Below are positions 1 through 64,000 of a DNA stretch of 64,000 nucleotides, piece after piece. A program made the translations under genes and the position numbers. The notes beneath the pieces were generated by a model that saw only the letters and a program-made list of their open reading frames with translations, searched no databases and was not told where the DNA came from. How positions within the stretch are numbered: the first letter of the stretch is position 1; every line of letters starts with the position of its first letter. This stretch comes from Cyanobium usitatum str. Tous (GTDB lineage Bacteria; Cyanobacteriota; Cyanobacteriia; PCC-6307; Cyanobiaceae), in assembly GCF_003011885.1 (NCBI RefSeq), contig NZ_PXXO01000011.1, positions 1 to 64,000 of the forward strand, given 5' to 3'.

Positions 1-22
1 TAAAACATTCATCCTATTAAAT

Positions 23-52
23 TGCCCCATCTTCTTGAAAGAGGATGGGGCA
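23..52 (+). terminator. Stem-loop, probable terminator part
   Basis: A 9-bp perfect stem (TGCCCCATC with GATGGGGCA) is extended by three more pairs, one of them G-U, around a 6-nt loop. No T tract follows directly. It sits just before the canonical terminator at 65-87, so the two may act together at the end of a transcript that enters from the left. Confidence 0.5.
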
Positions 53-60
53 GTTAACTC

Positions 61-87
61 AAAAGCCACCCGAAGGGTGGCTTTTTT
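61..87 (+). terminator. Rho-independent terminator, possibly bidirectional
   Basis: A 7-bp stem (GCCACCC / GGGTGGC) with a GAA loop is followed by six T on the plus strand and preceded by four A. It can therefore also end minus-strand transcription. It closes an operon outside the window. Confidence 0.85.
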
Positions 88-168
88 GTTGGTTAAGCTT
101 CTTGGTGGGGCTTGGTAACTACAGCGTCTGCGTCTAGTGTCCATCTAGTTCCAGACGGTAGCTAGGTA

Positions 169-1122
169 GTGCGTTCACGAGCTCTCCGGGACCTGCGTAG
201 ATGGGATGGTGCTCAGAGGCAAGGTTTACTGCCCTTTTGGCTGGCTTATAAGTTGTGGCTGAAGCTCGACTGTGTTGACCTCAGTGCTGCTTTCGCATAT
301 CACAGTCTTCAGTCTTTGTTCCCCGTACTTCTGATAGCACTTTCCATTGCGGCAAGGTTGCTAGGCGGGGATGAGGGTTTGGTTGAAAGATTGTTGGTAG
401 TCGTTTCGGAAATCTTGCCCAGCTCGGCGATGCCGATTTTCTCTTCCACATTGTCAGCTTTTTTAAGGCAAGGATTTGGGGCTGGAATCCTTGGTGCCGT
501 TGTGTTGATTTTAACGGCAAGCAACGCCTATCTCACTTTGCAGCGTGGCGCTGATCGTCTTTGGTGGAATCGCCCGGCTGGGCTTGAGGATTTGCCATGG
601 AAGCGTTTGGTAGTCCGTTATCTGCGTTTGCGTATCAAGGCTTTTGGTCTTGTTTCATTATTCGCTCTTTTTATTGTTGTGGATCAGGCTTTCACCAGCA
701 TGCGACTGCTGGGTTCGGCAAGCCTGTGGGCCCGTGCCCTGGAGATTTTGCCCATGGCTCGCGATTTGCAGCGTCCCGTGTCATCAATTCTCGATTTGTT
801 TATTTCGTTGCTGATTGCTATTGCTTTAGCCATGTTGTTGTTGTGGGTATTGCCATCGCGTCGTGTCGCTTGGCAGCCTCTGTTCCCTGGAGCGCTTTTA
901 ATAGGTTCAACCCTCACCATCCTTAATTTGGTGCTTGGGCGCATTCTGTTGGCAGTAGGAGTGCGCTTCCAGGCCTATGGATTGGTGGGTGGTGTGTTGT
1001 TGTTGAGTCTTTGGGTTTGGTTGGTTGGTGTCATCCTTTACTACGGTCAGTGTTTGTGTGTCGTCCTGGAACGGCGCCAGCGCGTCAGGATGGATGCATC
1101 TCCCCCAATTGAGATCAGCTGA
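169..1122 (+). CDS. YihY/BrkB family integral membrane protein
   Basis: The protein has 317 residues and starts at GTG. Hydrophobic segments at about 42-66, 103-124, 150-173, 205-228, 236-258 and 271-296 give six likely membrane spans, as in the YihY/virulence-factor-BrkB family. Early lines such as the segment around FAYHSLQSLFP fit the family's first conserved helix. The function is not settled; the old RNase BN assignment for the family is known to be wrong. The stop overlaps the ATG of the next gene in a TGATG junction, so the two are probably cotranscribed. Codons are more AT-rich than in most neighbours. Confidence 0.85.
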   Translation: MRSRALRDLRRWDGAQRQGLLPFWLAYKLWLKLDCVDLSAAFAYHSLQSLFPVLLIALSIAARLLGGDEGLVERLLVVVSEILPSSAMPIFSSTLSAFLRQGFGAGILGAVVLILTASNAYLTLQRGADRLWWNRPAGLEDLPWKRLVVRYLRLRIKAFGLVSLFALFIVVDQAFTSMRLLGSASLWARALEILPMARDLQRPVSSILDLFISLLIAIALAMLLLWVLPSRRVAWQPLFPGALLIGSTLTILNLVLGRILLAVGVRFQAYGLVGGVLLLSLWVWLVGVILYYGQCLCVVLERRQRVRMDASPPIEIS

Positions 1123-1469
1123 TGGAGCGATCACGTACCTGGCTCTGGTTGCTGTTAGCGCTGTTGCTGCTCCTTGCTCCCGGTCCGGCAGGGCGCTTCG
1201 TGCTCGATCTGCTCGGAGGCATAACCTTGCTCCTGGTGCTGTTGCCCCTATTGCTGGGAGCGGCTGGCTTTGTGGCTTGGCAGGTGATTCAAAGAAGATT
1301 GCGTACCTGTGATACTTGTGGTTTCACCTCCATGGAGCAGGAAATTTGCCCAGGTTGTGGCAGTGCTTTTGCCGCTCCTGCGGAGGGTGCAGAGCCCAAT
1401 GAACAGTTTGATGTTAGTAATGTCACCATTGATGTACAGGTCGTCAGTGAAGACGACCCGTCTTCTTGA
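1122..1469 (+). CDS. Small membrane protein with C-terminal zinc ribbon
   Basis: The product has 115 residues. Two hydrophobic segments (about 7-25 and 30-56) are followed by a four-cysteine ribbon, C63-x2-C66 and C76-x2-C79, and an acidic tail. The cysteine spacing suggests a cytoplasmic zinc ribbon anchored to the membrane. I do not recognise a named family. It starts inside the stop codon of the BrkB gene, so translational coupling is likely. Confidence 0.75.
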   Translation: MERSRTWLWLLLALLLLLAPGPAGRFVLDLLGGITLLLVLLPLLLGAAGFVAWQVIQRRLRTCDTCGFTSMEQEICPGCGSAFAAPAEGAEPNEQFDVSNVTIDVQVVSEDDPSS

Positions 1470-1491
1470 GCTTTTCGCTAATTACCTACCG

Positions 1492-1926
1492 CTAATTACT
1501 TGCCGCTATTTCCTGGCCGCTAGGCTTAGGCTCTTGGTCGCGCGCAATCTCCTCCAGGCGGCGCTCTCGTAAATACAAGAACAGTGGGGCTCCACATGCG
1601 AAGGCCAATGTTATGCAGCTGAGCAGTACCCAAGGCAGCCCTCGCATCTGCAACCGCTTGCTCTCCTGCACAATCCAAATCACCACTGCCGTTGCTCCTA
1701 TTGCTAGGTCTCTTGATAGGGAACTGGCGGCTGGATTTGCATTTGCAAGACGGACAAACATGCCCAAGTCGAAGCTTGATCCGTATTCCCTGATGTAGTC
1801 AACGTTTGCCAGCCAGGGCAGTACTGCACCGCTGATCGCTAAGGCCAGATACAGCCATTTCAAGGGTGAATTGCCCTGAATGGCGGTGGTGGTGTTGCTA
1901 GAGCTGTTTTCGGAATTGGCGGCCAT
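1492..1926 (-). CDS. DUF2834-type membrane protein
   Basis: The product has 144 residues with a hydrophilic N-terminal stretch of about 20 residues and then four likely membrane helices. The segment around NPAASSLSRDLAIGA followed by VVIWIV resembles the conserved core of DUF2834 proteins, which are common in cyanobacteria and have no assigned function. The gene starts 14 nt after the end of xseB and is the last gene of the hrpB-xseA-xseB run on the minus strand. Confidence 0.7.
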   Translation of the reverse strand: MAANSENSSSNTTTAIQGNSPLKWLYLALAISGAVLPWLANVDYIREYGSSFDLGMFVRLANANPAASSLSRDLAIGATAVVIWIVQESKRLQMRGLPWVLLSCITLAFACGAPLFLYLRERRLEEIARDQEPKPSGQEIAASN

Positions 1927-1940
1927 GATTTGAGGTGGTT

Positions 1941-2216
1941 CTAGGTGAGATCTTTAAAGGGGACTACACCGTTATCTTCTTCCTGCCACAACATCACTTC
2001 CTGCTCCACGTGGGCGAGTACCGCTTCACAGCGATTCAGGTAGGCGCGGGCTTGCCGGTATAGGCCTGTCATTGCTTCTACATCCAGGTCCGTGGCTTGC
2101 AGGGCTGATAAGGCCACTTGTAGGGCGGTGTGGGCTTCGTTGTATGAGAGATCGGCGCCAACGTTTTCGACGCTTTCATTTTCTTGTGTTTTGCTTGTGG
2201 CTTTTGCTTTAGGCAT
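1941..2216 (-). CDS. xseB: Exodeoxyribonuclease VII small subunit
   Basis: The product has 91 residues. The helical hairpin around LSYNEAHTALQVALSALQA and the downstream RARAYLNRCEAVL segment match XseB, which forms the coiled-coil partner of XseA in the exonuclease that degrades single-stranded DNA to oligonucleotides. It begins 3 nt after the xseA stop, so the subunits are made from one transcript. The N-terminal extension of about 20 residues rich in K, T and E is typical of cyanobacterial versions. Confidence 0.9.
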   Translation of the reverse strand: MPKAKATSKTQENESVENVGADLSYNEAHTALQVALSALQATDLDVEAMTGLYRQARAYLNRCEAVLAHVEQEVMLWQEEDNGVVPFKDLT

Positions 2217-2219
2217 CGT

Positions 2220-3422
2220 TCAGGGCTTGGCCTCCGGAGCTTGATGCAGAATCTCGCGCACCACGGCGCTCGCCTGCCCATCTGTGAGTTGGGCGATGAC
2301 TTCGCCGCCTTTTTCAAGTTGCTGCACGGAGCGCACCACAACCCCTTTGCCATCGCTCAGCAAGCAGAATCCTCTCTTGAGCTGGTGTGCGGGCGAAAGT
2401 GCTTGCAGCAGCTGCTGGGCATGCCCCAGGGCCTGGCGACGACTGGTCAAAAGGGCGAGGGGATTTACCCCCGCTAGTCGTTCCCGATCCCGAGTGAGTC
2501 GCTGACGCTCTCCCTGCAGTCTCAGTTGGATGAGTTGCTGCAGGTGTCTCCCCTGCTGCTGCAATGTCTGCACCGCTATGCGGTGATCTGGCAATAGGGC
2601 CACCAAGGCAGCGGTGGGGGTGGCGGCCCTGTAGTCGGCCACCAGGTCTGCAACGGTGGTGTCATCTTCGTGGCCAATGCCGCTGACCACGGGCACTGGG
2701 CAGGCGGCTAAACACCTCGCCACCACTTCGTTATCAAACACGGCTAGGTCTTCGCGGCTGCCGCCACCTCGGCCGATCACGATCGCATCGATGCCCAACC
2801 GCTCCACCTGGGAGTTCAGTTTTTCCAGGGTTCGGCAGATGGTTTCGTGTACGGGGCCTTGTACTGGTATAGGCACCACGACCACTGCTGTCGCCGGCCA
2901 GCGTTCGGCGCTGGTGCGCAGCATGTCCGCCAAGGCGGAGCTCGGACAGCTCGTGAGTAGGGCAATGCGCCTTGGGAACGAGGGTAGGGGGCGCTTGCGG
3001 GCTTGATCCAGCAGCCCGTCAAGGGCTAGCCGCTCCCGCACCTGTTCGAACTGACGCAGGACTGAACTCAGGCTTGGCCTGATGTCCAGAGCCTGAACGC
3101 AGAGGCTTGCCCGGTTGCTCCAAAAGTTGAGCTTGCCCACCACCACGACCCCATCTCCGTCTTCGGGAACGAAGCTGAGCTTCGCCAGCTGGGAAGCCCA
3201 AACCACTGCCGAAATTGATGCCTGCTCGTCGACCAGGGTCATCCAGAGATGTCCCTTTTTGAGCTGGGGCCTGCTCACGGTTGCGTCAAGCAGAAATCGA
3301 GGTGCAAAACCGCGCTCTAGCAGCGATGCGACCGCGCCATTCAGTTCTGTCACGCCGTAGCGCGGTATGCCTGAAAATTCACCGGCCGCAGTCACGGCTG
3401 GAGCTGCCGGTAGCAGATCCAC
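2220..3422 (-). CDS. xseA: Exodeoxyribonuclease VII large subunit
   Basis: The product has 400 residues and a GTG start. The N-terminal OB-fold (about 20-120, beginning IPRYGVTELNGAV) is followed by the catalytic region with RIALLTS, DAIVIGRGGGSREDL and SGIGHEDDTT, which are hallmarks of XseA. The C-terminal coiled coil that binds XseB runs from about 285 to 360. The start overlaps the end of a small membrane ORF in another frame (3392-3568). xseB follows directly. Confidence 0.95.
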   Translation of the reverse strand: MDLLPAAPAVTAAGEFSGIPRYGVTELNGAVASLLERGFAPRFLLDATVSRPQLKKGHLWMTLVDEQASISAVVWASQLAKLSFVPEDGDGVVVVGKLNFWSNRASLCVQALDIRPSLSSVLRQFEQVRERLALDGLLDQARKRPLPSFPRRIALLTSCPSSALADMLRTSAERWPATAVVVVPIPVQGPVHETICRTLEKLNSQVERLGIDAIVIGRGGGSREDLAVFDNEVVARCLAACPVPVVSGIGHEDDTTVADLVADYRAATPTAALVALLPDHRIAVQTLQQQGRHLQQLIQLRLQGERQRLTRDRERLAGVNPLALLTSRRQALGHAQQLLQALSPAHQLKRGFCLLSDGKGVVVRSVQQLEKGGEVIAQLTDGQASAVVREILHQAPEAKP

Positions 3423-3568
3423 CAGTAGAGGCTCACCAGGCCTGCTATCAGCGCTACCGATCTCCCAATCGGATGGTCAACGCGCATCAGCCCTGCGACG
3501 CAGATCACTAGGGCGCTGCTAAGCAGGCGCGAGCCATCACGACGGTTGTTGACGTAAAAGCGAGCCAA
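3392..3568 (-). CDS. Small membrane protein overlapping xseA start
   Basis: Reading the minus strand between hrpB and xseA gives an uninterrupted 58-residue frame from a TTG at 3568, or from a CTG at 3592, to a TGA at 3392. It is a basic N-terminus (ARFYVNNRRDGSRLL) followed by two hydrophobic helices (about 14-26 and 35-49) and an aromatic, basic end. Composition and codon choice look coding, and it fills an otherwise empty 200-nt gap. It overlaps xseA by 31 nt. No ATG is available, so the start is uncertain. The family is not recognised. Confidence 0.55.
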   Translation of the reverse strand: MARFYVNNRRDGSRLLSSALVICVAGLMRVDHPIGRSVALIAGLVSLYWWICYRQLQP

Positions 3569-3628
3569 GGCAGCCTTGCCGGAAAGTTCCAGTTTGGAGC
3601 AGGCAGGTGCCTTATTGCCCCATGCCCC

Positions 3629-6217
3629 TCAGGCTCGATGACTCCCCTGTTGCAGCCCTGCTTTGGTAAGGGCCGTCGCCTGGGCTTGGCACGGGTCTTC
3701 TGGCCAGGGGTGACGGGGGTAGCGCCCGCGCAACTCCTTGCGCACCTCCGGATAGCTGCGCTCCCAGAAGCCCGCCAGATCCTGGGTGATCGCCGCCGGC
3801 CGGCCGGCCGGGGTGAGCAGGTGCACGGTTACTGCTAGCTGACCTGATAGCACCATTGGGTTTGTGCGAGCGCCGAATAGCTCCTGCAGCTTTACCGCCA
3901 GCACGGGCTGGCCGCTGCTGTAATCGAGCTTTACTTGGCGGCCAGAGGGCACGGTCAGGGCCACTGGCAGCAGCTGATCTAGTTGGGGACGCAGGCTCCA
4001 GGGGGCGTCACCCCAGAGGGCTTCGCCAAGGGGTATTACCTGCAGGTCTTCGCGGCTGCGGAGGCCGTTGAGGTGGGGGCCGAGCCATTCACCTAGCTGG
4101 TCAAGTAGCTGTTGGGGGCTGCAGTCGGGCCATGGGTCTCCTAGGAGCTGGTGGGCCAGGCTGAGGCGTTGCTGGAGTTGGCGGCTAACGGGATCCCATG
4201 GCAGAGCTTCCAGTCCCAGCTGCCGCAGACCCTCTAGTAGGGCGATGCGAATCAAGGCCGGTTCTGCTTCGCTCCAGCTGCGGCGCTCAAGCACCAGCGC
4301 CCCTAGTCGCAGGGAGCGTTCGCAGCGCACCCGTTGACCTTCTCCATCCCAGCGCGCCTCCACCGCGATATTTCCTTGCCCGCCGGGATGCTCCGCCAGT
4401 TGCCGCAGTTGCCCGATATCAATGGGGATCGCTAGCTGGATGCGAGCGTCCTGGCCCTGGCCATCAAGCTGGGCCACTGCCAGAGCAGTGCAGGCCACCA
4501 GGGGATCGTCTGCATGGAGCACGGCGCCGCGGCCGCCACTGAGTAGGTAGCGGCCAGGCTTTCCTGCTCTGGCTAGGGCTAGCCGCTCGGGATAGGCGGC
4601 GGCAACTAGCGAGGCCGCCGCTTCCGACAGGGTTACGGATCGGCCAACCGGCATTGCAGCTGGAGGACTGGAACTAACACCACCTAGCTGCCTGACCTGG
4701 CGCTGCAGCTGGCTTTGCAGCTGACGCAGCCGGCGCTGGGAGCTATCTCCAGGGCGGTTTTCACCTAGCCAATCAAGCCGCCGCAGCAGGTCACTGCCGG
4801 CCTCCTGACGGTTGAGGGGATCGCGCTCGCTCAGCAGCACCGCCAGGCCGCAGGCCAGCTCCAATTGGCCTAATTGCTCGCCCAGCAGTAGCAGCTGGGC
4901 GAGGCGCGGATGCACCCCCAGCCGGGCCAGGCGCTGCCCGTGGCTGTTCAGCCGCCCTGTGGCTGCCAGAGCACCAAGCTGGTCGAGCTGCAGACGGGCC
5001 TCCTTTAGGGGTGCAGGCGCTGGTGGGTCTATCCAATGCAGGTCCCTGCCAAGGGGATCGCCCCACTGGGCCAGTTGCAGGGCCAGGGGCAATGGATCTA
5101 CCTCGAGCAACTCCGGTGGATCGAAAGCGGGACGACGCTGCTGTTCAGCGGGCGACCAGAGGCGCAGGCAGCGACCTGGACCCAGGCGCCCGGCCCGGCC
5201 GGCCCGTTGATCAGCGCTGGCTTGGCTTGCGGGTACGGTGACGAGGCCATCAAGTCCACTTCCGGGATCGAAGCGGTTGCGGCGGCTCAGACCACTGTCG
5301 AGCACCAGCGTTACCCCGGCCAAGGTAAGGGAACTCTCAGCGATGGAAGTGGCGAGCACCACCTTGCCCGCGGCGCTGCTGGCCGGGCCGATAGCGCGGC
5401 CCTGGGCCTCCAACGGCAGGTTGCCGTGCAGGGGAACGCACTCCACGCCCTGATGGCTGGGCTTTCCCCAGTCGGTGGCGGCGATCGCCCTGCTGCAGTC
5501 CTGGATCTCCCTCTGCCCGGGGAGGAAAACCAGCACGCTTTCGCCGTCGCCGCGCGGCTCTAGCCAGTGCTGCTCAAGGGCGCGCACCACCTGTTGCGCC
5601 AGCCTTTCGCCTGGTCGCGGTGGCTGGTGGCTGATTGCCACCGGATAGCAACGCCCTTTGCTGGTCAGCACGGTGGCCCCAGGCAGCTGCTCCGCCAGCG
5701 GAGCCAGGTTGAGGGTGGCAGACATCAGCACCAGCTGCAGCTCTGGCCTCAGCAGCTCCCTGGCCTGACGCACCAGGGCAAGGGATAGGTCGGTGTCGGC
5801 GCCGCGCTCGTGGAATTCGTCAAAAATCAGGCAGTCCACCCGATCAAGACCAGGATTTGCCTGCAAGCGCCGCAGAAACAGGCCGTCTGTGAGCACCTCC
5901 AGTCGGGTGGCGGCTGAGATGCAGGATTCGAGCCGCACGCTGTAGCCAACTTGCTGGCCGAGGGGCTCACCGAGCTCGGCCGCCAGCCTTTGGGCTGCCG
6001 CTTTGGCTGCCAGGCGACGGGGTTCCAGCATCCAGATGCGGCCAGATGCGGCACCCGGCTTACCCGACTCCAGGTTGAGTCCTGCTAGCAGAGCTAGGGG
6101 CACACGAGTCGTTTTACCTGCTCCAGGAGGTGCCTGGAGCAGCACGGTGGCACCGGGCCTGCAGGCTTCGAGCAGCGGCGCCAGCAGGCCGTCAATCGGT
6201 AGCGGGGGCGTTGGCAG
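3629..6217 (-). CDS. hrpB: ATP-dependent helicase HrpB
   Basis: This is a DEAH-type helicase. It has Walker A (APPGAGKTT), the DEFH box, SAT (LMSATLN), the QRAGRAGR motif and the long HrpB-specific C-terminal domain, with about 838 residues counted from the GTG at 6145. That GTG lies too close to Walker A. The frame stays open to a TGA at 6236, and a CTG at 6217 would add a family-like helix (LPIDGLLAPLLEACRPG). I therefore place the start near 6217, although no ATG exists. The role in bacteria is RNA metabolism and remains poorly defined. It heads the run leading to xseA-xseB. Confidence 0.9.
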   Translation of the reverse strand: MPTPPLPIDGLLAPLLEACRPGATVLLQAPPGAGKTTRVPLALLAGLNLESGKPGAASGRIWMLEPRRLAAKAAAQRLAAELGEPLGQQVGYSVRLESCISAATRLEVLTDGLFLRRLQANPGLDRVDCLIFDEFHERGADTDLSLALVRQARELLRPELQLVLMSATLNLAPLAEQLPGATVLTSKGRCYPVAISHQPPRPGERLAQQVVRALEQHWLEPRGDGESVLVFLPGQREIQDCSRAIAATDWGKPSHQGVECVPLHGNLPLEAQGRAIGPASSAAGKVVLATSIAESSLTLAGVTLVLDSGLSRRNRFDPGSGLDGLVTVPASQASADQRAGRAGRLGPGRCLRLWSPAEQQRRPAFDPPELLEVDPLPLALQLAQWGDPLGRDLHWIDPPAPAPLKEARLQLDQLGALAATGRLNSHGQRLARLGVHPRLAQLLLLGEQLGQLELACGLAVLLSERDPLNRQEAGSDLLRRLDWLGENRPGDSSQRRLRQLQSQLQRQVRQLGGVSSSPPAAMPVGRSVTLSEAAASLVAAAYPERLALARAGKPGRYLLSGGRGAVLHADDPLVACTALAVAQLDGQGQDARIQLAIPIDIGQLRQLAEHPGGQGNIAVEARWDGEGQRVRCERSLRLGALVLERRSWSEAEPALIRIALLEGLRQLGLEALPWDPVSRQLQQRLSLAHQLLGDPWPDCSPQQLLDQLGEWLGPHLNGLRSREDLQVIPLGEALWGDAPWSLRPQLDQLLPVALTVPSGRQVKLDYSSGQPVLAVKLQELFGARTNPMVLSGQLAVTVHLLTPAGRPAAITQDLAGFWERSYPEVRKELRGRYPRHPWPEDPCQAQATALTKAGLQQGSHRA

Positions 6218-6235
6218 GGGGCTGTCCTTGGGGAA

Positions 6236-6619
6236 TCAGCGCACGTGGCGAATGCCATCTACCGGGTGGTAGGCCTCGCCTGTGAGCTCCTCGTAGACGA
6301 TCGCCGGTAGGCCGGTTTCAAACATGGTTTGCAAGGCCTCCTTGAGGTAAGGATTCCAGCCCCCGGTGCTCACCTTGCCGTGGCGAACAGTCCAGTCCCA
6401 GGTGCCTTGCAGGTCCCTGGGGATGCGCCCCTCTCGGTCGCGACGGGCCACGAGATCCTGAGATTCAACCAGGCCTACCAAAATTGGATCCCTGCCGTAG
6501 GCAGGCGTGATGCTCAACTCCAGCCGAATCGGATCTTCCTTGATCAGCTTGAGGCGAAAACGAGGTGGCAGTTTGAGACTGGTCAGCACTGCAGCCACTA
6601 TTCGGGTCCGTTGATCCAC
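6236..6619 (-). CDS. Conserved cyanobacterial protein of unknown function
   Basis: The product has 127 residues, is soluble and has no cysteines. It contains an N-terminal helix (DQRTRIVAAVLTSLKLPP) and a mixed alpha/beta body ending in HPVDGIRHVR. I do not recognise the family. Its stop lies in the hrpB frame just upstream of the likely hrpB start, so it probably leads the hrpB-xse operon. Confidence 0.7.
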   Translation of the reverse strand: MDQRTRIVAAVLTSLKLPPRFRLKLIKEDPIRLELSITPAYGRDPILVGLVESQDLVARRDREGRIPRDLQGTWDWTVRHGKVSTGGWNPYLKEALQTMFETGLPAIVYEELTGEAYHPVDGIRHVR

Positions 6620-6662
6620 CTTCTGTCTCCGCTGAAAAACGCTTGCTCAACGGAGAGCCTAT

Positions 6663-6968
6663 TCAGCTGAGGTCACCTGGGTAAGCAGCTTGCTCGTTGT
6701 CGCCGCTGAAGCGGACGGTTAAGAGGTCTTCCTGGGTGATCTGACCATCTGAATCAAGCAGCTCCGGATGGATGGTGAGTCTGCCGGTGCGGTCGTGATT
6801 GGACCTGATTTCGGGTGCTTGTGCTGCTGGCGTACCCATGGCATCTCGATCACCGGGACGGGGAATGGCGCGGAATCCTTGGCCCATCACCCTGAAGGCT
6901 TGCCATAGCAGAGCCACAAAGCAGGCCCCGTAGAGCAGGGGTAAAAGCTGGGAGAGCACAGTGTTCAT
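6663..6968 (-). CDS. DUF2973-type small membrane protein
   Basis: Starting at the ATG at 6968 gives 101 residues: one N-terminal membrane helix (LLPLLYGACFVALLWQAF), a basic linker and a C-terminal segment RTGRLTIHPELLDSDGQIT. That HPELLD...G..T pattern is characteristic of the cyanobacterial DUF2973 family. A longer frame runs to 7124, but its extra 52 residues look non-coding and overlap the small ORF at 7015-7146. Function unknown. Confidence 0.7.
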   Translation of the reverse strand: MNTVLSQLLPLLYGACFVALLWQAFRVMGQGFRAIPRPGDRDAMGTPAAQAPEIRSNHDRTGRLTIHPELLDSDGQITQEDLLTVRFSGDNEQAAYPGDLS

Positions 6969-7014
6969 GGCCTTAAAGCTGGCCTCAGATAGATGGTTGC
7001 GTGTCGCAATTCCA

Positions 7015-7146
7015 TCATTGCCTGGAGCGAGCCGTTTGGGGATCAACGACTGCAACCTCTCTAGTATTGGCAACCATCCAGGCCCACAGGGTGCTGCAAG
7101 CGGCACCGAAGGCGAGAAAAGCAATTAGCAGTCGCCCGGTGTCCAT
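7015..7146 (-). CDS. Short single-helix membrane protein (43 aa)
   Basis: The minus strand between the DUF2973 gene and the protease gene carries an ATG-started frame of 43 residues. It has one hydrophobic helix (LLIAFLAFGAACSTLWAWMV) and a short polar tail. It ends 46 nt before the DUF2973 ATG on the same strand, so the two may form a unit. It is too short for most gene callers. No strong ribosome-binding site is visible. Confidence 0.5.
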   Translation of the reverse strand: MDTGRLLIAFLAFGAACSTLWAWMVANTREVAVVDPQTARSRQ

Positions 7147-7277
7147 AGATTGAAAGATTTGTTTACCTATATTAGGGCCGATCCTGATCGCCCGTGGCGG
7201 CTTGCCTGGGAGGGAAATCCCGCTCTAGGCAGTCGCTGGCTGGTTGCTTACGTTTTGACTAGTTGAGTCCTGTAGTG

Positions 7278-8414
7278 ATGGCTGATTCGCGGGCCTTGCC
7301 CTGGCTGGGTTCAGGGCTGGTGCTGATGGCTCTACTGTCTCCCCCGGCTCCCTGGCCAGGCGCTGCCGCCCTCGCCCAGGGTGCAACTTCAGTCAGCCTG
7401 AACCGCCAGTCATTTGTGGCGGCTGCTGTTCGCCGCGCTGGACCCGCGGTGGTGACCATTGACACGGAACGGACCGTGGCTGCCTCAGGTGGTGCTTCGG
7501 GAGGCTTGCCAAGAGGGCTGCTCAACGACCCCCTGTTTAGCCAATTTTTTGGCATGCCCCAGCAGCAACAGCAGCCCTCTCAGCGCACGGAGCGGGGGCA
7601 GGGAAGCGGCTTTATTTTTCAGGCTGAGGGCCTGATTCTGACCAATGCCCACGTGGTGGAGAAATTAGACCGGGTGACCGTGGGGCTGCAGGGCGGTCGT
7701 CGGGTTGAAGGCACGGTTGTCGGTCTCGATCGCCTCACGGATTTGGCGGTTGTGAGGTTGGCGGGCAGCGGCCCTTGGCCAGTAGCGCCCTTGGGCAACT
7801 CCGACAGCCTGCAAGTTGGCGAGTGGGCAATTGCCGTAGGCAACCCTTACGGGTTGGACAACACCGTGACAATGGGGATCATCAGCAACCTCAACCGCAA
7901 TGCCAGCAAGCTGGGCATCACAGACAAGCGCTTGGATCTGATTCAGACCGATGCAGCAATCAACCCGGGCAATTCAGGCGGTCCGCTGCTAAACGCTGAT
8001 GGCGAGGTGATCGGAATTAACACCTTGGTGCGTACCGGGCCTGGTGCGGGCTTGGGATTTGCTATTCCGATTAACCGGGCCCAGGATATTGCCCGCCAAT
8101 TGCTTACCTCTGGCCGTGTCAGCCACCCATTTATCGGCGTAAGTCTCGACGGGGTTCGTGCCGGTGATGGCACTGGGCTGAATCAAGGGGTGCGGGTGAT
8201 GGCGGTGCAAGCTTCCGGGCCAGCGGCGCGGGCAGGCCTGCAAAAGGGCGATGTAATAGTTGCCGTGGGTGATCAGCCCATCGCTAGCCCCTCCCAGCTG
8301 GTAACAGCGGTGGAGAGGGCGGGGGTGGGGGGAAGCTTGGAGCTTCGGCTGAATAGGGCCGGAACATTGATGCGCTTGACGGTTATTCCAGCCCAATTAA
8401 CCCCAGCCCCCTAG
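7278..8414 (+). CDS. HtrA/Deg-type serine protease
   Basis: From the ATG at 7278 the product has 378 residues. It has a signal peptide or anchor (hydrophobic to about residue 34), a trypsin-like domain with the catalytic triad H125 (TNAHVV), D155 (LTDLAVV) and S233 (GNSGGP), and one C-terminal PDZ domain (about 280-370). This is the arrangement of the cyanobacterial HhoA/HhoB/HtrA periplasmic or thylakoid-lumen proteases that remove damaged proteins. A Q-rich stretch (about 94-100) precedes the protease core. In-frame TTG (7263) and GTG (7275) are alternative starts. Which of the three paralogues it is cannot be told from sequence alone. Confidence 0.93.
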
Positions 8415-8638
8415 GCCTCTTGCCCCCACGGACTACCCAGGCTTGGCGAAACTTGGGTAGGTGCACCTAGTTGCTGACGCATAACCCACTGGGTTGCCGC
8501 CTTTTGGCTATGCCAGGCCTGGAGTAGCTGCTTGGCAATGCCTTGCAGGGTCTGGGGATCGGCGGTGGCTTCAATAGCCCGGTTCATGCGCTCCAGCTCA
8601 AACTGCTGACCGAGGCTGAGGGCGAGTGGTTCAGACAT
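8411..8638 (-). CDS. Conserved small helical protein
   Basis: From the ATG at 8638 the product has 75 residues. It contains a helical core ([19 protein letters not shown] and [18 protein letters not shown]) ending in an aromatic and polar motif ([10 protein letters not shown]). It looks like a conserved picocyanobacterial protein, but I cannot name the family. The 3' end overlaps the protease gene tail-to-tail by 4 nt. Confidence 0.65.
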
Positions 8639-8772
8639 GGCACGCACCACAGGTAACCATTTGACCCCCTAACGCTACAAACTGTTTCATTCGCTTGCGT
8701 AGCGGTTGCGACAGGGCGCGCTGCCTGTGCTGATTTGCTGTTGCGCGGTGATGGGCTGGCCGGCGTCTGAGC

Positions 8773-8952
8773 TCAGGGCTGTTCGCGTAGCTCTTCAACG
8801 CAGCGCGTCACGCAGGCGCCGTCATCCAGGGAGCAGGTGGTGATGCATTCGAAATACACCTCCAAGGCGTCGCCTTGGCGGCCATTGTCTTGATGGCCGG
8901 CGACGTGATAGCTGGTGCCCTGGGCGTTGGGGCCCATGTGCTGATTACCCAT
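8773..8952 (-). CDS. Small cysteine-containing protein (59 aa)
   Basis: An ATG preceded by an AGGAG-like ribosome-binding site (GCAGGAGATC) starts a 59-residue frame. The first 30 residues are polar, with three histidines. The second half carries four cysteines in the order ECITTC ... ACVTRC, a spacing of C-x3-C, x6, C-x3-C. Twin Cx3C motifs suggest a small helical hairpin held by disulfides or a metal site. The good ribosome-binding site and coherent composition support a real gene. Function unknown. Confidence 0.65.
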   Translation of the reverse strand: MGNQHMGPNAQGTSYHVAGHQDNGRQGDALEVYFECITTCSLDDGACVTRCVEELREQP

Positions 8953-9084
8953 GATCTCCTGCGGTGGCGACTCCTTGTCAGCCTATGCACACCAAACCAA
9001 GGGGGCTAGTGAAATGAGTCTTCCTGCCTAAGCAGCTGTGAAGTTCTGTGTACCCGCTGAGGCGGGGACTGCGGGCTGGGCTGC

Positions 9085-10836
9085 TCAGCTGGATTTTGAC
9101 TGGGATTTTCGAGAAGCCTGCTTGGCCTTGTTGGCGGCCTGTTTTGCCGTTTTGCGTTCTGCTTCTTCGGCCTGCCGGGCCAGGCCAGCTTCCTCTTCTT
9201 TCTTGGTGAGGTAATAGGAATAATCGCCGCGGTAGAGCACCAGTTGGCCATCCCGGATCTCCACGATCCGGTTGGCCACCCTGGAGATGAAATAGCGGTC
9301 GTGGCTCACCAGCAAGGCCGCACCCTCATATTCGATCAGCGCGTCTTCCAGCATCTGCTTGGCTGGAATATCAAGGTGATTGGTGGGCTCATCCAGAACT
9401 AGGAGGTTGCAGGGGCTGAGCAGCATTAACGCCAGCGCCAGCCTGGCTTTCTCTCCTCCAGAGAGTTTGCCGGCCTCCTTGAATACGCTTTCGTTGCTGA
9501 AGCAGAAGCTGCCTAGCAGTGAGCGCACTTGGGTCTGAGTCCAGTCGGGCACTACCTCGAAGATCGTGTTGATCACGGTTTTGGAGAGGTCTAGGGCTTC
9601 GGCCTGGTTCTGCTCGAAGTAGTTCGCTATCACGTTGTGCTCCCCGAGGCTGGCGCAGCCGTCCTCGGGCTGTTCGCTGCCCATGATCAGCCGCAGCAGG
9701 GTTGATTTACCGGCGCCGTTAGGCCCGACAAAGGCGATGCGGTCACCCCGTTCCACCTCGAGCTCAGCCCCTAAAAACAGAATCTGCTCGCCGTAGCTGT
9801 GGGTCAGGTTTTTGATGTCTGCCACCACGCGCCCAGAGCGTGGTGCTTCGGGAAAGCGGAATCGCGGCCCGCCGACACCTTCGAGCGGAGCTTCGACCCG
9901 CTCAACCTTCTCCAGCAGTTTCTCCCGGCTTTTGGCCTGGGTGGAGCGGGTGGCACTGGCCCGAAAGCGGTCGATGTAGGCCTGCTGGGCTCCCAGCTCC
10001 TTTTGTTGGCGATCAAATGCGGCCTGGGTTGCTTCGCGCTCCAGGACTTTCTGCTCTAGGTGCTGGCTGTAGTTGCCCAGGTAGGTGCGCGATACCCCCC
10101 GTTCGGTCTCCACTATCTGGTTGCATACCCGATCCAGAAAGGTGCGGTCGTGGCTGATCACAACTAGGGCCGCGGTCTGTTCGACCAGATAGCCCTCGAG
10201 CCACTGGATCGTTTCAACGTCCAGATGGTTGGTGGGCTCGTCGAGCAGAAGCAGATCCGGTTCCTGGAGGAGGATTTTGCCGAGGGCGATGCGCATCTGC
10301 CAGCCGCCGGAATAATCCCCCACCAGCTGTTCGGCCCCCTCGGGGCTGAAGCCAATGGTGGGCAGCAGTTTGTCGATGCGGGCATCGAGCTCGTAGCCGT
10401 GCAACGCCTCGAAACGGCTGTGCAGCCGGCCTAGCTCGTGGATTAGCTCGTCGAGATGGTCGGGGTCGTTGGCGGCCTGCTCGCTGGCCATCTCGTGCTC
10501 CAGCTGGTGCTGGCGGATCAGCACTTCAGCTGCTTCGCCGAATGCTTGGAACAGCTCCTCTCGCACCGTGCGGGCTGGATCGACGTCGAATTCCTGTTGC
10601 AGGTAGGCAATGCTGGGTTCGCCTTGCTTCACCACCAAGCCACTGCTGGGCTCTTCCAGCCCGGCAATGATCTTCATCTGGGTTGACTTGCCAGCTCCGT
10701 TGACGCCCACCAAGCCAATGCGGTCTCCAGGCCTCACCTCCCAGGTGACATCCCGCAGCACCTCGCCAGTGGGATAAATCTTGCCGAGGCGTTCGAGGCG
10801 GAGCACGGATAAGGGTCTAGGGACCAATTCCATCAT
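9085..10836 (-). CDS. ABC-F family ATPase
   Basis: From the ATG at 10836 the protein has 583 residues. It contains two ABC ATPase domains with Walker A (GVNGAGKST at 44-52; GPNGAGKST in the second half), signatures (DYSGGWQMR and LSGGEKAR) and LLDEPTNHLD twice, and no membrane segments. The linker between the domains is basic and helical, as in ABC-F proteins that act on the ribosome (Uup/EttA group). The lysine/serine-rich C-terminal tail could be an RNA-binding extension. A TTG at 10872 would lengthen the N-terminus, with little support. Confidence 0.93.
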   Translation of the reverse strand: MMELVPRPLSVLRLERLGKIYPTGEVLRDVTWEVRPGDRIGLVGVNGAGKSTQMKIIAGLEEPSSGLVVKQGEPSIAYLQQEFDVDPARTVREELFQAFGEAAEVLIRQHQLEHEMASEQAANDPDHLDELIHELGRLHSRFEALHGYELDARIDKLLPTIGFSPEGAEQLVGDYSGGWQMRIALGKILLQEPDLLLLDEPTNHLDVETIQWLEGYLVEQTAALVVISHDRTFLDRVCNQIVETERGVSRTYLGNYSQHLEQKVLEREATQAAFDRQQKELGAQQAYIDRFRASATRSTQAKSREKLLEKVERVEAPLEGVGGPRFRFPEAPRSGRVVADIKNLTHSYGEQILFLGAELEVERGDRIAFVGPNGAGKSTLLRLIMGSEQPEDGCASLGEHNVIANYFEQNQAEALDLSKTVINTIFEVVPDWTQTQVRSLLGSFCFSNESVFKEAGKLSGGEKARLALALMLLSPCNLLVLDEPTNHLDIPAKQMLEDALIEYEGAALLVSHDRYFISRVANRIVEIRDGQLVLYRGDYSYYLTKKEEEAGLARQAEEAERKTAKQAANKAKQASRKSQSKSS

Positions 10837-10913
10837 CCCTGGCGACCCGTCTGCCGGGGGGCGGCTAGGCAATCATCTGGTGCAGACTCGTCTCACCTGC
10901 CTGTGTGATTGCC

Positions 10914-11192
10914 ATGATCAAGCGCCTTGAGCAGGTGGCGGCTCTGGTTGTCGCAGCTGGTCTGGCGCTAGTGAGTTACTGGCTCTTTTTCAGCTGGGCA
11001 GGTGGGGAGCGTGATCAGCGACAACAGCGCCGCACCAACTCAGAGCCCCCCCCGAGCCTTCACCAGCCACTGCTTGCTGACGCTGTCATCCAGGCTGGAG
11101 ATGTAGGTGCGGATCTCTTGGGAGGTGACCGGCAAGCCGAACTGCTGGCCCAGCTCAATGATTCGGTTAATGGCCCCGGAAGGATCCTGTAG
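10914..11192 (+). CDS. Small membrane protein, C-terminus uncertain
   Basis: The frame starts at ATG 10914 with a basic N-terminus and a clear membrane helix (VAALVVAAGLALVSYWLFFSW), then a polar stretch with RDQRQQRR. After a run of eight C at about 11046-11053 the reading frame runs antisense into the Nif11-like gene for about 150 nt. The N-terminal 45 residues look genuine. The rest may be an artefact of a length error in the C run or of a missed stop. Confidence 0.4.
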   Translation: MIKRLEQVAALVVAAGLALVSYWLFFSWAGGERDQRQQRRTNSEPPPSLHQPLLADAVIQAGDVGADLLGGDRQAELLAQLNDSVNGPGRIL

Positions 11193-11336
11193 GGCCTGGC
11201 GGAACAGCGCTTGGGTTAGGTCGTGGTCGGCACTGATTTGGGCGTAGAGCTCAGCAGGATTGCTGGCATGCAGAGGTCGTTCGGCTTCGTCTTGTAGGGC
11301 GTCGACTCGTAGGACGTAGTCGTTGCTGGCGGTCAT
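11040..11336 (-). CDS. Nif11-like small protein ending in Gly-Gly-Leu
   Basis: From the ATG at 11336 the product has 98 residues. The central part (LTQALFRQALQDPSGAI, then IELGQQFGLPVTSQEI) follows the helix-turn pattern of the Nif11 domain, found in cyanobacterial leader peptides and in proteins of unknown role. It ends in ARGGL directly at an 8-G run on the coding strand. No lanthipeptide synthetase, cyclase or peptidase/ABC exporter lies nearby, so a natural-product precursor role is not supported by context. The assignment rests on pattern only. Confidence 0.6.
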   Translation of the reverse strand: MTASNDYVLRVDALQDEAERPLHASNPAELYAQISADHDLTQALFRQALQDPSGAINRIIELGQQFGLPVTSQEIRTYISSLDDSVSKQWLVKARGGL

Positions 11337-11374
11337 TGCTGGCAGCAAATTGACTGAATTTTAATTGAATCGGT

Positions 11375-11707
11375 TCAGGCTGCCACCTGGTTTTCGCCTT
11401 GCTCAGGTGTGCCACAGGCTGAGGCGTCTTCCATGCTGCGGGCATCTAGGCAAAGCACTTTGCGCAGCTCGGCGTAGTTGGCTGCAAGTGCGCCTCTTCC
11501 CTCCTGCTGGGCGCTGTATTCGGCCCGCTGCAGAACGTGATGCAGGTGGGTGAGCAGGTAGGTGCTGATTACTGCGGAGACGAGCACATCGCTGCGTTCG
11601 GCTGTCCGGCGCTTGCGGCCCTGGGCAGCCGAGGCAGGGGTTGAGGTGCGTGGGGTGGAGGAACGGGGCACGGTGTGCACCTCCGATGGGATGGTTGCCT
11701 TCAGCAT
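11375..11707 (-). CDS. Conserved protein of unknown function
   Basis: From the ATG at 11707 the product has 110 residues. A basic, disordered N-terminus rich in S, T, P and R precedes a helical part (VLVSAVISTYLLTHLHHVLQ) and an acidic tail. The family is not recognised. It diverges from the ribbon-helix-helix-like gene with only 54 nt between the two start codons, so the two could share a control region. Confidence 0.6.
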   Translation of the reverse strand: MLKATIPSEVHTVPRSSTPRTSTPASAAQGRKRRTAERSDVLVSAVISTYLLTHLHHVLQRAEYSAQQEGRGALAANYAELRKVLCLDARSMEDASACGTPEQGENQVAA

Positions 11708-11761
11708 AGTCTTGGATACTACCCTTGTGCATCTCTGTACACTGATTGGTATCTGAGGGGT

Positions 11762-12145
11762 ATGAACTGGGGATTGCAAGCCCCAGCTCTGCCCCTCGCT
11801 CACCAGTGGCCAGCACCACTGCTTCGCAACTCCGTGGCCACCCGGCAGACCTCCTCGAGTGGCAAGTCCAAATCACCTCGCATTCAGGTGGTGTTGCCCG
11901 AGGAGCTCTGCCAAAAGTTGGCTGAATTCGCGGATGCCGAGTCCCGCACGGTGAGCAACATGGCCAAGGTGCTGATCCAGCAAGGTGTGGAGCGGCTGCA
12001 GCAGGCCCAAGCCAGCCAGGCTTCCCCGGTTCAGGCGGGTTTCCAGGCTGAGCTTTTTCGTCAGGGACTGGAGGCCAGTCAGGCCCAGAAACCCCAGCGC
12101 CTGCGCGGAGCTCCCCGCAGGGTTCGCTTGCACCGACCGGACTGA
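11762..12145 (+). CDS. Ribbon-helix-helix-like DNA-binding protein
   Basis: From the ATG at 11762, preceded by a GAGGGG ribosome-binding site, the product has 127 residues. After a polar N-terminus comes PRIQVVLPEELCQKLAEFA, then SRTVSNMAKVLIQQGVE: one beta strand and two helices as in the MetJ/Arc/CopG fold. Such proteins are usually small repressors, often autoregulatory. The tail is rich in Q and R. The gene ends tail-to-tail with anmK with a 67-nt overlap. The divergent neighbour may be its target, which is inference. Confidence 0.65.
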   Translation: MNWGLQAPALPLAHQWPAPLLRNSVATRQTSSSGKSKSPRIQVVLPEELCQKLAEFADAESRTVSNMAKVLIQQGVERLQQAQASQASPVQAGFQAELFRQGLEASQAQKPQRLRGAPRRVRLHRPD

Positions 12146-13263
12146 GGACGGGCGCACAGCCCCAGCACGGCGCCGCCGCTGGCGCCGGTGACTGAGGGCA
12201 GATTCCCCTGATGCCCCAGGGCGTGCCACCAGGCCAGCAGGGCGAAGGCCAAGGCCTCTCTCTCTGCCTCGCCGATGCCAAATTCCGCCAGCGGCCGCAC
12301 GATCAGGCCGCGGCAGCGGTGTTGCAGTTGTTCTACTAGCAGGCTGTTGCGGCAGCCACCGCCAGCCACCAGCAGCTCGATCGCTTGGGGCCCATGGCCC
12401 AACTCCTGGGCTACAACCGCGGCACTGAAGCCGGTCAGGGTGGCTAGGGCATCCGCCGCGTCTCTCCCCTTGACTTCTGCCAGCCGTCGCTCCAGGTCTG
12501 CCTGGCCGAATAGCTCTCGACCGGTGGACTTCGGCGGTGGGCTCTGGAAATAGGGCTCAGCTAACCAGCGTTGAATCAGGGCTTCATCGATCTGTCCCTG
12601 GCGGGCCCAGGCCCCATCAGCGTCATAGCTCTGCTGGCCGCCACTGAAGTGCATGGTTGCCAGGTCCAGCAGGGTATTGGCAGGACCACAGTCCCAGCCC
12701 CGCACTGGCAAGCAACTTTCGGGCCCCTGGGCTGGAGGGATCAGGGTGAGGTTGGCGATGCCCCCCAGATTCAGTACCGCCCGCCAGCCGCCGCAACGAC
12801 CCAGTAGGGCCTGGTCTGCAGGTGGGACAAGTGGCGCTCCCTGACCGCCAAGGGCCAGATCGGCACTGCGGAAATCGAATACCACCGGTGTAGCCAGCAG
12901 TTCCGCCAGCAGCGGCCCTTGAAGTAGTTGCCAGCTGGCACCCCGCTGACCAGCCTGGGGCGGGCGATGCCAGAGGGTCTGGCCGTGGCAGCCAACTAAT
13001 TGGGCCCCGCCCTGGGGGTCGCATGCTCTGGCGGCGAGAGCTTGCTGCTCGGTCACGGCTTCCGCCAATTCGAGCAGCGTTGAACTATCGAACGATTGGC
13101 CTTGGCCAACGCCAATTAGCTGGCGTTGGAGCTCGGCGGGGTAAGGGTTGAAGTGGTGCTTTTCCAGCTTCCAGCGCGGACGTTGGGGCGGCCCGCTGAA
13201 GCTGGCCAGGACTGCATCCACGCCATCGGCGCTTGTGCCGCTCATCAACCCCAACACCCGCAT
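12079..13263 (-). CDS. anmK: Anhydro-N-acetylmuramic acid kinase
   Basis: The product has 394 residues. The ATP-binding signature GLMSGTSADGVDA lies near residue 6, followed by GCHGQT, DFRSADLALGGQGAPL, NLGGIANL and VAGGGCRN, all conserved in AnmK of the ASKHA fold. The enzyme phosphorylates and opens anhydro-MurNAc during peptidoglycan recycling. The C-terminus carries a basic tail of about 25 residues (RCKRTLRGAPRRR) that overlaps the preceding convergent gene. The tail is beyond the usual length and may be poorly conserved. Confidence 0.93.
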   Translation of the reverse strand: MRVLGLMSGTSADGVDAVLASFSGPPQRPRWKLEKHHFNPYPAELQRQLIGVGQGQSFDSSTLLELAEAVTEQQALAARACDPQGGAQLVGCHGQTLWHRPPQAGQRGASWQLLQGPLLAELLATPVVFDFRSADLALGGQGAPLVPPADQALLGRCGGWRAVLNLGGIANLTLIPPAQGPESCLPVRGWDCGPANTLLDLATMHFSGGQQSYDADGAWARQGQIDEALIQRWLAEPYFQSPPPKSTGRELFGQADLERRLAEVKGRDAADALATLTGFSAAVVAQELGHGPQAIELLVAGGGCRNSLLVEQLQHRCRGLIVRPLAEFGIGEAEREALAFALLAWWHALGHQGNLPSVTGASGGAVLGLCARPQSGRCKRTLRGAPRRRWGFWA

Positions 13264-13273
13264 CAGCCCAAGC

Positions 13274-13909
13274 TCACTTGTTGGGCTGGGGGGTCATGCG
13301 CAGGTAGGGCTTGATCTCAGTGACGCCCTTGGCAAACTTGGCGCGGGCATCTTCGGTGGAGATCGATGGCACCACTACGCAATCGTCGCCGTCTTTCCAA
13401 TTCACCGGAGTGGCCACGGAGTGGTTGTCGGTGAGCTGCAGGGAATCAATCACCCGTAGGATTTCGTGGAAGTTGCGGCCAGTGCTGGCGGGGTAGGTGA
13501 TCTGCAGGCGCAGTTTCTTGTTGGGATCGATGATGAACACCGAACGCACGGTCAAATTGTTGAGTGCGTTGGGGTGAATCATCCCGTAAAGGTCGCTCAC
13601 CTTTTTGTCGGCATCCGCCAGGATCGGATAATCAACTGTTGTGTTCTGGGTTTCGTTGATATCGCAGATCCAGCCGTTGTGGCTTTCGGCGGAATCCACG
13701 CTCAGGGCGATGGTTTTGACGTTGCGCTTTTCCCATTCAGGGCGCAGCCGGGATACCTCTCCCAATTCTGTGGTGCAAACAGGGGTGTAGTCGGCTGGGT
13801 GGGAGAACAGCACAACCCAGCTGTCAGCGCCGAAGTCGTAGAGATTGATCGGCCCGAGCTGGGAATCCTGGGTGAAATCGGGAACGGTATCGCCGAGTTG
13901 GAGGGCCAT
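13274..13909 (-). CDS. 1-Cys peroxiredoxin (Prx6 type)
   Basis: From the ATG at 13909 the product has 211 residues. The peroxidatic cysteine is C45 in PADYTPVCTTE, and the C-terminal Prx6-type extension with GRNFHEILRVIDSLQ and WKDGDDCVVVP is present. It lacks the resolving cysteine of 2-Cys enzymes at the usual place. The enzyme reduces hydrogen peroxide and lipid hydroperoxides in the cytosol. It stands between anmK and hflX on the same strand. Confidence 0.93.
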   Translation of the reverse strand: MALQLGDTVPDFTQDSQLGPINLYDFGADSWVVLFSHPADYTPVCTTELGEVSRLRPEWEKRNVKTIALSVDSAESHNGWICDINETQNTTVDYPILADADKKVSDLYGMIHPNALNNLTVRSVFIIDPNKKLRLQITYPASTGRNFHEILRVIDSLQLTDNHSVATPVNWKDGDDCVVVPSISTEDARAKFAKGVTEIKPYLRMTPQPNK

Positions 13910-13955
13910 AGAGGCTGAAAGGGAGGAAGAAAGCAAGTTCTGATCGTGCCACAAG

Positions 13956-15617
13956 TCAGCGCGCAGATGTGGTGTTTTCGTCCTCAGGCGCTGACTCGGG
14001 CCAGCTGCGCAACTCCTGGCGCAGGTGCTGCAGGCCCAGGCAGGCGGTGGCGGAAATGAACAGGGCCGTTGGGGCTAGCGCCCGGGCTCGCTCCACCTCC
14101 CCGGCTGGGCAGCGGTCGATTTGATTAGCGATCAGGCGCCTGGGGGCGGTTGCTCCAAGGGAATCGAGGATGGTGTTTACGGTGCGCCACTGCTCGGGCC
14201 AGGCCGGGTCGGCCAGATCAACCACGATCAACAGGCCCTCAGCTTCAAGGGTTTCCTCCAGGGTTGAGCGGAAGGCTTCCAGCAGGGGCGGGGGCAAATC
14301 GCGGATGAAGCCCACCGTGTCAGTGAGCAGCACCGGTTCCGGCAATTCAAGTCGTCGGGTGGTGGGATCAAGGGTGGCGAACAGCTTGTTTTCAGCCAGA
14401 ACGGCGCGGGCTTCGCTGGCCTTGGTTAAGGCGTTGAGCAGGGAGCTTTTGCCGGCGTTGGTGTAACCCACTAGGGCCAGTCGCCGCAGTCCCTGGCGGC
14501 TGCGGCGCAACCGGGCCCGGTGCTCGCCCAGCTGGCTCACCTCCCGCTGCAATCGCTCAATCCGGCGGGCGATGGCGCGACGATCTTTTTCCAGCTGGGT
14601 TTCGCCCGGTCCCCGGGTGCCGATGCCTCCCCCCTGCCGCGACAGGCTGCGGCCGCGGCCGGTGAGTCGGGGCAGCCTGTAGCGCAGTTGGGCCAGCTCC
14701 ACCTGGAGGCGCCCGGCGGCGCTGGCGGCCCGTTGGGCAAAGATGTCGAGAATCAGTTCACTGCGGTCGCTCACCGGCAGATCGAGGAGCCGCTCCAGAT
14801 TGCGGGCTTGCACCGGTGTGAGCTCCCGGTCTGTCACTACCAGGGTGGCGCCGAGCCGCCGGGCCTCCAGGGCCGCTTCACCCACTTTCCCCTCACCCCA
14901 GAGAGTCTGGGGGGCAACCTGGCTGCGGCGCTGCTCCACCACTCCCACCGACACGGCACCGGCGCTGACTACGAGTCCCTCCAGTTCGGCGATCAGGCGC
15001 TGGGCCTGGCCGCGGTCGCCGGGGGTGAGGGCTAGCAGCAGCACCCGTTCAGGGCCGTCTTGGCTGGCGCCAAAGTCGCCAGCGCTGGCTGCATTTGGCG
15101 GGGTGAGGCTGAGGGGATCTCGGCCGCACAGCTCGGCTAGATCTTCAGTCGCTTCGCTTGCCCAGGGTTCGGGGGCGTCGGGGTGGGCCACCAACAGTTG
15201 GGCGGCCCATTGGCCCCCCGCCCCCGCCCTGTCGCCGAAGCGCAGCCAAACGATGGGCGCTATATCCAGCCCCACGATTCCCTCCTGGCGGCCGGCTTCG
15301 AGTTGTTTGGTTCGGCCGCAGCAGGTGATCAGCCGCAGCTCGGAACCCTGGCGGCGCTCCGAGCCGGGCAGGCGCTCCAGTAGCCGGCCCGATTGCTCCA
15401 GCGGCCCCACCCAGAGCAGCCGGCACAGGCCCCGGCTATCCACTACCAAGGTGAGCGGCAGCTCCAGCTCACGGCTTTCGCTGGCAAGCCGCTGCAAGCA
15501 GAGCAATTCAGCTATCTGGTCGTCCGGATGGCGGCGGTGACAGAGGCGTTCCAGGCGTCTTTTTTGGGCGGGTCGCAAGCCGGCCGTGCGCCCCGCCAGG
15601 CCGCCTTGTTTCACCAC
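13956..15617 (-). CDS. hflX: GTPase HflX
   Basis: The product has 553 residues. A long N-terminal part is followed by the HflX domain (LTPVQARNLERLL, RSELILDIFAQRA, the glycine-rich GRGRSLSRQGGGIGTRGPGE linker) and the G domain with GYTNAGKSSLLN, DTVGFI and NQID. HflX splits stalled or hibernating ribosomes after stress. The extra N-terminal region of roughly 180 residues is typical of cyanobacterial HflX and poorly conserved. Confidence 0.93.
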   Translation of the reverse strand: MVKQGGLAGRTAGLRPAQKRRLERLCHRRHPDDQIAELLCLQRLASESRELELPLTLVVDSRGLCRLLWVGPLEQSGRLLERLPGSERRQGSELRLITCCGRTKQLEAGRQEGIVGLDIAPIVWLRFGDRAGAGGQWAAQLLVAHPDAPEPWASEATEDLAELCGRDPLSLTPPNAASAGDFGASQDGPERVLLLALTPGDRGQAQRLIAELEGLVVSAGAVSVGVVEQRRSQVAPQTLWGEGKVGEAALEARRLGATLVVTDRELTPVQARNLERLLDLPVSDRSELILDIFAQRAASAAGRLQVELAQLRYRLPRLTGRGRSLSRQGGGIGTRGPGETQLEKDRRAIARRIERLQREVSQLGEHRARLRRSRQGLRRLALVGYTNAGKSSLLNALTKASEARAVLAENKLFATLDPTTRRLELPEPVLLTDTVGFIRDLPPPLLEAFRSTLEETLEAEGLLIVVDLADPAWPEQWRTVNTILDSLGATAPRRLIANQIDRCPAGEVERARALAPTALFISATACLGLQHLRQELRSWPESAPEDENTTSAR

Positions 15618-15704
15618 AGGCCTTGTTTCACCACAGATAGCCAGCGATTACGGATTTGATCATGGGCGGGCCTTGCCCACCACAAGCTTGGGCTCCCGGC
15701 AGGG

Positions 15705-16895
15705 TCACCGGGGCCAGTCCGCTAGCCAGCCGGCGACCACTTTGAACTGATGCGACTTACCAGGTAAGCGGGCCAGGTAGGCCAGTTTGCGGATCTGAAA
15801 TGCCGCCGCTCCCGCCAGGGTGAATCCGCCGCCAACGAGGCTTGCTTCACCTCGGCCCAGGCTCATCATTTCGCCGAGGTCGTTGTAGTTGAAGGGATCG
15901 AGGGGTTCGCCAGCAAGGGAATGCATCAGGTTGGCGGCCAGGCACTCAGCTTGTTGGAAGGCCACTTGTGCCGTGGCTGGCAGGGGTAACTCCTGCTGGG
16001 CGATGTCGCCCAGGGCAAATAGGTGGGGCTGATCGACCAGCTGCAGGGTGGGCTCGCAGCTCAGTCGTCCAAGTCGGTCGACGGGAATTGGCGGCTGGCA
16101 TTCAAGCGATTGAAAGCGCAGGCCCGCAGTCCAGATAACCCCATCAACCTTCAGCTGTTCCGAGCCCGCTGGCCCCAGCAGCGTCAGTCCACCTGGTTGC
16201 ACCGCCTCGACGCGGGTGTGGGTTCGCAGCCTCACATCCCGGCGTTGCAGGGCCTGCTCAGCCTGTTCTCGGTTGAAGGCCTTGGCCTGGGGCAGCAGTC
16301 CGGGGCCCTGCTCAATCAGGTCCACAATCGTGCTCCCCTGCAATTGGTCGGCCAGCTTGCAGGCCAATTCCACCCCGCTGGCACCAGCTCCCACCACGGC
16401 CAAACGCTGCAGGGGCCGGGACCTCTCCTTCAAGGTCTGGATTAGGCGCTGCAGCCGTTCCACGTCTGCCAAGGTGCGAAAACCGAGGCTGTATTCAGCT
16501 ACGCCGGGGATGCCGAAGTCATTGGCCTGGGCACCCGTGGCCAGCACCAGGCGGCTGAAGGCCAGGCACCGGCCGCTGGCGGTATGAACCTGTGAAGACT
16601 GGGCGTCGATGCGCACAACCCGGTCCTGCAGCCAGGCCACCCCTTTGCCGGCCAGCAAACTGTCGTAGCGGGGTGCTATTTCCCAGCTGCGCAGTTCGCC
16701 GCTCAGCAGTTCGTAAAGCAGTGGGAGAAATAGAAAGCGATCGTTGGGTTCGATCAGCAAGATTGGTGGATGGTGGCGGCGCTCTGCCAGGGCGAGGGCG
16801 GTGTAAAGCCCACCAAAGCCCCCGCCCACGATCACCACCGGTGCGGTTGGCGGGGTCACCGCAGCTTGCGATCGCGCCGCCTCAGGATTCAGCAT
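15705..16895 (-). CDS. Type II NADH dehydrogenase-like flavoprotein
   Basis: From the ATG at 16895 the product has 396 residues. It has an N-terminal FAD-binding GGGFGG motif with NDRFLFLPLLYELLSGEL, a second nucleotide-binding motif (VVGAGASGVELA), ATGAQANDFGIPG and FALGDIAQ. These mark the NDH-2 family, which oxidises NAD(P)H and reduces quinone at the membrane without pumping protons. No membrane spans are evident, consistent with peripheral binding. It is divergent from cysH with about 75 nt between start codons. Confidence 0.88.
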   Translation of the reverse strand: MLNPEAARSQAAVTPPTAPVVIVGGGFGGLYTALALAERRHHPPILLIEPNDRFLFLPLLYELLSGELRSWEIAPRYDSLLAGKGVAWLQDRVVRIDAQSSQVHTASGRCLAFSRLVLATGAQANDFGIPGVAEYSLGFRTLADVERLQRLIQTLKERSRPLQRLAVVGAGASGVELACKLADQLQGSTIVDLIEQGPGLLPQAKAFNREQAEQALQRRDVRLRTHTRVEAVQPGGLTLLGPAGSEQLKVDGVIWTAGLRFQSLECQPPIPVDRLGRLSCEPTLQLVDQPHLFALGDIAQQELPLPATAQVAFQQAECLAANLMHSLAGEPLDPFNYNDLGEMMSLGRGEASLVGGGFTLAGAAAFQIRKLAYLARLPGKSHQFKVVAGWLADWPR

Positions 16896-16970
16896 GGCTC
16901 TGATGGTCTTTCGCCGGCACCTGCTTTTGAACCCTAACCAGCGACTCACTCAAAGGGCGATGATGGTTTG

Positions 16971-17738
16971 ATGCAGATGGCCCAAGTCCCAGCTCTTTCA
17001 CCCGATGGCACCGGCCGGCCGATCGATCTTGACGCTGCCAGGGCACTGCTTGCACCTTTGTCGGCCCAAGAGCGTCTGAGCTGGGCTCAGAGCACTTTCG
17101 GGGCAGGATTTGCCTTAACAACCAGTTTTGGCATTCAGTCGGCAGTTTTGCTGCACATGGCCAGTGAGCTGACCGCCAATATCGGTCGGCCCGTAACCGT
17201 GATCTGGGTTGATACGGGCTATCTGCCGCCGGAGACCTATCAATACGCCGAGCGCTTGGTACAGCAGCTCCAGCTCCAATTAGTGGTGGCCCAGTCAGCC
17301 ATGAGCCCGGCCCGGATGGAAGCTCTGCACGGCCGCCTTTGGGAAACCGACCAGCTGGGAGATCTGGAGCTCTATCACCGCATCCGCAAGGTGGAACCCC
17401 TTGACCGGGCCCTCACTGATCTGGCTGTGACCTGTTGGGCCAGTGGTGTGCGCGGCAGCCAGACCGATCACCGCAAGGCCATGGAACCGCTGGATGCGGT
17501 GCGTCAGCGCTGGTCGCTGCGGCCCCTTCTCTCCTGGAGTAAACGAGATATTTACTACTACATGGAAGAGCACAAATTGCCCCAGCACCCGCTGTTTGAG
17601 CAGGGTTATTCCACGGTGGGCGACTGGCACTCCAGTGCTCCTGACCTAGGAGATGTCAGCGGCCGGGCGACCCGTTTCGGTGGTCTCCAACAGGAATGTG
17701 GCATCCATCTGCCGGGATTGATGGGCGAGGGCATCTGA
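16971..17738 (+). CDS. cysH: Phosphoadenylyl-sulfate reductase
   Basis: From the ATG at 16971 the product has 255 residues. TSFGIQSAVLLHM and WVDTGYLPPETY form the PAPS-binding core, and the C-terminal ECGIHLPG carries the catalytic cysteine (about C243). The CC...CxxC cysteine pairs that bind an iron-sulfur cluster in APS reductases are absent, so it is the thioredoxin-dependent, PAPS-specific type. It produces sulfite in assimilatory sulfate reduction. coaX starts inside its 3' end. Confidence 0.95.
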   Translation: MQMAQVPALSPDGTGRPIDLDAARALLAPLSAQERLSWAQSTFGAGFALTTSFGIQSAVLLHMASELTANIGRPVTVIWVDTGYLPPETYQYAERLVQQLQLQLVVAQSAMSPARMEALHGRLWETDQLGDLELYHRIRKVEPLDRALTDLAVTCWASGVRGSQTDHRKAMEPLDAVRQRWSLRPLLSWSKRDIYYYMEEHKLPQHPLFEQGYSTVGDWHSSAPDLGDVSGRATRFGGLQQECGIHLPGLMGEGI

Positions 17739-18427
17739 GCGAGGGCCGTTGGCTGCTGATCGGCAACAGTCGATGGCACTGGGCAGAGGGTGAGCTGGGC
17801 TGCCTGCGTACGTGGAGTGCTCCAGCTGGTGTGGGACAGCTTGAGGGGCTGGTTGCTTGGGCTGCGGTGGGCCAGGTGTCCGCCTCTGCTCCATTGCCGC
17901 TGGAGCGGCGTCTGCATTTGAAGGATGTGCCCTTGTTGGAGCAGCCTGGCTGGCTGGGGGTGGACCGTGCCCTAGTGGGTTGGCGGGCCTGGTGCCTTGC
18001 CTCTGGTCCCGTATTGGTGGCGGACGGCGGCACCGCCCTGAGCCTCACCCTGGTCACCAGCGAGGGCCGATTTGGGGGAGGACGGTTGCTTGCCGGAGCT
18101 GCCTTGCAGTTGCGGGCCCTGGCTGCTGAAACTGCAGGACTGCCTGCCTTGGACCCGCCCTTAGATCTGCCCCCAGAACTTTGGCCTCACTCCACACCAG
18201 ATGCTATGGCCGCTGGGGTTTTGCGGGGTCTGGCGGCCGCCCTGGCCGCCGCTGGGCGTGAAGCCCAAACAAGCTGCCCGGGCTGCAGTTTTTGGCTCAC
18301 GGGAGGAGATGGCCCCCTGCTGAAACCATTGCTGCAGCAGCTGCTAGTCAGTGCCATGCCGCTGCAGCTGGCTCCAGACCTGGCCCTTGAGGCCTTGGCT
18401 GCACTCAGGCCAGGCCCAGATCGCTGA
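17696..18427 (+). CDS. coaX: Type III pantothenate kinase
   Basis: The frame from ATG 17696 has 243 residues and overlaps cysH by 43 nt, so the real start may be a rarer codon near 17740. The first conserved motif is degenerate (LLIGNSRWHW, where DxGNT is usual). VDRALVGWRAW, VADGGTALSLTLV and GGRLLAGAALQLRALA match the CoaX nucleotide and pantothenate sites. The enzyme starts coenzyme A synthesis. The 3' end overlaps bcp tail-to-tail by 23 nt. Confidence 0.85.
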   Translation: MWHPSAGIDGRGHLSEGRWLLIGNSRWHWAEGELGCLRTWSAPAGVGQLEGLVAWAAVGQVSASAPLPLERRLHLKDVPLLEQPGWLGVDRALVGWRAWCLASGPVLVADGGTALSLTLVTSEGRFGGGRLLAGAALQLRALAAETAGLPALDPPLDLPPELWPHSTPDAMAAGVLRGLAAALAAAGREAQTSCPGCSFWLTGGDGPLLKPLLQQLLVSAMPLQLAPDLALEALAALRPGPDR

Positions 18428-18872
18428 GGATGTCGTCAGCCATGGTTTCGGACTTCACCTTTGTGTAGATCTTTTCGATCTTTCCTTCTGCATCCACCAC
18501 AAAGGTGTGGCGCATCATGCCCATGTATTCCTTGCCCATGAATTTCTTCAGCCCATAGCTCCCATAGGCCGCGGCCACTGCGCAGGGCTCGGCGTCGCTT
18601 AGCAAGGTGAAGGGAAGGTCATATTTGGCGATGAATTTGGCGTGGCTGCTGGCGCCGTCTTTGCTGATGCCGAGCACGGTGATGGCTTGCTTTTCGAATG
18701 CGCCCCACTGGTCGCGGAAATTGCAGGCTTCTTTGGTACAGCCGGGGGTGTCGTCCTTGGGATAGAAGTAGATCACCACACGTTGGCCCTTGAACTGGGA
18801 AAGCTTCACCGCCGTTCCGTCTTGGTCTGGCAAGGTGAAATCAGGGGCGGGCTCACCGATCTGCAAGGTCAT
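18405..18872 (-). CDS. bcp: Thioredoxin-dependent thiol peroxidase (Bcp/PrxQ)
   Basis: From the ATG at 18872 the product has 155 residues. The motif YPKDDTPGCTKEAC holds the peroxidatic C45 and resolving C50 of the PrxQ/Bcp class, followed by VLGISKDGASSHAKF and MRHTFVVDAEGKI. It detoxifies hydroperoxides with thioredoxin as donor. The start abuts the TTG of the divergent PPTase frame. Confidence 0.95.
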   Translation of the reverse strand: MTLQIGEPAPDFTLPDQDGTAVKLSQFKGQRVVIYFYPKDDTPGCTKEACNFRDQWGAFEKQAITVLGISKDGASSHAKFIAKYDLPFTLLSDAEPCAVAAAYGSYGLKKFMGKEYMGMMRHTFVVDAEGKIEKIYTKVKSETMADDILSDLGLA

Positions 18873-18895
18873 TGAACGTCCAACCGAACTCACAG

Positions 18896-19591
18896 GTGAG
18901 CCTAGGCAGCAGCTTGGATCTGCCGCAGCGCCCAGCCCCCCAGCTATGGCTGCGCTACCTAGAGGGGGGCGACCTCGGTTGTTTATCTACTGATGAATGG
19001 AGTTGGGGCTTGGGCCTGCCTGAGCTGCAGCGAAGTCGCTACTTCCAGAGCCGGGCTCTGCTCCGGCAGCAGCTGGCTGATGTGTTGGGCTGCGCTGGTG
19101 CCGCGGTGCCTCTCCATAGTCCGCCCGGCCAACCACCACTGTTAGGTAATGGTCTGGGATGGGTCAGTCTCAGCCATAGCGGCGCTGGCTTGCTGATTGG
19201 CTACTCCGGCTCTGCCATCGGAGTAGACCTCGAATCCACTGCTCGACCTATTGAGCCGGCTGTATTGCTGCGTCGGTTTTATCCAGAGCCTGAACAGGCG
19301 CAGTTGCGGGATTTGACTGGGGAGGAGCTACGGCGAGCGGTGCTCAATAGCTGGGTGTTGAAGGAAGCGGCCATCAAGTGGCGCCATCGCACCCTTGCAG
19401 CAGAACTGGCTCAGTGGTGTTACGACCACACCAGCGGTAGCTTGCTAAATCTCAGTGATGGAGCCAAGCCGGATCACAGCAGCGCTCTGCAGCAGGATTG
19501 GCGTTGGGCGGCGGTTGGCGAGGGTTGTGCAGGTTTGATGTTGCAGTCGCCAGGACAGCCTGAAGAATTGATGGGGCAGCAGGGCGCATGA
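18896..19591 (+). CDS. 4'-phosphopantetheinyl transferase, Sfp type
   Basis: From the GTG at 18896 the product has 231 residues. A TTG at 18872 would add 8 and overlap the bcp start. The Mg2+/CoA motif GVDLE (D111, E113) and the WVLKEAAIK motif (K156, E157) are clear, and SLSHSGAGLLIG precedes them, as in Sfp/HetI-type enzymes. It transfers the phosphopantetheine arm to carrier proteins. In picocyanobacteria this single enzyme probably serves fatty acid ACP; no polyketide or peptide synthase gene is nearby. Confidence 0.88.
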   Translation: MSLGSSLDLPQRPAPQLWLRYLEGGDLGCLSTDEWSWGLGLPELQRSRYFQSRALLRQQLADVLGCAGAAVPLHSPPGQPPLLGNGLGWVSLSHSGAGLLIGYSGSAIGVDLESTARPIEPAVLLRRFYPEPEQAQLRDLTGEELRRAVLNSWVLKEAAIKWRHRTLAAELAQWCYDHTSGSLLNLSDGAKPDHSSALQQDWRWAAVGEGCAGLMLQSPGQPEELMGQQGA

Positions 19592-19731
19592 TTTTTCTAA
19601 ATACGCAGATTTACTACTGAAATCCAGCGGAAATCTTTCAGTTTTGTGTCGATGCGCCCCGCTGACTTGCATCTTTAGTGACATGCGGCATTGCGTGGCT
19701 ACGTTCGGAATGAACTGATTCCACGCCTCTC

Positions 19732-20412
19732 TTGATCAAGCGTTTGCTGGCCGGCCTTTTTGTGGGTACGGCCCTCTCGGCGGTGGCTATGCCAGCGTCC
19801 GCCGCAGTTGACAACAATCTTCCCGTTCGTTGGAACACCGGCGGCGCCGTGTGGTCTACCAACCAGGATGCCTTCAATACATTTCTGCAGTCTGGTGAAG
19901 TCACCGATCGGGGCCTGGAAGGGGGCCTGAACCGCTCCGGCTGGACCGCTGCCGAGGTGCGTGAGGGCATGAACAAGTCCTACAACGTGGACTTGGTTGG
20001 CGTCTCCCGCTTCCTCTACTCGGATGCAGGTGTGAAGTTCCTCAAGAACCAAACCACCAGCTACTTCCCCTACTGGAGCATGAACACCTTCGCGGTGCAG
20101 GCTCTGCGATCGGCGATCGTGGCCGATGCCCGTGACGGCCAGATCTCCTCGGCCGGCATCATGAATGCCCTGCCTACCGACATGCGCCTGGCCGACTTCT
20201 GCAACACCTACACCGGTGCCCAGAACGTCTGTGCTGAAGGTCGTTGCCAAGGTGACGCCCAGTGCACCTCCCTGCTCTCCTGGTACGTGTTCCTGCCGGC
20301 CTGCATCCAGGCCAACCAGATGGCGGATCCCGTGGCTCAAGTTCGCACAATGGCCCCGGCCCCGGCCCCGGTTCAGCAAGTTGAATCTGAAGCCATTCGC
20401 GGCCTCTGGTGA
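19732..20412 (+). CDS. Secreted DUF1400-domain protein
   Basis: The frame starts at TTG 19732 and gives 226 residues with a clear signal peptide (LLAGLFVGTALSAVAMPASA). The mature part has the DUF1400 pattern, including VDLVGVSRFLYSDAGVKFL and FAVQALRSAIVADA. In other cyanobacteria DUF1400 precedes an alpha/beta hydrolase domain; here no hydrolase follows. A four-cysteine region (FCNTYTG, VCAEGRC, QCTS, PACIQ) and an Ala-Pro run come after it. Strong C-ending codon bias suggests high expression. A terminator follows at 20479. Confidence 0.75.
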   Translation: MIKRLLAGLFVGTALSAVAMPASAAVDNNLPVRWNTGGAVWSTNQDAFNTFLQSGEVTDRGLEGGLNRSGWTAAEVREGMNKSYNVDLVGVSRFLYSDAGVKFLKNQTTSYFPYWSMNTFAVQALRSAIVADARDGQISSAGIMNALPTDMRLADFCNTYTGAQNVCAEGRCQGDAQCTSLLSWYVFLPACIQANQMADPVAQVRTMAPAPAPVQQVESEAIRGLW

Positions 20413-20478
20413 GCCTGGCCTTTGGTGAGCATGGCCTTGGTGTTCGACTCGCCTTAGGCGATTCGCGCCACCTCAGCT

Positions 20479-20504
20479 GCCCCGGCTTGCGCCGGGGCTT
20501 TTTT
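20479..20504 (+). terminator. Rho-independent terminator
   Basis: An 8-bp GC-rich stem (GCCCCGGC / GCCGGGGC) with a TTGC loop is followed by six T. It lies about 65 nt after the DUF1400 gene stop and just before the tail end of the convergent rarA gene. Confidence 0.92.
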
Positions 20505-22800
20505 ATGGGTTTAGGGGTGTTTGCAGTGCGTCTGCACGCCTTGCCCTTACCAAGGTGTGCTCAAGTGCCTGGGGCATGGGCTGGCCCAGCAGACGGCTGA
20601 ATGCTTCTCGCAGGCTTTGCACGGCATCACTGGCTAGGGGCTTGCCCCGGAGTACGGCCATCGCTTCGAGATAGGAGCTGGCCGGGGCCAGCCAGCGTTC
20701 GATCAGCTCGGCAGTCAGCTCGAGTTGGAGTGATTCCTGCCACTGCTCCTGTTGCACTTGCCATCCCGCGGCGATCAAGCTGCGTTGGCTGATTAGGCCG
20801 GTGCTCTGGGCCTGGATCAGTCGCTGCCCCTCCAGGTGAGTTAGCTCCTCCAGCAAGGTTTGCAGGGAGGTTTCTGCCTTGCCGAGCAGGGCCCGCAGGC
20901 CTGCTGCTGGACCGAGTTGGGGAGTGCTGAACAGCAGGCGCCATTGGCCGTTTTGGCCCAGCAGCGCGCCAGCCTGGCTGATCCAGTCCGCGATTTGTTC
21001 GGCGCTGAGGCCCTGCCAGGGTTGACGCGCTATCACCCAGTCGAAGCGGGCCCCGGAGTCAAGGGCGAGTTGCGGTTCGAGCTGGGAGTTAAGAGCGGCA
21101 GGGGTTTTGGGAGGCACCAGCAGCAGCTGGGGTTGGCGCAGGCTGTCGAGCACCTTCAGCTGGGCTTGCAGCCGCTCCCGGTCGGAGGCCTGGGCCACGG
21201 TGATCACTACCCCGCCCTCGGGCGTAGCGGCCAGGGGATCAAGGGCCCATAGCAACGACCTCGCTTCCAGCACCAGCACCCGCGCTTGGCGTTGCCAGAT
21301 CACGCCTGCCCAGAAGCGATGTCTCAGGGTGTCGAGTCGTTCTCCCTCGGCGGCGGCTTGCCGCTGCAGCCAGCGCTCCAGCTGGGGATCTTCCGGACTG
21401 CTGCTAAGCACGTCGCCCTGATCCGCCGCCATCTCAGCGGCAGCCGCCAGCTGGGCGGCCCGTCGCTGTTGCAGGCGCTCGCGCCTCTGGCCCTCCCAGC
21501 CCAGGCTGCCCGGTTGCCAGAAAATCTCACCTTGAAGTGCGCCAGGCAAATACTGCTGGGCTACCCAGTGCTCGGCGTAGGCATGGGGGTAGCGGTAGCC
21601 CACTCCATCGCCAAAAGCCTGGCCATCACGGTTGGCATCGCGCAGGTGGGCGGGCACCTGTTGGCGGTTGGCGCTGCGCACGCTTTTTAGGGCATCGAAG
21701 AAACCGAGCAAGCTGTTGCTCTTCTCCGCTCCCGCCAAATAGAGAGCTGCCTGGGCCAGCGGGTAAAGCCCCTCTGGCAATCCCACTCGCTCAAAGCTGG
21801 CCGCGCAGGCTTCCACCACCACCACGGCCTGGGGATCGGCTAAGCCGATGTCTTCCCCGGCAGCGATCAACATGCGCCGGAAGATAAAGCGCGGGTTCTC
21901 GCCCGCCTCCACCATGCGGGCCAACCAGAAAAGGGCCGCATCTGGATCGGAACCGCGCAACGATTTGATGAAGGCACTGATTGTGTCGAAGTGGGCATCC
22001 CCCTGCTTGTCGTAGAGCACCGCGCGCTGCTGAATCGACTCCTCGGCGATGGTCAGATCGATCCTGATGGAGCCATCAGCACCGGGAGGAGTGGTCTCCA
22101 CCGCCAGCTCCAGGGCATTCAGCAAGCTGCGGGCATCGCCGCCGGCCACATCAACCAGGTGGTCGGCCGCTGCTGCGGCTAAGTCAATCGAGCGTTCGCC
22201 ATAGCCCACTGCCGGATCCCGCAGGGCCCGTTCCAGCAGTTGGCGCAGGTGTGCTGGCTCAAGCGGTTGCAGGCGAAACAACCGCGAACGGCTTACCAGG
22301 GCTTTGTTCACCTCGAAAAAGGGGTTTTCGGTGGTGGCTCCGATCAGATTCACCGTGCCGTTTTCCACCCAGGGCAGCAGGGCGTCTTGTTGTGCACTGT
22401 TGAAACGGTGCACCTCGTCGATGAACAGGGTGGTGCGCAGGCCATGGTGCGCCAGGCGCTGCTGGGCTGCGTCCACCTCGGCCCTCAGATCCTTGACGCC
22501 GGCAAGTACGGCATTGAGGCTGCTGAAGTGGGCCCTGGTGCTGCCAGCAATGATCCGGGCCAGGGTGGTTTTGCCCACCCCCGGCGGGCCGTGCAGGATC
22601 AGGTTGCCGACTCGATCTGCAGCGATGGCGCGGCGTAGCAGGCGCCCTACGCCGAGGATCGACTCCTGACCGACGAAGTCATCAAGGTTGCGGGGCCGCA
22701 GCCGGTCGGCCAGGGGTGCGACCCGGGCCAGGGTTATGTCGCGTTGATGGCTGAACAGGTCGCTCACGAGGTCGCCGCAGCGCCGTTCTGAGTCCATCAT
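20503..22800 (-). CDS. RarA/MgsA ATPase fused to methyltransferase-like domain
   Basis: The product has 765 residues. Residues 1-430 form a RarA AAA+ clamp-loader-like ATPase: Walker A GPPGVGKTT (71-79), Walker B LFIDEVHRFN, GATTENPFFEVN and the C-terminal helical domain with GEDIGLADPQAV and YRYPHAYAEHW. RarA acts at stalled replication forks. The remaining 330 residues resemble a Rossmann-type methyltransferase fold (RVLVLEARSLLWALDP, DWVIARQPWQGLSAEQI). This fusion is known in cyanobacterial annotations, but the role of the second half is unknown. Confidence 0.88.
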   Translation of the reverse strand: MMDSERRCGDLVSDLFSHQRDITLARVAPLADRLRPRNLDDFVGQESILGVGRLLRRAIAADRVGNLILHGPPGVGKTTLARIIAGSTRAHFSSLNAVLAGVKDLRAEVDAAQQRLAHHGLRTTLFIDEVHRFNSAQQDALLPWVENGTVNLIGATTENPFFEVNKALVSRSRLFRLQPLEPAHLRQLLERALRDPAVGYGERSIDLAAAAADHLVDVAGGDARSLLNALELAVETTPPGADGSIRIDLTIAEESIQQRAVLYDKQGDAHFDTISAFIKSLRGSDPDAALFWLARMVEAGENPRFIFRRMLIAAGEDIGLADPQAVVVVEACAASFERVGLPEGLYPLAQAALYLAGAEKSNSLLGFFDALKSVRSANRQQVPAHLRDANRDGQAFGDGVGYRYPHAYAEHWVAQQYLPGALQGEIFWQPGSLGWEGQRRERLQQRRAAQLAAAAEMAADQGDVLSSSPEDPQLERWLQRQAAAEGERLDTLRHRFWAGVIWQRQARVLVLEARSLLWALDPLAATPEGGVVITVAQASDRERLQAQLKVLDSLRQPQLLLVPPKTPAALNSQLEPQLALDSGARFDWVIARQPWQGLSAEQIADWISQAGALLGQNGQWRLLFSTPQLGPAAGLRALLGKAETSLQTLLEELTHLEGQRLIQAQSTGLISQRSLIAAGWQVQQEQWQESLQLELTAELIERWLAPASSYLEAMAVLRGKPLASDAVQSLREAFSRLLGQPMPQALEHTLVRARRADALQTPLNP

Positions 22801-22855
22801 CGGGCCGCCGGCGATACGCTCCGGCCACGCGGCGCGCCCGTTCCACCATCACACC

Positions 22856-23965
22856 ATGCTCCGCCCTGTTGTTTCCCCCTTTTTGATTCTCACGGCGATG
22901 GCCTCTGCCCTGGTTGTGGGGTGTCAGCAGGGGCGCGAGCCAGCCCCGCGGCTGCCTGTGGTGCAGAGCCAGCGCCTGGAAACTGCTGAATTTCAAGCCA
23001 GTTTTGACACCGTGAGCACCCTGGAGGCAGAGGAGGAGGTGGATCTGGCGGCCCAGGCGGGGGGCCGCATTCAGCGATTGTTGGTGCGTCAAGGAGATCG
23101 GGTGCGCCAGGGCCAGCTGCTGCTGGTGCTCGACCAGGCCCAGCTCAGGGCTGAGGTGGCCAGCCTGCGCGCTCAGATGCAGACCAACCGCCTCAATTAC
23201 CAGCGCTATCAGGATCTAGCCCGACAAGGTGCTGCCAGTGCCCTGCAGCGGGATGAATTTCGCCAGGCCTTCATAGCTGCCCGCGAAGCCTTGGTGGCCA
23301 GGGAAGCCGATCTCGCCTTCAAGGATCTGCGGGCGCCGATCAGCGGCACGCTGGCCGATTTGCGCGTCAAGCAGGGCGATGTGATTGCCGCGGGCGTGCC
23401 GATTACCCGCTTGATCCGCAACGCCAATCTCCTGGCCCGCATCGACGTACCCGCCACCTATGCCGATCGTGTTCGGCCTGGCCAGCGGGTGCTGCTGCTG
23501 GCCGCCTCCAGCTCCCAGCCCCTGGCGGAGGGCCCGGTGATCTCGGTGGATCCGGGGGTGAGCGCCCCAACTCAGACGCTGCTGGTGAAGGCGTCGTTTG
23601 CTAACCCGCGGGGCAGCCTGCGCAACGGCCAGCGCAGTCGCACGCGCTTGGTGCTGGATCGGCGCCAGGAGTTGGCCGTTCCCTTCACCGCGGTGACCCG
23701 GTTGGTAGGACAGCCATTTATTTATTTGGTGGGTAGCTTGGCTGAGCTGGAGCGGCGGCCGGGCAAGGCCCCCATCGCCGAGCTGCGCCGGTTGCCGAGA
23801 GGCACCCTGTTTGCCTTGCAAACTCCAGTGCAGATAGGAGATCTGCAGGGAACCCTCTATCCACTTGAGCGCGGCGCTCAGGAAGGCGATCGGCTGATTA
23901 CCGCTGGCCTGCTCAACCTTCGCCACGGGGCACCAGTGCAGCTGGCCCAGCAGGGTCGACGCTGA
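22856..23965 (+). CDS. RND efflux periplasmic adaptor lipoprotein 1
   Basis: The product has 369 residues with a lipoprotein signal (lipobox ending at C23 in LVVGCQQG). The membrane-fusion-protein layout is clear: lipoyl half-motifs (AQAGGRIQRLLVRQGDRV and ISGTLADLRVKQGDVI), a helical hairpin (about 95-150) and a beta-barrel domain. It bridges an inner-membrane RND pump to an outer-membrane channel. A second adaptor gene and the pump follow on the same strand; no TolC-like gene is in the cluster. Confidence 0.9.
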   Translation: MLRPVVSPFLILTAMASALVVGCQQGREPAPRLPVVQSQRLETAEFQASFDTVSTLEAEEEVDLAAQAGGRIQRLLVRQGDRVRQGQLLLVLDQAQLRAEVASLRAQMQTNRLNYQRYQDLARQGAASALQRDEFRQAFIAAREALVAREADLAFKDLRAPISGTLADLRVKQGDVIAAGVPITRLIRNANLLARIDVPATYADRVRPGQRVLLLAASSSQPLAEGPVISVDPGVSAPTQTLLVKASFANPRGSLRNGQRSRTRLVLDRRQELAVPFTAVTRLVGQPFIYLVGSLAELERRPGKAPIAELRRLPRGTLFALQTPVQIGDLQGTLYPLERGAQEGDRLITAGLLNLRHGAPVQLAQQGRR

Positions 23966-24015
23966 ATTGGGCGAATTCCCATGAACTCTATAATTTATCC
24001 ACATGCCTAGTTTTT

Positions 24016-25152
24016 GTGGTTCGCGCGGTTCCGGCGTTGTCCTTGGTGGGTGTGTTGCTGGTGGGCTGCGCCGCCAAGCCGGTGGCCCGGCAGCCTCTGG
24101 TCGTGCAGGCCGAGACCATCGGTGAGGCCAGTTTCAGTCCGTCGATCGACGTGATGAGCCAGCTGGAGTCCACCACCGACGTGGCCCTGCGTCCCGAGGT
24201 GGATGGCCGGGTCGTCAAAATCCTGGCCACCCAGGGGCAGCGGGTGAAGGCGGGCCAGCCGATCTTGGTGCTCGACAACGTGCAGCAATCGGCAAGCCTC
24301 GATGCCAGCAAGGCCGAGTCCCGTAAGGATCTGGTTAATGCGGAGCGCTACATCTTCCTCAATGAGCAGGGCGCCGTGTCCACCAAGGACCGCGATTTCT
24401 ACGTCACCCAGGCAATTCAGTCCCGCGACCAGGCGCGCGCAAAAGCGGCGGACCTGGGCTACAAATACGTCACCGCTCCCATCAGTGGGGAGATCGGCGA
24501 CCTCGACACCGTCAAGCTCGGCGATTACATCCGCCAAGGGCAGGCGATCACCGGCATCGTCGACAACAGCGATCTCTGGACCCTGATGGATGTGCCGGCC
24601 ACCCAGGCCTCCCGGGTGCAGTTGGGCCAGCCAGTGGAGCTCAAGTCCCAGGGAATTCCGCCGGTGATTAGCACAGGCAAGGTGGTATTCATCTCGCCCT
24701 ATTTCGGCATCAGCGGCAACCAGTCGTCGCCGAACACGGTGCTGGTGAAGGCCTCCTTCCCCAACCTCACCGGCAAGCTCAAAACTGGCCAGTACGTGCG
24801 CAATCGGATCATCACAGGCAGCACCCGCCAGCTCTCGGTGCCGGTGCAGGCCGTGATGATGCAAGCGCAGCAGCCCTTCGTTTACCGCATTTTTCGGCTC
24901 AAGCAGGTGCTCGCCAAGATTCGGGCCTCCACCCAGATTCCCGACGCCCAGAAGCAGAAGTTGGAGGCCCTGCCGGCGGAAACGCCGATCGTGGTGCAGA
25001 TGCCGGTGAAACTCGGCACCTTGCAGGACAACCGCTATCCCGTGCTCTCTGGCCTGATTGCCGGAGACCAGGTGGTGGTGAGCAACACGGCCCTGTTGCG
25101 CACCGGCATGCCGGTGAAGCTGGCCGGTGCTGCCCAGCCGGGTGTGAACTGA
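24016..25152 (+). CDS. RND efflux periplasmic adaptor lipoprotein 2
   Basis: The product has 378 residues with a GTG start and a lipoprotein signal ending at C18 (LLVGCAAK). It contains the lipoyl half-motifs (RPEVDGRVVKILATQGQRV and ISGEIGDLDTVKLGDYI) and a hairpin between them. It is clearly paralogous to the preceding adaptor in layout but diverged in sequence. It ends 9 nt before the pump gene, so it is the more obvious partner of the pump. Confidence 0.9.
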   Translation: MVRAVPALSLVGVLLVGCAAKPVARQPLVVQAETIGEASFSPSIDVMSQLESTTDVALRPEVDGRVVKILATQGQRVKAGQPILVLDNVQQSASLDASKAESRKDLVNAERYIFLNEQGAVSTKDRDFYVTQAIQSRDQARAKAADLGYKYVTAPISGEIGDLDTVKLGDYIRQGQAITGIVDNSDLWTLMDVPATQASRVQLGQPVELKSQGIPPVISTGKVVFISPYFGISGNQSSPNTVLVKASFPNLTGKLKTGQYVRNRIITGSTRQLSVPVQAVMMQAQQPFVYRIFRLKQVLAKIRASTQIPDAQKQKLEALPAETPIVVQMPVKLGTLQDNRYPVLSGLIAGDQVVVSNTALLRTGMPVKLAGAAQPGVN

Positions 25153-25161
25153 GGATCACCC

Positions 25162-28100
25162 ATGTCGCTCTCCGATAATTTCATCAAACGGCCGGTTCTG
25201 ACGACCGTTTGCAGCATTTTGATCGTGCTGATGGGCATCATCGCGATCCCAACCCTGCCAATTGAGAACCTCCCCAACATCGCGCCGCCCCTGATTCAGG
25301 TGACGGCCAACTACGGCGGGGCCAACTCCGTGGTGACCGAACAGGCGGTGACCAATCCGCTCGAGCAGCAGATCAACGGTGTGCCTGGTGCCGCCTATAT
25401 CTCCTCCACTAGCTCGAATACGGGGCAGAGCATCATTCAGGTTTATTTCAACGAAGACACGGATATCAACATCGACCAGGTGAACGTGCAGAACCGCGTG
25501 TCCCTGGCTATGCCCCAGTTGCCGCAGCAGGTGTCGGCCACGGGGGTGTCGGTGATGCAGAGCACGCCCTCGATCCTGCTGGCCTATCAGGTGACCTCAA
25601 CCGAGGGACAGTTTGATTCGCCTTATATCAATGGCCTCATCTATGAGCAGCTCTATTACCAACTGGAACGGGTTCCCGGCGTCGCCCAGGTGAGCATGTT
25701 GGGCGGTAGCAATCCAGCTTTCTGGCTGTTTGTTGACCCCAACAAACTCACGGCAAACCAATTGACCGCCGATCAGATCGTTAATGCTGTCAAGAGTCAA
25801 AACAGTGTTGCGATTGGCGGTCTGATCGGTGGCCCGCCAGCCGGAGGAGACCAGCTCTTCGCCTACCCGATCCTGGTGGCCGACAACGGCAACCTGATGT
25901 CGGTGGAGCAGCTCAACGATTTGATCGTGGGCAAGTCACCCCAGGGCAACCTGCTGCGGCTCCGGGATGTGGGTCAGGCCACCTACGGCTTCAATACATT
26001 TGCCCAGCAGGCCGTCAGCGTTGAGGGCAACCCAGCGATCACCGTGGCGGTGTTCCAGACCCCCGAGAGCAACGCGCTGGATGTGTCGGAAGCGGTCGTA
26101 GCGGTGATGGACCAGTTCTCCCAGACCGTGCCTGCGGGGATCACCGTTACGCAGATCTACAACATCGGCCAGTTCATCGAGTCGGCCGTGAGTGGTGTGA
26201 CCGATGCCCTAGGCCTGGCGATCGTGCTGGTGCTGGTGATCCTGTTCCTGTTTCTGCAGAACTGGCGCGCCACGGTGGTTCCCAGCCTGGCGATTCCAAT
26301 CTCCCTGATCGGCACCTTTGCCTTCATCAAGGCGTTTGGCTTTTCGATCAACCAGCTGACCCTGCTGGGCTTGGTGCTCGCCACCGGCCTGGTGGTGGAT
26401 GACGCCATCGTGGTGATTGAGGCCGTCTCCAAAAACCTCGAAAGTGGCATGAGCCCGCGCAAGGCGGCGATGGAGTGCATGGGCAGCCTGATCGGCGCGT
26501 TGATTGCCACCTCCTTGGTGTTGATGGCGGTGTTCGTGCCGGTGGCCTTCTATCCGGGCGGCATCGGGATTATTTACAAGCAGTTTGCGCTCACGATCGC
26601 CTTCTCGATCGCCATCTCCACCTTCAACGCCCTCACCTTCTCGCCGATGATGTCGGCCCTGATCCTCAAGCAGGAGAAGCCCCCGAAGCCGAAGGGTTGG
26701 GGTTGGACGATCGGGGGCGTGGTGGTGGGTCTGGCCTTCGGTCGCTTCAGTGCGGCCTCCTTCGGCCCTGGTGCCTATGTGTTCGGGGTGGTGCTGTTCG
26801 GCATCGCCGGCAGCCGGCTGGCCCTGATCTTTGATCGCTTCAACAGCTTCTTTGCCTGGCTGCAGCAGCGCTATGCCGAGCTGCTGGGGGTGCTGATCCG
26901 CAAGCGCAAACTGGTGTTCTCCGGGTTGATCGGCGGCATCGTGCTCACCGCTCTGGCGTTTTCTGCTCTGCCTTCGGCGTTCATTCCAGAGGAAGATCAG
27001 GGCTACGGGGTGGGGATCTTCCAGCTGCAGAACGGTGCCTCCCTCACCCTCACCCAGCAGACAGGCCAGGAGATCGCCAAGGTGCTCAAGCAGGAGCCCG
27101 ATATCACCGCGGCTTCGGTAATCAGTGGCTACGGCTTCAACGGCTCCAGCCCGGATCAGGGGGTGTTTTTCTTTGGCCTGAAGCCCCTGGAGGAGCGCAG
27201 TGGGGCCGATCAGAAGGCCCCGGCCATCGTGGCGCGGCTCAATGCCAAGCTCTCCAAAATAAGTAGCGGTCTGGTGGTGGCCGCCCAGCCCCCGGCAATT
27301 CCGGGCTTTTCGGCCCAGGGGGGCTTCTACTTCCAGTTCAACGATCTCAGCAACGGCTCCTACAGCTTCAACCAGCTCGATCGTCTGGCCCAGGAGTTGG
27401 TGGCCGCCGGCACTGCCTCGGATCAGTTTTCCAGCCTCTACACCCAGTTCATTCCCAGCGCGCCGGCTTTTGGCCTCACGATTGATCGCTCGATCATGGG
27501 TACTCTGAATATCGACTTCCAGCAGGCGATGCAGACGATCGCTGTGCTCGCCGGTGGCAACTATTCCGGACTCACCTATGAGAACGGGCAGGTGCGCAAC
27601 ATCTATGTGCAGTCCGAGGCGTCGGGGCGCAGTACGTTAGAGGATGTGCTCAGCTATTACGTTCGCAACCGCGACAATAAGCTGGTGCAGGTGAGCGAGT
27701 TTGCCTCGTCTGATCTCACCAGTGCGCCGCCGGTGATCAGCCACTACAACCTGTACCGCACCATTCTGGTGCAGGGCGCTGAGGCCATCGGCAAGAGCTC
27801 GGGACAGGCCCTCACGGCTATTCAGCAGATTTTCAAGAAGCTGGATTTCAATAACATCGGTTATGCCTTCACGGGCCTGGCCTCGTTGCAGCTATCAGCT
27901 GGTAGCGCCAGCGTGCTGGTATTTGGCCTGGGTATTTTGATTGTTTATTTGGTGCTTTCGGCTCAGTACGAGAGCTACGTCACGCCGGTGATCATCCTGA
28001 TGACGGTGCCGCTGGCCATGCTGGGTGCCCTGGTGTTCCTGGCTTTGCGCTCGATCGATCTCAACATCTATGCCCAGGTGGGTCTGGTCACCCTGATCGG

Positions 28101-28464
28101 TCTTGCGGCCAAGAACGGCATCCTGATTGTGGAGGTGGCCGAGGAGCATCTGGGGGAGGGAATGGGCATCGTTGAGGCGGCCATGGCAGCTGCCGAATCC
28201 CGCATGCGGCCGATCCTGATGACGGCTATTGCCTCGTTGGCCGGTTTCCTGCCGCTGGTGGTGGCCACCACCGCTGGCGCCAACAGCCAGCAGTCGCTGG
28301 GCACCGTGATATTTGGAGGCCTGCTGGTGGCCACTGTGCTGTCCCTGGGCGTGGTGCCTCCCTTCTATGTGCTGATCAAGCAGCTGGAGGAGCGTTGGTT
28401 CGGGGAGGGTGGCCAAGGTGACTCCCGAACCGTGGTTGTTCCTACCACCTCTGGACAAGATTGA
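25162..28464 (+). CDS. RND multidrug efflux pump, HAE1 family
   Basis: The product has 1100 residues with the AcrB-like layout: a first transmembrane helix near residue 10, two large periplasmic loops, and two blocks of membrane helices around 340-560 and 890-1060. TM4 carries the proton-relay pair in GLVVDDAIVVIEAV. The N-terminal FIKRPVLTTVCSILIVLMG is typical of HAE1 pumps. An insertion around 505-560 between the repeats makes it slightly longer than AcrB. Its stop overlaps the next gene's start (TGATG). Confidence 0.95.
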   Translation: MSLSDNFIKRPVLTTVCSILIVLMGIIAIPTLPIENLPNIAPPLIQVTANYGGANSVVTEQAVTNPLEQQINGVPGAAYISSTSSNTGQSIIQVYFNEDTDINIDQVNVQNRVSLAMPQLPQQVSATGVSVMQSTPSILLAYQVTSTEGQFDSPYINGLIYEQLYYQLERVPGVAQVSMLGGSNPAFWLFVDPNKLTANQLTADQIVNAVKSQNSVAIGGLIGGPPAGGDQLFAYPILVADNGNLMSVEQLNDLIVGKSPQGNLLRLRDVGQATYGFNTFAQQAVSVEGNPAITVAVFQTPESNALDVSEAVVAVMDQFSQTVPAGITVTQIYNIGQFIESAVSGVTDALGLAIVLVLVILFLFLQNWRATVVPSLAIPISLIGTFAFIKAFGFSINQLTLLGLVLATGLVVDDAIVVIEAVSKNLESGMSPRKAAMECMGSLIGALIATSLVLMAVFVPVAFYPGGIGIIYKQFALTIAFSIAISTFNALTFSPMMSALILKQEKPPKPKGWGWTIGGVVVGLAFGRFSAASFGPGAYVFGVVLFGIAGSRLALIFDRFNSFFAWLQQRYAELLGVLIRKRKLVFSGLIGGIVLTALAFSALPSAFIPEEDQGYGVGIFQLQNGASLTLTQQTGQEIAKVLKQEPDITAASVISGYGFNGSSPDQGVFFFGLKPLEERSGADQKAPAIVARLNAKLSKISSGLVVAAQPPAIPGFSAQGGFYFQFNDLSNGSYSFNQLDRLAQELVAAGTASDQFSSLYTQFIPSAPAFGLTIDRSIMGTLNIDFQQAMQTIAVLAGGNYSGLTYENGQVRNIYVQSEASGRSTLEDVLSYYVRNRDNKLVQVSEFASSDLTSAPPVISHYNLYRTILVQGAEAIGKSSGQALTAIQQIFKKLDFNNIGYAFTGLASLQLSAGSASVLVFGLGILIVYLVLSAQYESYVTPVIILMTVPLAMLGALVFLALRSIDLNIYAQVGLVTLIGLAAKNGILIVEVAEEHLGEGMGIVEAAMAAAESRMRPILMTAIASLAGFLPLVVATTAGANSQQSLGTVIFGGLLVATVLSLGVVPPFYVLIKQLEERWFGEGGQGDSRTVVVPTTSGQD

Positions 28465-28907
28465 TGGCTGCTGAGTCTCGCCAGTCAAAGCCCAAGGGGT
28501 TTGGAATGATGACAAGGATTGTCTATTTCCATCAGGCCATTTGTTTGGCCTTTTTTGTATCCGGGTTGCGGCTCTCTTCAGTCCCTGGTGTCGAGCAGCT
28601 TGTGCTCCACCGCCTTGTGGGCATTGTGGTTTCGCTTGCCAGCCTGCTCGCCATGTTTGCTGTTGCAAACGGGAAGTCTCTGAAGGCTCTTGACTGGTTG
28701 CGAGTGGTTTTGTGGATTGGGGTTTTTAAGATCTTGATTGTTCAACTGTGGCTGCTTGGCCAAGGCGAAATTGGATTGCCCTCCTACACCCGTGCCATGT
28801 TGATCAACGAGTTGGTTGCAATTCCTCTTGCTTTGTACTGGTCTAGGCCCAGTCACTTTCATTATCTCTCTTCCGTCGATCGCGGGACTGGCTCTACAGC
28901 GGCTTGA
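28464..28907 (+). CDS. Four-helix membrane protein of unknown function
   Basis: From the ATG at 28464 the product has 147 residues. Hydrophobic segments near residues 23-40, 46-70, 80-100 and 114-129 suggest four spans. It is translationally coupled to the pump gene by a TGATG overlap, so it may act with the efflux system. I do not recognise the family. Codons are more AT-rich than in the pump gene. Confidence 0.65.
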   Translation: MAAESRQSKPKGFGMMTRIVYFHQAICLAFFVSGLRLSSVPGVEQLVLHRLVGIVVSLASLLAMFAVANGKSLKALDWLRVVLWIGVFKILIVQLWLLGQGEIGLPSYTRAMLINELVAIPLALYWSRPSHFHYLSSVDRGTGSTAA

Positions 28908-29037
28908 GCCTTTATTGCTGCTCGTAGGGAGTTGGCCTGGATGCTGTTGGTGCGATGAACATTGAATAACGCGGAAGCCTGTGGTGGCCAGATGCATATG
29001 GCCAATAGTGAATTTGATATTGATTAAACGTCTTGGG

Positions 29038-29574
29038 TTAATCCGCTTTTGTCCCTTCGGATTGTGAGCTCAAGGTCATCATCCTCTGGACAAGGAAAAT
29101 CAGTTGAGCGGCGCTCCATCCGGCCATCAAGACCCCGTTCACAGCTTCTCCCACGCTTAATAACTGCCAACATTTTGCCAGCGTGACATCTCCATAGCCA
29201 ACTGTTGTGAATGTAATGCCGGAGAAATATATACTTTCTTCTAAGCCGTGAATCGCGCCGACGTGGCGATAGACCCATGCCCAGAGGAGAATTTCCAGGA
29301 ATAATGTGGCCGCCGTCATGAGTGCGCCAATGGCAATCAGCAAGTGGCGCCGTCCGCTGCTTGTTGAGCGCCAGGCGCTGAGACCTTTTGAGTGAACCAG
29401 GTCTGCCTGTATGGATGTCACTACTGTATGGATGATTGTTGTGGCAATGAACATTCCCAGCACGATGCCCGGGAGGCTGCCGATCTCAGGGCAGCGCAAA
29501 AGCTGGGGCGTCGTTGGATAGTTGCTTAAGACGATCCCGGCCGCTGATGCTCCGCCCAGTAGCACCCATTTCAT
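29038..29574 (-). CDS. Two-pore-helix potassium channel
   Basis: From the ATG at 29574 the product has 178 residues. The selectivity filter TTVGYGD (124-129) is intact and flanked by two membrane helices (about 78-102 and 136-160), with one or two more near the N-terminus (4-17, 36-55). No regulatory RCK or cyclic-nucleotide domain follows. It resembles the small bacterial ion-channel proteins of the Ion_trans_2 family. The gene stands alone and is less GC-rich than its surroundings. Confidence 0.88.
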   Translation of the reverse strand: MKWVLLGGASAAGIVLSNYPTTPQLLRCPEIGSLPGIVLGMFIATTIIHTVVTSIQADLVHSKGLSAWRSTSSGRRHLLIAIGALMTAATLFLEILLWAWVYRHVGAIHGLEESIYFSGITFTTVGYGDVTLAKCWQLLSVGEAVNGVLMAGWSAAQLIFLVQRMMTLSSQSEGTKAD

Positions 29575-29601
29575 GTGTTTCCACCTCATCTGACCAGTCA
29601 A

Positions 29602-30105
29602 TCCTCGAAGTTACTTGTCGTGAATGGCATCAGCCAATCGCTAGAGAGCCACTGCGATTCCCATGTTGGCCAACATGCCAGGAATCCAGGGGCAGGAGCT
29701 CGGCATAGCGGTGGCATGGGGACTGCGAGCATTTTGATGGATTCCGGCGCGAGAATCAACGGCTTCATGCGTCCGTTCCAGTTCGTTTGAATCTTTGATT
29801 GCATCCAGGCCGCCGACGTTGTGAGCATCTGCGCCAATCCCCTGGATTCACGCTTCGTAGAGTGTTGTGTGTGGGCAGCCTGAATTCTTTAGCGCGTCCT
29901 GGGCTTAATGATGGGTTTATTGAACAGTTATTTTGATCGTCCAGGTCTTCCTCGGCTGGCGCCGAGGTGGTCTCTGGGCTCCCCCATTGCGACCGACGGA
30001 GCACCAAGACTGCGGGCCTGATGCAACCCAGCCTCAGCGTCTGTGTCCGGGACTTCCCTTATCGGTTGGCGAAGGAGATGATTCTTCGCAACACTGATTT
30101 CTGAC
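29602..30105. other. 500-nt intergenic region without a supported gene
   Basis: No reading frame here looks coding on either strand. It holds a long imperfect palindrome at 29656-29686 and a small GC-rich stem (CCTCGG / CCGAGG, about 29950-29967). It could contain gene remnants or the promoters of the two divergent flanking genes. Confidence 0.5.
29656..29686. repeat. Imperfect palindrome with perfect 16-bp core
   Basis: The core CATGTTGGCCAACATG is a perfect 16-bp palindrome. It is flanked by GATTCC on the left and, after three extra bases, GGAATC on the right, giving 14-bp arms with a 3-nt bulge. It lies about 80 nt upstream of the K+ channel start codon. Confidence 0.7.
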
Positions 30106-30819
30106 ATGGCTGATCCTGGGTCTGCCAGCCAGGGCCTCGGCGCCCTGCTTGGTGAGCTGGCCGCTTTCGGCCTGGCGATCGGCTTCTCGCCGCTTCACAT
30201 CGGTCTGTTGCTGTTGCTGTTGCTCGGCCCCCGGCCGCTGCAGCGGGGCGGTTGGTTTGTAGCCGGTTGGCTGATCACCGCCGTTTTGGTGGTATCGCTG
30301 CTCACCACCGCCGGCCATGGACTGTTCCTCGGCATGGACAAGGGCAGCAGCCACCGCACCGGCCTGGATCTGGTGGCCGCAGGCGTCCTGCTGGGGCTCG
30401 GGATGAAGGAACTGCTGAACAAAGGGGATGGGAGCGCAGAGCCCCCGGGTTGGACCAGCAAACTCGACCAGTTCTGCGCCATGCCGCTGCCGCTGCTGCT
30501 GGCGGTCAGTGCTGCCTTGGAGGTGGTCAGACCCGACGCTCTGTTTCTGTTCACCAAGACGGCCGGCAGCCTGTTGGCTGCCGGCCTGGGCACGGGCACA
30601 GAACTGCTCGCCACGGGTGTGTTCAGCCTGGTGAGCGCCAGCCTGCTGTTGATGCCGCTGTTGGCTCTGCTGTTGGCCGGCCCTGAGCGCGTGCTGGCGC
30701 TGTTGGAGCGGGGCAAGCAGTGGTTGTTCGCCAAAGGCGACCTGCTGGTGGGTCTGGTGAGCGTGGCCCTGGCGTTCTATCTGGGCTGGCAGGGCATCGA
30801 GAGCCTGCATCTGGGGTGA
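30106..30819 (+). CDS. GAP-family (LysE-superfamily) membrane protein
   Basis: The product has 237 residues and six likely membrane helices. The N-terminal FGLAIGFSPLHIGLLLLLLLG and the half-way LEVVRPDALFLFTK match the two repeat halves of the GAP/Sap family, relatives of LysE exporters. Mycobacterial members are involved in moving glycolipids; the substrate here is unknown. The gene is isolated, convergent with pgm. Confidence 0.75.
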   Translation: MADPGSASQGLGALLGELAAFGLAIGFSPLHIGLLLLLLLGPRPLQRGGWFVAGWLITAVLVVSLLTTAGHGLFLGMDKGSSHRTGLDLVAAGVLLGLGMKELLNKGDGSAEPPGWTSKLDQFCAMPLPLLLAVSAALEVVRPDALFLFTKTAGSLLAAGLGTGTELLATGVFSLVSASLLLMPLLALLLAGPERVLALLERGKQWLFAKGDLLVGLVSVALAFYLGWQGIESLHLG

Positions 30820-30868
30820 GCGAGAAGCAACGGGCTCTGGTGAAGCCCCAAGGGGGAAGGGGCGGCCC

Positions 30869-32557
<1,689 letters not shown>

Positions 32558-32614
32558 TTAGCCTTGGCTTGTCACCTTTCCAGAACTGACTAGCTTCCAA
32601 GGGAAGGCAGTTGA

Positions 32615-33049
32615 ATGGGGACAGGGGTGTTGGCCGAAAACAGGTTTGCCAGCGGGCATATTTGGAGAGTGGCTTGCTTAGCTGGCTTGGCGCTAACAGC
32701 CAGCTCTCTAGCGGCCACAGAAGCCGGCCAGGCGGCAGTGATGGGGGGAGCCCGCGCCCTTCCGTTGGGGGAGGCGGTGCAGCGCAGTCGGTTGGCAGCT
32801 GAAGCCGTGATCCAGCGACGCGGCAAGGAAACCTGCCTGCGCGGCAAGCTCACCAATGCCTTACTGGGCCTCTCTGCCAGCTGTGAAGTTGCCGCTCAGA
32901 AGGATGGTCTCTGTGCCCTGGCCGATCAGGCGGTGGTGCAGGTCGGCTGGTCGCTCGCTTTTATGGACAGCACTGCCCAGCAGGTGCTGAACCTGATCGA
33001 GAGCCAGCCGGGATCAGGATCGGGACCAGGATCAGGATCCAGGAATTAG
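32615..33049 (+). CDS. Putative secreted small cysteine protein A
   Basis: The product has 144 residues with a probable signal peptide (WRVACLAGLALTASSLAATEAGQA). The mature part has three cysteines (TCLRGK, SCEVAA, LCALAD) and ends in a Gly-Ser-Pro tail encoded by a hexanucleotide repeat. The 3' end overlaps the convergent secreted protein gene by 18 nt. The family is not recognised. Confidence 0.6.
   Translation: MGTGVLAENRFASGHIWRVACLAGLALTASSLAATEAGQAAVMGGARALPLGEAVQRSRLAAEAVIQRRGKETCLRGKLTNALLGLSASCEVAAQKDGLCALADQAVVQVGWSLAFMDSTAQQVLNLIESQPGSGSGPGSGSRN
33011..33040 (+). repeat. Five-copy GGATCA-like hexanucleotide repeat
   Basis: Five tandem hexamers (GGATCA, GGATCG, GGACCA, GGATCA, GGATCC) encode the Gly-Ser-Gly tail of the plus-strand gene and include the stop codon of the minus-strand gene. 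Length change in the repeat would alter both C-termini. Confidence 0.75.
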
Positions 33050-33457
33050 GTTGAACACACCTTTTTTCTCCTTGGGTTTGGTGTCGGTTTTGCTCGGGGC
33101 GACCGAGCGGGTCTGCTGTTTGCAGAAGGGGATCACGTCTTGGCCGGTTCGGTTGAGAGCTTCGCGCCTTTCAAAAGTGTTTGTGGTAGCTGGCTTTGCC
33201 CGTTCGAGGATTGTCCAGATGGCGTCCTTGCAGGTGGCGCCAAGGCGGGGGTGATCCATCAGCGGATCGGCCATGGTGCTTGCCTTGCCGCAGGCTTCAA
33301 TTGTGTTGTCTCTTCCGCAGGCGAAGGTTTGGAGCTGGAGCTCGCGCAACAGGTCCATGGATGGGTACGGCGGGTCCTTGGGTGCTGCCTGTAGGGGGGC
33401 AGCCAGCAGGGCGATCAGGCCAAGGGCAAGTGCGGGATCAATCCGAGGCGCGGCCAT
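33032..33457 (-). CDS. Putative secreted small cysteine protein B
   Basis: The product has 141 residues with an N-terminal signal peptide (ALALGLIALLAAPLQA). It has four cysteines in the mature part (TFACGR, EACGKA, ATCKDA, PFCKQQ) and a lysine-rich C-terminal third. The cysteine pattern suggests two disulfides in the periplasm. The family is not recognised. It follows the flavin monooxygenase gene by 31 nt on the same strand. Confidence 0.65.
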   Translation of the reverse strand: MAAPRIDPALALGLIALLAAPLQAAPKDPPYPSMDLLRELQLQTFACGRDNTIEACGKASTMADPLMDHPRLGATCKDAIWTILERAKPATTNTFERREALNRTGQDVIPFCKQQTRSVAPSKTDTKPKEKKGVFNLIPGS

Positions 33458-33488
33458 GGTTCCACCGGGGTTGCTCCCATCATGGCGG

Positions 33489-34706
33489 TCATGGCAGCTG
33501 GGCTAGCCCCTGACGCAGCGGCTGTTGCTGCTGGCTCCAGTGGGCAGCGATCGCGGGGCCCACAAGGGGTGCGGCGATCGCCAGAGCCCCCCGCAACCAA
33601 CCCTGCTGCCGCAACTGCTCTCCCCGGGCGGCTTCGGCAGCCTGCAGGGTTTGCATGCGGATGATTTCGGGCCGCCGCTCCGCCTCAATTTGGACGGCCA
33701 CCCCATCAAGGGCAGCGCCGCTGCAGCCACTGCTGAGCAGAGGCAACAACCGCATGGCGGCTACCCAGGCATCACGCAGGGCCATGTTGATGCCCTGGGC
33801 TCGCACCGGTCCCATCGGGTGGGCCGCATCGCCAAGCAGTAGCAGGCCCGGTTGGCACCAGCGCTCCGCTAGTCCCACCTGCACCGTCAGCCGGTTGGGC
33901 GCCCCCAATCCGCCGCGCCACTGCCGTAGCCAGGCCGCTAACTGAGGCGGACTCAAGGCTGCCATCCGCTCGATCCAGCCTTCTCTGCTGAGCTCTGGTG
34001 TGGCTTGAGACTTGCCTATAACCCAGCCCAGCTGCACGCCGCCGCTGGCGCTTTCGAAAGCGCTGAAAACCCCCTGGGGCCCCACCAGGGTGGTGAAGGA
34101 GCCAGCTAAGGGCGAGGCCGCGGGACTGGCCAGTTGAAACCAGAGCAAGTCGATCGGGCTGGGGCTGCTCTGCAGAGCTAGCCCTGCCTTCTGGCGCACC
34201 AGGGAGCCCCGGCCATCGCAGCCGACGACAAGGTCGGCAGGTAGCTGACTGCCATCGCGCAGTTGCACCCCCGCCACCCGCTCCTGCTGCCACAGCAGGT
34301 CAACCACCGGTTGGCCCCGCTCAATCGCAAAGGAGGGGTAGGTGCTGCCCCGTTTCAGCAGGGCCTCCAGCAGGGCGGGCTGGCTCACCAGGGTGCAGGG
34401 CCGGCTGGGATCACCGCCGAGGGGCTCGGTGGCGGTGAATAGCTCCTGGCCATTCACCACGAAGCGCCATTCCACCAGGGGCCGGTGGGGCAGGCCTGGA
34501 ATCAGCTCGAGCAGCCCCATGGCCGCTAGGGCCTCTAGCCCTGAGGGCATCAGCGCTTCGCCGCGGAATTGACGCTCCAGGTTGGTGCCGGCCTCCACCA
34601 GGGTTACGGCCATACCGCCACGGGCCAGCAGTAGGGCCAAGCTGGCCCCCGCCGGTCCGGCACCCACCACCACCACCTTGGTGCGGTGGCTCAAGGGGCC
34701 ACTCAA
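33489..34706 (-). CDS. FAD-dependent monooxygenase (UbiH/PHBH type)
   Basis: The product has 405 residues. GAGPAGASLALLLA (about 15-28) binds FAD ADP, GCDGRGS is the DG motif, and GDAAHPMGPVRAQGINMALRDA is the second FAD motif of aromatic hydroxylases. Its substrate is not evident; plastoquinone-related or secondary aromatic hydroxylation and halogenase-like relatives are possible. Its 5' end overlaps the stop of the small upstream gene by 4 nt. Confidence 0.88.
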   Translation of the reverse strand: MSGPLSHRTKVVVVGAGPAGASLALLLARGGMAVTLVEAGTNLERQFRGEALMPSGLEALAAMGLLELIPGLPHRPLVEWRFVVNGQELFTATEPLGGDPSRPCTLVSQPALLEALLKRGSTYPSFAIERGQPVVDLLWQQERVAGVQLRDGSQLPADLVVGCDGRGSLVRQKAGLALQSSPSPIDLLWFQLASPAASPLAGSFTTLVGPQGVFSAFESASGGVQLGWVIGKSQATPELSREGWIERMAALSPPQLAAWLRQWRGGLGAPNRLTVQVGLAERWCQPGLLLLGDAAHPMGPVRAQGINMALRDAWVAAMRLLPLLSSGCSGAALDGVAVQIEAERRPEIIRMQTLQAAEAARGEQLRQQGWLRGALAIAAPLVGPAIAAHWSQQQQPLRQGLAQLP

Positions 34707-34969
34707 ACGAAGGAGTTGTAGTTGCGAGTGGCGCCGCTCACCGGATCGACATGGCCCGTCAACTGGCTTTTCTTGCTGAGCAAATATTCCACCAGCTCCT
34801 GCTGAACGGCCAACAGTTCATTGGTGCAGCCGCGGAATGCGGCCCGGTGGCGTATTTCATCGTGCCGGGTGTGCAGGTCGCGCAGCATCAGCTGGATGGC
34901 ATCCAGGGTGGCCGACGTGTTGCGGGAGGCCGGCGGGGCATTCAAGGCACGCTCCGTTCCACTGACCAT
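34703..34969 (-). CDS. Small helical protein upstream of monooxygenase
   Basis: From the ATG at 34969 the product has 88 residues, mostly helical (ATLDAIQLMLRDLHTRHDEI, TNELLAVQQELVEYLLSKK) and soluble. It overlaps the monooxygenase start by 4 nt (ATGA), which implies cotranslation and perhaps a shared pathway. The family is not recognised. Confidence 0.65.
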   Translation of the reverse strand: MVSGTERALNAPPASRNTSATLDAIQLMLRDLHTRHDEIRHRAAFRGCTNELLAVQQELVEYLLSKKSQLTGHVDPVSGATRNYNSFV

Positions 34970-35031
34970 GGCCACAGCATTGAGGGGAAGGCCAAGCGTA
35001 GGAGGGGGGCCGCCTGGATCACGGCTCCCGA

Positions 35032-35427
35032 TCAGCAGTCGCCAAACAGGGTGCTGGACACCTGATGGAATGTTTCAAAGGTGTCTTGGTGGTCCAGCCC
35101 GCTCACCGCCAGGGAGACGGTCTGTTGGAAGGGGTTGCATTCCACCGCCAGGCTCACTGCCTTGGCGCCATGGTCGGCATGGAAAGCGGCGCTCTGGCCG
35201 TCAACGGCGTAGAGGGTTTCGGGGGCGTGGGTGAAGCCGAGCTGGTTGGCCAGCAGGCTGATGCCGGCGAGGGACTGGGCCAGGCTGCCGTCGCAGCGGA
35301 TGGCAGTGGTGTAGACCACCGGCGCAGCGGGGGTGGTGTCCTCACCCGGCAACACCAGGGAGCTCGCCAACGACTTCATCAGGCTGCCGGTCTTAGCCAA
35401 GCTGCCGGTCTTCACCAAGGTTTTCAT
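35032..35427 (-). CDS. Conserved protein with tandem KTGSL N-terminus
   Basis: The product has 131 residues. The N-terminus repeats KTGSLAKTGSLMKSL, encoded by an 18-nt tandem duplication. The rest is an alpha/beta domain (VVYTTAIRCDGS, GISLLANQLGFTHAPETLY, AVSLAVECNPF) with three cysteines. The family is not recognised. It is followed on the same strand by the 88-residue protein and the monooxygenase. Confidence 0.65.
   Translation of the reverse strand: MKTLVKTGSLAKTGSLMKSLASSLVLPGEDTTPAAPVVYTTAIRCDGSLAQSLAGISLLANQLGFTHAPETLYAVDGQSAAFHADHGAKAVSLAVECNPFQQTVSLAVSGLDHQDTFETFHQVSSTLFGDC
35381..35416 (-). repeat. 18-nt tandem duplication inside a gene
   Basis: Two adjacent 18-nt units sharing the core GCTGCCGGTCTT differ at three positions. 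They encode the repeated KTGSL segment at the N-terminus of the 131-residue protein. Confidence 0.7.
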
Positions 35428-35674
35428 CGGCGTCGTTGGCCATCCGAACAGTTGAACTTTAGGTGCAGATCGCTAGATGTGGTGCTTGGGGTTGCTAGAG
35501 GCCCACATATGGTGGGTGGAGCGCCCATACCCCGCTTTCCCGACTCAGCTGCGCTGAACCCAGCTCCATCAAGGGTTGATCTGTTGCGATTGCTGGCCCG
35601 GTCTGCTGCAGGGGCTCTGTTCTCGCGAGACGAGCGACCTTGCCCGTCCGACTCGGATCAAGGGGGTAGGACGT
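35428..35674. other. Intergenic region, 247 nt
   Basis: No gene is supported. One short inverted repeat (CCCAC / GTGGG with a 5-nt centre, 35502-35516) lies about 75 nt upstream of the 131-residue protein's start codon. Confidence 0.45.
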
Positions 35675-36788
35675 TTATTCCGATATTTCTTTGCTGACGA
35701 AGCAATTGCGACCCTTCGCTTTTGCCTCATAGAGCAACTTGTCAAGCTCTTGAATCACGTCTTCAAAAATGACTTTAACGCCAGAAGCGCAATAAAGTAT
35801 GCCTGCACTCATTAAGATCCCTTCGGGGAAATCAGAGGCTCGTTTCGCTTGGCTTCGGAGACCATCTTGAATGGCGCTGAGCCAACTTATGGTTTCATCG
35901 GGCAACTGCGAGGGAATGGCGATAACAAATTCGTCGCCGCCAAATCTTGCGGCAAATGCCTGATCTCCTAATTGCGCTGATAATGCAGCTCCAACCCGCT
36001 TCAGAGCCTCGTCTCCTCTTGCGTGTCCGTAGTTGTCATTGATCAACTTGAAGTTGTCAATGTCAATCATGATCAGGCTAATAGGCTCCGTTGCCTGAGT
36101 TTTTAGTCGCAATTTCTCGAACTGCTCAATGAATGCGTTTCTTCGCAGGCATCCGGTGAGCTCATCGATGTTGGCGCTGGCGTGCAAACGACTGTTTGCC
36201 TGTTTCAGGAGCTCAAGCTGACGCTCGAGTTGACGTCTTTCCCATGGATGGGCGTTGGCCGAATTGAGGTTGGTAGATACGGCTTCCTCGCTGAGGGCAT
36301 CCCGTTGGGCTTGGCCTGAGAGCTGGGCAACCATGCCTGTCACATCAATGGCTGTGCCATAGGTGCCGATCACCTCTCCATTCTGATTGCGACGGGATCG
36401 GGCGGTGTAGGCCAAAATGACCGGCTGACCATCAACACGTAAGTGCTTAGTGATGTGGTTGTTCACTGAGTCACCAGCTAGTAACCTCTGAAATATCTGG
36501 AGGTCGTAAAGTAATTGATCAGGGTCAACTCTTTCGGTAAAGAAACTACCTAGCAGGCCTTCGGGGGGCGATGCCGTAAATGGCATTGCACGCAGAGTTA
36601 AGGTATGACCATTTCCCTTCAATGTCGACCTCCCAGAATAGATCTGGATGGCTCTCTATCAGCTCTTGTGGGAAATTAAGATTTGACGCAAATTTGGGAA
36701 GATAATTATGGCTATTTTGGGGCGGGCAGGCCGTGCTTGCTAAATAGTTATTCCGAGAATCCTCAGGTGAAGTATCGGCGTCAGTCAT
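35675..36788 (-). pseudogene. PAS-GGDEF diguanylate cyclase, split by frameshift
   Basis: The upstream frame (ATG 36788) gives 80 residues ending NSACNAIYGIAP and then junk before a stop. The downstream frame continues exactly with PEGLLGSFFTERVDPD. Together they form one PAS domain, a linker helix and a GGDEF domain with an intact active site (RFGGDEFVIA) and DNFKLINDNYGHARGDE. The join is a run of six G at 36564-36569; five would restore a protein of about 370 residues. It may be a sequencing error, a recent mutation or a phase-variable tract. The downstream frame alone lacks the first half of PAS. If intact it would make c-di-GMP. Confidence 0.85.
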
Positions 36789-36882
36789 GTATTGATCTTT
36801 TTGTAAATGCTAGGGAATAGGCATCCGCTGGGGCCTCGGAGGCGTACTGTTAAAAATTAAATGCTCTGCATTTTTTGTGATT

Positions 36883-36911
36883 TTACGCCATTATGCATCG
36901 CCTTGGCGTAA
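36883..36911. repeat. 8-bp inverted repeat, 13-nt spacer
   Basis: TTACGCCA at 36883-36890 pairs with TGGCGTAA at 36904-36911. It is about 95-120 nt upstream of the diguanylate cyclase start codon and could be an operator or leader hairpin. Confidence 0.6.
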
Positions 36912-36929
36912 CGCGTAGTAAATCTTATG

Positions 36930-36987
36930 GCCAGGCATGGGTTATGGCTCTGAAGTGTTCTATGCAGTGCTTGCATAGAAGCCTGGC
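36930..36987. repeat. Nested inverted repeats (7-bp outer, 9-bp inner)
   Basis: The inner stem TTCTATGCA / TGCATAGAA (36958-36966 and 36972-36980) has a 5-nt loop. It is enclosed by GCCAGGC / GCCTGGC (36930-36936 and 36981-36987), the right arm directly abutting the inner stem. This would fold as an RNA with a bulged arm on either strand. Confidence 0.65.
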
Positions 36988-37133
36988 TTACAGTGTTATC
37001 GCTACATCTCAGCGATCCCCGTTCTCCCCTGAGTCAATATTTAGAACTGAGGTGGTGTGAGTTTGGCTTGAACCCGTCTCTGAATGCCGCTGCCCCGAAC
37101 AATTGCTTGTGCAACATTCCTTCAATGTATGGG

Positions 37134-37153
37134 CAATGAATTCAGGTTCATTG
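37134..37153 (-). other. Inverted repeat just after GH130 stop codon
   Basis: CAATGAA and TTCATTG form a 7-bp stem with a 6-nt loop, beginning one base after the stop codon of the last operon gene. No T tract follows, so it is a weak terminator candidate or an mRNA-stabilising 3' hairpin. Confidence 0.45.
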
Positions 37154-37154
37154 T

Positions 37155-38249
37155 TCATTCGCCGATGGGTAGGTGCCGATACCTCCAATTCTGGCTGGTG
37201 TCGCTGATCAGCAGATCAGCGAGCCCAAGTTCCACTACGCAGGTGGCGGTGTCAGCGGCTCCGGCGTAGATCAGCAGTGAATCCTCCTGTTGGATGATGC
37301 CAGTGGGGAACACCACATTTGGCACAAATCCCAGACATTCATACTCCATCTCTGGTGCCAAGATCTGCTCTCCTGCGCTGAGAATCTTCGAGGGCTGATC
37401 GAGATCCAAAAGCAGCTTTCCAGCCCCATAGCTGCCGATGCCGCTTTCACCTTCGCCCTTATCGTTGCCGTGATATATCACCAACCATCCCTCCCTTGTG
37501 CGGATCGGTGGTGTGCCCGCGCCGATGCGGCCGCAATCCCAGCCTGCACTAGAGCCCAGCAGGGGCTGGTGCTTGCCCCAATGCAGTAGATCGGGTGATG
37601 AGGCCAGCCAAATCTCCGGACGGGAAAAATCATGGGCAGTGGTGGGCCGATGCAGCGCGAAATACTGGCCGCCGATACGCTCAGGGAACAGCACCACATC
37701 CTTGTTTTCCGGGCAGAAGATCGGCCCGTGGAACTTGAAGGAGCTGAAATCAAGTGTAGAGGCCAAGGCTGTTGCCGCACCGTGGGGGGATACGGCTACA
37801 TAGGTGATATAAAAATGACCATCAATTGGCGTGATGCGGGGATCCTCGATGCCATAGCTCTCACAGCCGAGGCTGGGCCGGAGGATTTGCTGCTCACTGG
37901 GCTCGATCTGGCGCCCGTTAGCGCTGCGAACTACGCGCAGATGGGAGGTGGAAGTGAGTCGCAGCAGGCCCGTTTCCTTGATCTTCACCACCCTGGCATC
38001 TTCAACAATCAGTTCCTGCTCAGCCAGCCAGTCGATAACTATTTTTCCTGCCTCCAGATCCCAGTGCGGCAAACCCACGAAACCCGGCCGGATCTGCCGA
38101 GGCGCCTCGGCCACCCTGATCAGAAGCACAACTCCCTGCTCCGTTGTGACGGCGCCTGGATTGAAGGCGCCAACAACCCGCATGTCTTGCTGAGAAGGGG
38201 CAAGCTGCCCAGGGGTCAGCAGGCAGCTGCTAAATAAACGGGGTCTCAT
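37155..38249 (-). CDS. GH130 glycoside phosphorylase, short form
   Basis: The product has 364 residues forming a five-bladed beta-propeller of family GH130. The putative catalytic acid is D136 in the GIEDPRI motif. FPERIGGQYFALHRPTT carries the His-Arg pair expected near the phosphate site, and GAGTPPIRTREGWLVIYHG and GFVPNVVFPTG are further family motifs. GH130 members cleave beta-mannosides (1,4- or 1,2-linked) with phosphate, giving mannose-1-phosphate. It is the last gene of a four-gene operon and overlaps the oxidoreductase by 4 nt. The substrate cannot be fixed from sequence. Confidence 0.85.
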   Translation of the reverse strand: MRPRLFSSCLLTPGQLAPSQQDMRVVGAFNPGAVTTEQGVVLLIRVAEAPRQIRPGFVGLPHWDLEAGKIVIDWLAEQELIVEDARVVKIKETGLLRLTSTSHLRVVRSANGRQIEPSEQQILRPSLGCESYGIEDPRITPIDGHFYITYVAVSPHGAATALASTLDFSSFKFHGPIFCPENKDVVLFPERIGGQYFALHRPTTAHDFSRPEIWLASSPDLLHWGKHQPLLGSSAGWDCGRIGAGTPPIRTREGWLVIYHGNDKGEGESGIGSYGAGKLLLDLDQPSKILSAGEQILAPEMEYECLGFVPNVVFPTGIIQQEDSLLIYAGAADTATCVVELGLADLLISDTSQNWRYRHLPIGE

Positions 38250-39358
38250 CCGCCAGGCTCAGCTAGCCGGGTTGCCGCGCAGGCCATGGCAAGGGAGTTG
38301 CGGCCATTCTCCTCAGTGATCAGCCGTTGATGGGAACGATCGGCAATCCAGGCGATCTGGTCTACGAACAGTGCCCGCAGCAGCTCGCAATAGCGGCGCA
38401 TCTTCTCGGCCTCCAATCCAGCATGAAGATCGATCTTCTGATAGGTGTCAAAGTCTTTGTGGCGTCCTCGGGCTAGGCGCCTAGAGCCGCTATAGCTTTC
38501 GAGAACATCAAGCCTGGCGCCAGGGAAGATCTGCATCAACCTGCGCGATTGCTCTTCATCCACTACGGCCCGCAGCCGCACCCGAGTAGGTACCCATTCC
38601 TCCAGGGTCAATTCACCGTGTTCAAATAACAGCCTGAATTCCTGGCGCTCAAGCCGTGCCGGCTGGGTGAAGCCGTGATAGAAGTTTATTAGGGCACCAT
38701 TGCCGTAGCGCACCACGCACTGCACCTGCTCCTCAATGCCGGAGCCTGGGCGCAGAGTCCGCTGGGAGGAGACAACCTCTCCCTTCCCCAGCCAACCTTC
38801 GAATAGATCAAAGAAATGTACGCCATGTTCAATGAAGATGCCGCCACTTTTGGTGCGATCCCAGAACCAATGCTCGGCTGAAAGCCCCTCATCGCCGGCG
38901 GCATTGTCAAACCAGCCATGCAGGCACTCGCCGATCACCTTGGAATCGATCAGTTGGCGCACGGCCTCAAACAGCGGGTTGTAGCGCTGCATCAGGTTGG
39001 CGATGCAGAGGCGATCGCTGGAGCGGGCCAGCTGCAACAGCTCATCAGCCTGGGCCAGGCTTAGCGCCAGTGGCTTTTCGCAAATCACATGCTTGCCTGC
39101 CTCCAGGGCTGCACGCACCTGGCCGTAATGGAGGAAGGGCGGCGTGGCGATGTAAACAAGGTCAACCTGATCAAGTTGGAGCAGGCTCTCCACATCGAGG
39201 GTTTCAGCAATTCCAAAACGGCGGGCCATGGCGAGGGCCGCCTCTCGATGGGTGCCAGCCATCGCCACCAGCTCCGCCCCCTCAACTTGTAGAAACTGTT
39301 GGAGAGCAAATAGGCCAAACCCACCCGCTCCAATGGCGCCGATGCGGATCTTATTCAT
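38246..39358 (-). CDS. Gfo/Idh/MocA family oxidoreductase
   Basis: The product has 370 residues. The N-terminal NAD(P) site GAIGAGGFG (about 8-15), the EKPLALSLAQADEL motif near residue 95 with the catalytic lysine, and the C-terminal substrate domain with EHGVHFFDLFEGWLG are typical of the family. Members oxidise or reduce sugars, inositols and sugar nucleotides. Here it overlaps both neighbours by 4 nt, so its substrate is likely a sugar handled by the glycosyltransferase or the phosphorylases. Confidence 0.88.
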   Translation of the reverse strand: MNKIRIGAIGAGGFGLFALQQFLQVEGAELVAMAGTHREAALAMARRFGIAETLDVESLLQLDQVDLVYIATPPFLHYGQVRAALEAGKHVICEKPLALSLAQADELLQLARSSDRLCIANLMQRYNPLFEAVRQLIDSKVIGECLHGWFDNAAGDEGLSAEHWFWDRTKSGGIFIEHGVHFFDLFEGWLGKGEVVSSQRTLRPGSGIEEQVQCVVRYGNGALINFYHGFTQPARLERQEFRLLFEHGELTLEEWVPTRVRLRAVVDEEQSRRLMQIFPGARLDVLESYSGSRRLARGRHKDFDTYQKIDLHAGLEAEKMRRYCELLRALFVDQIAWIADRSHQRLITEENGRNSLAMACAATRLAEPGG

Positions 39359-41625
39359 GGCTTGGGGATTGAATGGCGAGCGAGTTCGATTAGTCGCATC
39401 TCCTGCAGAGCCAGGAGGAAGGCCAGGGTTGATTCGGCACCTTGGTTCATGTTTACGCTGTCGTCTTGAAGGCCATCGAAACAGCCGCCAGTGCGTGCGT
39501 CATAGAGCGGCAGGTGCAGGTCGTTGTCGCCTAGGAACCAGGCAAAGGCTCGCCAGGCCTCGCGCAGCCAGAAGCTATCGCCCGTAGCTGACCAGGCCTC
39601 AACGCAAGCCGACACTGAAGCGCAGGCCTCCAGTGGTTGCTGGTCGAAGGTGGCCCGCTGCTGGCCTCGGCGGTAGAAGCCATTGGAACCAATTGGCCTG
39701 AAATGGCCAGCTTCAGCGGTTTGCTCTGCCATCAACCAGCGCAGACTGCGCAGACCCACATCAAGGGCTTCGCTTCGATTCGACCAGCGGCCACTGAGGA
39801 TCAGGGCGTGCGGCAGGGAAGCATTGTCGTAACTCAGCACATCCTCAAACCAGGGCCATTCATCACCGGAGTTTTGATCGAAGGCCACCAGTAACTGATC
39901 GGTGAGGGTATCGCGCATCAGATCGACGGTTCGATCACCACTCAGCTTGCGCAGATACTCATGAATAGCCTTGAGTCCAAGGGCCCAGGCCCGTGGACTC
40001 GTTGTTTTGGTGACCGAGGGCAGCGCCAGCTGAAACAGATCCACTGCCCAGTGGCGCAAATCATCGCGGCGGGATCTGCCTACACAGGCAGCCAGGGCTA
40101 GCAAGGTGCGGCCCAGGCAATCATCGGAGCCATCCTCATCGAGCCAGGTGCGCTCGAAGCTCATGAAGTTATGAAATCGGCAAGTTCCTGGGATGTAGGC
40201 ATAGTTAATAAACGATGCATAACAAGTAGCCAGTGCTTGTACATCGGGCGTGGCATCGCCCGATTCTTCGAGCATTACAAGTAATTGCAGCGCGCGAACA
40301 TTGTCATCCGTGCAATATCCTTCCTTGAAATTGGGAAATGTGAATTTGGCGTGCTGATAAACACCTGTTGAATCCGAGATTCTCTTCAGATGCTCAAGCC
40401 TTAAGGCCGGCAGCTCGCGCGGTTCCTGCTCCAGAGGCTTGATTGGGGAGTGCAGCACCACTCCGTTGCCACGCTCTAGCCTGGCTCGCTCAAAAGAGTT
40501 GGCATAAAGTTCAGCTACCTGGCTCCAGATCATGCCCCTACCCAGTAGGTAGGCCTGCTTGCGCATGGCATGTCTACGCACTTCATCGATCAACAAACCG
40601 ATCAGGGCTTCGGCAATTGCATCACTGTTGCGAAAGGGCACTAACACGCCCCGGTCTTCAGCAAGCAGCTCTTCTGCGTGCCAGTAGGGAGTGGAGATCA
40701 CCGCCTTGCCGCAACCGAAGGCATAGGAGAGGGTGCCAGAGGTGATCTGATCACGGTTGAGATAGGGAGTGATATAAATATCCGCAACACCAAGAAAATC
40801 TTTAAGCTCTTCAGCGCTCACAAAGCGGTTATAGAAGATCACCTGCTTTCTCACCCCAAGCTCAAGGGCAAGCCTCTCAAGGCTTAAGCGATAGGTTTCG
40901 CCCTGCTCTCGTAGCAGATGGGGATGGGTGGCACCCAATACGATATAGACGACCTCGGGGAACACCTTGACCACCTCAGGTAAGGCCCGGATAACGTTTT
41001 CTATTCCCTTGGCTGGCGAGATCAGCCCAAAGGTAAGAAGAACTTTTTTGCCCTCAACACCAAACTGATCTTTGTAATAGTTGGGATCTACAAACGGCAT
41101 GTCTGGCACGCCATGGGGGATCACATCTAGATGATCTGCTTGCAACCCGTAGATTTCCTCAAGAATTCGGCGCCCCCGTTCACTCATCACAATGATCCGT
41201 GCTGAAAGTGCGGCGAGCTCCTTCATCACATGCAGATGTTCGGCGCTGGGCTCCTCCAGGATCGTATGGAGTTGGGTAACCACAGGGATATGGACGTGGC
41301 GTAAAAGTGTGAGGATATGCTTGCCAGCTGGGCCGCCATAGATGCCAAACTCGTGCTGGAGGCAGATGACATCAGTGTCGGTGAGATTCAGGAAATCGGC
41401 AGCGCGGCGATAGCTGCTCAAATCCTGCTCCGCAATCTCAAAACGAACTTCCGGTGGATAGGCGTAGCCTTCGGGAACGTCGTTTACCGCAACGATGAAG
41501 CATTCGTTGTCGGCTGCGTCGTCGGAGAGAGCTCGATAAACCGAGTGGGAGAAGGTGGCGATCCCACATTTCCTTGGCAGATAGTCGCCAATGATTGCAA
41601 TTTTTCGAGTAGATCTTGGCTTCAA
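39355..41625 (-). CDS. GT4 glycosyltransferase fused to alpha/alpha-toroid domain
   Basis: The product has 756 residues. Residues 1-400 form a GT-B glycosyltransferase of family 4 type: GDYLPRKCGIATF at the N-terminus, CLQHEFGIYGG, ISPAKGIENVIRALPEV and the donor-site region YRDQ-like ITPYLNRDQITSGTLSYAFGCGKAVIST. From about 415 a helical region with GYCTDDNVRAL, YASFINYAYIPG, ASLPHALILSG and NMNQGAESTLAFLLAL resembles six-hairpin (alpha/alpha)6 glycosidases. The two activities may build and trim the same glycoside. It is the second gene of the operon. Confidence 0.83.
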   Translation of the reverse strand: MKPRSTRKIAIIGDYLPRKCGIATFSHSVYRALSDDAADNECFIVAVNDVPEGYAYPPEVRFEIAEQDLSSYRRAADFLNLTDTDVICLQHEFGIYGGPAGKHILTLLRHVHIPVVTQLHTILEEPSAEHLHVMKELAALSARIIVMSERGRRILEEIYGLQADHLDVIPHGVPDMPFVDPNYYKDQFGVEGKKVLLTFGLISPAKGIENVIRALPEVVKVFPEVVYIVLGATHPHLLREQGETYRLSLERLALELGVRKQVIFYNRFVSAEELKDFLGVADIYITPYLNRDQITSGTLSYAFGCGKAVISTPYWHAEELLAEDRGVLVPFRNSDAIAEALIGLLIDEVRRHAMRKQAYLLGRGMIWSQVAELYANSFERARLERGNGVVLHSPIKPLEQEPRELPALRLEHLKRISDSTGVYQHAKFTFPNFKEGYCTDDNVRALQLLVMLEESGDATPDVQALATCYASFINYAYIPGTCRFHNFMSFERTWLDEDGSDDCLGRTLLALAACVGRSRRDDLRHWAVDLFQLALPSVTKTTSPRAWALGLKAIHEYLRKLSGDRTVDLMRDTLTDQLLVAFDQNSGDEWPWFEDVLSYDNASLPHALILSGRWSNRSEALDVGLRSLRWLMAEQTAEAGHFRPIGSNGFYRRGQQRATFDQQPLEACASVSACVEAWSATGDSFWLREAWRAFAWFLGDNDLHLPLYDARTGGCFDGLQDDSVNMNQGAESTLAFLLALQEMRLIELARHSIPKP

Positions 41626-43094
41626 GGATATTTCTCCAGTGGGTTGGCCTTCAATTTTCGCAATAACTCATCAACGGATACGGTGGCAAAAGTGGCTGAC
41701 TGATCGCTCATGGCGTAAGGTATGATCAGCTTATCGGCATGGATTAGTGATCCGCAACTATAGACAACATTCGGAACATATCCCTCTCTCTCCTCCTTGG
41801 TTGGCTCCAGCAGGGGCTCCTTGAGGCGGCCGATCACTTGGCTGGGATCGTTAATGTCGAGTAGAATCGCGCCTATGGTGTATCTACGCATTGGTCCAAC
41901 GCCATGGGTTAGTACCAGCCAGCCGGCATCGGTTTCGATAGGCGAGCCACAGTTGCCAATCTGAACGAACTCCCAGGGGTAGGTGGGCCGCATCAAAATA
42001 CGCTTTTCGTACCAGAAGTGCAGCTGATCTGAATACATCAGGTAGATATTCTCTCCATCCTGCCTGGAAAGCATGGCGTACGAGCCTCCCAGTTTCCTTG
42101 GGAATAGGGCCATGCCCTTATTTGCCACTTCAGGGCCGTTTAAGGTGCTTATCTTGAACTGGGTGAAGTCTTTAGTTTCCAGCAGCTGGGGGAAGACAAG
42201 CTGACCGTCATAGGCGCTATAGGTCGCATAATAGGTAGTCTGCCCGTTTTCCTCAAAAGCAACAAATCGAGCATCTTCAATGCCACGACTTTCGGTGGGA
42301 GAGGTGGGGAAGATAGCTCGCTCTGAGCAATCATCACCTGGGTCGAAGCTGAGCTCGTAGTTTGCGCGTGCCAGCGATAGTACGCTCTCCGCTATATGCA
42401 TGCTGTCTGTATTGGCGAGACGGTCACTGCGCAGGGCCTGGTTGGTTAACTCCTTGAGTTCCTCAAAGCTGAAAAAATCAGGCAGCTGATCCATCAGCCG
42501 CTGAGCAAGATGCGTAAGCAAGCCCATTTCAACAAGCTTTCGCTCGAAAAGATGCTTTTCATAGCTTGGGTTTGGATGCACATCAGCAGCTGCCACAAAG
42601 GGGCTCGGCTGATCGAGGGCGATGCCTCCCTCTCGGTTGATAACGCCAGTGCGAAAAACAATTGAGGAGATATGGCCTTCGCCCGTCGCCCGTAGGCTTA
42701 GGAGAAAGCGCATGCTGCCTTCATCGATTCCCGATTGATCCGGATGCCGCACGATTGACGGATTGAAGAGAGCCGCCGCTTCAAGGGAATATTCCAGCGT
42801 GAAATAGGCACCGATCAGCAGCCTTTCGCAGCGGTTTAGGGGCCGATCGGTGATCAGATGCTCGCTCACATGTCCGAAACGAGTGAGCAGAAAGGCCTGC
42901 AACTTTTCATGGCGGCCTTCAAAGCTCTTCAGCATGATTGTGGCTTCGCGCTCCGCCTCGGAGCGGCTTAGGGCCATGACCCGAGCAACAATTCGTTGAA
43001 TGCGTTCCCTGCCACTCGTTTCGAAGGCCCTTAAAAACACCCGCGAAGGGTCCGGTCGAATTTGAATATTTGTTCTGTTGACCTGAAGTGACAT
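41622..43094 (-). CDS. GH130 glycoside phosphorylase, long form
   Basis: The product has 490 residues. An N-terminal helical extension of about 110 residues precedes the GH130 propeller. Motifs are RGIEDARFVAFEENG (putative catalytic Asp), YAMLSRQDGENIYLMYSD, GNCGSPIETDAGWLVLTHGVGPMRRY and GYVPNVVYSCG. Where the short form has LHRP this one has LSRQDGEN, so the phosphate site may differ and hydrolysis is not excluded. It is the first gene of the operon, with 350 nt of non-coding sequence upstream. Confidence 0.84.
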   Translation of the reverse strand: MSLQVNRTNIQIRPDPSRVFLRAFETSGRERIQRIVARVMALSRSEAEREATIMLKSFEGRHEKLQAFLLTRFGHVSEHLITDRPLNRCERLLIGAYFTLEYSLEAAALFNPSIVRHPDQSGIDEGSMRFLLSLRATGEGHISSIVFRTGVINREGGIALDQPSPFVAAADVHPNPSYEKHLFERKLVEMGLLTHLAQRLMDQLPDFFSFEELKELTNQALRSDRLANTDSMHIAESVLSLARANYELSFDPGDDCSERAIFPTSPTESRGIEDARFVAFEENGQTTYYATYSAYDGQLVFPQLLETKDFTQFKISTLNGPEVANKGMALFPRKLGGSYAMLSRQDGENIYLMYSDQLHFWYEKRILMRPTYPWEFVQIGNCGSPIETDAGWLVLTHGVGPMRRYTIGAILLDINDPSQVIGRLKEPLLEPTKEEREGYVPNVVYSCGSLIHADKLIIPYAMSDQSATFATVSVDELLRKLKANPLEKYP

Positions 43095-43447
43095 GGTTTA
43101 TAGCCTGCCTAAGGGATCAAAAATGCTAGAAATAAAAAGTCGGGTTAAAAGCAAGAATATTGTTGCCTTTGTGTTTGGTACCCGTTCAGGCCTGGATTAC
43201 TGCTGCGAATATTTGCCTTGCTGCACCCTAGATGCTGGCTTCAATTTTGGTTGCATTTCAGGTAAAAAGTATTCGCGATATGTTCCCTTGATGCTGCGAT
43301 TTCAGCGACAGACTCACTTGCGACTCCAGTAGTCGTCCTTGCCTTGAGTTCGGCTTAGCTACTGCAGAACGAGTAACCCCTCCGCAGGGTCATCCAGGCG
43401 CTGGTCAGGAGCTGCTGCCGAGCGAGCTTGGTGTTGTTTCCAATGAA
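43095..43447. other. Upstream region of the GH130 operon
   Basis: About 350 nt with no supported gene. A TATAAA sequence lies 4 nt before the operon's ATG on the minus strand, too near to be a usual -10 for that start. The promoter must be further up. A weak plus-strand frame at 43093-43332 has no coding character. Confidence 0.4.
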
Positions 43448-44827
43448 TCACGCTTCCCCCCTTTGCACCCCGCTGCCGCAGCGGGTGCGTTGCCGTTCTT
43501 GCTTGCGGGCCAGCCGCTCGGTGATGCCGAGCTCAGCGCCTTTCCAGAGCCGATTGATCTCAGAGGTGAAGTGCTCGGCTAGCAGGGGGGACTCAAACAC
43601 CAGCAGGGTTTCGTCGTTCTGGTGGGCGGCTGAGGGGCTCCAGTTGAAGGAGCCGGTGATCACGGTGCGGTTGTCGATGACAGCCAGCTTGTGGTGGAGT
43701 TTGTCGCCGCTGGCCAGGCGTGGTGTGCCGACACTTTCCAGGGGGCGCTGCCAGGGGCGGTTCGCCGCTTCCACGCCGCAACGGTGATCGGGCAGTTGGG
43801 TGCCGAGCAGATCGAGCACTTCGCTGAAGGCGCGGTTTGCAAAGCCGGGATCGGCCAGTAGGCGGATGGTTACCCCCTGCCCCTGCAGGCGGGCCATGGC
43901 ATCGGCCAGCCGTTGTTCAGAGAGTACGAATAGGGCGAGATCCAGCTGCTTGCGGCTGCCGGAGAGCAACTTCTCCAATAGCAGCAGGCCCTGGTGGGGA
44001 TCGCTGCGGCGATGGGGCGCGAACAGCACCGTCACCGGCGTTGCCCCCACCAGCAACTTTTGGGGAGCTCCGCCGCCCTTGCCCAGCCCAAAGCGGCTGT
44101 CGGGCTGGCCGCCGGGGCCGTCGCCCCACATCCGCTCAAACTCGGCCAGAAAGGAGTTGGCCAGTTCACGGCTGCGCAGACGCAGCAGGTGATTGACGTT
44201 GCCGCGGCTGCGGTCTGCCCCCGGATCGCCGTGGATGCAGGAGGGGGTGAAATTGGCTGAGCCGGTCACCACCACGGCCCGGTCCACCACCATGAATTTG
44301 TGGTGCATGAGGCCACTGCCGGCGCTGCCATCTGCGGTGTCATCGATCAGGGGCACGCCGGCCCGCTGCAGGATTGCCACAGCGTCTCCCCAACCGAGGG
44401 CCTTGAGCTGCTCATGGCGTGTGCGCTGGTGTGGGGCCAGATCCGCCGGATGTTCTTCGCTCCAGGGGCTGCTGTAGGTGTTTTCCAGCACCACCTTCAC
44501 CGTCAGCCCCTCGCGGTGCTTAGCCGCCAGCGCTTCGGCCAGCTTCGGCAGCGACAGCTCCTGCACCGCTACCAGGATTTCCCGCCGCGCCGACTGAATA
44601 CTTGCCAGCACGAAAGCCTCGAGATCATCGCCCTGACGCCATTGACCGGTGATAGGGCTGCGGTAGCGGCTGGTTTCAGCGTGGTTGAAGGCCAGCTCGA
44701 TGCCCTTGGGCAGGGGCTTGGGCCGGGCTGACTGGCCAAGGAGCTGGGCGTCAGCGCTGCAGCCAGCTAAAGCCAAGCCCACAAGGCTTGCCCAGGCGAA
44801 GGGGTGGCGCGGCGAAAGGTTGGCCAT
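43448..44827 (-). CDS. Phospholipase D-family lipoprotein
   Basis: From the ATG at 44827 the product has 459 residues with a lipobox ending at C23 (LALAGCSAD). Two HKD motifs are complete: HHKFMVVD with GSANFT in the first half and HHKLAVID with GSFNWS in the second. This is the twin-site PLD fold of cardiolipin synthases, nucleases and phospholipases. The lipoprotein signal places it in the periplasm or outer membrane, which favours a lipase or nuclease role over cardiolipin synthase, which is normally anchored by N-terminal helices. Confidence 0.88.
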   Translation of the reverse strand: MANLSPRHPFAWASLVGLALAGCSADAQLLGQSARPKPLPKGIELAFNHAETSRYRSPITGQWRQGDDLEAFVLASIQSARREILVAVQELSLPKLAEALAAKHREGLTVKVVLENTYSSPWSEEHPADLAPHQRTRHEQLKALGWGDAVAILQRAGVPLIDDTADGSAGSGLMHHKFMVVDRAVVVTGSANFTPSCIHGDPGADRSRGNVNHLLRLRSRELANSFLAEFERMWGDGPGGQPDSRFGLGKGGGAPQKLLVGATPVTVLFAPHRRSDPHQGLLLLEKLLSGSRKQLDLALFVLSEQRLADAMARLQGQGVTIRLLADPGFANRAFSEVLDLLGTQLPDHRCGVEAANRPWQRPLESVGTPRLASGDKLHHKLAVIDNRTVITGSFNWSPSAAHQNDETLLVFESPLLAEHFTSEINRLWKGAELGITERLARKQERQRTRCGSGVQRGEA

Positions 44828-44884
44828 GGCAGCCCTGGGCGGTTGTACCCAGGGTTCCCACATTGGATCAAGCTGGGGCTTTAT

Positions 44885-45085
44885 CTAGTGGTGGCCCGGC
44901 ATCTCGGCGGTGCGCAGCATCACCACGAACCAACCAGTACCAATCAACACAGCGCTGAGCATGGCGGCTGGCAGGCCGAAGCGCATCAACACAACCGGCA
45001 CAATCAGCGGAAATGCCAAGGCTCCTGCCACCGGTGTGAGGGCGACGGCTGAGCGCTTCAGCGCCAAGGCTCGATTTAGAACCAT
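44885..45085 (-). CDS. Small two-helix membrane protein
   Basis: The product has 66 residues with a basic N-terminus and two hydrophobic helices (AGALAFPLIVPVVLM and AMLSAVLIGTGWFVVML). It overlaps the end of the DUF4912 gene by 10 nt and so is likely cotranscribed with it. The family is not recognised. Confidence 0.65.
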   Translation of the reverse strand: MVLNRALALKRSAVALTPVAGALAFPLIVPVVLMRFGLPAAMLSAVLIGTGWFVVMLRTAEMPGHH

Positions 45086-46149
45086 TCGCTTACGGCCTTT
45101 TCGGCTGGGTTGCTGTTGTCCTCAGGGGTAGAGCGGCTGAATTCCAGGGTGATGTTGCGCTTCTGCTCGCCATCGGCGGCGACCGCCTCGATCGGATAAA
45201 GCTGCTGACCATCGCGGAAGGGCACTTGCACCCGGAAGGTGCCATCGGCGGAAAGGGGCACCTCCTCACCGCCAATGGTGAGGCGGGCAGCGGGATCGGT
45301 GGCCCCATAGACAATCAGCTCAGCATCAGCCACAAGCCAGAACGAGCGTTGACGGGAGGCGACCCCGCCGATGCCAGAGGCGTTGCGGCCACTGGCCCAG
45401 ATGCCGGCACCAGAGGTGTTGAGTTCACTGGTGTCCAGGCCGGCTGCGTGTAGCTCATGAAAAGCCTCAGAACCCCTGCCAAGACTGCGCCAGCGGGCTG
45501 TAGCTGTTTGATATAGGCGTTCGTGTAGTCCTGCATCGGCTGGCTCCACCGGCGTCGGCAGGATGGCTGGAGCCGTGTCCAGCGAAAAGGGCACGAACTG
45601 GTCGAGAATTTGCTCGCTGGGGTGCTGGGCGGGTACCCGTGCCACTGAAGAGAAGGCCAGGGAGATCCAGCCGCCGCTGCCTTTGCGGTAGCCGAGTTCC
45701 ACCCGGTAATCCCGATCGCACAGGGGCACTGGCAGATACCACTCGGTGGCATGGCTGTCGACCACCACTTCCTGCAGGGTGTGGGGGTGGGCTGAGCCGC
45801 CCGGCAGGCCAGTCACGTCGGCGACGCGCAGGCAAAGCTGGGAGGCACCAGTTGCCAGGGCTGAGGCCCGATCGCTTTGGGAGATATCCCAGAACACATA
45901 GGCCCACTGGGGATCGCGGGGCAGAAATACGACGCTGGTATTTGCTGAGCTGGGTCGGGGAGCTGGGGGTAGCTCTGCTTCGATTGCCTTGAGACTGATG
46001 GGCGTGTCCTCCTCATCCTGGCGATCATTGATGGCGGCTAGGAGTTCATCCTTGGACTTACGGCTGTACAAGCCCACCCCAAGGTCCCTAGCGACCTGGC
46101 GAAGCTGACGCAGGGTCATGCGTGCCAATGCGGTGAATGCCTGCGTCAC
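45076..46149 (-). CDS. DUF4912-domain protein with SAP/Rho-N-like N-terminus
   Basis: The product has 357 residues. The N-terminal LRQLRQVARDLGVGLYSRKSKDELL resembles a Rho-N/SAP helix-extended-loop-helix. The DUF4912 core (VFLPRDPQWAYVFWDIS, then RVADVTGLPG and YLPVPLCDRDYRVELGYR) follows at about 70-170. The C-terminal part (LIVYGATDPAARLTIGGEEVPLSADGTFRV) looks like a beta-sandwich. Function unknown. Confidence 0.82.
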   Translation of the reverse strand: MTQAFTALARMTLRQLRQVARDLGVGLYSRKSKDELLAAINDRQDEEDTPISLKAIEAELPPAPRPSSANTSVVFLPRDPQWAYVFWDISQSDRASALATGASQLCLRVADVTGLPGGSAHPHTLQEVVVDSHATEWYLPVPLCDRDYRVELGYRKGSGGWISLAFSSVARVPAQHPSEQILDQFVPFSLDTAPAILPTPVEPADAGLHERLYQTATARWRSLGRGSEAFHELHAAGLDTSELNTSGAGIWASGRNASGIGGVASRQRSFWLVADAELIVYGATDPAARLTIGGEEVPLSADGTFRVQVPFRDGQQLYPIEAVAADGEQKRNITLEFSRSTPEDNSNPAEKAVSEWF

Positions 46150-46214
46150 AGCAACAGATTTCTTTTGGGATCAGTGTGGACGAGTTTCTCCTGGCTCGGG
46201 TAGCTCGATCTAGA

Positions 46215-46236
46215 GCCGTCAGTAGATGCTGACGGC
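46215..46236. repeat. Perfect 8-bp inverted repeat
   Basis: GCCGTCAG and CTGACGGC are separated by six bases, between the DUF4912 gene and the cpcG terminator. No T tract follows on either strand. Confidence 0.6.
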
Positions 46237-46255
46237 CTGGGTGCTGATGGCCCAC

Positions 46256-46281
46256 AAAAAAGGGCGGCCTTTTGACCGCCC
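46256..46281 (-). terminator. Rho-independent terminator of cpcG
   Basis: On the minus strand a GGGCGGTC / GGCCGCCC-type stem (six perfect pairs plus a G-C closing region, TTTT-rich loop) ends in six T. It lies about 23 nt after the cpcG stop codon. Confidence 0.9.
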
Positions 46282-46304
46282 GGGGATTTAGTTGGAGACA
46301 GGCT

Positions 46305-47066
46305 TCAGCGGCCGATGCTGCGGTACGGAACCTTGGACAGATAGTCCATGCTGACGCTGCCGGATGCACCGCCTTGGCTGCGCATGGCAGGCAGATTGCG
46401 CACCCAGGGGAGGTAGTCCTCGGGGAAGCCGCCACGGCGCTGACGGGAGCGAGCGGGGATCGTTTTGGCGGTGCCGGTGTACACAACTTGGGGGAAGCCC
46501 AAGATGCCGCGGTAATAGGCCTCGTATCGCGGAGTGGTGATGTTGAAGGGGGTTTCGCCCAGATCGCGGGAGCCCACCACGCGGTTGCGGTGGAAGGGAA
46601 CGGTGTCGTAACCGAAGGCGTCCAGGTATTCTTGGCCGTTGAGGATGTCGTCAACCATGCCCTTGACCCCGCGGGTCATCAGCACGGCCGCCCAGGCGAT
46701 CTCCTCAGACCTGCCGTGGGTGGGGCGACCCAGCAGCTTTTCCACCAGGTGGCGCACCACTCGGTAATTGCTGTTCAGGTTGTAGAAGCTGCGGGTGAAG
46801 GTGTCTGAGAGACACAGGGAGCGAATGAAATCCCGCACACTCATTTGGCCGTTGCGCAGCTGGCTCTCCAATGTCGAGTTGCGGTCGACCTTGAAGGCAT
46901 AAAAGAAAATCTGTCGATAACACGACTCAATGACCAGATTTAGGTCTTTGGGATCCATTGCCCTGTCCATGGACATGGGTTTGGGGTCCTCATCCGAACC
47001 CACCCGAAGCGGGTCAACCCGCGAGTTTTGGGTAGTGGGCGCGTATTTCAGGAGGGGCAGGGCCAC
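46305..47066 (-). CDS. cpcG: Phycobilisome rod-core linker polypeptide
   Basis: The product has 253 residues from a GTG start. MALPLLKYAPTTQNSRV is the typical CpcG N-terminus. The PBS linker domain (about 40-190) has ESCYRQIFFYAFKVDR, LRNGQMSVRDFIRSL and DTFTRSFYNL, and the C-terminal part contacts the core. It joins phycocyanin rods to the allophycocyanin core. The gene has its own terminator and about 90 nt of upstream space for a promoter. No other phycobilisome structural gene is in the window. Confidence 0.95.
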   Translation of the reverse strand: MALPLLKYAPTTQNSRVDPLRVGSDEDPKPMSMDRAMDPKDLNLVIESCYRQIFFYAFKVDRNSTLESQLRNGQMSVRDFIRSLCLSDTFTRSFYNLNSNYRVVRHLVEKLLGRPTHGRSEEIAWAAVLMTRGVKGMVDDILNGQEYLDAFGYDTVPFHRNRVVGSRDLGETPFNITTPRYEAYYRGILGFPQVVYTGTAKTIPARSRQRRGGFPEDYLPWVRNLPAMRSQGGASGSVSMDYLSKVPYRSIGR

Positions 47067-47157
47067 ACAACTTCATCATCCGTCGTTGCTGATCGTAGAA
47101 GTGCAGCCGCGGCCGGGTTCGGCTGGCCGTGACAGGGCTCACAGTCCGTAACGTTCG

Positions 47158-48174
47158 TCACCATCCCAGGGGAGACAGGGGCTGCTCGGAAACGGTCTCT
47201 TGGCCTGGGGCTGGGGACCCAGGCTGCGGGCTGTCTAGCAGCCGTGTCTCGACGCAGAAGGACGCCGTATTGGAGAGGCCCTCCACCGTGCTGGTGCGCA
47301 GACGCACATTGGGGCCGGCAAAGCTGAATCGCTCCAGGCTGGCCATGGTTTCGTAGCCGGTGGTGAGCAGTAGACCGTCGCGCTCGTCCATGGCGAAATG
47401 ACCTGCCACGGGGGCGGTTTCGGCGTAGCCACGGTCGCGCAAAAGCAGGCCTGACCGGCCTAGCTCATCGGTGGGGATCAAGCCGAAAACACTTTCTCCC
47501 TCGTGGGCTTCTCCGGCCTTATCCCACGCCATTGAGGCGTTCCAGGTCACTCGGCAGCCCCCAACGAGGCCGGCAGGATTTTCGCCGTGGAGCTCGGCGA
47601 TGGCGATCAGGCGGGGGTCGGACGAGGAGATCTCCACCACCTCAATGAAGGAGCCTCCCGCCTCAGCTCGCCGGTGCAACAGGTGATGGCTGCTGCGCTG
47701 GGAGCGCCAGCGACCGCAGCTAAGGCGGAAAAAGCTGAGGGCGTCGGCGATCGACTCGGAATGGATTTCGCTCACTGGCGTGTTGGGTCTGGGGCTGGGG
47801 CTGTCTCTGTGGGGATGATCGCAAGCCGCGGCGATTAGGTCGCCCAGCTCTAGGGCCAATGGCGCCCGGCCAAGGGCGGCGGCCAGTTGCTGCAGCTGCC
47901 CGCCCGCCGCCTCTAATTGCTCCACCAGAACTTCCTGGAAGCGGGGGGAGTCGGCGAGCGCGGGCTGCTGGCTGGCCCAGGCGCGCATCGCGTCGTGGCC
48001 TGGCAGGGCCCCTGCGGGCTGGTGGGCTGCGATCGCCTGCAGGCTGCGCAGGCTGTGGGCCAGAAGGCGCAGATGGTGCCGCTCCAAGGCAGGCAGGAGG
48101 GTGGCCTCCAGCTCCGCCAGTTCTGCTGCTGAAAGGGGACTTTGGGCCTGGGGTGGCGGTGCTTCAGTCTTCAC
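47158..48174 (-). CDS. CpcS/CpeS-type bilin lyase with N-terminal extension
   Basis: The product has 338 residues. From about residue 145, the segments ALSFFRLSCGRWRSQRSSHH, GGCRVTWNASMAWD, DRGYAETAPVAGHFAMDERDGLLLTTGYETM and RFSFAGPNVRLRTSTVEGL follow the lipocalin-like CpcS/CpeS phycobiliprotein lyase pattern. These enzymes attach phycocyanobilin or phycoerythrobilin to a cysteine of the apoprotein. The first 140 residues are a helical, alanine/leucine-rich domain not found in standard lyases of about 200 residues. Its start overlaps the sufR end by 11 nt. Confidence 0.82.
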   Translation of the reverse strand: MKTEAPPPQAQSPLSAAELAELEATLLPALERHHLRLLAHSLRSLQAIAAHQPAGALPGHDAMRAWASQQPALADSPRFQEVLVEQLEAAGGQLQQLAAALGRAPLALELGDLIAAACDHPHRDSPSPRPNTPVSEIHSESIADALSFFRLSCGRWRSQRSSHHLLHRRAEAGGSFIEVVEISSSDPRLIAIAELHGENPAGLVGGCRVTWNASMAWDKAGEAHEGESVFGLIPTDELGRSGLLLRDRGYAETAPVAGHFAMDERDGLLLTTGYETMASLERFSFAGPNVRLRTSTVEGLSNTASFCVETRLLDSPQPGSPAPGQETVSEQPLSPLGW

Positions 48175-48835
48175 GGCAGGGCGTCAGGCGAAAGCCGCAA
48201 GAGTGACCCTTCTCCAAGCGCCATTGCACTCGATCCACCTGACAGTCGGGAAAGGTGTGGCGAATTAGCTGTAGCTCCTGGTCGCAGATGCAGGGGAATT
48301 GCTCGGCGATGCGCATCACTGAGCAGTGAAATTCACTGAGCATCCAGGCTTGAGGGTTGCCGGCATCTTGGGAACATTCCGCCAGGTACCCCTCTTGCCG
48401 GCGTAGATCCACCAATTGCTCCAGTCGCTCTTGAAGCGAGCCTGCGCCGATGCGGTGGCGGTAAGCGTCAGCCTGCTGAATGGCTTGTTGTTCTAGGAGT
48501 CCCTGCAGGGTTTCAGGTGGCAGGTTGCTAGCCAGAGATTGCAGCAGGCCGAGGGCGAAATGGTCGCTGCCATCGGGAAATTGCCCCTGCCCCTTGGCGG
48601 TAAGGCGCCAATAATTACTGGGCCTGCCCGGACCCTCCGCCGAAGGGCTTGCCTCGACCAGGCCATCGTCTTCTAGGCCCCGCAAATGGCGACGCACAAC
48701 CTGCACCGACATCGCCAGGTGAGTTGCTAGGGCGCTCGCGGTGGCCTCTCCATGCCTGACCAGCAAGGTGAGGACCGTATCCCGGGTGGATGCCGGATCG
48801 GCGTGCTGGTGAATGATTTCGGGAATGGCGCTCAC
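48164..48835 (-). CDS. sufR: SufR transcriptional repressor of suf genes
   Basis: From the GTG at 48835 the product has 223 residues; a TTG at 48922 would give 252. It has an N-terminal winged helix (TRDTVLTLLVRHGEATASAL, MSVQVVRRHLRGLEDDGLV) and a C-terminal cysteine cluster (FHCSVMRIAEQFPCICDQE, FPDCQVDRVQWR, GHSCGF) for an iron-sulfur cluster. In cyanobacteria SufR with a bound cluster represses sufBCDS. It is divergent from ftrC-sufBCDS, and an inverted repeat lies between. The bilin lyase gene follows with an 11-nt overlap. Confidence 0.93.
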   Translation of the reverse strand: MSAIPEIIHQHADPASTRDTVLTLLVRHGEATASALATHLAMSVQVVRRHLRGLEDDGLVEASPSAEGPGRPSNYWRLTAKGQGQFPDGSDHFALGLLQSLASNLPPETLQGLLEQQAIQQADAYRHRIGAGSLQERLEQLVDLRRQEGYLAECSQDAGNPQAWMLSEFHCSVMRIAEQFPCICDQELQLIRHTFPDCQVDRVQWRLEKGHSCGFRLTPCRED

Positions 48836-48928
48836 GGCAAAGGCCGGTTGAGACAACGATGCCACGACTGGCGGGAGGTTGGGGATTAGGCCCCGCTGGC
48901 GGCCTTGGTGTCTTAGGCTCAATCCCTA

Positions 48929-48948
48929 ACGAAACACAATGGTTTCGT
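48929..48948. promoter_or_regulatory. Candidate SufR operator
   Basis: ACGAAAC, six bases, GTTTCGT: a perfect 7-bp inverted repeat in the divergent sufR/ftrC region. The 6-nt spacing matches the known cyanobacterial SufR site (CAAC-N6-GTTG) although the arms differ in sequence. It is about 98 nt upstream of the ftrC ATG and 94 nt upstream of the sufR GTG. Confidence 0.6.
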
Positions 48949-49045
48949 AATGGTCTGCCGGCAAATCCGATTGCTGGCTGCCGATGGCACCGGATTCCGA
49001 GGTGCTGTTTGACTATCGCCTTCTGATCACCTTCGCTTTCGAGCC

Positions 49046-49432
49046 ATGTCCGACACTCCGGCCAGTTCGACCGCTGAGAGCCCCGCAGGGAGCTCGCCGG
49101 CGCACTCCGACAGCTTGGAGGTGATCCGAAAGTTTGCTGAAACCTACGCGCAGCGCACCGGTACTTACTTTTGTAGTGATCCCGGTGTGACCGCGGTGGT
49201 GCTTGCTGGCTTGGCCAAGCACAAGGATGAGCTTGGTGGTGCCCTATGCCCCTGCCGTCATTACGAGGACAAGCAGGCAGAGGTTTCCCAAGCCTTTTGG
49301 AACTGCCCTTGCGTGCCCATGCGGGAGCGTAAAGAGTGCCACTGCATGCTGTTTCTCACCGAGGACAATGCTTTCCGCTGTGACCAGCAGACAATTTCCT
49401 TAGATGAAGTTAAAGCCCTTACTGCCAGCTGA
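49046..49432 (+). CDS. ftrC: Ferredoxin-thioredoxin reductase catalytic subunit
   Basis: The product has 128 residues. The cysteines C68, C70, C87, C89, C98 and C100 in CPCRHY, NCPCV and ECHC ligate the 4Fe-4S cluster and form the redox disulfide of FTR. It passes electrons from ferredoxin to thioredoxin in the light. A polar N-terminal extension of about 22 residues is present. It is the first gene after the SufR control region and 14 nt before sufB, so it is probably in the suf operon and repressed with it. Confidence 0.96.
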
Positions 49433-49446
49433 GTCGGTTTACCTCA

Positions 49447-50886
49447 ATGAGTACTGCAACCGTTGGCGATCTAGTTTCACAGCCGTATAAGCACGGTTTC
49501 GTCACTGATATTGAAACTGAAAAGATCGCCAAGGGTCTGAGTGAAGACGTTGTGCGTCTGATCTCCTCTAAGAAAAGTGAGCCTGAGTTTTTATTGGCTT
49601 TTCGGCTGCGGGCCTACCGCCAGTGGCTGCAGATGCAGTCACCAGATTGGGCGGCACTGGGTTACCCACCGATTGATTATCAAAACATTATTTACTACGC
49701 AGCTCCTAAGCAGCAGGAGAAAAAAGCCAGTCTCGATGAGGTCGATCCAAAGCTGCTGGAAACATTTGAAAAGCTTGGCATCCCCCTAAGTGAGCAGAAG
49801 CGCCTCTCCAACGTGGCAGTCGATGCTGTTTTTGACAGTGTTTCAATCGCCACCACCTATCGTGAAAAGCTTGCAGAGCATGGCGTTGTTTTCTGCTCAA
49901 TCAGTGAGGCTGTAAAAGAATATCCAGACTTGGTGGAGAAATATCTTGGCACGGTCGTTCCAAGTAATGACAACTATTTTGCCGCCCTGAACTCTGCGGT
50001 TTTTAGTGACGGTTCTTTTGTTTTTATTCCCAAGGGTGTGGCCTGCCCGATGGAGTTGTCAACCTACTTCCGGATCAATTCCGCCGACACGGGTCAGTTT
50101 GAGCGCACTTTGATAATTGCCGAAGAGGGTGCTTCGGTTAGCTACTTGGAGGGGTGCACGGCCCCGATGTTTGATACCAATCAACTCCATGCAGCCGTCG
50201 TGGAGTTGGTGGTACTTGATGATGCTTCTATCAAATACTCAACGGTTCAGAACTGGTACGCCGGTGACGAGCATGGGGTAGGTGGCATTTATAACTTCGT
50301 GACCAAGCGCGGCCAGTGCCGGGGCGACCGCAGCCGAATTAGTTGGACTCAGGTGGAAACTGGATCAGCAATCACTTGGAAATATCCCAGTTGTGTGTTG
50401 CAAGGTGCTGATTCGGTGGGCGAATTTTATTCGGTTGCCCTCACTAATAACTATCAGCAGGCTGATACTGGTACCAAGATGATTCACGTCGGTCCGAGGA
50501 CCCGCTCAACCATTGTCAGTAAGGGCATCAGCGCTGGACATTCTTCTAATAGCTACCGCGGCCTTGTCCAAATCGGCCCTAAAGCGGTAGGGGCTAAGAA
50601 TTACAGCCAGTGCGATTCGATGTTGATTGGCGATCAGGCTGGCGCTAATACCTACCCCTATATCCGCTCTCAGCAACCGGATGCCGCAGTGGAGCATGAG
50701 GCAAGCACTTGCCGCATCTCCGCAGACCAACTCTTTTACCTGCAAAGCCGGGGCATTGGTTTTGAAGAGGCTGTTTCGATGATGGTCAGCGGTTTTTGCC
50801 GCGACGTGTTTAATCAACTGCCAATGGAATTTGCTGCTGAGGCAGACAAATTGCTTGCCCTCAAGCTCGAGGGATCAGTGGGCTGA
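49447..50886 (+). CDS. sufB: Fe-S cluster assembly protein SufB
   Basis: The product has 479 residues. It contains [39 protein letters not shown] and [21 protein letters not shown], all characteristic of SufB. It is the scaffold of the SufBC2D complex, on which clusters are built from SufS-derived sulfur. The codons are clearly more AT-rich than those of sufD and sufS downstream. Confidence 0.97.
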
Positions 50887-50942
50887 GCCGCACCGATCTG
50901 TTCTATCTGTCAGTTCCCCTTTCTCGCCCTTCCTTACCTGCT

Positions 50943-51746
50943 GTGATTCGCCCAGACGCCCCGGTATTGCTCGAAGTTTCTGACCTGCACGCGCGGGTTG
51001 AGGAGCAGCCAATCCTTAAGGGGGTGAACCTCACGATCCGAGCTGGTGAAATCCACGCAGTGATGGGGCGTAATGGCAGTGGCAAAAGCACACTTTCCAA
51101 AGTGCTGGCCGGCCATCCCGCCTACACGGTCACAGCCGGGTCGGTTTCATATATGGGCTCAGACCTCCTTGAGCTAGCCCCAGAACAGCGCTCCCGCTTG
51201 GGCTTATTCCTGGGATTTCAATATCCGGTGGAGATCCCGGGGGTTAGCAACCTTGAATTCCTACGGGTGTCCACTAACGCCCGCCGCGCTCAAAGGGGTG
51301 AGGAGGAGCTGGACACCTTTGCTTTCGAGGACCTCGTGCGCGAGCGCCTCAAGGTGGTGCAGATGGATCCGGCCTTTTTGGATCGCAGTGTCAACGAAGG
51401 CTTCTCCGGTGGCGAGAAAAAGCGCAACGAGATCTTGCAGATGGCGCTACTTGAGCCTTTGGTGGCGATCCTCGATGAAACCGATTCTGGCCTTGATATC
51501 GACGCCCTACGCATCGTGGCCGATGGGGTCAATCAACTCGCGGGCCCGGAAAATGCCACCTTGTTGATCACCCACTACCAGCGCCTGCTGGATCTGATCA
51601 CCCCCGATTTCGTCCATGTGATGGCTGCGGGCCGGATCCTGCGCACCGGAGGCAAGGAGCTGGCATTGGAGCTTGAGCGCACTGGTTACGAATGGGTGGA
51701 TCAGGAGCTGGCCAGCCTGGGCCGGGAACCTGCGGAGGTGCTGTGA
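50943..51746 (+). CDS. sufC: Fe-S cluster assembly ATPase SufC
   Basis: The product has 267 residues and a GTG start. Walker [10 protein letters not shown] (42-50), signature [12 protein letters not shown] and Walker [17 protein letters not shown] mark the ABC-type ATPase of the SufBCD scaffold. Its stop overlaps the sufD ATG (TGATG). Confidence 0.97.
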
Positions 51747-52858
51747 TGCCAGCTGCGGTTATGCCAAATACTGCCGATTGGCTCACCCAACTTGCTGGCG
51801 CTCCCCTGCCGGGCCGAAGTCAGGAGGAGTGGCGATTCACAGGCCTGGCTGCCCTAGAGGCCTTGGCGCCCGAACTCTGGAGTGGTGTCGATCCATTCGC
51901 CCAACTCAGCTTGCCCGCTGGCATTAGCTGCATCGGCGCTGATCAGGCGCAGGGGTTGCAGCAGCAGGTGCTCAAAGCCACAGGCGGCAGCGATGCTTGG
52001 TCGGTGCGACTTAATCAAGGCGCTTCGCCCCGCTGTCTGGCCTTGCGGGTGGCTGGAGCAGCGGATCCGTTGCAATTGCATTTTGATGCCGGCGCGGAGC
52101 CGGGTCTGCGGGCACTGCAGCTGGTGCTCGTGCTTGAGGAGGGCGCCAGCCTGGAGCTGCTTATTCAGCACGGCTCCAGTGGCCCCAATGCCACCAGCTT
52201 GGTAGCGGTGGCCCAGCTTGGCCGCGGCGCCGAGCTAAATCTGGGGCTGCTGGCGCCTGGCGATGCCCGCGCCAGCTTGCTCAGCCACCTGTCGATCACT
52301 CAGGCCCCCGCCAGCTCCCTCCAGCTCACTACCGCAGTTGGGGGCTGGGCCCTCAGCCGGCTCGAGCCCTGCATCAGCCAGCTGGAGGGAGCGGCCCACA
52401 CCCAGCTGCGGGCCCTGCAGCTGGTGGATGGCCAGGAGCTGGCCGACACCCACAGCCAAGTGCGTTTTGAAGGCCCCGATGGCCAGCTCGACCAGCTCCA
52501 CAAGGTGGTAGCTGATGGGGCCGGACGCAGCGTGTTCAACGGGGCCGTGCGGGTACCGCGCAGCGCCCAGCAAACCAACGCCGCCCAGCTCAGCCGCAGC
52601 CTGTTGCTCTCCGATCGGGCTCGAGTAGATACCAAACCCGAGCTTGAAATCGTCGCGGACGATGTCAAGTGCGCCCACGGCGCCACCATTAGTCGGCTGC
52701 AGCAAAACGAGCTTTTTTATCTGCAGAGCCGGGGTATTGGCGCTGAACAAGCCTCTCGCTTGCTTTTGCGGGGCTATTGCGAGGAGGTGTTGCGCGAGCT
52801 TCCCGCGGCGGCGGCGGCCCTGAATCCGCTAACGCTGCTGCTGCGGGAGCATCCATGA
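51746..52858 (+). CDS. sufD: Fe-S cluster assembly protein SufD
   Basis: The product has 370 residues from the ATG in the sufC stop. It shows the SufB/D beta-helix core: RSVFNGAVRVPRSAQQTNAAQLSRSLLLSD, KPELEIVADDVKCAHGAT and the end [25 protein letters not shown]. It forms a heterodimer with SufB. The sequence is much more diverged than that of SufB, as usual. Confidence 0.95.
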   Translation: MPAAVMPNTADWLTQLAGAPLPGRSQEEWRFTGLAALEALAPELWSGVDPFAQLSLPAGISCIGADQAQGLQQQVLKATGGSDAWSVRLNQGASPRCLALRVAGAADPLQLHFDAGAEPGLRALQLVLVLEEGASLELLIQHGSSGPNATSLVAVAQLGRGAELNLGLLAPGDARASLLSHLSITQAPASSLQLTTAVGGWALSRLEPCISQLEGAAHTQLRALQLVDGQELADTHSQVRFEGPDGQLDQLHKVVADGAGRSVFNGAVRVPRSAQQTNAAQLSRSLLLSDRARVDTKPELEIVADDVKCAHGATISRLQQNELFYLQSRGIGAEQASRLLLRGYCEEVLRELPAAAAALNPLTLLLREHP

Positions 52859-54165
52859 CCACCACTACCTCCACCGCAGCAGTAACCACCACCGCATCTC
52901 CCACCAGCCTTGAGGTGGTTGCGCCGGATCTTGCTGCCCTCACCCGGCCTGATTTCCCCCTGCTGGCCCAAACGGCTTGCCTTGGCCAGCCGCTGATCTA
53001 CCTCGATTACGCCGCGACCAGCCAGAAGCCCCGTCAGGTATTGGCGGCCCTGCAGCACTACTACGACCACGACAACGCCAACGTGCACCGCGGCGCCCAC
53101 CAGCTCAGTGCTCGCGCCACTGAAGGCTTTGAGGCAGCCCGCAGCAAAACCGCCACCTTCATCGGTGCGGCCAATGCGAGAGAAATCGTGTTCACCCGCA
53201 ATGCCAGCGAGGCGATCAACTTGGTGGCTCGCAGCTGGGGCGAGGCCAACCTGGGCCCCGGTGATGAGGTGTTGCTCACGGTGATGGAGCACCACTCCAA
53301 CCTGGTCCCCTGGCAGCTGCTGGCGGCGCGCACTGGCTGCGTGCTGCGCCATGCGGGCCTCACCGAGAGCGGTGAGCTGGATCTGGAGGATCTGCGCGGC
53401 CAGATCAGCGAGCGCACCAAGCTCGTAAGCCTGGTGCAGGTGAGCAATACCCTCGGCTGCCTCAATCCGATTGAGCAGGTGGTGGCGCTGGCCCACGCCG
53501 CCGGCGCTCTGGTGCTGGTGGATGCCTGTCAGAGCCTGCCCCACCTGGTGGTGAATGTGGCCCAGCTGGGCTGCGATTTTTTGGTGGGCAGCTCCCATAA
53601 GCTCTGCGGCCCCACCGGCATGGGCTTTCTTTGGGCCCGCGAGGCTCTGCTGGAGGCGATGCCGCCCTTTCTGGGCGGAGGCGAGATGATCCAGGACGTT
53701 TACCTCGATCACAGCAGCTGGGCCGAATTGCCGCACAAATTTGAGGCGGGCACCCCGGCCATCGGCGAGGCGATCGGCATGGGTGCCGCCCTCGACTACC
53801 TCAGTGCTATTGGTCTCGAGCGCATCCACGCCTGGGAGCAGCTGCTCACCCGCCAGCTGTTTGCGCGTCTCCAGGCGATTGAGGGGGTGCGCATCTTGGG
53901 TCCCACCCCCGAGCAGCAACCCGATCGCGGTGCCCTGGCGGCCTTCACGGTGGATGGCCTGCACGCCAACGACATCGCCGCCCTGCTGGATTCAGCTGGC
54001 ATCTGCATCCGCAGCGGCCATCACTGCACCCAGCCCCTGCACCGCCTCTACGGCCTCCCCGGCTCAGCCAGAGCCAGCCTGGGCTTCACAACCACCCCTG
54101 AAGAGATCGACCGCTTCGCTGAGGAGCTTGAGGGCACGATCACCTTTCTGCGCGAGCACAGCTAG
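52855..54165 (+). CDS. sufS: Cysteine desulfurase SufS
   Basis: From the ATG that overlaps the sufD stop (ATGA) the product has 436 residues. YLDYAATSQKP, NVHRGAHQLSARAT, the PLP-lysine motif GSSHKLCGPTGMGFL and the catalytic cysteine in RSGHHCTQPLH are typical of group II desulfurases. A threonine-rich N-terminal extension of about 15 residues precedes the domain. It supplies persulfide sulfur to SufB. Confidence 0.97.
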   Translation: MTTTTSTAAVTTTASPTSLEVVAPDLAALTRPDFPLLAQTACLGQPLIYLDYAATSQKPRQVLAALQHYYDHDNANVHRGAHQLSARATEGFEAARSKTATFIGAANAREIVFTRNASEAINLVARSWGEANLGPGDEVLLTVMEHHSNLVPWQLLAARTGCVLRHAGLTESGELDLEDLRGQISERTKLVSLVQVSNTLGCLNPIEQVVALAHAAGALVLVDACQSLPHLVVNVAQLGCDFLVGSSHKLCGPTGMGFLWAREALLEAMPPFLGGGEMIQDVYLDHSSWAELPHKFEAGTPAIGEAIGMGAALDYLSAIGLERIHAWEQLLTRQLFARLQAIEGVRILGPTPEQQPDRGALAAFTVDGLHANDIAALLDSAGICIRSGHHCTQPLHRLYGLPGSARASLGFTTTPEEIDRFAEELEGTITFLREHS

Positions 54166-54191
54166 TTGGCTGGTAAGCCGTTTGGGTTTCG

Positions 54192-54737
54192 ATGATTTCT
54201 GAGAGCCCGGGCCGGGCCGAGTTGTTTCTGGCGGTGCTGGGCGGCCGGGCGCTGGGCTGCCATATCGAGCTCCACGACGTGCGCTTCGTGGCCGGCGCCA
54301 CGATCGAAGCGGCGCTTCCAGAGTTGCGGCGGCAGTGGTTCGGGAGGCGTGAGGGCCTGCACCTGGACAGCTACCTGGCGGTGCGAGCGGTGGATGGCTT
54401 CGCGGTGAGCCTCGGGCGCGAGCCGGCCGCGCCCCGGCCCGAGCGGCTGTGGTTTGTGAACCTGGGCGCCTACCGCCCCGAATCCCTAGCGGAGCTGCAC
54501 CACTTCGGCCTGGTGGTGGCCCGCTCACCCCAGGCGGCCAAGGCGGCCGCCAAGCGCCAGTGGCTGCGCGGTGCCCTGCAGCAGCACAAGGATGATCTGG
54601 TGGCCGTAGACGACTGCCTGGCGATCGAGCAGCTGGAGCTGCTGGGCGGCGAGCGCTGGCATGTGCAGCTGGAGCCCCACCCGGAGGGCCTGAGCCAGAG
54701 CCAGGTGCCGGATTGGTTTGGCTACCGGCTGATTTGA
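54192..54737 (+). CDS. DUF1543 domain protein
   Basis: The product has 181 residues. LFLAVLGGRALGCHIELHDVRFV, LRRQWFGRREGLHLDSYLAV and LWFVNLGAYRP match the DUF1543 family, found in many bacteria with no known role. It lies 26 nt after sufS and could be cotranscribed, although nothing links it to cluster assembly. Confidence 0.85.
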   Translation: MISESPGRAELFLAVLGGRALGCHIELHDVRFVAGATIEAALPELRRQWFGRREGLHLDSYLAVRAVDGFAVSLGREPAAPRPERLWFVNLGAYRPESLAELHHFGLVVARSPQAAKAAAKRQWLRGALQQHKDDLVAVDDCLAIEQLELLGGERWHVQLEPHPEGLSQSQVPDWFGYRLI

Positions 54738-54785
54738 GCAGGCGGCAGGGGGCGCTGTTGTGTTGGCGACAGGCTCAGGGATTCT

Positions 54786-54798
54786 GTACAAACTGTAC
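54786..54798. promoter_or_regulatory. Short inverted repeat upstream of mtnA
   Basis: GTACA-AAC-TGTAC is a perfect 5-bp inverted repeat about 110 nt upstream of the mtnA ATG, in a 170-nt gap after the DUF1543 gene. It might be an operator. A run of nine C lies at about 54865-54873. Confidence 0.35.
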
Positions 54799-54909
54799 GG
54801 ATTTTGAGACGGTCCATTTCAGGATCGTTCCGCTTCTGGTCCTGGAGCTGATCTGCTCCAGTCCCCCCCCCAGGGATGATCAGGGTCTGATTTCGCTCCA
54901 CATGCAGCC

Positions 54910-56010
54910 ATGAACATCGACGGCAAGGCCTGGCGCACGATCTGGCTAGAGCCGGACAGCGGCTTGGGCTCCTACGCGATCGGTGTTATCGATCAGACCC
55001 TGCTGCCCCACCAGTTCACGACGCGCACCCTGCGCAGCTGCGCTGAGGCGGCAGACGCGATCAGCACGATGGTGGTGCGCGGGGCGCCTCTTATCGGCGT
55101 GACAGGCGCCTATGGGCTGATGCTGGCCCTGCAGGCCGATCCGGGCGACACCTCACTGGCGGCCGCCTTCGAGCAACTCAATGCCACCCGGCCCACGGCG
55201 ATCAACCTGCGCTGGGCCCTGGAGCGGGTGCGGGCCAAGGTGCAGCCTCTGGCGCCGGCCGAGCGGGCCGAGGCGGCCAAGGCGGAGGCCGCGGCGATCG
55301 CCGATGAGGACGTGGCCATGTGCGATGCCATCGGCAACCACGGGCTGGCGATCTTCCAGCAGCTGGCGGCGGCCCGGCCCGGCGCCAGGCTCAATGTGCT
55401 CACCCACTGCAACGCCGGCTGGCTGGCCACGGTGGACTGGGGTACGGCCCTCGCCCCCATTTACAAGGCCCACCGCGCCGGGCTTCCTATCCATGTGTGG
55501 GTGGATGAGACTCGCCCCCGCAATCAGGGGGCCTCGCTCACGGCCTATGAGCTGGCTAAGGAGGGCGTGCCCCACACCGTGATCGTGGATAACGCCGGCG
55601 GCCACCTGATGCAGCACGGCCAGGTGGATGCGGTGATCGTGGGTACTGATCGCACCACCCGCCGCGGCGATGTGTGCAACAAGATCGGCACCTATCTCAA
55701 GGCCCTGGCCGCCCACGACAACGGCGTGCCCTTTTATGTGGCCCTGCCCGCCTCCACGATCGACTGGACGATTGGCGATGGCGTGGCCGAAATCCCGATC
55801 GAGGCCCGCAGTGCTGAGGAGGTGACTCACATCCAGGGGCGCGGCGCCGATGGCGCGATCACGACCGTGCAGCTGACGCCAACGGGCAGCGCCGGCTTCA
55901 ACCCGGCCTTCGATGTCACGCCGGCGCGGCTGGTGACGGGCCTGATCACCGAGCGGGGCGTGGCAGCGGCCACCGAGGCTGGGTTGCAGGAGCTTTATGG
56001 CAATGACTGA
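54910..56010 (+). CDS. mtnA: S-methyl-5-thioribose-1-phosphate isomerase
   Basis: The product has 366 residues. VVRGAPLIGVTGAYG, the active-site cysteine in LTHCNAGWLA, VIVGTDRTTRRGDVCNKIGTY with the catalytic aspartate, and the end FNPAFDVTPARLVTGLITE mark MtnA. It converts methylthioribose-1-phosphate to the ribulose form in methionine salvage. The class II aldolase gene overlaps its end by 14 nt. Confidence 0.95.
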   Translation: MNIDGKAWRTIWLEPDSGLGSYAIGVIDQTLLPHQFTTRTLRSCAEAADAISTMVVRGAPLIGVTGAYGLMLALQADPGDTSLAAAFEQLNATRPTAINLRWALERVRAKVQPLAPAERAEAAKAEAAAIADEDVAMCDAIGNHGLAIFQQLAAARPGARLNVLTHCNAGWLATVDWGTALAPIYKAHRAGLPIHVWVDETRPRNQGASLTAYELAKEGVPHTVIVDNAGGHLMQHGQVDAVIVGTDRTTRRGDVCNKIGTYLKALAAHDNGVPFYVALPASTIDWTIGDGVAEIPIEARSAEEVTHIQGRGADGAITTVQLTPTGSAGFNPAFDVTPARLVTGLITERGVAAATEAGLQELYGND

Positions 56011-56659
56011 GCAGGCGCAGCGCCAGCAGCTCGTGGAGGTGGCCCGGTGCCTAAACGCCAGCGGGCTCAATCAGGGCACCTCAGGCAACCTGTCGGTGCG
56101 TATTCCTGGTGGCCTGCTGATCACGCCCAGCTCCCTGCCCTTCGAGCAGATGGAGCCGCAGGATCTGGTGGCGATTGCTGCCAGCGGCAAGCCCCTCGAG
56201 GCGGCAGCTGGTCAGCGGCGGCCCTCCTCCGAGTGGCGGCTGCACGCCGATCTCCTGGCCAGCCGGCCTGAGATCCAGGCGGTGCTGCATTGCCACTCGA
56301 TCCATGCCACGGCCCTGGCCTGCCATGGCCGCCCCATCCCCCCCTTTCATTACATGACCGCCGTGGCCGGCGGCGATGACATCCGCTGCGCCGGCTACGC
56401 CACCTTTGGCACCGCCGAGCTTTCGGCCCTTGCTGTGCAGGCCCTCGATGGCCGGCTGGCCTGCCTGCTGGCCCAGCACGGCCAGGTGACGCTAGGCACC
56501 AGCCTCGATCAGGCCCTGCGCATCGCCATCGAAGTGGAAACACTGGCCCAGATGTATCTGCAGGCCCTGCAACTCGGCGAGCCTCCGCTGTTGAGCGCTG
56601 CCCAGATGGCTGCGGTGCACCAGCAGTTCCGCTCCCTGCACTACGGGGCATGCGCCTGA
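55997..56659 (+). CDS. Class II aldolase (probable MTRu-1-P / deoxyribulose-1-P aldolase)
   Basis: The product has 220 residues of the class II aldolase/adducin fold. GTSGNLSVR binds the phosphate, LHCHSIHATAL carries two zinc-binding histidines and QHGQVTLG a third. The family also includes fuculose-phosphate aldolase and MtnB dehydratase. The overlap with mtnA points to the product of MtnA, 5-methylthioribulose-1-phosphate, as substrate. The rest of the classical pathway (mtnC, mtnD) is not nearby, which favours the aldolase shunt. Confidence 0.8.
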   Translation: MAMTEQAQRQQLVEVARCLNASGLNQGTSGNLSVRIPGGLLITPSSLPFEQMEPQDLVAIAASGKPLEAAAGQRRPSSEWRLHADLLASRPEIQAVLHCHSIHATALACHGRPIPPFHYMTAVAGGDDIRCAGYATFGTAELSALAVQALDGRLACLLAQHGQVTLGTSLDQALRIAIEVETLAQMYLQALQLGEPPLLSAAQMAAVHQQFRSLHYGACA

Positions 56660-58011
56660 GTCCGCGCCAGCCACAGCCCGGTGCCGCCAAACAGCAGTAC
56701 CAGGGCAAAACAGAAGCCGGTCCAAAGCGGCAGCCCCCAGCCCGCCACCGCCAGGGGGGCCACCACCGTCACCACCCCTCCGGCCAGAAAGGGCTGCAAC
56801 ATCAGCTGCTTGATCGAAAAGGCTGGTAGGGCGTCGCTGCGGTCGTCTGGATCGGCCATGCGCAGCAGCAGCAGGCCGCTGGCCGCCACTCCCGTGGCCT
56901 GGCCAAACTCAATCACCGCCCGCTCAAACCAGTCGGCGGGCAGCAGCCGCGGTGCTAGGAGCAGGGTCACTGCCAGGTTCCACACCAGGCCGCCTAGGGC
57001 AAGCACCGTGAGCGGCAGCCAGTCGGCCTTGAGCAGGGCCAGATCCAGCCCGGCGGTGGCGGCGGTGATCAGCAAATCTGCTGAAAGGGTGCCCACCTGG
57101 CCCTGCACCGCTGAAGAGGCCCAATGGGCTTTGCCGCTGCGCTCCAGCGCTAAACGCACCAGCAGCGAGCCCACGATCGCCAGCGGAAACACCGGCAGCG
57201 CATCAACAACGCTGCCAACGCCATCCCCCAGCCCAGAGGTGAGCCAGCGCAATCCCGCCAGTAGCGCCACGCCAGTGAGCACGGCCATGCCCGCCAGGGC
57301 CAGGTTCACCGCCCAAGCCGCTGCCCTGGCCGCCACGCCACCCGAATCGCCGCTGGCCGTGATGGTGGGTTCGCTGGGTGCGCTGCCTGGGGCATCGGCT
57401 AGCAGCCAGCCGCGGCTGCGGGCCACCACCACCACCAGCCCCCCAACCAAAGTGGAGCTCAGCAGCCCCACCGTGGCCATGGCTAGGCCCAGGGCCTGGC
57501 CGCCGGGAAAGCCCAGGGCCGCATAGCTCGGCCCCATCGCCGCGGCGGAGCCATGGCCGCCCTCGTAGGCCACCTCGATCAGGCAGGCCATCACCGGGCT
57601 CACCCCCAGCCAGGGCTGCAGCACCAGCAGCACCGCCAGGCCCCCCACCACGAATTGCCCAAAGGCCAGCACCAGCGCCAGCGACACCTGCCCAGACACC
57701 GGCCGCCACAGCCCCTCCAGTTTGGGCAGGGGTTTGCCGAGCAGCAGAGAGCCAAACACCAGGGTGAGCAGCACCAGCGGCAGATCGGCCCATAGCTGCA
57801 TCACCTGAGGAGGCAGCAGCGGCAGGGGGCCGCCCGGGGCCAGTAGCAGGCCCAGCAGGCCGGCCAGCAGGGCTTCGGGGATGCCCCAGAGTCGCAGCTG
57901 CAAGCGGGCACCAAGGGCTCGCCCCACCGCCAGGATCAGGCTGAGGCAGGCCAGGGCCAGGGCCAACCAGCCGAAGCTGGGCAGCAGGTCGCTCGCCAAG
58001 GTTGCGATCAC
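56641..58011 (-). CDS. GltS-like sodium/glutamate symporter family protein
   Basis: The product has 456 residues with about ten membrane helices. The motif EVAYEGGHGSAAAMGPSY and the following GLAMATVGLLSSTLVGG match the first half of the ESS/GltS family repeat. GltS proteins import glutamate with sodium. It follows the S9 peptidase with a 4-nt overlap. Its 3' end overlaps the aldolase gene tail-to-tail by 19 nt. Confidence 0.82.
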   Translation of the reverse strand: MIATLASDLLPSFGWLALALACLSLILAVGRALGARLQLRLWGIPEALLAGLLGLLLAPGGPLPLLPPQVMQLWADLPLVLLTLVFGSLLLGKPLPKLEGLWRPVSGQVSLALVLAFGQFVVGGLAVLLVLQPWLGVSPVMACLIEVAYEGGHGSAAAMGPSYAALGFPGGQALGLAMATVGLLSSTLVGGLVVVVARSRGWLLADAPGSAPSEPTITASGDSGGVAARAAAWAVNLALAGMAVLTGVALLAGLRWLTSGLGDGVGSVVDALPVFPLAIVGSLLVRLALERSGKAHWASSAVQGQVGTLSADLLITAATAGLDLALLKADWLPLTVLALGGLVWNLAVTLLLAPRLLPADWFERAVIEFGQATGVAASGLLLLRMADPDDRSDALPAFSIKQLMLQPFLAGGVVTVVAPLAVAGWGLPLWTGFCFALVLLFGGTGLWLARTQAHAP

Positions 58012-59960
58012 AGGTTGAAGTGCCGGCGGAAGAAAGCCTCAGTGGCCTCCAGGACGCGGATCAAGCTGGCACCCTCGCGGAAACCGTGGCCCTCCTGCGG
58101 GAAGCGGTGCACCTCCACCGGGATGGCGTTGGCTTCGAGCGCTGCTGCCATGCGGTCGGTCTGCTCCGGTGGCACCACCTTGTCATCGAGGCCCTGAAAA
58201 AAGATCACCGGGCAGCGGATTTGATCGGCGTGGGCCAGCGGTGAGCGGGCCTCGTAGGTGGCGCGCGCTTCCGGCCAGGGGCCGATCAGCCCATCGAGAT
58301 AGCGGGCTTCAAAGCGATGGCTCTCAGACGCCAACGCGCTGGGGTCGGCTACGCCGTAGCGGCTCGCGCCGGCGCGAAATACGTCCGTAAAGCACAGGGC
58401 GGCCAGGGTGGTGAAGCCGCCGGCACTGCCGCCTTCGATGGCGATGCGGTCGGGATCGGCCCGGCCCGCCGCCACCAGGGCCTGGGCGGCTGCGGCGCAA
58501 TCGTCCACATCCACCACGCCCCACTGGCCAGCGAGCCGCTGCCTATAGGCGCGGCCGAAGCCGGTCGAGCCGCCGTAGTTCACATCCACTACCCCCCAGC
58601 CTCGAGTTGTCCAAAACTGAATCGCCAGGTTCAGGGCCGTGCGGGCCATGGCGGTGGGGCCGCTGTGACTTTTCACCAGCAAGGGTGCCTCCCGGTGGGC
58701 TCCCCCGGCTGGGGGGTAAAACCAGGCGTGGCTGCGGGCGCCGCCGTGGCCCTCAAACCACAGCTCCTGCGGCAGGCTGATCGCCTGCGGCGCCAGAGGG
58801 CAGGCGGCAGCAGGGCTATGCCACCAGTTGCCGCTGGCCAGGTCCAGCTCGAGCAGGCCCGCTGGTTCGGTTGCTGAAGCGGCGATGCAGGCCAGCCGTC
58901 CCCGTTCGGCGCAAATACCAGCCAGATCATCAAAGGGGATGGCCAGGGGCTGCCACTGGCCGGCACCTCCGCTCTGGCTCGGCAGCTCCACGCGGCCCAG
59001 CTGCCAGCGCCCCTGCAGGCAGGCGGTGGCCAGCAGCTGCTCGCCATCCCAGGCCTGGGTGCCCATGCCGAACACCCACTGGGGCAGGCCGAATTCGGCC
59101 TGCATGGGCAGCAGCGGCCGCCAGGCAAGCGGCGCCTCTGCGCTCAGGGTTTCTGCGTCGAGGGTCTCTGCGTCGAATCCCTCGGCGTTGTCGAGCTGCT
59201 CGAGGTTCCAGAAGCCGGAGCGATCGTTTGCCACCACGAGGTGGGGCCCGCACCAGAGCGGCTGGAACACAGAAATGTCCGGGTTTGGCCCCGCCCCCGA
59301 TCCTGCGACCAGGCGGCGGCCGCTGAGCTGGCCTGCCGTATCGAAGTGCCCCAGCCAGAGCTGGCTGCGCTCCCAGGGCATGAAGGGCTGCTGCCACTCC
59401 ACCCAGGCCAGCCCTGCGCCGGAGGGGCTCAGGGCCGGGTAGCCGCAGAAGTCGGCTGGCACCACCAGCGGCTGGGGCTCGCCACCTTCCAGCCCAACAG
59501 CCACCAGCTGGTCGCAGCCAGCACCTTCATCACTGCCGCTTTCCCGTACGCCGATCCAGCGGTCGCGGCCGGCATCGATCAAGCCGCCGCCGTAGGCACC
59601 TGGCGGGCTGAGCCGTCGCGGCTGGCAATCGCTGCTATCGAGCTCCAGCAGCCAGAGGCAGCGGTCACCGTCGTGGCTGAACACCGCTACCGGCCGGCCA
59701 TCGCTCCGGAGGCCCAGGGCCGTACTGCCGCCACCGTATTCATGCACCCGGCTGCGCAGATTCCAGCTGCCAGGGGTTAACTCCTCTGCTGGCTGGTCTG
59801 GCCCCAGGCGCCGCAGCAGGGTCGTGCGCCCCCCTTCATGGGGTCGCTGCTCCAGCCAATAGAGCACCCCGTCAAGTAGCCGTGGCTCCCGCAGGCTGGG
59901 GGTTTGGCCCACCACAACAGCGGCGGGAAGGGCTCCAGGGGGGTCAGCCACCGCATGCAC
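58008..59960 (-). CDS. S9 family prolyl-oligopeptidase-like peptidase
   Basis: The product has 650 residues. An N-terminal beta-propeller of about 380 residues precedes an alpha/beta-hydrolase domain with the catalytic serine in EGGSAGGFT, the aspartate in QGLDDKVVPPEQ and the histidine in GHGFRE. No signal peptide is seen, so it is likely cytoplasmic and hydrolyses short peptides or acyl-peptides. The start is a GTG. It leads the two-gene unit with the GltS-like transporter. Confidence 0.9.
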   Translation of the reverse strand: MHAVADPPGALPAAVVVGQTPSLREPRLLDGVLYWLEQRPHEGGRTTLLRRLGPDQPAEELTPGSWNLRSRVHEYGGGSTALGLRSDGRPVAVFSHDGDRCLWLLELDSSDCQPRRLSPPGAYGGGLIDAGRDRWIGVRESGSDEGAGCDQLVAVGLEGGEPQPLVVPADFCGYPALSPSGAGLAWVEWQQPFMPWERSQLWLGHFDTAGQLSGRRLVAGSGAGPNPDISVFQPLWCGPHLVVANDRSGFWNLEQLDNAEGFDAETLDAETLSAEAPLAWRPLLPMQAEFGLPQWVFGMGTQAWDGEQLLATACLQGRWQLGRVELPSQSGGAGQWQPLAIPFDDLAGICAERGRLACIAASATEPAGLLELDLASGNWWHSPAAACPLAPQAISLPQELWFEGHGGARSHAWFYPPAGGAHREAPLLVKSHSGPTAMARTALNLAIQFWTTRGWGVVDVNYGGSTGFGRAYRQRLAGQWGVVDVDDCAAAAQALVAAGRADPDRIAIEGGSAGGFTTLAALCFTDVFRAGASRYGVADPSALASESHRFEARYLDGLIGPWPEARATYEARSPLAHADQIRCPVIFFQGLDDKVVPPEQTDRMAAALEANAIPVEVHRFPQEGHGFREGASLIRVLEATEAFFRRHFNL

Positions 59961-60006
59961 CGAGGGATAACGACTTAAAGTGGATGTCGTTCGATCAAGT
60001 ATCGCG

Positions 60007-60624
60007 TTGGCCCGCAGTTCAGCCGGCAGCTTTGCCCAGATGGCACGCTCCGCCGTTCAGGCCAGCCGCGGCGTTCAAGTGCCCAAGGATGCCCTTGAGG
60101 AGTCCCCCCTCACGATCCACACCCTTGGCGATGGGGTGCTGCGCACCCCTGCCAAGCGCATCAGCAAGGTTGATGAGAGTGTGCGAGATCTGGCCCGGGA
60201 CATGCTGCGCAGCATGTATGCGGCCAAGGGCATCGGTTTAGCGGCACCCCAGGTGGGAGTGCATAAGCAGCTACTGGTAATTGATCTTGATCCCGAGAAT
60301 GCCGCCGCGGCGCCGATGGTTCTGATCAACCCCGAGATCGCCTGCTTCGGTGCTGCAATCGAGACTTATGAGGAAGGCTGCCTCAGCATCCCTGGCGTTT
60401 ACCTGAATGTGGTGCGCCCGGCCACGGTTGAGGTCAGCTATCGCGACGAGATGGGCCGCCCCCAACGGGTCAAGGCTGATGGCCTCCTGGCCCGCTGCAT
60501 CCAGCACGAGATGGACCATCTCGAAGGTGTGCTTTTCGTTGACCGGGTCACCGATGAGCTCAGCCTCAATGAAGGCCTGCTGGAAAAGGGCTTTCAACGG
60601 GCAGATGTCCGTTCCATCCGCTGA
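60007..60624 (+). CDS. def: Peptide deformylase
   Basis: From the TTG at 60007 the product has 205 residues; GTG 59980 or ATG 60040 are alternatives. GIGLAAPQVG, EEGCLSIPG (metal-binding Cys) and QHEMDHLEGVLFVD (metal-binding histidines and catalytic Glu) are the three deformylase motifs. It removes the formyl group from nascent proteins. The start was chosen because ARSSAGSFAQMARSA matches cyanobacterial N-termini. Confidence 0.96.
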   Translation: MARSSAGSFAQMARSAVQASRGVQVPKDALEESPLTIHTLGDGVLRTPAKRISKVDESVRDLARDMLRSMYAAKGIGLAAPQVGVHKQLLVIDLDPENAAAAPMVLINPEIACFGAAIETYEEGCLSIPGVYLNVVRPATVEVSYRDEMGRPQRVKADGLLARCIQHEMDHLEGVLFVDRVTDELSLNEGLLEKGFQRADVRSIR

Positions 60625-60636
60625 TCGTTCTTCTCC

Positions 60637-60834
60637 ATGCCCATGAAACCCCTGGCCGGCTTGTTCCTGGCTCTTGCCTGCATACTTGGCATCGCCTCCA
60701 CGGGCTCGGTGTTTGAGCTCGCCTACGGCGACCCCGACCTGGGACAGCAGACCACCTTCTGGATCCTGGGCCTGAGCCTGCCCGGCACGGTTGCGGCCCT
60801 GTTGGTGGCCATCCGGATCAACAAGCCGGCCTAG
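60637..60834 (+). CDS. Small two-helix membrane protein
   Basis: The product has 65 residues with two helices (GLFLALACILGIASTGSVF and TTFWILGLSLPGTVAALLVAI) and a short loop between. It follows def by 12 nt. The family is not recognised, but the look is of a conserved cyanobacterial protein. Confidence 0.7.
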   Translation: MPMKPLAGLFLALACILGIASTGSVFELAYGDPDLGQQTTFWILGLSLPGTVAALLVAIRINKPA

Positions 60835-60867
60835 ACCTTGCCGGATACCGTGCATACGATTAAGCAC

Positions 60868-61527
60868 ATGTCGCTTGCCAATGCCGTGATGAGATTGCCC
60901 CATCTGGGTGTCAATTCCCTCCCCCTGGCAGCTGGAGCTTTCGCCGCTGGGGTGGTATTTGGTCCCACCCCAGCGGTGGCCAGCGCCCTGTTTCAAGCTG
61001 CGGATCTCAGCCAGGAGCGTTTTGTTCTGGTGGCAGCGCCCATCGGCGATGGCGTCCGCGCCCAACTCAACATCTACGAGCAGGTCAAGCCGACCCGGCC
61101 TTGTTTTGCCGTGGCCCCAGGGTCACCAGCTCCGGTGAGCCCCCTGCTTGCAACTTTTGATTTCAGCGGCATCTGCAGCCGCTTCATCGATGCCAACGGC
61201 TACTCGGTGCGAGTCGGCGGTGCAGATCTGGCCACGAGTTACCGCCTAACAGTTCTGCGTCAGAGCGGCGACAACGTGCTGCTTGCCGTGCCAACCAAGG
61301 CCGGGGCGGGCCCGGAAATGCTAGTTGCTCGCACTAAGGGCCAGGGTGCTGGCTTCCTCCAGTTGGTGTTTGAACCGGGCTGGCAGCTCAAGCGCCGGGC
61401 CTATGGCGGTCGCAATCTGGGCCACGTGTATCTCTACCGCGATACCTGGCCTGATGCTGCGATCCAGCCTGGGCTGCCGGTAGTTGCGCCCAGCCCCATT
61501 TCAGGCCTCTCTGGCACCAAGCGCTGA
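60868..61527 (+). CDS. Secreted DUF3747 protein
   Basis: From the ATG at 60868 the product has 219 residues; a TTG at 60838 would add ten. A signal peptide ends near ASA (residue 38). The mature part has the DUF3747 features: RFVLVAAPIGDGVRAQLNIYEQ, RPCFAV, FDFSGICSRFIDANGYSVRVGG and RAYGGRNLGHVYLYRD. The family is limited mainly to cyanobacteria and has no known function. Confidence 0.87.
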   Translation: MSLANAVMRLPHLGVNSLPLAAGAFAAGVVFGPTPAVASALFQAADLSQERFVLVAAPIGDGVRAQLNIYEQVKPTRPCFAVAPGSPAPVSPLLATFDFSGICSRFIDANGYSVRVGGADLATSYRLTVLRQSGDNVLLAVPTKAGAGPEMLVARTKGQGAGFLQLVFEPGWQLKRRAYGGRNLGHVYLYRDTWPDAAIQPGLPVVAPSPISGLSGTKR

Positions 61528-61604
61528 CCTCGAAGTAGTGGGGAATGGTCAGAGCGGAAAGGCAGTTGCTACATTGGCAAGCTCTGTGAGCAGCGCAGCG
61601 CTTC

Positions 61605-61775
61605 ATGACCCAGGTCACCGTCGGCGAAAACGAAGGGATTGAATCGGCCCTGCGCCGCTTCAAGCGCCAGGTGTCTAAGGCGGGCATCTTCGCTGACCTA
61701 AAGCGTCTGCGTCACCACGAGACACCTGTCGAGAAGTACAAGCGCAAGGCCCAGCAGCGCCGCCGCCGCCGTTGA
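61605..61775 (+). CDS. rpsU: 30S ribosomal protein S21
   Basis: A 56-residue frame, too short for many ORF scans, begins [20 protein letters not shown], continues [20 protein letters not shown] and ends in a run of arginines. This is S21, a small-subunit protein near the anti-Shine-Dalgarno end of 16S rRNA. No Shine-Dalgarno sequence is visible upstream. Confidence 0.96.
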
Positions 61776-61797
61776 TCGCTTTGATCTGGTCTCCCGC

Positions 61798-63369
61798 TTA
61801 GCGAGATACCCCTTGATCAAACGACCGGTAGGTAAGCGCTTCGGCAATTGCAGTTGCGCCAATGCTGGCTTGATCGTTTAGGTCGGCGATAGTTTGGGCA
61901 ACCCGCAACAGCCTGGCGCCAGCCCGTGCACTGAGCTGCCGGTGCTGAATCGCAGCCTCCCACACTTCTAAGGCTTCGCTTTCCAGTTGAAGCACTTGCT
62001 GCAGCTGACCTCCGGCGATGCGGCTGTTGCAGCAGCCACCGGGATTGCGGGCAGCCATATGGGCCCGGGCCCGGCGGACTCTTGCTCGCACCTCAGCGCT
62101 TGATTCATCGCTGGCCGGGCTGCCGCCCTGGTCCCTAAACGGTGCCGTTAGGGCGGCGCTGGATGGCCGTCTCATCACCACCTGCAAATCAATGCGATCC
62201 AGCAGGGGGCCCGACAACCGGCCCCAGTAGCGCCGCCGCTGGCCCTCCCCGCAGCTGCAGCTGCGCTCTGGGTCGCCAAACCAGCCACAGGGGCAGGGAT
62301 TGGCCGCGGCCACCAGGGTGATGCGGCAGGGGAAGCGAGTTCGCTGGCGGGCGCGGTGAATCCAGACTTCGCCGTCTTCTAGGGGCTGGCGCAATTGGTC
62401 GAGCACGGACCGGCGAAATTCGGCCAGCTCATCGAGAAACAGCACTCCGTGGTGGGCCAGGGCCAGCTCTCCTGGTCTGGGTTGGCCACCTCCACCTATC
62501 AGCCCCGGCCCGGAGCAGCTGTGGTGGGGGCTCCGAAACGGGCGCGTTTGCAGCAAGCCCTGGCTGCTGTCCAGCAGTCCCGCCACCGAGTGGACGGCGG
62601 TGAGCTCAAGGGCCTCCGCTGGATCGAGCGGGGGTAGCAGCCCCGCCAGTCGCTGGGCCAGCATTGTTTTGCCGCTGCCGGGTGGGCCGCAGAGCAGCAG
62701 GTGGTGGCCTCCGGCTGCGGCGATCTCCAGGGCCCGGCGGCCGTGGGGCTGCCCTTTGACGTCGGCAAGATCTTCAGCTGCGGGCCTGGCGGTTATCGGC
62801 GCCTTGGCTTGTTTAAGGGCAGGGGCAGTGGCAGTGGCAGTGGCGGCCGGACGGGCCCGCGGATGCTGCAGTCGCCATAAGGCCTGGCCGAGATCGGCGG
62901 CGCCCCACACCCGCAGCCCCTCCACCAATGCGGCCTCCCAGGCATTGGCCTGGGGCACCACCAGCGCCCGGGCGCCATGGTTACGGGCTGCAATTGCAAT
63001 CGCCAGCACCCCCCGGATCGGCCGCAAGCTGCCGTCCAGCCCCAGCTCGCCGGCGCTCCAAACCTCGTTGTTGCTGGCGGCATCCAGCTGGCCACTGGCC
63101 AGTAGCAGGCCCAGGGCGATCGGCAGGTCAAAAGCCGGCCCCTCCTTGCGCAGGTCGGCGGGGGCCAGATTCACCACCACCCGCGTCAGCGGCACCTTCA
63201 GGCTGCTGTGGCGTATAGCCGAGCGCACCCGCTCCCGGGCTTCTTGCACAGCCGCATCGGCCAGGCCCACCAGCTGCAGGCCCGGCAAGCCGGGAGCCAG
63301 ATCCACCTCCACCAGCACTGGCCTGGCCTCCAGGCCCTGCAGCGCCGCCGTCTTGCACCGTGCCAACAT
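61798..63369 (-). CDS. comM: YifB/ComM Mg-chelatase-like AAA ATPase
   Basis: From the ATG at 63369 the product has 523 residues (GTG 63384 is alternative). The N-terminal fold (VEVDLAPGLPGLQLVGLADAAVQEARERV) is followed by the AAA domain with Walker A GPPGSGKTM, Walker B GVLFLDELAEF and a cysteine cluster (NPCPCGWFGDPERSCSCGE). ComM promotes branch migration during natural transformation in studied species. Confidence 0.94.
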   Translation of the reverse strand: MLARCKTAALQGLEARPVLVEVDLAPGLPGLQLVGLADAAVQEARERVRSAIRHSSLKVPLTRVVVNLAPADLRKEGPAFDLPIALGLLLASGQLDAASNNEVWSAGELGLDGSLRPIRGVLAIAIAARNHGARALVVPQANAWEAALVEGLRVWGAADLGQALWRLQHPRARPAATATATAPALKQAKAPITARPAAEDLADVKGQPHGRRALEIAAAGGHHLLLCGPPGSGKTMLAQRLAGLLPPLDPAEALELTAVHSVAGLLDSSQGLLQTRPFRSPHHSCSGPGLIGGGGQPRPGELALAHHGVLFLDELAEFRRSVLDQLRQPLEDGEVWIHRARQRTRFPCRITLVAAANPCPCGWFGDPERSCSCGEGQRRRYWGRLSGPLLDRIDLQVVMRRPSSAALTAPFRDQGGSPASDESSAEVRARVRRARAHMAARNPGGCCNSRIAGGQLQQVLQLESEALEVWEAAIQHRQLSARAGARLLRVAQTIADLNDQASIGATAIAEALTYRSFDQGVSR

Positions 63370-63395
63370 CAAGCCATGGGCCACTACATCGTTAG

Positions 63396-63767
<372 letters not shown>

Positions 63768-63805
63768 CCGCGGGCCCGCGACAATGACCTGATCCGACCT
63801 GCCCC

Positions 63806-64000
63806 ATGAACCCCCTCAAGGCTCTTCGCGGTCAACTGGCGAAGTTGCAACGCCTGGCCCAGCCCTATTTCCTGCCAGTAGACGACACCAAGAGCTGGCA
63901 GTTTCTCCTGCTGGTGGTGGCATTGCTTGCGGTGGTCGTAGGTAGCACCTTGTTGCTGCTCACTGGGGTTTTGGCCCTGACCGGTGCCGTGATTCCCGAA
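63806..64000 (+). CDS. SbmA/BacA-like ABC transporter, 5' part only
   Basis: Sixty-five residues are visible before the window ends. AQPYFLPVDDTKSWQFLLLVVA leads into a first membrane helix with VVGSTLLLLTGVLALTGA. The layout resembles the N-terminus of cyanobacterial SbmA/BacA (YddA) type permease-ATPases. The ATPase half would be outside the window, so the assignment is tentative. Confidence 0.55.
   Translation, partial: MNPLKALRGQLAKLQRLAQPYFLPVDDTKSWQFLLLVVALLAVVVGSTLLLLTGVLALTGAVIPE

What the first reader, a model, noticed from the sequence alone, without database searches (positions are those of the whole stretch)
37155..43094. Four-gene GH130 / GT4-toroid / oxidoreductase / GH130 operon
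All three junctions are 4-nt ATGA overlaps, so the genes are tightly coupled. Two different GH130 enzymes flank a glycosyltransferase and a sugar oxidoreductase. GH130 enzymes release mannose-1-phosphate from beta-mannosides, so the set could make and phosphorolytically recycle a mannoside or related glycan. No sugar uptake transporter is present, which argues for an internal solute or reserve glycan. The block is more AT-rich than its flanks, which suggests acquisition. The pathway as a whole is inference.
Basis: partly seen in the sequence, partly recalled or inferred. Interest (0 to 1): 0.72.

Follow-up and report, generated by a model that had tools for sequence, protein, structure and literature searches.

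The report
Mobile mannose-recycling operon in a cyanobacterium
A picocyanobacterium has picked up, as one inserted block, four linked genes that probably build and recycle an internal mannose-containing sugar; the core gene pair is found in at least ten bacterial phyla and one archaeon, and I found no paper describing what it does.

Summary
The four genes are real and exactly placed. All three junctions overlap by 4 nt, but only two are ATGA; the third is TTGA. The same four genes in the same order occur in four other Cyanobiaceae-type genomes, with different flanks from the window's. Here they sit in a ~7.9 kb insertion (about 35,557-43,462) that close relatives lack; a GGDEF gene came with them. 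The core pair, a GT4-toroid glycosyltransferase plus a GH130, is an uncharacterised module: a GH130 lies near the GT in 76 of the 80 best homologues across at least ten bacterial phyla plus a Lokiarchaeon. In alphaproteobacteria the pair sits with mannose-6-phosphate isomerase, mannose-1-phosphate guanylyltransferase and phosphomannomutase, which ties it to mannose.

GH130S has every checked residue of a beta-1,2-mannoside phosphorylase and is sister to characterised ones. GH130L is a separate deep subfamily: it keeps the catalytic Asp and the beta-1,2 Lys, but carries Gln at one phosphate-site position and has extra helical regions. The GT domain lacks the usual GT4 donor residues in all 89 members aligned.

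Best reading: cytosolic synthesis and phosphorolytic recycling of a beta-1,2-mannoside, as reserve or solute. The product, its acceptor and the oxidoreductase's role are inferred, not shown.

The parts
41622..43094 (-). GH130L: long GH130 protein (490 aa), deep uncharacterised subfamily with an N-terminal helical region (~1-97) and a helical insert (~180-243) around a five-bladed propeller
   Evidence: PF04041 107.6 bits; AF2 pLDDT 91.9, best PDB match Teth514_1788 1,2-beta-oligomannan phosphorylase E 6e-21; own clade 100/100
39355..41625 (-). GT4-toroid: GT-B glycosyltransferase of family 4 fused to an all-helical toroid-like domain (~411-750); TTG start
   Evidence: PF00534 68.9 bits; AF2 pLDDT 86.9; Foldseek MshA/PimA and YPO2471
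38246..39358 (-). GFO/IDH/MocA-family oxidoreductase, substrate unknown
   Evidence: PF01408 101 bits, PF22725 58.8 bits; nearest solved relative 1,5-anhydro-D-fructose reductase 76 bits
37155..38249 (-). GH130S: probable beta-1,2-mannoside phosphorylase (364 aa)
   Evidence: PF04041 170 bits; nearest solved Lin0857 beta-1,2-mannobiose phosphorylase E 4e-70; checked active-site residues intact
35675..36622 (-). GGDEF (diguanylate cyclase) protein inside the same insertion; not part of the four-gene operon
   Evidence: PF00990 111.7 bits; lies within the insertion
35557..43462 (.). Insertion carrying the operon (boundaries approximate, a few tens of bases)
   Evidence: Window 33,027-35,407 and 43,464-45,500 align to relatives with only ~142-145 bp between them; junction sequences

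Best explanation
The block is a horizontally moved, cytosolic beta-mannoside module. The GT4-toroid transfers mannose (most likely from GDP-mannose, which this cell can make) to build a mannoside. The two GH130 enzymes, acting on beta-1,2-mannosidic bonds of different chain length or acceptor, shorten it with phosphate to give alpha-mannose-1-phosphate, which feeds back to GDP-mannose or to fructose-6-phosphate. The oxidoreductase, paired with GH130S, probably oxidises or reduces the acceptor or reducing-end sugar. The product would act as a reserve or solute, working like Leishmania mannogen with a different set of enzymes. Shown: gene set, order, insertion, residues, phylogeny, mannose-gene association in relatives. 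Inferred: reactions, direction, product and physiological role.
For: GT4-toroid and a GH130 occur together in 76 of 80 top homologues, 71-72 directly downstream on the same strand; two of the four exceptions are contig ends. No other family recurs beside them apart from a second small GT4 with its own GH130. In alphaproteobacteria the pair is flanked by class I mannose-6-phosphate isomerase, mannose-1-phosphate guanylyltransferase and phosphomannomutase. This genome encodes GMP_PMI, 695 bits. The beta-1,2 lysine of Cuskin et al. (PMC4599007) is present in GH130L 51/51 and GH130S 10/11. GH130S is sister to Lin0857/Uhgb_MS (99/95). GH130L's nearest solved relatives by sequence and fold are Teth514_1788 and Teth514_1789. 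None of the four N-termini looks like a signal peptide (by eye), and the insertion has no transporter. The four-gene order recurs in four other genomes.
Against: GH130L has Gln where phosphorylases have Lys/Arg in 34 of 50 members, the window's included, so it may not be phosphate-dependent. The GT domain lacks the Arg and EX7E residues of GT4 donor sites in all 89 members, so GDP-mannose is not certain. A retaining GT4 would be expected to make alpha-bonds, whereas GH130 acts on beta-bonds, so GT and GH130 may not handle the same bond. No product, expression or activity data exist. The literature library held no report of the module, and that library is incomplete.
Confidence: 0.58

Rival explanations
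1. Catabolic salvage: the operon degrades imported or scavenged beta-1,2-mannosides to mannose-1-phosphate for GDP-mannose, as proposed for Thermoanaerobacter.
For: Closest characterised GH130S relatives and their neighbours are catabolic: ABC transporter, LacI and DUF1861 genes beside GH130S homologues; the Thermoanaerobacter cluster has GH130 x2, GMP, GT4 and an ABC importer (PMC4264767).
Against: No importer or extracellular hydrolase in the block, and none as a recurrent neighbour in the 80 loci from other phyla; a glycosyltransferase is the near-invariant partner, which fits synthesis better.
Confidence: 0.15
2. The products are made, not cleaved, by the GH130s: GH130S/GH130L run in the synthetic direction from mannose-1-phosphate, and GT4-toroid supplies or extends the primer, so the block builds a cell-surface or storage beta-mannan.
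For: Uhgb_MS, annotated 'mannoside synthase', lies in the sister clade of GH130S; GH130 phosphorolysis is reversible (PMC4264767); GMP/PMM/PMI neighbours supply mannose-1-phosphate.
Against: Cytosolic phosphate normally favours phosphorolysis (general knowledge); no polymer export or membrane genes nearby.
Confidence: 0.15
3. Mannosyl-acceptor solute: GT4-toroid makes a single mannosyl conjugate (e.g. of an inositol, anhydro-hexitol or glycerate), the oxidoreductase makes its acceptor and the GH130s recycle it.
For: Oxidoreductase is contiguous with the rest in five cyanobacteria and paired with GH130S in an Isosphaeraceae genome with a 4-nt overlap; nearest solved relatives are anhydrofructose reductase and inositol dehydrogenases.
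Against: Oxidoreductase is absent from nearly all other GT4-toroid loci, so it is not needed for the core; similarity to those enzymes is weak (<= 76 bits).
Confidence: 0.09
4. Non-functional relic: acquired island with no current role.
For: Patchy (6 of 251 family genomes) and one broken copy elsewhere (L107).
Against: All four genes intact with conserved active-site residues in the window and in three of the other four genomes; L104 has a stop codon in GH130L.
Confidence: 0.03

Closest known systems
Thermoanaerobacter GH130 cluster (Teth514_1785-1796; [quoted passage not shown]
   Same: Two GH130 enzymes with beta-1,2 marker residues beside a GT4; link to GDP-mannose (PMC4264767)
   Different: There: ABC importer, GH5 and GMP in the cluster, simple GT4, no oxidoreductase. 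Here: GT4 fused to a helical toroid, long GH130L subfamily, oxidoreductase, no importer
Leishmania mannogen system (GT108 mannosyltransferase/phosphorylases)
   Same: Would work alike: beta-1,2-mannose polymer built and phosphorolysed inside the cell; propeller fold (PMC8950772)
   Different: GH130L and GH130S belong to GH130, not GT108: 6q50 is only a remote fold match of GH130L (E 1.8e-5) and gave no sequence hit
Lin0857 beta-1,2-mannobiose phosphorylase / Uhgb_MS
   Same: GH130S is sister to this clade and keeps the checked active-site residues
   Different: Below the NCBIfam equivalog cut-off (327.5 of 550 bits); neighbours here are a GT4-toroid and an oxidoreductase instead of sugar importers
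PimA / MshA (GT4)
   Same: GT-B fold and GT4 Pfam domains
   Different: Arg and EX7E donor-site residues replaced in all 89 members; extra helical domain

Membership tests
GH130 (GH130S) | PF04041 above gathering score | tested here: met
   170.4 bits vs 26
GH130 (GH130S) | Catalytic Asp, -1 Asn, phosphate-site Arg/Lys/His, beta-1,2 Lys | tested here: met
   N31, D141, K188, R206, R246, H265 (Lin0857 numbering) all matched; assignment of the phosphate residues partly from memory
NCBIfam NF050092 beta-1,2-mannobiose phosphorylase (GH130S) | Score above the equivalog cut-off | tested here: not met
   327.5 of 550 bits
GH130 (GH130L) | PF04041 above gathering score and five-bladed propeller | tested here: met
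   107.6 bits; Foldseek to Teth514_1788 TMt 0.77, E 6e-21
GH130 phosphorylase (GH130L) | Basic phosphate-binding residues | tested here: inconclusive
   R206 and H265 kept; position 246 is Gln in 34, Lys in 16 of 50
GH130 beta-1,2-mannosidase (BT3780 type) | Two Glu in place of the phosphate-binding residues | tested here: not met
   No Glu at the aligned positions 206 and 246 in either protein (feature from PMC4599007)
GT108 (mannogen enzymes) | Sequence or close fold similarity to Leishmania MTPs | tested here: not met
   No sequence hit for either GH130; for GH130L 6q50 ranks 46th, E 1.8e-5
GT4 | Glycos_transf_1 domain and GT-B fold | tested here: met
   68.9 bits vs 26.4; MshA/PimA fold matches
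GT4 | EX7E motif and donor-site Arg (typical, not universal, in GT4) | tested here: not met
   Gln293 and Leu201 in 89/89, Tyr301 in 82/89, aligned to PimA
Gfo/Idh/MocA oxidoreductase | PF01408 plus C-terminal domain | tested here: met
   101.4 and 58.8 bits
Thermoanaerobacter-type GDP-mannose salvage cluster | Sugar importer and GMP gene in the cluster | tested here: not met
   Neither in the insertion; GMP_PMI is elsewhere in the genome
Beta-mannoside phosphorolysis | Release of mannose-1-phosphate | not testable with these tools
   Needs enzyme assay

The most novel reading that the evidence does not exclude
GT4-toroid plus GH130L/GH130 is a widespread, undescribed prokaryotic counterpart of mannogen: an internal beta-1,2-mannan or mannosyl-solute cycle in at least ten bacterial phyla and a Lokiarchaeon. 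Its glycosyltransferase has a rebuilt donor site and may use mannose-1-phosphate directly, so that GT and GH130 exchange mannose-1-phosphate without a nucleotide sugar.
Probability: 0.2. Interest if true: 0.82.

Novelty: new variant of a known kind. Interest (0 to 1): 0.56.

Why it matters
GH130 is studied mostly as a glycan-degrading family of gut bacteria. A conserved glycosyltransferase-GH130 unit across many phyla suggests a common internal mannose reserve or solute that has gone unnoticed, and it names a small testable gene set. Its movement as one block into a picocyanobacterium suggests it works as a self-contained unit. GH130L is a separate, uncharacterised branch of the family with an altered phosphate site, and the GT4-toroid has a donor site unlike the solved GT4 enzymes compared, so both would extend enzyme knowledge.

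Tried and rejected
GT108 membership for GH130L: rejected by sequence and fold. Hydrolase (BT3780 type): rejected, the Glu pair is absent. Phage carriage: one partial 24% match only. Insertion by an obvious mobile element: no flanking repeats of note, integrase or tRNA seen. RNA element or riboswitch: none at the gathering threshold in 30-50 kb. Sigma-70 promoter and terminator scans gave no more than chance. Search for other recurrent neighbours found mainly shadow ORFs.
Full report
OBSERVATION. Order of transcription is GH130L (490 aa), GT4-toroid (756 aa), GFO/IDH/MocA oxidoreductase (370 aa), GH130S (364 aa). Each junction overlaps by 4 nt. Two are ATGA; the GH130L/GT junction is TTGA because the GT starts with TTG. 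Pfam supports all four family names above the curated cut-offs. The operon is 55.6% GC in a 61.7% window, and the lowest 5.94-kb stretches of the window are here. The host is a cyanobacterium: a phycobilisome linker gene lies at 46305-47066. These are the only two GH130 genes in its genome.

THE BLOCK IS AN INSERTION. The gene upstream of the operon (PLD, 43448-44863) and the FAD-dependent oxidoreductase gene at 33489-34706 are present, whole or in part, in all 16 genomes searched in the genus. In most relatives where both lie on one contig they are 0.4-0.85 kb apart; in the window they are 8.7 kb apart. Pairwise alignment with G442, G376 and G239 leaves only ~142-145 bp between the matching ends, where the window has ~8.06 kb. 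Reading the junction sequences places the insertion at about 35,557-43,462. It carries the operon and one GGDEF gene. GC of the block is below that of the flanks in all five genomes that carry it.

THE FOUR GENES TRAVEL TOGETHER. In the family, 6 of 251 genomes have GH130L. Four besides the window carry the same four genes in the same order at 71-92% protein identity, and none shares the window's flanks; G453 and G393 look alike in their flanks. The closest relatives by the two flanking genes (G442, G376, G239) lack the block, so transfer is the simplest reading. In one of the four (L104), GH130L has an in-frame stop. A sixth genome (G506) has a different, broken version (L107).

THE CORE PAIR IS WIDESPREAD. 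In 76 of 80 a GH130 lies near the GT, in 71-72 of them immediately downstream on the same strand. Two of the four exceptions are contig ends. The partner is either GH130L (~485 aa) or a shorter GH130 (~320 aa). A second unit, a small GT4 with its own GH130, often follows. In the phylum sample of cyanobacteria GT4-toroid was found in 2 of 292 genomes. On the GT tree the five cyanobacterial proteins form one clade (SH-aLRT 100), inside a supported set of 19 rows with Planctomycetota, Verrucomicrobiota, Bacteroidota and Ignavibacteriota, next to the planctomycetes that also carry GH130S. The Isosphaeraceae locus L068 has all four genes, arranged as two convergent pairs: GT4-toroid/GH130L and oxidoreductase/GH130S. 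The cyanobacterial operon thus looks like two pairs joined (inference).

LINK TO MANNOSE. In alphaproteobacterial plasmids the GT4-toroid/GH130L pair has class I mannose-6-phosphate isomerase just upstream in Devosia, Sphingomonas bisphenolicum and Sinorhizobium, mannose-1-phosphate guanylyltransferase/isomerase upstream in two sphingomonads and phosphomannomutase downstream in one. Rhizobium plasmids have an AGE-family epimerase downstream. The window's genome encodes a full GMP_PMI (695 bits), so it can probably make mannose-6-phosphate and GDP-mannose.

GH130 ACTIVE SITES. I aligned 51 GH130L, 11 GH130S-type and 25 short partner proteins with printed segments of characterised enzymes. The catalytic Asp, the -1 Asn and the Arg and His flanking the phosphate site are kept in all three groups. 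The lysine that Cuskin et al. tie to beta-1,2 specificity (BT3780 Lys199, PMC4599007) is present in 51/51, 10/11 and 25/25. The assignment of that residue to the NK motif, and of the phosphate residues, rests on alignment and partly on memory of GH130 structures. At Lin0857 position 246 GH130S has Arg, as in phosphorylases; GH130L has Gln in 34 and Lys in 16 of 50. GH130L also has Gly for Asp189 and Ser/Gly for His205. GH130S is sister to the Lin0857/Uhgb_MS clade (99/95), while GH130L forms its own long branch (100/100) outside all characterised rows used. The AF2 model of GH130L (pLDDT 91.9) is a propeller with a helical N-terminus and a helical insert; its best solved match is Teth514_1788.

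GT4-TOROID. The model (pLDDT 86.9, pTM 0.57, so domain placement is uncertain) shows a GT-B domain and an all-helical domain; the best solved matches are MshA and PimA for the first and YPO2471 for the second (assignment of YPO2471 to the helical domain follows the sequence match at 669-749). Against PimA the donor-site Arg is Leu in 89/89, and the EX7E motif reads Gln-X7-Tyr (Gln 89/89, Tyr 82/89). The small GT4 partner keeps the usual motif. So the donor is not settled, although genomic context favours mannose.

OXIDOREDUCTASE. Typical GFO/IDH/MocA protein; nearest solved relatives are anhydrofructose reductases, sugar 3-ketoreductases and inositol dehydrogenases, all weak. Of four planctomycete genomes tested, only the one with the four-gene set has a close homologue. 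Its role is open.

MECHANISM. Most likely an internal mannoside is built by the GT and taken apart by the two GH130s with phosphate, returning mannose-1-phosphate; the oxidoreductase would act on the acceptor. No importer, secreted enzyme or export gene travels with the block, which favours an internal product. It would work like Leishmania mannogen but is not a member of GT108. The nearest described gene cluster is in Thermoanaerobacter (PMC4264767), proposed for salvage and containing an importer. Text searches found no paper describing GT4-toroid/GH130 units; the library is incomplete.

LIMITS. No activity, expression or metabolite data. Characterised GH130 rows in the tree are partial. Best-80 selection favours relatives close to the query, so the 76/80 figure describes these, not all homologues. 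The GT tree is a quick one (SH-aLRT only), and several distant rows have long branches.

Noticed in passing
window 35675-36622; L103:12740-14788: A GGDEF gene lies in the same insertion as the operon, and a CHASE-PAS-GGDEF gene sits beside the block in G453 and G393, so diguanylate cyclase genes neighbour it in two separate sites.
   Followed up: partly
L107 (G506 contig 15, 1-14000): A separate GT4-toroid/GH130L copy (55% and 43-62% identity) that is truncated or frame-broken, apparently an independent acquisition.
   Followed up: partly
L007, L133, L006: In sphingomonads and Devosia the pair sits on plasmids beside chaperone genes (GroEL/ES, DnaK/GrpE) or cytochrome bd genes, which hints at a stress role.
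   Followed up: no
L129, L130: In Rhizobium plasmids the pair is followed by an AGE-family epimerase/isomerase, possibly a mannose isomerase.
   Followed up: no
L016, L022, L030, L038, L005: A second unit, small GT4 plus a GH130 with Arg at the beta-1,2 marker (as in beta-1,4 enzymes), accompanies the core pair; it may act on another linkage.
   Followed up: partly
window 45076-46149: DUF4912 / Rho_N-domain protein near the insertion site, shared with relatives that lack the insertion; function unknown.
   Followed up: no
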